34,929 nucleotides of DNA from Candidatus Poribacteria bacterium. Lineage in GTDB: Bacteria > Poribacteria > DTPJ01 > WJIO01. Positions within the stretch are counted from its first letter, which is position 1, and every line of letters starts with the position of its first letter. Location: contig WJIO01000323.1 of assembly GCA_014730235.1 (NCBI GenBank), positions 1 to 34,929 on the forward strand. Direction: 5' to 3'. Below, one piece after another: positions 1 through 34,929 of the stretch. The notes under the pieces are model-generated. The model was not told the origin of the DNA and ran no database searches. It saw only the letters and a program-made list of their open reading frames with translations. A program made the position numbers and the translations under genes.

Positions 1-73
1 CCGATTCAGCCATTTTCTCCCGGGGCACCATTTCGTGGATACCGTCACCAATTTGCTCCGATTTATCAGTCAT
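1..73 (-). CDS. 5' end of a partial CDS running off the window edge (MTDKSEQIGDGIHEMVPREKMAES...)
   Basis: Reverse complement shows an AGGGGAA-like RBS then an ATG at 73..71 and an open frame to the window edge; too short to assign. Confidence 0.4.
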   Translation of the reverse strand, partial: MTDKSEQIGDGIHEMVPREKMAES

Positions 74-104
74 ATTTTTTCCCCTGGCTTAAATTGTGGT
101 TAAT

Positions 105-731
105 TTATTTCTGTGATTCTTTATCTTCTTCGTCGTCTTTGTCCTTTGACCTGCTGGAAGTACGACGAACCTTTTCGCTGGAAGAACGGGATCTATTCTG
201 CCTCAGTTGAGTATTCCGGGATTCCCTTTGCCTGCGAAGTTCTTCAGCAGTATTTCGTCTTGATGATGCAGATCTTTTTTTCTGGCTGTTTATGGATGTA
301 TCAGTATTTTTTCGCAAATCTGATCTTTCCCGTTGTGCCGATATTCTGTTGCGTTTCAGGCTTGATCTGTTATTTTTAGGAGCTTGTTTCTGATTTGTTG
401 ATGCAGATTCAGCACCTCTTGTCTGTGGTCTCTGATTTTCCCTCTGTATACTGCTGGAACTGGAACCACTCGAAGTTGATCCAGAGCTGGAATGACTGCC
501 TGTATAACCGCGATAGTAATTCCCCATGGTCCAGGGATCGTAATCAGGATTGCGATAATAATACCCCGGTCTTGAATTATATGTTCCGTGATAAGACTCC
601 TCGTAATAAACTTCATCCTCAGGAGTAACATCATAAGAACGGGGTTTTACACTAACAGCACATCCTGACAGCAAAGCAAGGGTTGCACACGTAAGAATTA
701 AGAATACAGCTACAAAATTAGATAATTTCAT
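105..731 (-). CDS. Predicted lipoprotein with Tyr-rich middle and Ser/Arg-rich low-complexity tail
   Basis: Signal sequence with lipobox (LALLSGC); YYEESYHGTYNSRPGYYYRNPDYDPW segment, then a long S/R/K/Q-rich tail ending in an acidic DDEEDKE stretch. Confidence 0.65.
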   Translation of the reverse strand: MKLSNFVAVFLILTCATLALLSGCAVSVKPRSYDVTPEDEVYYEESYHGTYNSRPGYYYRNPDYDPWTMGNYYRGYTGSHSSSGSTSSGSSSSSIQRENQRPQTRGAESASTNQKQAPKNNRSSLKRNRISAQRERSDLRKNTDTSINSQKKRSASSRRNTAEELRRQRESRNTQLRQNRSRSSSEKVRRTSSRSKDKDDEEDKESQK

Positions 732-847
732 GACATTTCACCCCTGTTTTTCTATTTTTAAAGCAATTCTCATCTCTGATCTTATTATACAATATATGAC
801 AAACCATGTCAAACAAGTTGATGAAAGAGTGCGATTTAAAATTGTAA

Positions 848-2152
848 TTATGCCGCCAAACCGGGTCTATATCTTCCCCAATAGTCTTTCCCTGCTTCAT
901 TCTTCCACTTAAGCCTTAACAAAGTAATGTATTGAGCACCCTGTGTTGTCCATCTCATCCCACTTCTTTTGAGTCTATCCCCTACTACATGACGGCAAGC
1001 ACTCTCCACTGTGCTGCTGGTAATATGATAACTCAGGGCTTCATATTTGGGATAGTTCATCCTGTTGGAGTTGTTCTGGAAATAAGTGATAGCATCGGTC
1101 AATTCCTTTGCACTCATACCATGGGATTGGCTCAGTTCTGCCAGACCAGACAAAACTGGTTGTCCACCACCTTTGCGCAGTAGAATCTTCATACATCCAT
1201 AGCATTTCCTGAATTTGTCTGTATCCTCAACATGGATGGCATTAGCTACTTTCTCCAGATACTCACAGGCATGGATGTAGTCAACTATCTCTATACCATC
1301 AGGGTCATGAAGCTGCTTCTGCTTCCATATCCACTTAGATACATCACACACCCAGATGGATTGAGAAGCATTACATATCCCCCGTTTCTTGAGCAACACC
1401 CATAAGTGTTCTCCCAGCACCTGGGGGACAGCAAAAAGTGCATGGTAGTATAAATTGTCTGCTACAGTATCCATGGAAAAAGATGTATCATATGTGGTTA
1501 TCACTTTCATTTCCCGATAGCCATCCAATGTGGGAACCATAACTCCATCTGACCCTACATATCCACGAGCTACCCATGATATCTGTGGCTGTGGAACTGG
1601 TCGCTTATGTGAGAATATTTCTTCCACCTTTGCCATCTCCTCCTGGTATATATCTTTACCATGATTCTGTGTTATCCTGCCAACAGTGCTGCCTGATGCT
1701 TCTACAGGAAAGGAATAGACAAGTTTCCTGGCACTCTCATCAAAACCGTCTTCTATGGCATACAGACTCATCTGCTCCTGAACGGCATAAGAATATTGAC
1801 CTTCGGGAAGAGACAATGATTCATCCAGGGGAACATAACCACCTTTGCCTTTGCCCAAATGGTAGTATGCTCTCTTTATCTGGACTGGACCCATAAGCGT
1901 CTTCATAGTTCGGGTGCGTATCTCCACATACTTACCTCTTTCACCTGATGGAGTTCTGATGCGTTTACCACAATAGCCTGTTCCTCGGACTCTCAATATG
2001 GTTTCCAGTGTCAGGCGACCTATCTCCAAAACTACTGAACGTACCTGGGTTTCCATGGAGTCAAAATCTGCTGCTTCTTCTTTGGGAAACTGAATAAACA
2101 AACTCAGTATCTGGTTGATTATTTCTCTTATCAGTGTTAATATCTCCAGCAT
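848..2152 (-). mobile_element. ISKra4-family-like transposase (434 aa, apparently intact ORF)
   Basis: Protein resembles ISKra4-type transposases (GYCGKRIRTPSGERGKYVEIRTRTMKTLMGPVQIKRAYYHLGKGKGGYVPLD, then GSDGVMVPTLDGYREMKV). Terminal inverted repeats could not be defined by eye. Confidence 0.75.
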
Positions 2153-2317
2153 GGGATGCCCTCCTATTAGTGGTTAATTCTTATTATTCTTTTACTAATA
2201 AAGGGTATCCTTTTTCTCTTCTTGTCAATTATTTTATATTCTCACAATTTTGATTCGCACTCAAAAATTTATAAATCATTGACACAATATCTATTGTATG
2301 TTAGAATTCATAACCAA

Positions 2318-2500
2318 TTAGAATCAGGTGCTCAATATTTGCCAAGAGGGAATGTGGTGGGAATCCACAACTGTCCCCGCAACTGTAATTGGCAGGAAAA
2401 CTTATCCGGATACCACTGGTTATTTTCTGCAAAAGAAAAAGACCGGGAAGGTGGGTAAGACGCCATAAGTCAGGAAACCTGCCTGGTTCTAAAAACTTGT
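2318..2500 (+). promoter_or_regulatory. Cobalamin riboswitch
   Basis: Conserved blocks in order: GGTGGGAATCCACAACTGTCCCCGCAACTGTAA, TACCACTGG, GACCGGGAAGGTGGGTAAGACG and the B12-box-like AAGTCAGGAAACCTGCCTG, upstream of a BtuFCD-like operon. Confidence 0.93.
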
Positions 2501-2636
2501 TTTTAACCTCGGTGAGAAGGAGCAACAAGTGAATAGCATACCATCAATAATTCCTTTCAGAAATTTTCCGCTATTCTTCTTGTATCATAGCTCCCAAATA
2601 AATACATAGACTAAAATTTCATAAGGAGCCGCTATT

Positions 2637-3812
2637 TTGAAAAAAACAATAGCTTTCTTATTGGTTCTTATAACTACATTCATATTTACAGGCAGTGTTT
2701 TATCTGAAAGTAATATACTTAAAGGTACTGTAGAAAAATATGATCCAGAGATTGATTATTTCCCGAAAAAAGCAATTTTAACCCATACAAAAGTATTTTC
2801 TATCGAATACCATAAACATTACAAAATAGTTACTGTCCATACACCCTGGCGCGGAGCGGATACAAAATTCAGATATATCCTGGTACAGAGAGGAACTCCC
2901 GCTCCTGATGGATATGAAAATGCAGAGATAATAGAAGTACCTGTTAAGAATATTGTAACTCTTTCCACTACTTTTTTACCGCACCTCGACAGTCTTGATC
3001 TGCTGGATCGTCTTGTAGGTGTTGATTCATTTAGATATGTAAATACTACCAATGTATGCAAACTTATTGAAGAGGAAAAGCTGGTGGAAGTTGGCTGGGA
3101 TGCCAACGTCAATGTTGAGATAATCATGGATCTAGAGGCGGATCTGGTAATGGCTACTGGTTCAGGAAATCCTATGGGGGATTCCCATCCCAAATTACAG
3201 GAATCAGGGATAAAAGTTGTAATTAATTCTGAATATATGGATACTTCTCCCTTGGGTAGAACAGAATGGATTAAATATATAGCCGCATTTTTTAACAAGG
3301 AAGCAAAGGCGGAAGAAGTATTCGGAAATATAACAAAAGAATATAATAAACTTACCGATTTAACCAAGGATGTCAAACACAAACCCACAGTTTTTACCAA
3401 TGCGGATTACAATGGAACATGGTATGTTCCCGGTGGAGAAAGTTATGCCGCCAAATTCCTTGAGGATGCCGGAGCAAATTATCTGTGGTCTGAGAACAAA
3501 TCAACCGGTGGTATTCCTATGGATTTTGAAGCGGTATTTGAACGGGCGGCTGATGCCGATTTCTGGTTAAATGCCGGTGTTTTCAATAGTCTTAAAGAAC
3601 TCCTTAACGCCGATGAACGGTATAAACTCTTTGCCGCATACAAGAAAGGCAATATTTACAATAACGTTGCAATATTAAACGAATACGGCGGAAATGACTA
3701 CTGGGAAACCGGGGTTGCAAATCCTCATTTAGTGCTGGCGGATTTGATAAAGATATTTCATCCTGATTTGTTGCCTGAACATCATTTGATCTGGTATAAG
3801 AATTTAAAATAA
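2637..3812 (+). CDS. ABC transporter periplasmic substrate-binding protein (BtuF/FhuD/TroA-like fold)
   Basis: Signal peptide; FLPHLDSLDLLDRLVGVDSF and VNVEIIMDLEADLVMATG motifs; directly upstream of permease and ATPase genes and downstream of a cobalamin riboswitch. Confidence 0.85.
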   Translation: MKKTIAFLLVLITTFIFTGSVLSESNILKGTVEKYDPEIDYFPKKAILTHTKVFSIEYHKHYKIVTVHTPWRGADTKFRYILVQRGTPAPDGYENAEIIEVPVKNIVTLSTTFLPHLDSLDLLDRLVGVDSFRYVNTTNVCKLIEEEKLVEVGWDANVNVEIIMDLEADLVMATGSGNPMGDSHPKLQESGIKVVINSEYMDTSPLGRTEWIKYIAAFFNKEAKAEEVFGNITKEYNKLTDLTKDVKHKPTVFTNADYNGTWYVPGGESYAAKFLEDAGANYLWSENKSTGGIPMDFEAVFERAADADFWLNAGVFNSLKELLNADERYKLFAAYKKGNIYNNVAILNEYGGNDYWETGVANPHLVLADLIKIFHPDLLPEHHLIWYKNLK

Positions 3813-3835
3813 AGATTACTATATATTCCGATCCT

Positions 3836-4933
3836 ATGGCATTGGATTTCTTGGAGTATTACTTAATGGTTGAAAACACATGGCCAAGCCTTGGCCCTCG
3901 TAAATATGTTGTAATAGGTATACTGGCTGCCCTGATATTCTTTTTTCTGCTTTCACTAGCTGTTGGTTCTATAAACATTCCCCTGAAGGATGTTGTTAAA
4001 GTTTTAATTGGTAAGATGCCTGAAAAAACCTCCTGGAAGCGAATTATACTTATGCTGCGGTTACCAAGGGCTGTTACGGCTGTGCTTGCAGGGGCGGCAT
4101 TGGCTGTTTCAGGATTGCAGATGCAGACGTTATTCCGCAATCCCCTGGCCGGACCTTTTATCCTGGGGATTAATTCAGGGGCAAGTCTTGGTGTTGCTTT
4201 GGTGGTTCTTGGTGTGGGTGCTGTAGGGGCTACATCTATGTTATCCAATCTGGGCTTATTTGGGGATTTTGGGGTAGTCATAGCCGCCAGTATAGGTTCA
4301 GGGTGTGTATTGGCCATAGTTCTAATCGTTGCCCGTCGTGTCCGAAGTGCCATGACCCTTTTGATACTAGGGTTAATGTTTGGTTATGCTACCAGTGCGC
4401 TTGTAAGTATACTGCTTTACTTCAGCGTTGCAGAACGTATACATTCATACGTCAACTGGACTTTTGGAAGCTTTGCCGGTGTTACATGGACTCAGATGAG
4501 AATTCTGGCTCCGGTAATAATACTTGGATTATTAATCTCTCACCTGCTGGTAAAACCCCTCAATGCCTTGCTTTTAGGTGAGGAGTATGCCCGTAGTATG
4601 GGTTTAACGGTAAAACGTGCCAGGTTTTTTATAATCGCAAGCACTGCAATACTGGCTGGAGCTATTACAGCATTTTGCGGTCCTATAGGTTTTCTTGGTG
4701 TTGCTGTACCTCATTTATGCCGAAGTTTATTCGCAACCTCCGATCATCGGGTGCTTGTGCCTACAGTCTCAATTATAGGTGCTATACTTGCCCTTATAGC
4801 GGATCTGGTGGCCCAGATGCCCTCACATCATACTGTTTTACCATTAAATGCCATCACCTCATTAATTGGCGCACCGGTGGTTACCTGGGTAATACTGCGC
4901 CGGAGAAACCTATCTGCATCTTTTGCATCATGA
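3836..4933 (+). CDS. BtuC/FecCD-family ABC transporter permease
   Basis: RLPRAVTAVLAGAALAVSGLQMQTLFRNPLAGPFILGINSGASLG and GPIGFLGVAVPHLCRSLF are FecCD/BtuC signatures; multiple TM segments. Confidence 0.93.
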   Translation: MALDFLEYYLMVENTWPSLGPRKYVVIGILAALIFFFLLSLAVGSINIPLKDVVKVLIGKMPEKTSWKRIILMLRLPRAVTAVLAGAALAVSGLQMQTLFRNPLAGPFILGINSGASLGVALVVLGVGAVGATSMLSNLGLFGDFGVVIAASIGSGCVLAIVLIVARRVRSAMTLLILGLMFGYATSALVSILLYFSVAERIHSYVNWTFGSFAGVTWTQMRILAPVIILGLLISHLLVKPLNALLLGEEYARSMGLTVKRARFFIIASTAILAGAITAFCGPIGFLGVAVPHLCRSLFATSDHRVLVPTVSIIGAILALIADLVAQMPSHHTVLPLNAITSLIGAPVVTWVILRRRNLSASFAS

Positions 4934-5946
4934 ACGATAATATTTTAGTCACACAAAATTTAACTATTGGTTATGCGCATCCCAGGCGATCAAGCCATAT
5001 TGTTGGGGAAAATATAAGTGTATCAATTCCAACCGGTGAGTTAATTTGCCTTATTGGCCCTAACGGTGTGGGTAAATCAACATTGATCCGGACAATCGCA
5101 GGTTTACAAACTCCTCTAAAAGGTCAGGTAAAGCTGGCTGGAAAAGAAGTTAATAAGCTGAAACCCAGGGAACTGGCAAAACTACTCAGTATAGTATTGA
5201 CTACTCGTGTAAATGCTGGTAATATGACCGCGTATGGGTTAGTCGCTCTGGGGCGTTATCCATATACAGACTGGGCAGGCAAATTAACACGACATGACGA
5301 AGAAGCAATCCGATGGGCAATCAAATCGGTTGGTGCAGTGGAGTTGGCACAACGCAACGTAAATGAACTAAGCGATGGTGAACGTCAAAAGGTTATGATA
5401 GCCCGGGCTTTGGCCCAGGAACCAACCTTGATAGTTCTCGACGAACCCACGGCGTTTCTGGATTTACCCCGTCGGGTGGAAATTATGAGAATCCTTAGAA
5501 ATCTGGCCAGAACAACTGGTAAATCAATCCTACTGTCAACCCACGATCTGGATCTGGCCCTGCGAAGCGCGGATACTATATGGCTGATGTCTTACGACAA
5601 ACCCTTACGCTGCGGCGCTCCTGAAGATCTTGTGTTAAGTGGAGCTTTTCAGGACACTTTTCAAAGCGAGGGGATCGAATTTGACCATCAAACAGGATCA
5701 TTCAGAATTCATAACCTGAACTCAGGTGAAATTGTGTTGAATGGCAACGGCATACATGCTTTCTGGACAAAACGGGCTCTGGAAAGAGAGGGTTATAATG
5801 TATTGCAAAATCCACAAAGTATATCCGGACATAAGATGATTGAAATTATAAAAGGTGATTCAGAAGTTAAGTGGAAGATGACATATAACGGTGATACAAA
5901 TCATTATAATTCTCTCCGTGAACTTATATCAAATCTAAGGCAGTAG
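4930..5946 (+). CDS. ABC transporter ATP-binding protein (BtuD/FecE-like) with C-terminal extension
   Basis: Walker A GPNGVGKST, signature LSDGERQKVMIARAL, Walker B LIVLDEPT, switch H in STHDLD. Start reassigned to ATG 4930 (ATGA overlap with permease stop) instead of the track's 4675. Confidence 0.92.
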   Translation: MNDNILVTQNLTIGYAHPRRSSHIVGENISVSIPTGELICLIGPNGVGKSTLIRTIAGLQTPLKGQVKLAGKEVNKLKPRELAKLLSIVLTTRVNAGNMTAYGLVALGRYPYTDWAGKLTRHDEEAIRWAIKSVGAVELAQRNVNELSDGERQKVMIARALAQEPTLIVLDEPTAFLDLPRRVEIMRILRNLARTTGKSILLSTHDLDLALRSADTIWLMSYDKPLRCGAPEDLVLSGAFQDTFQSEGIEFDHQTGSFRIHNLNSGEIVLNGNGIHAFWTKRALEREGYNVLQNPQSISGHKMIEIIKGDSEVKWKMTYNGDTNHYNSLRELISNLRQ

Positions 5947-5949
5947 AAA

Positions 5950-6570
5950 TTGAATATTAAGCAAACAAACGGATATAAAGCCATTGCTGACGGAATATGG
6001 TTTAAAAATCCCACTTTTGTCATGGTGTTGGGTATATGTTCAACTCTAGCTGTAACAAACCGGGTTGCTAATGGTATCGCCATGTCTCTGGCTGTCTTAT
6101 TTGTCACTGTCTTTAGCTCAGTTACCGTTTCATTAATAAGAAAAATCATTCCTCACAGGATAAGGATGGCTGTTTATACGGTTATTATCGCAACTTACGT
6201 TGTCATTGCTGACCGTTATTTAAAAGCCTACTGGCCCGATTTAAGCCAACAAATGGGACCTTATGTGGCTTTGATTATTACAAACTGCATTATAATGGGA
6301 AGGGCTGAATCTTACGCATCCAACAATAATACCTGGTTATCATTTCTGGATGCTTTGGGTGTTGGTTTCGGATATGCATTTTCCCTGTTGGTTATATCAG
6401 TTGTCAGGGAGATTCTGGGCTTTGGCACTCTGATGGGTTATCATGTAATGGGACAAAACTGGACACCATGGCTGGTTATGGCCATGCCACCAGGGGCGTT
6501 TATTGTATTGGGAACCTATATCTGGATTCTTCGATCCATAACAAAGCATCCTTCAGGGGAAAATCTATAA
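5950..6570 (+). CDS. NqrD/RnfE-family membrane electron-transport subunit
   Basis: Rnf-Nqr family: NPTFVMVLGICSTLAVTNRVANGIAMSLAVLFV, ITNCIIMGRAESYAS, SVVREILGFGTLMGY. TTG start. Confidence 0.9.
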   Translation: MNIKQTNGYKAIADGIWFKNPTFVMVLGICSTLAVTNRVANGIAMSLAVLFVTVFSSVTVSLIRKIIPHRIRMAVYTVIIATYVVIADRYLKAYWPDLSQQMGPYVALIITNCIIMGRAESYASNNNTWLSFLDALGVGFGYAFSLLVISVVREILGFGTLMGYHVMGQNWTPWLVMAMPPGAFIVLGTYIWILRSITKHPSGENL

Positions 6571-6574
6571 TAAG

Positions 6575-7153
6575 ATGAATCTCTTTACCATACTATTTGC
6601 ATCCCTGTTCACCAGCAATATTGCCCTCAGCTATTTTCTGGGTATGTGTCCCTTTATTGCTTTATCCAGAGACATAAGAACAGCATGGGGTATGGGATGT
6701 GCCGTAACTTTTGTAATGGCTGTGACTGCTGCCATAAACTGGCCTGTATATCATTTCCTTCTTGTTCCTTTCCATATCGAATATATGCAATATCTTAGCT
6801 TTATCCTGGTTATAGCTGTAAGTGTCCAGATAGTGGAAATAATTGTTGAAAGATTTTTTCCTGTGCTTTACGTTAATATGGGTGTGTTTTTACCTTTGAT
6901 AACGGTAAACTGCGCCATACTGGGAATATCTTTATTTATGATTCTCAGGGATTATTCCTTTATTGAAGGGGTGTTTTATTCCATAGGCGGAGGGGTTGGC
7001 TGGACAATGGCAATAATTGCTATGGCAGGTCTCAGGTCAAAATTGACTTTTTCTAACATACCCGAACCGTTGAAAGGCCCCGGAATAACGATGATTATCG
7101 CAGGGATAATGTCACTGGCTTTTATGGGATTTGCAGGTATAGCCGGATTGTAA
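6575..7153 (+). CDS. NqrE/RnfA-family membrane electron-transport subunit
   Basis: NIALSYFLGMCPFIALSRDIRTAWGMG, LPLITVNCAILGISLF and C-terminal GITMIIAGIMSLAFMGFAGI are Rnf-Nqr family motifs. Confidence 0.9.
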   Translation: MNLFTILFASLFTSNIALSYFLGMCPFIALSRDIRTAWGMGCAVTFVMAVTAAINWPVYHFLLVPFHIEYMQYLSFILVIAVSVQIVEIIVERFFPVLYVNMGVFLPLITVNCAILGISLFMILRDYSFIEGVFYSIGGGVGWTMAIIAMAGLRSKLTFSNIPEPLKGPGITMIIAGIMSLAFMGFAGIAGL

Positions 7154-7155
7154 TT

Positions 7156-8238
7156 ATGAATATAGCTTCCATATTAATAATGGGCGGAATAGCCTTTTTG
7201 CTTGCTGCGATTCTTGTTATCCTGGATCGCTATCTGGCTAGCTACGGTGATTGCGATATAACCATTAACGACAGCAAAACTCTTACCGTCACCGGCGGTC
7301 AATCCCTGCTTTCATATCTTATGGATAATAAAATATTCATTCCCTCAGCATGCGGCGGGAGGGCCACCTGTGGCTTTTGCAAGGTAAATATACCTGAAGG
7401 TGCAGGCCCGCTATTACCTACAGAGTCTCCTTTTCTTACCAGAAGTGAAGTTGCCAGAAATACAAGATTGGCATGTCAGGTTAAAGTGAAATCAGATCTT
7501 TCTGTAATCATACCAGAAAAATATCTGTCAATTCAGGAATTTAAAACCATAGTTGAATCCATAAAAGATTTAAATTACGATACCAAAGAGATATTTCTAA
7601 GGTTAGATGAACCCGAATATATATCCTTCATGCCGGGACAATATATACAGCTTAAACTGCCTGATTCAGATGAATACAGGGCTTATTCCATAGCCTCCCC
7701 ACCGGATTCTAATAACTTCATCGAACTCATCGTTAGGCTGGTTCCCGGAGGTTGTTGTTCGGGTTATATACATAGAGATTTAAAAACAGGACACAAGGTT
7801 TCTTTCACAGGCCCATATGGAGAGCTTGCTCTAAGGGAAAATTCAGATAAAGATATTATATGTGTGGGCGGTGGGTGCGGTATGGCCCCATTTAGATCAA
7901 TCATCCGTCATCTATTTGATACAGGCACAAAAAGAGATGTAAAATACTTTTACGGTGCCCGTAGTGTAAGGGATTTATACTTTGTGGATGAATTCAGAAA
8001 GCTGGAAAGGGAAAAAGAAAACTTTTCCTTCATTATCGCTCTTTCTGAACCCGATAAGGACAGCCAGTGGGAAGGTGAAATAGGATTTATTCACCAGATT
8101 CTTGATAAACACCTTCAGGATAACAATAATGCTGAAGCGTACTTATGCGGGCCGCCTGTTATGATTGATATGACTATGCAGGTGTTATTATCAAAAGGTA
8201 TAGCTGAAGAAGATATAATGTTTGATAAAATTCAATAG
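7156..8238 (+). CDS. NqrF-like NADH-binding flavoprotein with 2Fe-2S ferredoxin domain
   Basis: N-terminal TM; 2Fe-2S motif CGGRATCGFC...RLACQV; FAD motif RAYSIAS; NAD(P)-binding GGGCGMAPFRSI and YLCGPPVM. Confidence 0.92.
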   Translation: MNIASILIMGGIAFLLAAILVILDRYLASYGDCDITINDSKTLTVTGGQSLLSYLMDNKIFIPSACGGRATCGFCKVNIPEGAGPLLPTESPFLTRSEVARNTRLACQVKVKSDLSVIIPEKYLSIQEFKTIVESIKDLNYDTKEIFLRLDEPEYISFMPGQYIQLKLPDSDEYRAYSIASPPDSNNFIELIVRLVPGGCCSGYIHRDLKTGHKVSFTGPYGELALRENSDKDIICVGGGCGMAPFRSIIRHLFDTGTKRDVKYFYGARSVRDLYFVDEFRKLEREKENFSFIIALSEPDKDSQWEGEIGFIHQILDKHLQDNNNAEAYLCGPPVMIDMTMQVLLSKGIAEEDIMFDKIQ

Positions 8239-8261
8239 TTGCTTTTCCAAGCATAAAAAGA

Positions 8262-8414
8262 TTGACAAACTCTAGGATATTTCACCTTACCATAGGCATT
8301 GCAAGTGCTCTTGTTCCTGCCATATTGGATTTCTGCTACCCAGGTGGCTATCTGAGTTTTTCCCTGATTATTATCCAACTTGCCATCATATTCGTCACAG
8401 GGCTCCTGGCGTAA
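8262..8414 (+). CDS. Possible 50-aa hydrophobic protein or gene remnant downstream of nqrF-like gene
   Basis: TTG-initiated frame: MTNSRIFHLTIGIASALVPAILDFCYPGGYLSFSLIIIQLAIIFVTGLLA*; two hydrophobic stretches; ends a few nt before a dispersed repeat. No strong RBS. Confidence 0.3.
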   Translation: MTNSRIFHLTIGIASALVPAILDFCYPGGYLSFSLIIIQLAIIFVTGLLA

Positions 8415-8417
8415 ATA

Positions 8418-8623
8418 TGCTGAGAATTCTAAAAAATCTCTAAAACCAATGTTTATAAGAATTCAGCATGAAGAAACAGATGAAAATGCTCAAAGAATAT
8501 AGTTCTATGTCATTCCTGCTTCAAGATTTTTGAAAAAGCTTGAGCAAAAAGGAATAAGAGTTTCGCAGGAATGACAAGCTGAGAAAATTTTCAAATTATT
8601 ACCATACTCAAGCCGGAAGAGCC
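8418..8623 (-). repeat. Long-form copy of the dispersed palindromic (MITE-like) repeat
   Basis: Reverse complement begins GGCTCTTCCGGCTTGAGTATGGTAATAATTTGAAAA, contains TGTCATTCCTGC...GCAGGAATGACATAGAACTATATTCTTTGAGC and ends in the TGCTGAATTCT...AGAATTCTCAGCA stem-loop; near-identical to copies at about 13.63 and 34.78 kb. Confidence 0.85.
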
Positions 8624-8662
8624 AAAGTTTTTACGGACATAAATTTTATGATTGATATGTAT

Positions 8663-8703
8663 TTCGTACCTGTCTCAATTTAGTAGGTTGAGACAGGTAC
8701 GAA
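8663..8703. repeat. Perfect 16-bp inverted repeat with 9-nt loop
   Basis: TTCGTACCTGTCTCAA-TTTAGTAGG-TTGAGACAGGTACGAA. Confidence 0.85.
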
Positions 8704-8715
8704 TTGCACTGTTAA

Positions 8716-8877
8716 ACTTATGTAGTTCGGAAAGGTCATTCGCAACGTCTGCTGAGCTATCTTGAGACCCTACAACTGGTGCAGCATGGGATGAGCTGTT
8801 TTAAGCTTACTGAAGAACAGATTGGATTTGTCACCGGTAATTCCGGCTATCAGTTTCATCCAAATGAAAAATATTGA
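8716..8877 (+). pseudogene. Probable C-terminal remnant of a protein-coding gene
   Basis: Coding-like frame without a suitable start: TYVVRKGHSQRLLSYLETLQLVQHGMSCFKLTEEQIGFVTGNSGYQFHPNEKY*. Confidence 0.35.
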
Positions 8878-9069
8878 TTTTTCATCAGTAATATGATACA
8901 TTCTCATAAATTCATAATTATAGATGGGAGGAAAAGCTTTGATATATTCAGAAATCCAATAGGAACCTGGATACCGTTTGCTCTGATATTCTGCCAGCCT
9001 ACATTATCGGGATGATAATATACTCGGAAGAACCAAAAATAAAAACATAACAAGAATGATGGAGGAAAT

Positions 9070-10308
9070 ATGTCAGATAATACAAAAGATTATGAAATCC
9101 TAAGAGAACTGGGAAAACAGGTGGCAGAGATCGCCGCTCTGCCAGAACAACAGGAAACTATCAAACTATGGAAAGCTCTTAACGGGCTTAATCCGGTCAG
9201 GGGTATGGTTATGATTGACCAGATTCCATGGCATGAGATGAATGTAAACGACGAACTTACAATCCAATCGGAAGATCCTTTCTGTCGGGGTATTGAGTGG
9301 CAGTTACGAAGAACCCTGTATCTATGGAAACACATGCCTGTAGATATGGTGGTTCAACCCTATGTAACTCTATCCAAATCTATCAGCAATACCGGTTTCG
9401 GTGTGCGAGTTATTGAAGAACGAGCGGTAACTGATCCACGAAACGGCGTGGTAGGACATCGTTATATTGATCAGATGAGCACCGAAGAAGACATAATGAA
9501 AATCCAGATGCCAAAAGTCAGCTATAATGAAGAAGCTACCAAAAGAACTGAGGAACGGGCAAGAGAAATATTTGACGGCATACTGGATATATACATGCAG
9601 GGGTCTTTACCCGGTTTTGCCCCCTGGGATAGAATTGTCCAGTGGCGCAGTCCAAATAATATGATTCTGGATCTGGTGGACAGGCCTGAATTTATGCACA
9701 AGATTATCTCCAGGGTAACAGATGCCTCTCTCTATATGCTGGATCAACTTGAGGAACAAGGCCTTATGGGATATAATCCCAACAGGATTCACTGCACCGG
9801 CGCATTTTCCGGGGAACTCCCGGCCCCGGGATTCGATCCTGAACGACCCAGGGCCAAAGATAACTGGACTATGGGTATGGCCCAAATTTTCTCCACTGTT
9901 TCACCAACTATGCACAAGGAATTTGAGATTGACTATGCCGCCAAGTGGTACGAACGCTTCGGACTGGGATATTACGGATGCTGTGAACCGTTGGACGAGA
10001 AGATAGACATTATTCGGGAACTACCCCACGTCAGGAAAATATCCATGAGTCCATGGGTTGATGAGGAAAAAGGTGCAAGTCAGATTGGATCGGACTTTGT
10101 TTACTCACGAAAGCCCAATCCGGCATTTCTGGCCTGGGATACATGGCGACCTGATGTCGTTGAAGAGGCCCTTCGCAATACCCATGAAACCTGCAAACGT
10201 CATAACTGCCCGGTGGAGTTTATTCTTAAAGACATAAGTACAGTCAATTATGAACCCCAGAGATTATGGGAGTGGGCGGATATTGCCATGAAGATCGTTA
10301 AAGAGTAG
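9070..10308 (+). CDS. Uroporphyrinogen decarboxylase (URO-D)-superfamily protein, methyltransferase-like
   Basis: 412 aa; overall pattern of COG0407-like proteins (late GYYGCCEPLDEKIDIIRELPHVRKISMSPW). Preceded by GATGGAGGAAAT RBS. Confidence 0.65.
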   Translation: MSDNTKDYEILRELGKQVAEIAALPEQQETIKLWKALNGLNPVRGMVMIDQIPWHEMNVNDELTIQSEDPFCRGIEWQLRRTLYLWKHMPVDMVVQPYVTLSKSISNTGFGVRVIEERAVTDPRNGVVGHRYIDQMSTEEDIMKIQMPKVSYNEEATKRTEERAREIFDGILDIYMQGSLPGFAPWDRIVQWRSPNNMILDLVDRPEFMHKIISRVTDASLYMLDQLEEQGLMGYNPNRIHCTGAFSGELPAPGFDPERPRAKDNWTMGMAQIFSTVSPTMHKEFEIDYAAKWYERFGLGYYGCCEPLDEKIDIIRELPHVRKISMSPWVDEEKGASQIGSDFVYSRKPNPAFLAWDTWRPDVVEEALRNTHETCKRHNCPVEFILKDISTVNYEPQRLWEWADIAMKIVKE

Positions 10309-10927
10309 CACCATCTCCGATACCCGATAAACCATAATCAAAATCCAGGTTTCCGTAAAATGCGAAGTGAGTCTGAGCTGTTCCATTGCCCAGGTTCCCT
10401 TCGCATCCTTTAATATGGATAATCTCACCATTTTCAAACAAAAACGGTGGATAAAATCCGTGACATCTCTGGTGATCGTAATAACCGTAATGATAATCCC
10501 ACCCATGTCTTTTGATTCGCTCAGGTGTGGTGGAAAATCCCCATTCCAGCTTTCCAATCTGGCCTGTAACATATCCGGCTTCCCGGGCCATATTACCCAG
10601 AAAAACGTCATCAGCCCGGGCCTCAATTCCGGTGTTGTTGATTAATTCCCTGATCTTGTCATAAGTCATCGTTCCATTGCTTAATCCGATATAAATACCT
10701 GCCCGTGTTAAGCTCCATCGACCAGCATGGGCATCATGTATCCCGCTAATCAGGCTGGCCCTGGCCGGAGCGCAGAAAGCGCAACCGTAGAAATGCCTGA
10801 ATAACACACTATCGTTTGCAATGCTGTCAATATTTGGAGTTTCAAAATGTTTTTGACCGTAACAGCTTAACATCCCGCGTCCCAGATCGTCGGCATAGAT
10901 GTATATAATATTGGGAAGTTTACTCAT
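10298..10927 (-). pseudogene. Truncated sulfatase (N-terminal about 209 aa only)
   Basis: NIIYIYADDLGRGMLSCYG and formylglycine motif CAPAR (CAFCAPARASLISG) typical of type I sulfatases; the C-terminal half is absent and the frame ends at the 3' end of the convergent URO-D gene. Confidence 0.75.
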
Positions 10928-10952
10928 TTTTTACTCCTGACTTATTTTTTTT

Positions 10953-11042
10953 GGTTCTTCCGGGTTTAGTGTGGTTGTAATTGAAAATTATCTCAGTCTG
11001 TCATTCCTGCGAAGGCAGAAATCCAGTAAAAATTTATCCTTG
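10953..11042 (+). repeat. Partial copy of dispersed MITE-like repeat (left end)
   Basis: GGTTCTTCCGGGTTTAGTGTGGTTGTAATTGAAAATTATCTCAGTCTGTCATTCCTGCGAAGGCAGAAATCCAGT; no right inverted terminus found. Confidence 0.75.
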
Positions 11043-11196
11043 AAGACTATAGATATTAAAACATTATATGCCAATATACAATGATTTTTATCAGTTTATA
11101 GAGAAACCAAAAATTTTCCTTGAAAAATTGTGGTCTTCTATGTATTGTATTAACTCAAGTCTTATGAATACAAGTCTTTTATAAGGAGAATCAAAG

Positions 11197-13578
11197 ATGC
11201 GATTTTTCATTTATCTATTTCTAATTACTATATTTTTGTTTTCTGTGGCTTTTAACGTTACCCAGGCAGAAACAACCCTTTTGTCCGAACTACATATAAG
11301 CAGTAACTATTCTGATATAGCTTTTTCATGGCCTTATGTTTATGTTTCTACGGTATGGGGTATGGAGATTATTGATGTCTCAAATCCGTCATATATAATC
11401 AAACCAGGTGAGATATCTACCCGGGGTGAAGCCCTGGGTATATTTGTAATCAATGGCTACGCGTATATAGCTGATGCTTATGCTGGACTTAAGATAGCTG
11501 ACATATCAATCCCCTCTAAACCTGAGATAGTAGGTAATGTGGATATCCCCGGAGATGCTCGAAAAGTATTTGTTAAGGGTGATTTTGCATATATTGCCAG
11601 CTACAGGAGCGGATTGCAGGTGGTGGATGTTTCCATACCATCAAAACCTGAGTTAATATCAGAGGTAGAATCCGGCTGGAAAACTAAATATTCCTATGAT
11701 GTAACTGTTTCCAACAATAAAGCTTATGTGGCCGACGGCACTGGTGGGCTAAAGATAATAGACATTTCAGATCCATATAACCCTCAAATGATAGGTTACC
11801 TGGATAATCTTCCCGGGTCTGCCAGGGCTATAAACCTTTCAAAGAACAAGGCATATATGGTTTGTTCCAGCGAAAAAGTCTTGCATATAATTGATGTGTT
11901 ATATCCAGAAAAGCCTGTGCTTTTGAATACCATTGATATTGCCAGCGATGCTCTGGATGTCTGCGTTCAAAATGACTATGTTTTTATCGCCTGTAAAAAA
12001 GGGCTGGGTATCCTGAAATGGAATAATACAGGTTTTGATTATGAGATAATAAAACTCGATGATGAAGCGGAATCTTTGGCAATACACGAGGACAAAGTAT
12101 ATATGGCCGTTGGTAATAGTGGTTTAAAAATTGTGGATATTGCATCTGGAAGTGAGATATTATCAGAAAATATTTCATATTCAGGAGAGATAATTGATAT
12201 TTGTGTTCAAAATCATTATGCATATATAGCGACGCTGGAAGATAATATTATATTAGCAGATATATCTGATCCTGGTAATCCCTATATCCTGAATAAAATT
12301 TCTTTTCCCGGTGAAACCTGTGCCTTGTTTATAAATGAAAATTATCTTTATATAGCTTCCGGCTCTGAGGGATTGATAATTGCAGATATATCAATCCCTG
12401 AAAATCCCGTAATCGCAGGAATAAAAGACACTCCAGGAACAGCCAGGGATGTATTTGTGGTAAATAATTATGCATATGTTGCCGACTCAGGACGTGGCAT
12501 GCAGATTATAGATATATCCGATCCAGCCTATCCTGTAATATTAGGCGATGTTCCAACTGAGAGTTCAACTCGTGGAATTCATGTTTCAGGTCAATACGCC
12601 TATGCAGCCGATTATTCCAGAGACCTGAAAGTTATTGACATATTCGATCCCCGTAGACCTTATGCTTATCCATCTATTGAGATGGAAGGTGCTGCCTGGA
12701 ACGTATACATTTCCGCTGGTTATGCGTATGTAGCCTATGGTGGGCAGGGGCTGAGATATGTTGATGTATCGGATCCACTTAATCATCAATATGTAGGTTA
12801 TGATCTGGATACCCCTGGTCTGGTTCATGACGTATATGTTTCCGGCGAATATACATATATCGCTGACGGCAGAATGGGAATGGTTGTGAAAGATGTTTCA
12901 GATTTAACTGATCCTGTTGATATATACCATACCTTTGATACTCCTGGTGTAGCTGAGGGTGTATTTGTTGCGGATAATCGGATATACGTTGCTGACACGT
13001 ATGGGATCTTAATATTTCAGGTAACTCCGGGGCAAAATTTTTATTCAGTTTCTGAAGTTATAGATGGTGACACTATAAAATTAAGAAATGGAAGGTATAT
13101 CAGGTATATTGGAGTTGATACGCCAGAAATAGATGAACCTTATTATCAGGAAGCAGCGGAAGCTAATAAAGAATTCCTGAAAGATATGAAAGTTAAATTG
13201 GAATTTGACGTTGATTTTATGGATGATTATGACCGGGTTCTGGCTTATGTATATTCTAATGGTATATTTGTAAACGCTGAGCTTGTAAAATCAGGATACG
13301 CCAGGGCTTCCCCTTATCCTCCCAATACCAGATACGCAGAATCCTTTAAACGATATGAATCAGAGGCGAAGGAAAAATACGTGGGAATATGGAATCCCCT
13401 GTGGGATGTAAACAGCGACGGTGTTGTAGATATAGAAGATATTGTCACTATTTGTTGCAATATGGGTAAAATTATTCCGGGAATGTTAGGGGATGTAGAC
13501 TGGGATGGCAAAATTGATCATATTGATCTGAATATTGCTGTTGGTTATTTTGGTACAAGGTATGGTATAGAGGAATGA
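11197..13578 (+). CDS. Secreted LVIVD-repeat beta-propeller with thermonuclease (SNase) domain and C-terminal dockerin type I-like module
   Basis: Signal peptide; about 13-14 repeats of the type YAYIAD..GLKIADISIPSKPEIVG; SNase motifs VIDGDTIKL, IRYIGVDTPE, DDYDRVLAYVY; two DxNxDGxxD-type repeats DVNSDGVVDIEDI and DVDWDGKIDHIDL. Confidence 0.88.
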   Translation: MRFFIYLFLITIFLFSVAFNVTQAETTLLSELHISSNYSDIAFSWPYVYVSTVWGMEIIDVSNPSYIIKPGEISTRGEALGIFVINGYAYIADAYAGLKIADISIPSKPEIVGNVDIPGDARKVFVKGDFAYIASYRSGLQVVDVSIPSKPELISEVESGWKTKYSYDVTVSNNKAYVADGTGGLKIIDISDPYNPQMIGYLDNLPGSARAINLSKNKAYMVCSSEKVLHIIDVLYPEKPVLLNTIDIASDALDVCVQNDYVFIACKKGLGILKWNNTGFDYEIIKLDDEAESLAIHEDKVYMAVGNSGLKIVDIASGSEILSENISYSGEIIDICVQNHYAYIATLEDNIILADISDPGNPYILNKISFPGETCALFINENYLYIASGSEGLIIADISIPENPVIAGIKDTPGTARDVFVVNNYAYVADSGRGMQIIDISDPAYPVILGDVPTESSTRGIHVSGQYAYAADYSRDLKVIDIFDPRRPYAYPSIEMEGAAWNVYISAGYAYVAYGGQGLRYVDVSDPLNHQYVGYDLDTPGLVHDVYVSGEYTYIADGRMGMVVKDVSDLTDPVDIYHTFDTPGVAEGVFVADNRIYVADTYGILIFQVTPGQNFYSVSEVIDGDTIKLRNGRYIRYIGVDTPEIDEPYYQEAAEANKEFLKDMKVKLEFDVDFMDDYDRVLAYVYSNGIFVNAELVKSGYARASPYPPNTRYAESFKRYESEAKEKYVGIWNPLWDVNSDGVVDIEDIVTICCNMGKIIPGMLGDVDWDGKIDHIDLNIAVGYFGTRYGIEE

Positions 13579-13627
13579 TACCATTTTCGTATTTATCATT
13601 CAAAGCAGAATAAAGAATCTCAAAAAG

Positions 13628-13779
13628 TTTAGTGTGATAATAATTGAAAATCTTCTCAGCTTGTCATTCCTGCTTTCGCAGGAATGACATAGAACTATAT
13701 TTTTTGAGCATTTTCATATGTTTCTTCATGCTGAATTCTTATAAATATTGGTTTTAGAGATTTTTTAGAATTCTCAGTT
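13628..13779 (+). repeat. Long-form copy of dispersed MITE-like repeat (left terminus degraded)
   Basis: GTTTAGTGTGATAATAATTGAAAATCTTCTCAGCTTGTCATTCCTGCTTTCGCAGGAATGACATAGAACTATATTTTTTGAGC...TGCTGAATTCT...AGAATTCTCAG. Confidence 0.85.
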
Positions 13780-13786
13780 CATAAAG

Positions 13787-14221
13787 TTAATTGTTTTTCG
13801 CACCTGCGTCTATCCAATCTTTTATTTTCTTGACATCTGAGTCTTCCAAAGGTTCTCTGTCCAGGGGCATTCTTGGGGTTAATTCACCTATGAGGTATTT
13901 TACCAGTGAACTTTCGGCTGAATTGCCTTCTATAACGACTTTTCCATGTTCACTACCGGCCATAACATCATCATAGGATTTCAGGCTTAAACCATGTGCT
14001 GCGCTGATAATATGACATGGAGAGCACTCGGACTTGAAAATAGGTAAAACATCATCTGAAAAAGAAACAACTTTATTTTCATTTTCACTGGAAGCTTTTG
14101 CAACCTGAGCGGTCTTTTCTGATGATTCAACCTGCTTTTTTTCTTTTCCACAGGCAAAAAGAGACAAGATAACCAGCAGGAATATTAACGGGATGTAACA
14201 CTGAATTTTATAAGATTTCAT
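13787..14221 (-). CDS. Small c-type cytochrome-like lipoprotein (planctomycete cytochrome C-like domain)
   Basis: Lipobox LSLFACGKE; heme motif CSPCH; downstream SSLVKYLIGELTPRMPLDREPLEDSDVKKIKDWIDAGAKNN pattern. Confidence 0.75.
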   Translation of the reverse strand: MKSYKIQCYIPLIFLLVILSLFACGKEKKQVESSEKTAQVAKASSENENKVVSFSDDVLPIFKSECSPCHIISAAHGLSLKSYDDVMAGSEHGKVVIEGNSAESSLVKYLIGELTPRMPLDREPLEDSDVKKIKDWIDAGAKNN

Positions 14222-14268
14222 TAGAAACCCTCGCTTTGTTAGTGTAAAAATTGATCTAAAACTTATTT

Positions 14269-14433
14269 GGTTCTTCCGGGGTTCAGTGTGGTAATAATTG
14301 AAAACGCTCTCAATCGGTCATTCCTGGGAAAGCAGGAATCCAGTAGATCCGCATAAAGACTAGATGCCTGCTTTCGCAGGAATGACAGCATAAAGAAGTT
14401 TCTTATCCTTACCACATTGAACCCGGAAGAACC
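14269..14433. repeat. Complete 165-bp MITE-like element with 8-bp target duplication ACTTATTT
   Basis: Ends GGTTCTTCCGGGGTTCAGTGTGGTAA / TTACCACATTGAACCCGGAAGAACC; flanked by ACTTATTT at 14261-14268 and 14434-14441. Confidence 0.92.
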
Positions 14434-14634
14434 ACTTATTTTAATTATACCCGCAAATTTTTAATAAGCAAGTATTGATTTGCAATCGGAATCTTCTCTT
14501 TAGTTGATAATTGACTGATACTTGGTCTGAGTTGTTCGGGAAGCTTTTTTGTTGACAGTATATATATAGTGATTTATAATTGCATCAAGTTTTCATATAA
14601 TAATAGTTCTGAGCATATATAACGGAGGAAAAAT

Positions 14635-15414
14635 ATGAAAATAGGATGTCAGATCGGTGTATGGGGTGGAAGTCCAGAGCAAACCACAAAAGAAATGGGA
14701 TCAGCCGGTATCGAGGGTATAGAGGTATTTACTGTCCATCTTAACCAGTATTTCGGTCAGGAAAAAGGGGTAAGGAAATTCCTGGAAGATAACAACATTG
14801 AACTTACCGGGGCGTATTTTAACAACGATAAATTTATCTCTGCGGAAAAAGAAGATGAAGTATTATCAGAAGCCGTTAAAGCCGCTGATTTTCTCGCTAA
14901 AGTTAATTCATCATTTATCATACTAAACGGCGGGGTTCCAAAAAATCAAAAGCCTGAAGGTTTCAACAATGATGATTTTAAACAGTTAGCTAAAACAATG
15001 AACAGCATAGGCAAAGCGGTGAAAAATTATGGAGTTTCTGCCTGTATACATCCCCATGCCGGCTGTATGATCGAAACGCCGGAAGAGCTTGATAAGCTTC
15101 TTGAATATCTGGATACTTCTCTTGTGGGCCTTTGTCTTCACGCCGCTCATCAGGTTATAGCCGGAGCAGATCCCTATGAAATGTATGAAAAACACGCCGC
15201 TCTGGTTACTTATCTCCATATAGGAGCAATTGGCGAAGGTAACAAAGGGGCTATGCTGGGAGAGGGAATCCTAAATCAGAAGCGTCTTATGAAACCCATC
15301 CTTGAAGCTGGATATGATGGCTGGATCATTGTAGAATCTTCTAAACAGGATGTGCCTGCTAAAGATTATGTTCTGAAAGCTAAGGATTATATAGAAAAAG
15401 AATTACTTAAGTAA
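14635..15414 (+). CDS. Sugar phosphate isomerase/epimerase (xylose isomerase-like TIM barrel)
   Basis: MKIGCQIGVWGG..; ACIHPHAGCMIETPEELDKLL; VTYLHIGAIGEG; GYDGWIIVE motifs. Confidence 0.85.
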   Translation: MKIGCQIGVWGGSPEQTTKEMGSAGIEGIEVFTVHLNQYFGQEKGVRKFLEDNNIELTGAYFNNDKFISAEKEDEVLSEAVKAADFLAKVNSSFIILNGGVPKNQKPEGFNNDDFKQLAKTMNSIGKAVKNYGVSACIHPHAGCMIETPEELDKLLEYLDTSLVGLCLHAAHQVIAGADPYEMYEKHAALVTYLHIGAIGEGNKGAMLGEGILNQKRLMKPILEAGYDGWIIVESSKQDVPAKDYVLKAKDYIEKELLK

Positions 15415-15415
15415 A

Positions 15416-17239
15416 ATGAATTCAATAGTAGAAAAAAAATTAGAATCATTACCCTCAAAACCCGGGGTTTACCTGATGAAAGATCAGGACGGAAAGGTTC
15501 TTTATGTTGGCAAAGCATCATCTTTATCCCGTCGGGTAAGGGATTATTTTGGCCCCAATGCCCGTCTCCATGCCATGACTCCCAACTTAATACCTAGGGT
15601 TAAAGACATAGATTACATAATTACTGATAATGAGGTAGAGGCGCTTATACTGGAAAGCAATCTCGTCAAAAAATATAATCCCAGATATAACGTCAGGCTT
15701 AAAGATGATAAACGCTATCCATACCTGAAAGTAACATCAGAGGATTTCCCCAGGATTTCCATGACCCGGATAGTGGAAAATGACGGATCAAAATATTATG
15801 GGCCTTATGTTCATGCCAAAGCCACAAGACAAACTCTGAAGGAAATAACTAAAGCATTTCCCATACGCACCTGTGATCTCAACATAGAAGAAGGTAAGAC
15901 AGACAACCGTCCCTGCCTTGATTTTCATATAGGCCGATGCCTGGCTCCGTGTGCAGGAATGGTGGATAAGGAAGAATATCAGGAAGTATGCCAAAGTGTA
16001 GGGGCTTTCCTGAAAGGTGATTCCAGACCGGTTATCAGAAAGCTTATGGATAAAATGAATCAGGCAGCCGCTGATCTGAATTTCGAAAGAGCAGCTCACT
16101 TCAGGGATCGAATCGAAAATATAGAGAAGATACTCCAGAAACAGAATGTCACTTCCAGCAGAGGGGAAGATCAGGATGTAATAGGTTTTTACAGAAAAGA
16201 TGATGAAGCATGTGTGCAGATACTAATGGTAAGAGGAGGAAAACTCCTTGACAAAGAGCATTTCTTCATGAATGGAACGGAGGAATCTTCATCAACTGAT
16301 ATAATTACAGCATTTATTACCCAATATTATCATGATGCTTCTTTTGTGCCGAAGACAATAATACTTCAGGACAGTCCGGAGATGCCAGAAGTAATTACTA
16401 AATGGTTAAGCGAAAAGCGAGGCTCTAATGTAGAACTCCACGTACCCCAAAAAGGTAGAAAACTAAGCATGGTGGAAATGGCATCCAAGAACGCCAAATC
16501 CATACTGGAGAGGGATAAACAGCAAAAGGTATTCAAACAGGACGATAATCCCGCTCTAATTGCATTAAAAGATATTCTATCCCTACCAACCCAACCCCAT
16601 CGAATTGATGCATTTGATATATCAAATATGGGCGGTAATATGGCAGTAGGCTCTATGGTTGTCTTTATTGATGGTAAGCCGGAAAAATCAGAATATCGAA
16701 GGTTCAGAATCAAGACAGTAAAAGGTCAGGATGACTTCGCCATGATGCGGGAGGTTATAACTAGACGATTCAGAGGGGCGTTGGAAGAGGACAAACCCCT
16801 GCCGGATCTGCTTCTGGTGGACGGTGGCAAAGGACAGCTTAACGCTGCCCTCATAGCTCTAAGGGATGTAGAAATAGAGGAAAGCCAACCCATAATAGGT
16901 CTGGCAAAGAAGTTTGAAGAGATATATCTACCGGGACAATCAGAACCAATTATATTGAGTGATCGTGACCCCGCCTTGCACCTGATACAGAGAATCCGCG
17001 ACGAAGCTCATCGCTTTGCTATTGCATATCATCACAAACTTATGGAAAAAACTATGTCAGTCTCTATACTGGATTATATACCAAACATAGGCCCAAAAAG
17101 AAAGCAGATGCTTATGCAGTATTTTGGCTCTATAGAAAACATGCAGGGAGCCAGTATAGATGATCTCAGAAGTGTAAAAGGTATAACCCAAAAAATTGCC
17201 GAAGATATAAAGAAATATTTAAGCTCCAACAGTGGTTGA
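15416..17239 (+). CDS. uvrC: Excinuclease ABC subunit C
   Basis: GIY-YIG domain (LPSKPGVYLMKDQDGKVLYVGKA), UVR motif, RNase H-like endonuclease region, C-terminal HhH (IPNIGPKRKQMLMQYFGS). Confidence 0.97.
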   Translation: MNSIVEKKLESLPSKPGVYLMKDQDGKVLYVGKASSLSRRVRDYFGPNARLHAMTPNLIPRVKDIDYIITDNEVEALILESNLVKKYNPRYNVRLKDDKRYPYLKVTSEDFPRISMTRIVENDGSKYYGPYVHAKATRQTLKEITKAFPIRTCDLNIEEGKTDNRPCLDFHIGRCLAPCAGMVDKEEYQEVCQSVGAFLKGDSRPVIRKLMDKMNQAAADLNFERAAHFRDRIENIEKILQKQNVTSSRGEDQDVIGFYRKDDEACVQILMVRGGKLLDKEHFFMNGTEESSSTDIITAFITQYYHDASFVPKTIILQDSPEMPEVITKWLSEKRGSNVELHVPQKGRKLSMVEMASKNAKSILERDKQQKVFKQDDNPALIALKDILSLPTQPHRIDAFDISNMGGNMAVGSMVVFIDGKPEKSEYRRFRIKTVKGQDDFAMMREVITRRFRGALEEDKPLPDLLLVDGGKGQLNAALIALRDVEIEESQPIIGLAKKFEEIYLPGQSEPIILSDRDPALHLIQRIRDEAHRFAIAYHHKLMEKTMSVSILDYIPNIGPKRKQMLMQYFGSIENMQGASIDDLRSVKGITQKIAEDIKKYLSSNSG

Positions 17240-17278
17240 TAGATTTAATAAGACTTAGCAATATAAGGAGTCAGGCTT

Positions 17279-18085
17279 ATGCGTTATAATCTCCCTCAAA
17301 TTGTTCTCGGTCGTACCGGACTGAAAGTCACCCGTTTGGGTATTGGCGGTGCATACTGTGAATCCGCGGATATATACAGAACTGCTATAGACTGTGGAAT
17401 CAACTACATAGACACTGCTCGTACATACAAAGATGGTGATGATGAAAAAGTCATCGGACAGGCTATAAAAGGCCAGCGTGATAAGCTTATTTTAGCTTCT
17501 AAAACTACTAAAAGGGATGCAGATGGGGCCAGAGCGGAACTTGAAATATCCCTTGAACTCCTTGGTATAGATTATATAGATATCTATCAGCTTCATCATC
17601 TGAATACTCAACCTGAACGGGAACAGGCTTTGGGTTCTGGTGGAGCTTTGGAAGCGGTTCAAAAAGCAAGGGATGAAGGCCTTGTCCGCTTTATTGGTGT
17701 TACAGGACACGACTGGATTCAGATACAGGCTGCCGTTGCAACAGGATTCTTTGATACAGTATTATGCTGGTATAATTGTGCTATGCGGGATGCAGAGGAT
17801 ACGGTCTTTGCAGAAGCATTAAATCACAATACAGGCGTGGTAATTATGAATGCCACTAGAACGGATAAACTCCTTCGCAGAAAGAAACATCCTGATATTG
17901 AGCAGTTCTATCGTTATGTACTAAATCACAAAGCTGTGCATATTACCATAAGAGGACTTAGAGATATTGAATCATTCTATAAGGTTGCATCTGGAATATC
18001 AGACCATATTGAACTTACTCCCCGGGAAAAATCTGAGTTAGAAGCTTATGGAGCCAGTATGAAAGAATCCGGTGAACTGGATTAA
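17279..18085 (+). CDS. Aldo/keto reductase
   Basis: LGRTGLKVTRLGIGGAY, INYIDTARTY, YIDIYQLHH, RFIGVTGH. Confidence 0.93.
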   Translation: MRYNLPQIVLGRTGLKVTRLGIGGAYCESADIYRTAIDCGINYIDTARTYKDGDDEKVIGQAIKGQRDKLILASKTTKRDADGARAELEISLELLGIDYIDIYQLHHLNTQPEREQALGSGGALEAVQKARDEGLVRFIGVTGHDWIQIQAAVATGFFDTVLCWYNCAMRDAEDTVFAEALNHNTGVVIMNATRTDKLLRRKKHPDIEQFYRYVLNHKAVHITIRGLRDIESFYKVASGISDHIELTPREKSELEAYGASMKESGELD

Positions 18086-18099
18086 AAAAGGGTTTTAAA

Positions 18100-19467
18100 A
18101 TGGATTACTATGTAGAACCGGAAAAGAATTTACCCATAAAGCATTTTGATGTGGTAGTGGCAGGTGGTGGTACAGCAGGAGTTGTCGCTGCACTGGCATC
18201 AGCCCGTAATGGTGCAAAAACAGTTCTAATAGAGGCAAAAGGTTATACCGGAGGTATAGCTGTGGAAGGTGGAACAGCTTTGCATAGTTTTTATAACCTT
18301 TGGAAAGCCTTTCCGGGAGTGGAAAAACGTCAGGTTGTAAAAGGTATCCCCCAGGAGATTGTAGACCATCTTAAAAAAGTTGGTGGAACATCGGGTCACG
18401 CAGAAATGCTCAGACGCTATGACTATGATTCAGTATGCACCGCTATTGACACTGAGTTATATAAGCTTGTAACCCTTGAAATGCTCGAAGAAGCCGGGGT
18501 TTCCCTGTTTCTGAATACACTTATTACAGGAGCTATTATGGATGGTTCAGTAATCAGAGGAGTAATAGCGGAAAGTCGGTCTGGAAGGGAGGCGATTTAC
18601 GCCAAATCCTTTATAGACTGTACCGGTTATGGTGATCTGTGTGCTTATGCCGGTGCTGATTACACTGAACCAAATGATTACGGCGTTGCAAACAGCATAG
18701 GTATCGCTAATGTTAGCGTTGAAAAATACCACGAATTTCTCAAATCTCATGATGCCCTGGGGGATTACAGCCAGGGTATGCGCAGCGGAAAAGAAGGTCA
18801 AATCGTGAGATTAAGCGGAAGTGCAGCGAAAATATCCCCTGAATTTGCAAAAGCAGTGCAGGAAGCTCATATGGCTATGGTTACAACTACCGTTCATGAT
18901 GATTATTTCATGTTTATCAAGATAGGTTACAGAATGCCTGTTAGTCCAACAGACAGGGATGCTGTAGCAAAAGCGGAAGTAGAGATCAGAAGACGACAGC
19001 TAAAAGCTGTGGAGATCTTTAGAAAGTATGTTCCCGGGTGTGAAAAAGCCTTTATAGCCAGGACAAGTCCTACACTGTGCATCAGGCGCGGAAAATTGAT
19101 AAGATGTGATTATGACATCACCCTTTCGGATGTGCTTGAAGGAAGGCACTTTGATGATGATATAATGTCCTATGGTTTTCATGACAGCGCCCCACGTCTA
19201 CAGATCAAGGACGGCGGCACTTATGGTATACCATATAAAGCTTTAATAGTGGCCGGGATAGATAATCTTCTTGCCGCTGGAATGTTAATAACCTCAGACC
19301 ATGATGCCCACATGTCCACCAGGAATACTGTATGCTGCATGGGTCAGGGTCAGGCGGTTGGAACAGTGGCAGCCCTTTGTGTCCGTAAAAACTGTGGAAC
19401 CCGGGAGCTTGAATATGCCAGCTTGAGAGATGTTCTCATTAATGAAGGCGTGTATCTTGAAAATTAA
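18100..19467 (+). CDS. FAD-dependent oxidoreductase
   Basis: Dinucleotide-binding DVVVAGGGTAGVVAALASARNGAKTVLIE; C-terminal NLLAAGMLITSDHDAHMSTRNTVCCMGQGQAVGTVAAL. Confidence 0.92.
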   Translation: MDYYVEPEKNLPIKHFDVVVAGGGTAGVVAALASARNGAKTVLIEAKGYTGGIAVEGGTALHSFYNLWKAFPGVEKRQVVKGIPQEIVDHLKKVGGTSGHAEMLRRYDYDSVCTAIDTELYKLVTLEMLEEAGVSLFLNTLITGAIMDGSVIRGVIAESRSGREAIYAKSFIDCTGYGDLCAYAGADYTEPNDYGVANSIGIANVSVEKYHEFLKSHDALGDYSQGMRSGKEGQIVRLSGSAAKISPEFAKAVQEAHMAMVTTTVHDDYFMFIKIGYRMPVSPTDRDAVAKAEVEIRRRQLKAVEIFRKYVPGCEKAFIARTSPTLCIRRGKLIRCDYDITLSDVLEGRHFDDDIMSYGFHDSAPRLQIKDGGTYGIPYKALIVAGIDNLLAAGMLITSDHDAHMSTRNTVCCMGQGQAVGTVAALCVRKNCGTRELEYASLRDVLINEGVYLEN

Positions 19468-20648
19468 ACAATATGTGAGACATCCAAGACATACATATGC
19501 CGATGATTTTCATGGGCTGAATCAATACACACCTGCTGACCATCCCGGCTCCATCGGGGATGTAAATCACAGCGTATTTCCCCACGCAATTTTGGTGGGG
19601 CATAAAATCTACCTATGTCTATACGCTTTCCATCAGCCAACCTGTAGAGAATTAAAGTGCGCTTATGCTCCCGGTCGGGATAAGTATCGGTAAGTATCCA
19701 TTGACCATCTGGCGAATATGAGCAGTGACCATCTGTAGTCAGAACACCCTCGCCGATGATCTGTTTTTCATCTGTGCCGTCGGTAAAAACAAAATACCTG
19801 TCGCCTATATCATGCTGAGTAGCCCAGGCCAGTATATGTTTATTATCCTGCCAGTCAAAATGGGAAACCATGTCATGATCAGCAACACAGTGTATCTCTG
19901 ATCCGTCGGGATTTGCTGTGAATAATCGGGTCCAATGTCCCCGTCCTTCTTGCCTTCTCCATCGGTGCAAAAATAAAAATCGGGAACTATCGTGGTTAAA
20001 TTGTAGGTGATTGAACCAATGCTTAACTCCCTCCATACTGGCTTTATGTCTTATTTCTACAATTTGAGCCAGAGAAATGATTAGCTTGTAATCACCGGAT
20101 TCCAGATTAAGAAGGTAGATACCGTCGTATTCGGGATGCAGTTCATCTTCATCGGGCAAAGGCAGACCCGGATAACCATATCCCTGGCGCATCTGATGTA
20201 TCCTGGAGAAATTTACGCTGACGGCAAATTTACCATCACGACTAAGGGCATATATCGGCAGAGGTAAAGTCTTACTTTCACCTGTATGAATATCCCTGAT
20301 AACTGATATAAAAACATCGCCAACTCTGTCATTGTATATAATAAGCCTGTCCGGGGCATCGGGCATCCACTGGAGCATGGTTCCCTGCTGCCAGTTCCAG
20401 GCGTGGGTTTCAGCAATAGTTTTCCACTTGTTTTCATCTTCCCGGTCTATTAAGCCTATTTCGGCTGTATCATCGGGTTCTGGCGGTCTGTCCATAAATT
20501 CAACAGCCAATCCAAGCATATATCTTCCGGTAATATCCCAGGGAAATTTGTCGTAATAACCAAAAAAATGATGTTTCGTTCCTTGCGTTACAGGTACTAT
20601 CTGAGGATATATAGACATATCAGGTCTCCCTACTTCATTCATGTCCAC
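19464..20648 (-). CDS. TolB/WD40-like beta-propeller protein
   Basis: Repeated propeller-like motifs (HCSYSPDGQWILTDTYPD, HLQFNHDSSRFLFLHRW, HPRWSRDGQQVCIDSAHEN). 4-nt convergent overlap with the oxidoreductase. Confidence 0.7.
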   Translation of the reverse strand: MDMNEVGRPDMSIYPQIVPVTQGTKHHFFGYYDKFPWDITGRYMLGLAVEFMDRPPEPDDTAEIGLIDREDENKWKTIAETHAWNWQQGTMLQWMPDAPDRLIIYNDRVGDVFISVIRDIHTGESKTLPLPIYALSRDGKFAVSVNFSRIHQMRQGYGYPGLPLPDEDELHPEYDGIYLLNLESGDYKLIISLAQIVEIRHKASMEGVKHWFNHLQFNHDSSRFLFLHRWRRQEGRGHWTRLFTANPDGSEIHCVADHDMVSHFDWQDNKHILAWATQHDIGDRYFVFTDGTDEKQIIGEGVLTTDGHCSYSPDGQWILTDTYPDREHKRTLILYRLADGKRIDIGRFYAPPKLRGEIRCDLHPRWSRDGQQVCIDSAHENHRHMYVLDVSHIV

Positions 20649-21474
20649 TAAAAGGAACCCACATACTCTTTTCCGTTCCTATTATGGTGCTGTATGAGTG
20701 CAGCATACCAAAGTTACTGCATTTTACGGAATACCAGCTAATGTAAGGTTTAGCTGTAAGTTCTCTTTTTATTTTGTCCGTCATAACCACGCTGGATATA
20801 TTCTCCCTATGTACCTTTTGGATAATATAAACCTGGTCTTCCTTCGTGAGGAAAGAATATACCGGAGATAAGGCGTTTCTATCCACAATATCAACAATTT
20901 CTTCAGGATATATATCTTCCGACGATTCTACTTCAATAACCGCTAGACTTAGTTGCCCAAACAGACCACCGGGAACAGTTGGGTCTGAGGCAGGATATGT
21001 AGTAATAGCCGGTACTTCAATTTTGAAAAACACCTTTGGCTCCCGGTTAATGGATGAGACCTTAACGGAATACGTGCATAGATACCTGACAAGGCATCTT
21101 TCTTTCGATACAGGTGTAGTTTTCTCCATAAAGAACGGATAGTTAAAGTCAATCTTAACCGTAGTCGCTTTTAATTCATCCAGATAATCAAGGATATTGG
21201 CTCTAAGGGTTTTAGTGCCTATTCGATCCTTATGTTCATGGACAATGCTGATAAACTTGTCAATCCAACGGGCTTCAAATTCGCCCATAATCCTTGCATT
21301 AATGGATATATCAGCTATGGTAAATTGACCTTCAGGATCAACTTTTGATATCACCCGCATGGGAAAAGGTAAGTCATTCATACCCACATCAACCAGGAAT
21401 TTCTTTTCGTCCACCAATTTATTCCACCTTTGCACTATCGGGCCTTGGTATTTCCTGATTTTCCATCTTACCAA
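20635..21474 (-). CDS. FolE2-like (GTP cyclohydrolase FolE2/MptA superfamily) protein with altered active-site motifs
   Basis: N-terminal VDVGMNDLPFPMRV and overall FolE2 layout; canonical CPCSK and AHNQRS segments replaced (TTYPASDPTVPGGLFGQLS). True start may be TTG/GTG at about 21417/21414, which would avoid overlap with the upstream gene. Confidence 0.7.
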   Translation of the reverse strand: MVRWKIRKYQGPIVQRWNKLVDEKKFLVDVGMNDLPFPMRVISKVDPEGQFTIADISINARIMGEFEARWIDKFISIVHEHKDRIGTKTLRANILDYLDELKATTVKIDFNYPFFMEKTTPVSKERCLVRYLCTYSVKVSSINREPKVFFKIEVPAITTYPASDPTVPGGLFGQLSLAVIEVESSEDIYPEEIVDIVDRNALSPVYSFLTKEDQVYIIQKVHRENISSVVMTDKIKRELTAKPYISWYSVKCSNFGMLHSYSTIIGTEKSMWVPFSGHE

Positions 21475-22345
21475 AACCTTTGATCTTTATAGTTTGATCC
21501 TCTGTTATATGGACTGTTATATAGGCTTTGTTTTCAACCCCTGGTCCATCAACCATAGATTTTACTGTGATATAATGGACACCGTTGATATTATTATACG
21601 CACCCCTGTGGTCATGCCCTTGAAAAACTGCCAGAACCTTGCCGGAGTCTTCCAGTATTTTTCTGACTTCTTCAGCGTTTTTTACATTATGGGGATCTTC
21701 ATCCGCATCAAGCCTCTGGTGTATAAAAGCTATGGCGGTTTTGTCGGTCTGATTTAAGTCCTTCTTAAGCCATTCCTGTTCTTTAGCTGGTATGTAGGTT
21801 TCAGTCCACTGAAAATTCCCTGCGTTATAATCCGAACCGTCTTCATTGTAACAAGCGTCTAGGACAATGAAATGGAAATCACTTTTATCGAAGGAATAAT
21901 AGTTTTTGGTCGCCCCACTGTTCTCAATAAACTGCTTTTTGGAAAATGTAGCTACATCATGATTACCGATGACGTAATGTTTTTCACCCTCAAATTTGTT
22001 ATATTCCTCTTCGATCCGCTTCAGATAGCTTAATTCAGCTTCTAAAGTTTCGCCCTTATCCACATAATCTCCCAACTCAATGATAAATGATGGCTTAATT
22101 TTGTTGAAATCCTTTATCATCGCCCGGGTTTTTGCTATGGAATCCCGGTAATGTCTTTGGCCAGCCGTATCCCTGTCAGCGTAATGAATATCACTTACAA
22201 CGCCAAAAACTATATCTTCATCGTTCGATATTGCAAATTGATTTATAGAAAACATACCAATACATACCATTCCTAAGGCAAGATATAATGGTTTAATAAA
22301 GCCTTTACAAAAGATTTTCATAACCAGACCTTTCTTATTTTTCAT
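21419..22345 (-). CDS. Secreted calcineurin-like metallophosphoesterase
   Basis: GVVSDIHYAD, ELGDYVDKG, YVIGNHDVA, FQGHDHRGAY motifs; N-terminal signal. Alternative ATG at 22321. Confidence 0.9.
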   Translation of the reverse strand: MKNKKGLVMKIFCKGFIKPLYLALGMVCIGMFSINQFAISNDEDIVFGVVSDIHYADRDTAGQRHYRDSIAKTRAMIKDFNKIKPSFIIELGDYVDKGETLEAELSYLKRIEEEYNKFEGEKHYVIGNHDVATFSKKQFIENSGATKNYYSFDKSDFHFIVLDACYNEDGSDYNAGNFQWTETYIPAKEQEWLKKDLNQTDKTAIAFIHQRLDADEDPHNVKNAEEVRKILEDSGKVLAVFQGHDHRGAYNNINGVHYITVKSMVDGPGVENKAYITVHITEDQTIKIKGFGKMENQEIPRPDSAKVE

Positions 22346-22505
22346 GGCTTTTTCGGCTTGAATGTGGTGATAATTTGAAATTCTCTCCGCTTATCATTCC
22401 TGCTTCAAGCCTTTTAAAAGGCTTGAAGCAGGAATGATAAATAGGGGATATTTTTTCTTAATTGGACATTGTTTTTTATATTTCCAAACTCAAGCAGGAA
22501 TAATC
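22346..22505. repeat. Divergent copy of MITE-like repeat with 50-bp perfect palindrome at 22391-22440
   Basis: GGCTTTTTCGGCTTGAATGTGGTGATAATTTGAAA left end; core TTATCATTCCTGCTTCAAGCCTTTTAAAAGGCTTGAAGCAGGAATGATAA. Confidence 0.75.
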
Positions 22506-22587
22506 TTATTATTCAAATGAATTGTTGATTTTCAATATTCTATACTTATCTAAGTGTTGTGTCAACTGTATTTTATATTCAAAAACA

Positions 22588-23541
22588 CTAAAATCCACTA
22601 TTCATAACTACCCAGGTATTATAAAGTTCCTTTGCCAGCTTTGTTACATAATCTCGTCCCTTATAACCATTTTCAAGTTTATTAAGCCAATTTTCCGGTA
22701 TACATTTGTATCCATGATATGCCCCGGCGATTGCGCCGCTCATGGCCCCAATAGTATCAGTATCACCACCAAGGCCAATGGCAAATATAACAGAGTTCTT
22801 AAAATCAATATGTCTTAAAAATGAGTATATGGCGGTAGGAACTGAGTCAAAAGCGGCAACGCCATTGCCCAGGTTTATTATTACTTCATCCTGAGAAGGT
22901 GTGGATTTTAGAAACTTTACAATATGATCCAGTTTTTCATGATATATTTCTGCATCTGAGGGTAATTCATCCTTTAGTTTATCTACCATTTCCGTTGGAT
23001 TTAACTTGCCCGTTAATCCATATTGCAATGCCAGCGCCACTGAGCAAGCTTGTAAAGCTGCTCCTGTTTTTCCCAGGATGTGGGTATGGGTAATTATACT
23101 GGAAAACAGGGCAACCTCAAGCAATTTATCTTTATCGTGATGATATAGTAATCCCAATGGCGCGATGCGCATGGCTGCACCGTTTCCATATGAACCACCC
23201 CTGAATATTGCTGAACCGGAATGATTCCATGAAACCCCAGATAAAAGCCTTTGAATTACACGTACTGCACCAGAACCATAACCCCGCATAGGATCGAAAT
23301 TTTCCGTAAATTTTCTGGCAACATCAGCACCTTCAAAGCCTTTGTTTTCAATCAGGGATTCAGCTATACTAATCATCATCTGGGTGTCATCGGTATATCT
23401 GCCTTCATAAAGGGGATTTTCTATTTTGTTGATATCTATTGATTTACCATCACGTCCTTCATAGGGTCTGCCCAGTGCATCTCCAACAAAAGTTCCCATC
23501 ATAGAGCCGATGAACCTGGCCTCTATTTCTGACATCCTCAC
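22588..23541 (-). CDS. ADP-ribosylglycohydrolase family protein
   Basis: GTFVGDALGRPYEG, RYTDDTQMMISIAESL, GLGGDTDTIGAMSGAIAGAYHG. Confidence 0.95.
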   Translation of the reverse strand: MRMSEIEARFIGSMMGTFVGDALGRPYEGRDGKSIDINKIENPLYEGRYTDDTQMMISIAESLIENKGFEGADVARKFTENFDPMRGYGSGAVRVIQRLLSGVSWNHSGSAIFRGGSYGNGAAMRIAPLGLLYHHDKDKLLEVALFSSIITHTHILGKTGAALQACSVALALQYGLTGKLNPTEMVDKLKDELPSDAEIYHEKLDHIVKFLKSTPSQDEVIINLGNGVAAFDSVPTAIYSFLRHIDFKNSVIFAIGLGGDTDTIGAMSGAIAGAYHGYKCIPENWLNKLENGYKGRDYVTKLAKELYNTWVVMNSGF

Positions 23542-24536
23542 TCTCCCATTGTATATCTACAACCTGTTTCGGAAGATTTAATAGCTCCAAAGACCATTTC
23601 AAGACTTTTCAGGTTATTTTTACCAGAGAAACCGGGCTCTTTGTCTCCATTTATATAGCTGATAAATTCATCAAGAACTATCTTATTTAAAACAGGTAAA
23701 TTCAGATCACTGATATGGGTTTCATCATCCCATGAAACGGCTATTTCTTTATCGTTTAAGAACACGTGGTCATTTATTAATTTTATTATACCCTTTTCCC
23801 CTTCAATATGCCAGTTACACGTCCAGTTAGTATTTTCTGATTCGGTAGCAACTCCCCGGAAGCAAACCCGACAGTTGTTTTTCATTTCAAAGACAACATA
23901 GGAACATCTACAGCCATGTTCATTTATCCATGATGGATTCCAGCATTCAGCCCATACCGATTTTGCATTTGAGCCAATAATCCATCTGATGTAGTCAAAG
24001 AAGTGAATAGCCCCCTGGACCAGCAGTGGATAAGGTTGTGGGTAGCTTCCTCCATACCCCGGACTGCCGAAAAACGCGTCCTGATGTATATATCCTACTT
24101 CCCCTATTTCACCCGATTGTATTAAATCACGCATCTTCATAATAACCGGGTGGTATCTAAGCTGTTGGGCTACAGCCATTTTAAGCCCCCTGTTTTCAGC
24201 TTCTTTCACCATAACTTTCCCGGTTTTCCACTGGTCACTCATAGGCTTAACCACCAGAAGGTGTTTACCTCCTGAAAAAGCTTTCATGGCGTTAGTGTGA
24301 TGATGCAACTGGGGTGTTGAATCAATTACAAAATCAGCTTCAATTTCAGCCCAGTTTGTATCAGGATTCAGATAACACTTATCACTTGATAGATTGAAAA
24401 CATCAGCGGCTTCCTTGAGAATATCCCGATCAATATCCACAAGGGCAATTACTTCAACATCCGGACTGGTAGTAAGTGCGTGTCGCCATGAAGTGCCAAA
24501 TCCACCTACACCAACCTGAATAATTTTAAGGGGCAT
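23538..24536 (-). CDS. Gfo/Idh/MocA-family oxidoreductase
   Basis: Rossmann start IIQVGVGGFGTSW; HLLVVKPMSDQWKTGKVMVKEAENRGLKMAVAQQLRYHP; 4-nt overlap with the downstream gene. Confidence 0.93.
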   Translation of the reverse strand: MPLKIIQVGVGGFGTSWRHALTTSPDVEVIALVDIDRDILKEAADVFNLSSDKCYLNPDTNWAEIEADFVIDSTPQLHHHTNAMKAFSGGKHLLVVKPMSDQWKTGKVMVKEAENRGLKMAVAQQLRYHPVIMKMRDLIQSGEIGEVGYIHQDAFFGSPGYGGSYPQPYPLLVQGAIHFFDYIRWIIGSNAKSVWAECWNPSWINEHGCRCSYVVFEMKNNCRVCFRGVATESENTNWTCNWHIEGEKGIIKLINDHVFLNDKEIAVSWDDETHISDLNLPVLNKIVLDEFISYINGDKEPGFSGKNNLKSLEMVFGAIKSSETGCRYTMGE

Positions 24537-24588
24537 TTTCTCCTCCGATTTAGTGGTTTACTTTTTTACGTCAAACTCAGATCAATTA

Positions 24589-25383
24589 TTATTTTATCTC
24601 ACTCCAGAGAGCAGCTAACTTATCTTTTGATTCAACAGGCGCGCCCATGCCCGTAACTTCTTCCAGACCGTTATTCATTATCTCTTCAATATCATCAACA
24701 TCCAGGGCCACGTTGAAAATAGCCACTTCATCCAATATACCCATTAACTGGTGTCCGCCGGATGAACCATCGCCAATTCTCAGGACATCCGGTTCAGCAT
24801 CCAGACTTGGTACAGAATAAGGCTCCTGACCTACTTGAACACCATCCACGTATATAACAAGACCTGTATCCTCTCCTATAACCCCAGCAAGATGATGCCA
24901 TTCACCATCAGTTATTATCGGTCCGGCAATAGGACCACCCCAGGCGTCTTTAGCACCTTTTGTGATGCTTAACTGAAGTTTCTGAGTACCTTTGTCAACT
25001 ACCAGCAGGTAGTTCCGGGGATTCTGACCTTTCATCATGATTGACTGCCATCTGGCTCCACTATCATCTGTTATTTTAGCCCAGGCCACCATGGTAAGTT
25101 CTTCCAGTACCAGGCTGTCATTTGATGGAACTTCTACCCAGGTATCGCTGCCGTTAAATTCCATCGCCTGGCCAAATTGACCATTAATCCATTTTGCATT
25201 TCCGGCAATATTGCCATCATTGCCGCTATCCGAACTATCAACAGCAATATCACCTTTACCTTCTTCAAATAGCCAGAGACCTACCACACTTGCAGGATCA
25301 ATTTCAGCCTGAGTCTGTTCAGCAGAATAGCAAAATAAAAGAGAAATAACAAACAAGACAAAAATAAAATTCTTTAATCTCAT
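24589..25383 (-). CDS. Secreted LamG/concanavalin A-like domain protein
   Basis: Signal peptide; VGLWLFEEGKGDIAVDSSDSGNDGNI, GEWHHLAGVIGEDTGLVIYVDGVQVG, GILDEVAIFNVALDVDDIEEIMNNGL. Confidence 0.9.
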   Translation of the reverse strand: MRLKNFIFVLFVISLLFCYSAEQTQAEIDPASVVGLWLFEEGKGDIAVDSSDSGNDGNIAGNAKWINGQFGQAMEFNGSDTWVEVPSNDSLVLEELTMVAWAKITDDSGARWQSIMMKGQNPRNYLLVVDKGTQKLQLSITKGAKDAWGGPIAGPIITDGEWHHLAGVIGEDTGLVIYVDGVQVGQEPYSVPSLDAEPDVLRIGDGSSGGHQLMGILDEVAIFNVALDVDDIEEIMNNGLEEVTGMGAPVESKDKLAALWSEIK

Positions 25384-25509
25384 CTCAATATTACCTCCTC
25401 ATTAAATTTTTCACCAGTGAATATAATAATATCTGCTATGATACAACAAACGCATTTTAACTGATCAAACTTAAGGTGTCAAGATACATTCTGAAAATTT
25501 AATAAAATA

Positions 25510-25629
25510 GGCTTTTCCGGGTTCAGTGTGGTTATAATTGAAAATTCTCTCAGCCTGTCATTCCTGCGAAAGCAGGAATGACAGCATATAGTAGTTTCTT
25601 ATCTTTAACACACTGAACCCGGAAGAGCC
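25510..25629. repeat. Short (120-bp) MITE-like copy with both termini
   Basis: GGCTTTTCCGGGTTCAGTGTGG ... ACACACTGAACCCGGAAGAGCC; core TGTCATTCCTGC-GAAA-GCAGGAATGACA. No clear 8-bp target duplication. Confidence 0.88.
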
Positions 25630-25786
25630 AAACTTTATTTGTTACCCCGTTCTTCGCAATAACACAGGGACATAAATTTTATGCTTGGAATAAAACTTTT
25701 ATTATCGACATATTGAATCAAAGCTGATAAACTAAAATGAATATTGATATTATATAGTCCCAGCAAATTCCGAATCAACAACAAAA

Positions 25787-26980
25787 ATGATAAAAAATAT
25801 TATTATATTGATCTTTTCATTAATTTTTATCTATGGTTGCAGTGAAATCATAATTCCGCGTAATCCAGCTTATCGCTTTATAGTGGCCTTTGACGGTAAT
25901 GAGAATATGGATAAAATATATGATGAATTAAAGGAAATAGATATAGATGTAATTGATAAACTGTATATAATATCCGCCGTTTCCTGTTATCTCAACGAAG
26001 ATCAGAAAGACCACATCTTATCCCTTCCATACACCCGTTATATAGAACCTGATTACGAATTATTCATGCTGGATGTCAATTTTCCTTCCGTTGCATTTAT
26101 CAGCAAATATGAGATAAATATATCCGACGAAGTCACCGATTGGGGGGTAAGATACATCAAAGCACCTGAAGTATGGGATATTACCACAGGAAAAGGTATT
26201 CGTATAGGTGTAATTGACACAGGAATTACGCCTGATCACCCTGATCTGCAGGGATGTATAGCAGGTGGATATAACGCCATTGATGGAGGCCGTTACGAGG
26301 ATGATAATGATCATGGAACATATATATCTTCCATTATTGCTGGACGAAAAAACAATTCGGGTATTATAGGCGTTGCACCTGATGCAGAAATTTATGCTAT
26401 AAAAGTGATGAATAATCAGGGCAGGGGTTTTATATCCAACGTTATTGAAGGCTGCCAGTGGGCTGCGGAAGAGGGCATTAAGATTGTTAATCTCAGTCTG
26501 GGTGCTGATTTTGAATCTATATCCATAAAAGAAGCCATATCATACATGACTGAAAAGGGAATTATAACAGTAGCCGCAGCAGGTAACGAAGGTAAAAATG
26601 TTATTTATTCACCGGCGAGGGAATCTGTTGCATTATGTGTCGGTGGGGCAGGAATGAATGGGGATCGGGCATCTTGGTCAAATTATGGAAATGAAATGAA
26701 AATCAGCGGCGTTCTGGCCCCTGGTGACTTTATCCTGGTAGGTGAAAAAAGCGGCGGCTGGCGAAGAGTTTCGGGTACAAGCGTAGCCGCTCCCCATGTA
26801 ACCGGTCTCTTTGCTCTTCTTATGGAGTTAAACTCTGACTCGGGTTTTTCCCTTCGAGATTATGTTATAGCTGGTGCATCTAATCATAGTAACCCGGATG
26901 AATATATCGGATATGGTATGATCAACGCATTGAAATCTGTAAATTTGATGCTGAAAGAAGATGCGTATAGGGCACGTTGA
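25787..26980 (+). CDS. Subtilisin-like (S8) serine protease, predicted lipoprotein with I9-like propeptide
   Basis: Lipobox IYGC; catalytic motifs RIGVIDTGI (Asp), DHGTYISSIIAG (His), SGTSVAAPHV (Ser). Confidence 0.93.
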   Translation: MIKNIIILIFSLIFIYGCSEIIIPRNPAYRFIVAFDGNENMDKIYDELKEIDIDVIDKLYIISAVSCYLNEDQKDHILSLPYTRYIEPDYELFMLDVNFPSVAFISKYEINISDEVTDWGVRYIKAPEVWDITTGKGIRIGVIDTGITPDHPDLQGCIAGGYNAIDGGRYEDDNDHGTYISSIIAGRKNNSGIIGVAPDAEIYAIKVMNNQGRGFISNVIEGCQWAAEEGIKIVNLSLGADFESISIKEAISYMTEKGIITVAAAGNEGKNVIYSPARESVALCVGGAGMNGDRASWSNYGNEMKISGVLAPGDFILVGEKSGGWRRVSGTSVAAPHVTGLFALLMELNSDSGFSLRDYVIAGASNHSNPDEYIGYGMINALKSVNLMLKEDAYRAR

Positions 26981-26992
26981 AACGTGCCCTAT
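26967..26992. terminator. Hairpin between convergent genes, possible bidirectional terminator
   Basis: ATAGGGCACGTT-GA-AACGTGCCCTAT; T-rich tract follows; lies between convergent ORFs. Confidence 0.6.
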
Positions 26993-26996
26993 ATTC

Positions 26997-27758
26997 CTAT
27001 TTCTCTTCCCCTTTACATCTCAATTCCATCAACTCGGTATAACTCTTGCCATCTTTTTCCTGGTATCTTATAAATCTGTATGGGGCAGTCTTTTCATACC
27101 AAAAATAATACTCGGATGTCAAACGTCCTATTATCCCACCGGAAGCTCCTACTTCCAGTTTATAACAATCAAACGTACCCGCTGGAACAGTAACTTTTTC
27201 CTCTGCTACTACCTTAGCATATGCTCCCCACATTTTCCATGCCCATAGAGGAAGTTTGTTACTAAAAGGAGGGGTTATATGCAATTCTATTTCTTCTTTT
27301 TTACCAAAGGGAAAACCTCGAAGACAGTATGCCAGCATAATTCCGTTATAACCATCGGGTTTACGGTCAATATCCTTATCTTTTTTATCACCTTCTATAT
27401 TGGCCTCAAGATATAGCTTATCTTCTTTAGCTTTCATAGTAACTTCATATGGATGTTCCTTGTCTGTACGAATAATATAGAAATAAAGTAGTTGCATATC
27501 CGATTTATTAAGAATATATTCTGCATGCTTCGTATTGCCTGAGTCTGATGTAATTTTATATACCGGTTTACCTTCCCATTCCGATACACTCCATTTTACC
27601 AGGGACAATTGTGGCTCTTCACCTTCCCGAACCCATCGCCAGACAAAGGTTTCACCATCGGGGACGTTGGGATCATTAAGAACGTCGCTCCTGATAGAGC
27701 TGCAGAACATACTGACACATAAGCAGGTTAATATAAATAATCCTAAATATCTTTTCAT
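26997..27758 (-). CDS. Secreted hypothetical protein (DUF3108-like)
   Basis: Signal peptide; KVTVPAGTFDCYKLEV...EYYFWYEKTAPYRFIRYQ pattern. Confidence 0.65.
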   Translation of the reverse strand: MKRYLGLFILTCLCVSMFCSSIRSDVLNDPNVPDGETFVWRWVREGEEPQLSLVKWSVSEWEGKPVYKITSDSGNTKHAEYILNKSDMQLLYFYIIRTDKEHPYEVTMKAKEDKLYLEANIEGDKKDKDIDRKPDGYNGIMLAYCLRGFPFGKKEEIELHITPPFSNKLPLWAWKMWGAYAKVVAEEKVTVPAGTFDCYKLEVGASGGIIGRLTSEYYFWYEKTAPYRFIRYQEKDGKSYTELMELRCKGEEK

Positions 27759-27810
27759 AACAAACAGTCCTTCCAGTCTTATTAAATCAATTAATCAAGT
27801 TTAATAAATT

Positions 27811-27906
27811 GGTTCTTCAGGGCTAAGTGTGGTAAAAATGAAAAACTTTTACAAGCTTGTCATTCCTGCCTCAAGCTTTTTAAAAAGCTTGAGGCAGGAA
27901 TGACAA
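27811..27906 (+). repeat. Partial MITE-like copy with 50-bp perfect palindrome at 27857-27906
   Basis: GGTTCTTCAGGGCTAAGTGTGGTAAAAATGAAAAACTTTTACAAGC, then TTGTCATTCCTGCCTCAAGCTTTTTAAAAAGCTTGAGGCAGGAATGACAA; right terminus not recognised. Confidence 0.85.
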
Positions 27907-27990
27907 ATTTTATAATTTACAATTGTGATAAATGCACTATTCTAAACACATTTTTCATTTTTGATTACAATATATTAAACTAAAAATACC

Positions 27991-28740
27991 TCACAATAGT
28001 TTACAGGTAATTATACCCTCGTCATAAGACGGAACAATTTTATGATGTGGTGGGACTGTTAGGAACTCGTCTTTATTCCATTTGCCATCAATTAAATCCT
28101 TAATAAGACGCATATTGCCAGTCAGCTTTTCATATGTCCAGTTGTTCTGTTCAGCTATATGACGCACTTTTTCTTCATATTCAGGAAATTCTACTAAGCC
28201 TACATCTATGTATGCGGCACAGGTATAATTATTTACCCATGAATTTTCAAATTCCATCAGGTATTTGGCGTTATCTTCTCCGTATTTTTCCACATATTGC
28301 TGATACTTACTTTTTAATTTCACTTGATCCTGACTGCTCTGGGGATTATTTTGGACTTTTCCACCGCTGCGTTCCAGCCAGCCTGATGTATAATAATAAG
28401 TTCCCGGAACTCGATTATGATGTTCCATATAGCTTTCTTTTGATCCTAAAAAAAGAGTTATACAGTCATGGGCTTTAGGTATAATTAATGGTATACCCGG
28501 CGCATTGATATTTGCTAGACCGTTACTGCAAAGGGCGTAAACAAGCACAATCGCATCATATAATTTTTCATCTGTTGCATCTATTCTGGTTTGAATTACT
28601 TCCCGCATTTTATCCGGTTCATCATGAAGACCTTTTTCCAGGAACTCCATATCTATTACATTTTCTGAATAAGCCGCAGCCAGACACACCTCTCTGAAAA
28701 GCACGTTACAGGATATAATTTTTAAATGCATATTATCCAC
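27991..28740 (-). CDS. DUF1638-family protein
   Basis: LVYALCSNGLANI, PLIIPKAHDCITLFLGSKESYMEHH, PGTYYYTSGWLERSG. Confidence 0.8.
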   Translation of the reverse strand: MDNMHLKIISCNVLFREVCLAAAYSENVIDMEFLEKGLHDEPDKMREVIQTRIDATDEKLYDAIVLVYALCSNGLANINAPGIPLIIPKAHDCITLFLGSKESYMEHHNRVPGTYYYTSGWLERSGGKVQNNPQSSQDQVKLKSKYQQYVEKYGEDNAKYLMEFENSWVNNYTCAAYIDVGLVEFPEYEEKVRHIAEQNNWTYEKLTGNMRLIKDLIDGKWNKDEFLTVPPHHKIVPSYDEGIITCKLL

Positions 28741-28765
28741 CTGTTTAATTATATCTGATAAATTT

Positions 28766-28927
28766 GATTCTTCCGGGTTTATTGTGGTAATAAAGAGAAA
28801 TCACAAATTATACAGGAAAAATCTATCCTGATTGTCATTCCTGCCGCGAGCTTTTTAAAAAGCTCGCGGCAGGAATGACAAGCTTGTAAAAGTTTTTCAT
28901 TTTTACCACACTTAGCCCTGAAGAACT
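28766..28927. repeat. Complete 162-bp MITE-like element with 8-bp target duplication ATAAATTT
   Basis: GATTCTTCCGGGTTTATTGTGGTAA...TTACCACACTTAGCCCTGAAGAACT; flanks 28758-28765 and 28928-28935 both ATAAATTT; perfect 50-bp palindrome at 28832-28881. Confidence 0.92.
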
Positions 28928-29002
28928 ATAAATTTAAAGCCCTGGGAATGACATTGCATAACCAGGGCTTAAATGTTAAATATTCTTCAGAAACTTACCC
29001 CC

Positions 29003-29206
29003 TTAGACTGGGGTTACATTTCCAGCCTGTAAACCTTTTGGACTCTCAATAATTTCGAATTCGACTTCCTGACCTTCTTCTAGAGTCTTGAATCCATCCA
29101 TTTTGATGGCAGAATAATGGACAAAAAGGTCATCGCCTCCATCCTGTTCGATGAAACCAAAACCCCTGCGCTCATTAAACCATTTGACTCTACCTTTGCT
29201 TCTCAC
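29003..29206 (-). CDS. Cold-shock domain protein (CspA family)
   Basis: [33 protein letters not shown]; 67 aa; GTG start with AGGAGG RBS. Confidence 0.96.
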
Positions 29207-29356
29207 TTAGACACACCTCCTGCGAATAAATTCTATTAATCTATTCAGACCTTAGATTTTTGCGGGCCCTTAGAACCGAAGCCGCAGGAGGGTAGATTAA
29301 ACTACCGCAGCTACTCGCAATCTAATTCACCTCAACAAAAACCTGCTACATCAATT

Positions 29357-29385
29357 AGAATACTACAGGTCATATGCAATGTCAA
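29357..29385 (-). promoter_or_regulatory. Sigma70-type promoter for the cold-shock gene
   Basis: On the minus strand TTGACA-17 nt-TATTCT; implies a 5' leader of roughly 140 nt before the GTG start. Confidence 0.65.
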
Positions 29386-29526
29386 GACATTTTTGGTTGA
29401 TTTGCAGGATTTTTATGGATATAATAGCTTATTGGCATGATTTTTATATGAAAGGTTGAAAAATATGATTCTTCGTAATCTTTAAAAAGTGAACATCATT
29501 TATCCTGTGAAAGGGGGATTCCCAAT

Positions 29527-31017
29527 ATGAGTCCAGTTTGGGGACATAGATTGGAGGAGCAGCCAGAGGAATTAAGTGTCCTTTATTGTGCAGGCCGGGA
29601 TGTAAAAAGCCTGCCTATGGCCGATGAAATTCTTATAACATATGATATATGGAACACCGAAGCCCATGATATAATGCTGTATAAACAGGGCATATTGACC
29701 AAGGAAGAAGTAAAAGTAATATTATCAGCACTGGATCAGGTGCGTAAACTGCATGAGAAAGATCAATTTAAACTGGATCCACAAAAAGAGGATGTTCATA
29801 TGAATATCGAGAGCTTTATTACCGAAAAATGTGATCCGGTTATTGGTCGAAAGGTTCATACCGGCAGGAGTAGAAACGACCAGATTGTATGCGACATGCG
29901 TATGTATCTAAGGGAGAAAATTCTAAAGATTACAGACAGCCTGATCACCCTTGTGGAAGCTTTGCTGAACGTTGCCCAGGAGCATATAGAGACAGTTATG
30001 CCCGGTTTTACACACTACCAGCATGCTACTATATCAACCTTCGGTCATTTGCTTACATCTTACGCCCAGGCCATGGAGCGAGACCTGGATCGCATGGAAT
30101 TTGTTTACTCCATTACAAATCGCTGTCCATTAGGCGCAGCCGCTGGATACGGCACATCATGGCCCATTGATAGAGACCTTACGGCAAAGCTTTTGGGATT
30201 TGATGAAGTTCAGGAGAACAGCATTGACTGCGTATCTTCCCGGTGGGAAACAGAAGCTCAATTTGCCTCTGCCATATCCTTTATGATGAACCATCTCAGC
30301 ATTATGTCTCAGGATTTCGTATTCCTCAGCACATCCGAAGCCGGGATGTTAAAGCTTGATGATCGGTTTGTGCTGGGAAGTTCCATAATGCCCCAAAAGC
30401 GAAACCCCGGCCCGCTGGAAGTTACCAGAGCCAAAGCCGCTATAGCTCAGGGAACTGTTCAGGCCCTATTTGGTATTTCCAAAGCCAGCCTCTCAGGTTA
30501 TAATCGCGATGGTCAGTATACAAAGTATCTGATTATGGATATAATAAACGAATGTGAGTTAGCCCCGGTGGTGTTAAAAGAAGTGGTTAAATCCCTTCAG
30601 GTAAACAAGGGTGAAATGCAGAGACAGGCATCATTGGGTTTTCTCAACGCTGTGGATGTAGCCGATTACCTCACCCGAAAATTTAATCTTCCTTTCAGGC
30701 AAGCCTACCACATAGTGGCCGAATCCGTTAAATTATCTGATGAGGCCGGAGAGCTTACATTATCGGCTGTTAATCAGGCGATGGAAAATGCAGGTGTTAA
30801 TCATAAAGTAGATGAAGAGGATTTTGGGGCTTTAACAATTCCGCAAAAAAATGTAAGCCTGAAAAGCCATATAGGTGGTCCAGCTCCTGATGCTGTATTA
30901 AAAACCATTAAAAATATTGGTATCAGGCTTTCATCCCACAGACAAACACTGTCCGAAGCTGTAAAGCGACTGGAACGGGCAAAGATAGAGATAGAAAGTA
31001 TAAAGAAGGAATTTTGA
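29527..31017 (+). CDS. Argininosuccinate lyase-like protein (fumarase/aspartase superfamily)
   Basis: KVHTGRSRNDQIVCDMRMYLREK and GSSIMPQKRNPGPLEV superfamily signatures; divergent THYQHATIS and KRNPG segments. Confidence 0.8.
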   Translation: MSPVWGHRLEEQPEELSVLYCAGRDVKSLPMADEILITYDIWNTEAHDIMLYKQGILTKEEVKVILSALDQVRKLHEKDQFKLDPQKEDVHMNIESFITEKCDPVIGRKVHTGRSRNDQIVCDMRMYLREKILKITDSLITLVEALLNVAQEHIETVMPGFTHYQHATISTFGHLLTSYAQAMERDLDRMEFVYSITNRCPLGAAAGYGTSWPIDRDLTAKLLGFDEVQENSIDCVSSRWETEAQFASAISFMMNHLSIMSQDFVFLSTSEAGMLKLDDRFVLGSSIMPQKRNPGPLEVTRAKAAIAQGTVQALFGISKASLSGYNRDGQYTKYLIMDIINECELAPVVLKEVVKSLQVNKGEMQRQASLGFLNAVDVADYLTRKFNLPFRQAYHIVAESVKLSDEAGELTLSAVNQAMENAGVNHKVDEEDFGALTIPQKNVSLKSHIGGPAPDAVLKTIKNIGIRLSSHRQTLSEAVKRLERAKIEIESIKKEF

Positions 31018-32771
31018 TAGAAATGCCTGAATCATCACAAAAACTAACGTCCTTTTTACGTCCATACTGGAAGCAGATCATCATCGGCCCATTCCTTATG
31101 CTGGTTGAGGTGGTTATGGACCTGGCCCAGCCCCGCATGATGCAGAGGATAATTGATGTTGGCATCGCCCAGATGGATATGTCCATAGTTATAAATACAG
31201 GTTTGATTATGATCGGTCTCGCTTTGATTGGAGCTTTTGGTGGTGCGGGAAATACTGCCTTTGCTGTATGGGTGTCCCAGAGATACGGCGCGGATCTCCG
31301 AACCGCGCTATTCCGGAAAATACAATCCCTATCCTTTGGTAATCTGGATAAGCTGGAAACCGGACAGTTAATAACCCGTTTGACGAATGATGTAACCCAG
31401 ATTCAGCTGGTAGTTCTCATCGCTTTGAGAATTCTGGTAAGAGCACCCCTTATACTGGTAGGAAGCCTGATTATGGCTGTAATCACAAGTCCCAGTCTGG
31501 CACTAATACTCCTGGCCCTTGGACCTGTATCATTGCTTGTTATTATCCTGGTGATCAGAAAAGCCCATCCTATGTTTTTAAGGGTTCAAGAGAGGCTTGA
31601 CAGAATTAATACGGTGATGCAGGAAAACCTTTCTGGTATCAGAGTGGTAAAAGCCTTTGTGCGAGGAGATTATGAAAATCAGCGTTTTGGTAATGCCAAT
31701 GAAAATCTGCGTAATGATACGGTTAAAGCCATGAGACTTGTCGCTGTGGTAATGCCTTTTATGATGTTGGCTGTTAATATAGGCGTAGCTTGCGTTATAT
31801 GGTTTGGTGGGCTACAGGTAGCTGCCGGTAATATGAAAGTTGGTCAGATTATGGCCTTTGTAAACTACCTGCTTCACGCCCTCTTTTCCCTGATGATGGT
31901 TAGCATGCTGTTGATACAAATATCCAGGGCTAAAGCATCAGCAGACCGCATACAGGAGGTGTTGAACAGCAAACCGGAAATCAATGATAAAACGAATGCC
32001 TTGACCATGTTTCAACCTCGGGGTAAGGTGGCCTTTGAAAGCGTTACCTTTGGTTATGATGATAACTACCAGGAGCCAGTGCTTCGGGATGTAAGTTTTG
32101 AGGTGCAACCGGGACAGACTGTTGCAATTCTGGGTGCTACAGGATCAGGGAAATCAAGTCTGGTTAATTTAATCCCGCGATTTTATGATGTTATGGGTGG
32201 TAAGGTAAAAATTGATAACATAGATGTGCGGGATATAAAAAACGATGCTCTGCGTAAAAGCGTGGTTTTTGTCCTTCAGGAGTCAGTTTTATTCTCCGGC
32301 ACTATCAGAGACAATATACGCTATGGAAGGCCTGAAGCGACAGATCCGGAGGTAGTAGAAGCCGCCAAAGCCGCCCAGGCCCATGATTTTATTAGTGGGT
32401 TTCCTGAGGGATATGATACCCAGCTTGGACAACGCGGGGTCAATTTATCCGGCGGTCAGAAACAGCGCGTCGCAATCGCAAGGGCATTAGTCACCAAACC
32501 CAGGATATTGATACTGGATGACAGCACCAGTTCTGTAGATGTGGAGACAGAGGCCAGGATACAGGATTCCCTTGCGGAATTAATGAAAGATTGCACCAGC
32601 TTTATAATAGCACAGCGCATCAGCACGGTTTTAAATGCTGATAAGATTTTAATACTGGAAGATGGCAAAATAGCCGCCCAGGGTACACACAGCCAGCTTC
32701 TTAAATCAAGTCCAATATATCGGGAAATCTATAATTCACAACTCGGAAACGGAGGTATTGACATTGCGTGA
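31014..32771 (+). CDS. ABC exporter half-transporter (TMD-NBD) with degenerate catalytic residues
   Basis: Walker A GATGSGKSS, signature LSGGQKQR, Walker B ILILDDSTSSVD (Asp instead of Glu), switch IIAQRIS (Gln instead of His). Confidence 0.92.
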   Translation: MIEMPESSQKLTSFLRPYWKQIIIGPFLMLVEVVMDLAQPRMMQRIIDVGIAQMDMSIVINTGLIMIGLALIGAFGGAGNTAFAVWVSQRYGADLRTALFRKIQSLSFGNLDKLETGQLITRLTNDVTQIQLVVLIALRILVRAPLILVGSLIMAVITSPSLALILLALGPVSLLVIILVIRKAHPMFLRVQERLDRINTVMQENLSGIRVVKAFVRGDYENQRFGNANENLRNDTVKAMRLVAVVMPFMMLAVNIGVACVIWFGGLQVAAGNMKVGQIMAFVNYLLHALFSLMMVSMLLIQISRAKASADRIQEVLNSKPEINDKTNALTMFQPRGKVAFESVTFGYDDNYQEPVLRDVSFEVQPGQTVAILGATGSGKSSLVNLIPRFYDVMGGKVKIDNIDVRDIKNDALRKSVVFVLQESVLFSGTIRDNIRYGRPEATDPEVVEAAKAAQAHDFISGFPEGYDTQLGQRGVNLSGGQKQRVAIARALVTKPRILILDDSTSSVDVETEARIQDSLAELMKDCTSFIIAQRISTVLNADKILILEDGKIAAQGTHSQLLKSSPIYREIYNSQLGNGGIDIA

Positions 32772-34617
32772 GGAGAAATCTCGCGGACAGCGTAAGGGGT
32801 TTCACATGGGAGGGCCAGGAAGAGGCCCAATGATCGGTACCGGAGAAAAGGCTAAAGATACCAAAAGTACCATGATTCGCCTTTGGGATTATCTGAAATC
32901 ACAAAAAACGGGTTTATTAGGTGTAACGTTTCTTGTTATAATTACTACAATACTTGGTCTTTTAGGCCCCTACCTGATGGCGAAGGCTATAGATAATTAC
33001 ATGATACCCGGGGATTTGCGCGGTTTATTCTGGATCGTTATGCTAATGATCAGTGTTTATGCTGCAACATCTCTCACTACATGGCTACAGACATACATAA
33101 TGGCCGGTATATCCCAGAATACTGTCCGTAATATGCGTAATGACCTGTTTTCCCGGCTTCAATCTCTCTCCCTGCGCTTCTTTGATCAGCGAACTCATGG
33201 CGAACTGATGAGCCGCCTGACCAATGATGAGGAAAACATAAGTAGAGTTCTTGGGGAAGGTGTGGCCCAGTTTGTCAGCAGTATTATTACCCTCGTAGGC
33301 GTTGCCATTATGATGCTTCTGCTGAATGTATACCTTGCGGCAGTAAGTCTGGTGACCATTCCCCTTATGGTGTTTTTAACCAAGTGGATATCAAAGCGTA
33401 CCCGGCGGGGATTCCAGCAACAGCAGAAAACCCTGGGAATACTGAACGGCTTCATAGAAGAAACCGTAACCGGTCAGCGTGTGGTAAAAGCCTATGGACA
33501 GGAAAAAGAAGCTCTTACAAAATTTGAAAAGGCAAACTGGGATTTACGTGAGGCAGCCACCCGAGCCCAGACTTTCGCTCTGGTGCTGGCCCCTTTGACT
33601 AACTTTGTCAATAACCTGGGTTTTATTATAGTAGCTGCAGCCGGAGGTTGGATGGCCGTTAAGGATTTGGTTACTCTGGGTACTATTGCTGCATTTATCA
33701 GCTATGCCCGGCAGTTTGGACGACCTTTAAACCAGATGGCCAACCTGTATAACGCCATACAATCAGCCATGGCTGGGGCGGAGCGCGTATTTGAAATATT
33801 GGATGAAGAACCTGAAATCGCTGACTTACCCCAGGCCCAACCTCTGGAAATCAAAAGGGGAGAGGTTATATTCAGGGATGTATACTTCGGTTACGAAGCT
33901 GGTGTTCCGGTGTTAAAGAATATAAATTTCCATGCTGAACCGGGACAAACCATAGCCCTGGTGGGCCCAACCGGAGCCGGTAAGACCACTATAGTTAACC
34001 TTCTGACGCGTTTTTATGACATTAACGAGGGTAGAATAATCATAGACGGTTATAATATTACTGAAGTCCAGAAGGCAAGTTTACGCCGTCAGTTGGGAAT
34101 AGTCTTACAGGATACATTTTTGTTTACCGGATCGGTAATGGAAAATATCCGTTATGGCCGATTGGATGCCACAGATGCGGAAGTCTACGAAGCGGCGAAT
34201 CTGGCTAATGCGGACCACTTCATACGTCATCTTCCCCGGGGATATGATACAATTTTATCGGAGAGGGGCAGCAACCTCAGCCAGGGACAGCGACAGCTTC
34301 TGGCTATTGCCCGGGCAGCCCTGGCCAATCCGGGAATTCTGATCCTCGACGAAGCCACCAGCAGCGTTGATACCCGTACTGAAATGCACATTCAGGAGGC
34401 ACTGCTGCGCCTGATGAAAGAACGTACTGCCTTTGTTATCGCCCACCGTCTGAGTACAATACACAACGCGGATCAGGTTCTGGTAATTAACAACGGTGAG
34501 ATTATTGAGCGCGGTACCCATTTAAGTCTGCTGGAAAAACAGGGCTTTTATTATAACTTATACATGAGACAGTTTAGAGCTAAAGATGAGACAGAATTGA
34601 TTTTAGATCTAAGGTGA
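32758..34617 (+). CDS. ABC exporter half-transporter (TMD-NBD), canonical partner
   Basis: Walker A GPTGAGKTT, signature LSQGQRQ, Walker B ILILDEATSSVD, switch VIAHRLS. Confidence 0.94.
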   Translation: MTLREEKSRGQRKGFHMGGPGRGPMIGTGEKAKDTKSTMIRLWDYLKSQKTGLLGVTFLVIITTILGLLGPYLMAKAIDNYMIPGDLRGLFWIVMLMISVYAATSLTTWLQTYIMAGISQNTVRNMRNDLFSRLQSLSLRFFDQRTHGELMSRLTNDEENISRVLGEGVAQFVSSIITLVGVAIMMLLLNVYLAAVSLVTIPLMVFLTKWISKRTRRGFQQQQKTLGILNGFIEETVTGQRVVKAYGQEKEALTKFEKANWDLREAATRAQTFALVLAPLTNFVNNLGFIIVAAAGGWMAVKDLVTLGTIAAFISYARQFGRPLNQMANLYNAIQSAMAGAERVFEILDEEPEIADLPQAQPLEIKRGEVIFRDVYFGYEAGVPVLKNINFHAEPGQTIALVGPTGAGKTTIVNLLTRFYDINEGRIIIDGYNITEVQKASLRRQLGIVLQDTFLFTGSVMENIRYGRLDATDAEVYEAANLANADHFIRHLPRGYDTILSERGSNLSQGQRQLLAIARAALANPGILILDEATSSVDTRTEMHIQEALLRLMKERTAFVIAHRLSTIHNADQVLVINNGEIIERGTHLSLLEKQGFYYNLYMRQFRAKDETELILDLR

Positions 34618-34741
34618 ATAACACCGAAAACTCAGGAATGGTAGGATTTTGTAAAACCAATGCAAAAACCTCTGGATACCCGGACCAATGATGGATGGTA
34701 GGCAGAAATGGAAGAGGTATTCCATATTGATTAGGTAAATT

Positions 34742-34776
34742 GGTTCTTCTGGTTTATTGTGGAAGTAAAGAAATTT
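34742..34776 (+). repeat. Left-end fragment of a MITE-like copy
   Basis: GGTTCTTCTGGTTTATTGTGGAAGTAAAGAAATTT, interrupted by a second copy. Confidence 0.7.
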
Positions 34777-34929
34777 GGCTCTTCAGGGTTCAGTGTGGTT
34801 ATAATTGAAAATTCTCTCAGCTTGTCATTCCTGCTTCAAGCTTTTTCAAAAAGCTTGAAGCAGGAATGACATAGAACTATATTCTTTGAGCATTTTCATC
34901 TGTTTCTTCATGCTGAATTCTTATAAACA
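34777..34929 (+). repeat. Long-form MITE-like copy, cut by window end
   Basis: GGCTCTTCAGGGTTCAGTGTGGTTATAATTGAAAATTCTCTCAGCTTGTCATTCC...; 24-bp perfect stem at 34823-34871; then the conserved AGAACTATATTCTTTGAGCATTTTCATCTG segment. Confidence 0.88.

Follow-up and report, generated by a model that had tools for sequence, protein, structure and literature searches.

Classical staphylococcal thermonucleases are small, single-domain proteins, and most of what is known of cohesin-dockerin systems comes from cellulose degradation, with little understood of their use elsewhere. Cohesins and dockerins outside cellulose degradation have been found in ANME archaea, among others, and what they do there is unclear (PMC9012536). 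LVIVD repeats have been reported from surface proteins of archaea and bacteria, among them Methanosarcina acetivorans (PMC2447325), and 4jsn_B is given as their homology template in a modelling study (PMC8078820). Here, we describe an open reading frame (ORF) in which LVIVD, SNase (thermonuclease), and dockerin modules share one chain, a combination that is unusual or new although each of the component families is well known. The window analyzed is the whole 34,929-nucleotide stretch of contig WJIO01000323.1, from a Candidatus Poribacteria genome assembly of 5.5 Mb in 451 contigs (92% complete, 5% contaminated). Its placement in Candidatus Poribacteria is based on the UvrC encoded in the window, for which the identities to sequences from this group are 69%, 58%, 56%, and 56%.

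The ORF occupies exactly 11197-13578 on the + strand, is complete from its ATG start, and encodes 793 aa. Judged by its sequence, it is a real gene for a predicted secreted protein of an uncultured Poribacteria genome, in which a signal peptide is followed by 14 LVIVD repeats, an SNase domain, and two dockerin-type Ca2+ loops, as listed here.

11183..11188, + strand: Shine-Dalgarno-like (ribosome-binding-like) AAGGAG, 8 bases 5' of the ATG, read from the sequence
11197..11268, + strand: putative Sec-type signal peptide, aa 1-24, hydrophobic, MRFFIYLFLITIFLFSVAFNVTQA, read from the translation
11269..13032, + strand: LVIVD region of 14 repeats (about aa 25-612) that probably folds as two 7-bladed beta-propellers (Pfam PF08309, self-match)
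13033..13401, + strand: SNase (thermonuclease) domain, aa 613-735 (PF00565, 3.6e-20; PDB thermonucleases, E about 1e-16)
13102..13104, + strand: R636, equivalent of SNase catalytic R35 (alignment)
13117..13128, + strand: D641-T642-P643-E644, containing the equivalents of D40, T41, and catalytic E43 (alignment)
13234..13236, + strand: R680, equivalent of SNase catalytic R87 (alignment)
13405..13575, + strand: C-terminal type I dockerin (aa 737-793), both of its Ca2+ loops complete (PF00404, motif, GH48 dockerin match)

The first-pass annotation of this DNA had claimed about 13-14 LVIVD-type repeats, a nuclease domain with catalytic R/D/E and R residues, and two dockerin-type Ca2+-loop repeats, all in one secreted protein. 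This three-part architecture is confirmed by the ORF, by Pfam, and by our reading of the residues and loops; all three families (LVIVD, SNase, and Dockerin_1) were located by domain search, Dockerin_1 just below its cut-off, and the architecture was not found to be common in the genomes sampled. The Pfam search detected no Por_Secre_tail, FlgD_ig, or CHU_C sorting domain in the protein, the kind of C-terminal domain that marks type A cargo of the type IX secretion system (T9SS). In searches of plasmids and phages, no match spanned more than 80% of the protein, the best plasmid matches being to the LVIVD part and the best phage matches to the SNase part.

For the LVIVD region, Pfam returned a PF08309 match with E=2.7e-84 (276.7 bits) in 11 separate stretches, with nine repeats individually above the cut-off, and 14 units of ~42 aa each were counted by eye from the translation, in agreement with the number first claimed. 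When the protein was compared to itself, the top peak was found at a lag of 42 and the second at a lag of 295, i.e., about seven repeats, which suggests that the region may form two 7-bladed beta-propellers. An AlphaFold2 model generated from the single sequence, with no alignment, had a mean pLDDT of 40, too low to inform on the fold. The label "adhesion-like" that had been attached to the propeller is a guess.

The SNase domain is assigned by a PF00565 match at residues 635-733 (E=3.6e-20; 72.8 bits against a cut-off of 21) and PDB thermonucleases aligning to residues 619-733 with E about 1e-16. In these alignments, D625, R636, D641, T642, E644, and R680 are the counterparts of D21, R35, D40, T41, E43, and R87, so that the catalytic residues first proposed line up where they are expected. 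All 24 aligned SNases, which come from this genome and others, share the same residues at D21, R35, E43, and R87, while substitutions are seen at D40 (21 D, 3 N) and T41 (17 T, 7 A). With the full catalytic set conserved, the catalytic competence of the domain is well supported by sequence. The nearest NCBIfam model, NF047694 (NucI), scores 83.6 bits, under its cut-off of 250 bits. Among the matches listed, the closest SNase domains are mainly from outside the phylum (50%, G235), with one poribacterial domain at 49%.

The dockerin call is marginal by score and complete by motif, since the Dockerin_1 (PF00404) match at residues 737-780 stays under the cut-off of 22.9 bits (18.2 bits in the full protein, 22.7 for the module alone) and all ligand positions are present. 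The two loops, DVNSDGVVDIED at 737 and DVDWDGKIDHID at 766, lie 29 residues apart, and both are 12-residue loops with D or N at positions 1, 3, and 5 and D at position 12. A profile search of the genome, in which the neighbours of the module in the frame were included, gave 23.3 bits, and the best match to a solved structure was a cellulosomal GH48 dockerin (E=0.0012). At least two types of dockerin loop occur in this genome, RSNDAI..LR and VDI.D.V, and the first loop of the present module is similar to the latter.

Profile searches of the same genome found one SNase gene, LVIVD only in the ORF described here, and 17 cohesin and 17 dockerin matches, the cohesin count having been proposed in the first-pass annotation as a check. 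The proteins behind most of these cohesin and dockerin matches were read individually, and the majority of those examined have a C-terminal T9SS type-A-like sorting domain (Por_Secre_tail/FlgD_ig). Like the protein described here, an enzyme-like protein similar to heparinase II/III has a terminal dockerin and lacks a sorting tail. Cohesins and dockerins are often found in one chain, which, together with the presence of at least two loop types, means that some of them may have structural or self-associating roles. Dockerin loops of the form RSNDAI..LRIAAGL are carried by L213, L214, L215, and L216; per Pfam, L213 and L215 each have two cohesins, one dockerin, and a T9SS-like tail, the dockerin of L213 being placed between its cohesins by the genome search, and the frames of L214 and L216 give both cohesin and dockerin matches. 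Another protein, L217 (G000:C201), combines a cohesin and a T9SS-like tail with four SnoaL-like domains, an odd cargo for a surface protein.

We hold with middling confidence that the ORF encodes an exported, Ca2+-dependent nuclease that is held by cohesins in an extracellular layer and degrades extracellular nucleic acid. The protein would be exported via its Sec signal peptide, and its SNase domain, as expected from the family, would hydrolyze DNA and/or RNA with Ca2+. The terminal dockerin, once loaded with Ca2+, would bind a cohesin on one of the organism's own exported proteins, many of which are predicted to carry T9SS-type tails, and this binding would keep the nuclease in the extracellular layer as opposed to letting it diffuse away. 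At the opposite end, the LVIVD double propeller may offer a binding surface for some ligand or act as a spacer. The protein would most likely serve to break down extracellular nucleic acid, either for nutrients or to remodel a DNA-containing matrix. Tethering to an extracellular assembly, as first claimed, is plausible because the genome has 17 cohesin matches, many with a T9SS-type tail, and the ORF is dockerin-ended with no tail of its own; the two make a candidate pairing.

The same C-terminus could be read otherwise, with the protein acting as a free secreted or periplasmic scavenging nuclease whose EF-hand pair is a Ca2+-stabilized cap that binds no cohesin. The sub-threshold dockerin score speaks for this reading, and in a relative from another Poribacteria genome (L078) the SNase is followed by a single loop, possibly a cap as opposed to a paired dockerin. 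Nevertheless, both loops and their spacing of 29 residues fit the comparable dockerins of the same genome (28-34 residues), and cohesins are plentiful there, so we consider a free nuclease somewhat unlikely.

To place the proposed cohesin-held nuclease among its relatives, we consider what LVIVD and SNase are joined to elsewhere. No LVIVD-SNase fusion was seen among the matches listed for 194 genomes with the whole protein as query, nor among those listed for 387 genomes with the junction region as query (the two samples overlap), and a scan of genome contigs with the whole protein found no relative. Across four other LVIVD-rich phyla and a fifth, with one to four genomes each, no SNase was found in a long ORF. 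LVIVD proteins of other Poribacteria (L056 and L061) end in an NPFNP-type sorting domain, as do L042 and L053 from two genomes outside the phylum; L046, a further poribacterial protein truncated by the contig end, has such a domain by sequence. In the translated ORF described here, this sorting-domain slot is occupied by the predicted SNase and dockerin modules. The LVIVD proteins of the relatives examined are large and sorting-tailed and have no enzyme domain, which would suit a surface adhesion or assembly protein with the propeller and dockerin as working parts and the nuclease domain serving to bind nucleic acid or anchor a matrix more than to cut; since pure binding would not need the catalytic residues, all of which are retained, we regard this as improbable.

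SNase domains themselves are present in 46 of 85 Poribacteria genomes, mainly in short ORFs. In three other Poribacteria genomes, an SNase occurs with a dockerin or a single dockerin-like loop and with different partners: two have the order SNase, lamin-tail domain (LTD), dockerin, and the third has an SNase and then a single dockerin-like loop (L078). This recurrence suggests that the pairing of SNase with dockerin-type modules is not a one-off. The arrangement of L175 (G016:C149) and L177 (G075:C112) resembles the PADLOC candidate C3a212 "SNc+LTD," and L224 (G313) also has SNase and LTD. Outside the phylum, the four longest SNase ORFs among the matches listed (515-1102 aa) have neither LVIVD nor dockerin, their partners being phosphodiesterase, ComEC-like competence, purple-acid-phosphatase-like, and lamin-tail domains. 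In L222 (G148:C6; 1095 aa), the SNase domain lies within a ComEC-like competence protein, and L221 (G167:C31; 1102 aa) is a type I phosphodiesterase/sulfatase-like protein with an SNase as its final domain. The fusion of SNase to phosphatase, phosphodiesterase, and ComEC-like domains in distant genomes fits the use or uptake of nucleic acid better than it fits defence.

The first-pass annotation had offered both scavenging and defence as uses, and of these only scavenging gains, from the predicted export of the SNase and its phosphatase and ComEC-like partners elsewhere. An extracellular anti-phage or anti-competitor nuclease is very improbable and a defence role is not supported, because the SNase region does match the PADLOC candidate model C3a212 (3e-16) but this sole match runs through the SNase part (model positions 49-178 of 279) in a protein in which Pfam finds no LTD, and the neighbour genes examined (Rnf/Nqr, TIM-barrel, uvrC, and similar, metabolic or without assigned role) include none of defence.

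Two further observations concern the surroundings of the ORF. An interspersed palindromic repeat with the core TTGAAAATNNTCTCAGNNTGTCATTCCTGC, often followed by the inverted GCAGGAATGACA, has core matches at 8565, 10981, 13644, 25538, and 34805, i.e., five copies in 35 kb where none is expected by chance, and it is also present on other contigs of the genome. Two direct copies flank the ORF; an origin as a mobile cassette was considered from these and dropped, as the repeat is scattered across the window and other contigs. Additionally, a sulfatase gene at 10301-10927 (- strand) is apparently cut short, matching profile positions 1-127 of 301, and its ORF ends where the convergent gene at 9070-10308 ends.

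The proposed cohesin-held nuclease could be part of something broader, namely a cellulosome-like cohesin-dockerin system on the cell surface of Poribacteria, in which exported cohesin proteins with T9SS-type tails would hold dockerin-ended nucleases and other enzymes, SNase and docking modules would have been joined more than once, and extracellular DNA or RNA would be captured and digested in place. We put this forward as speculation that is unlikely to hold in full. If the nuclease is docked cargo, it would provide a concrete and testable example of a non-cellulose cohesin-dockerin system in an uncultured phylum. Within the open-licence literature searched, no paper was found that combines dockerin with thermonuclease or Poribacteria with dockerin.

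Compared to the described systems, the protein shares with the staphylococcal thermonuclease family the fold as judged by sequence, the catalytic D/R/D/T/E/R set, and predicted export; it differs in that its SNase is preceded by a long propeller region and followed by a dockerin. With the LVIVD cell-surface proteins of M. acetivorans and others (PMC2447325), it shares a tandem array of 42-aa repeats and predicted export, whereas the LVIVD proteins of the relatives examined have a sorting or FlgD-like C-terminus in place of an enzyme and a dockerin. The SNase-LTD-dockerin proteins of other Poribacteria (L175, 735 aa; L177, at least 423 aa) have the phylum, the SNase, and the C-terminal dockerin in common with it, but there a lamin-tail domain lies between SNase and dockerin and LVIVD is absent, while here LVIVD is present and the lamin-tail domain is absent. 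Finally, as in the non-cellulosomal systems of ANME archaea (PMC9012536), dockerins are found on diverse non-cellulase proteins with cohesins encoded in the same genome, the difference being that the candidate docked enzyme here is a nuclease.
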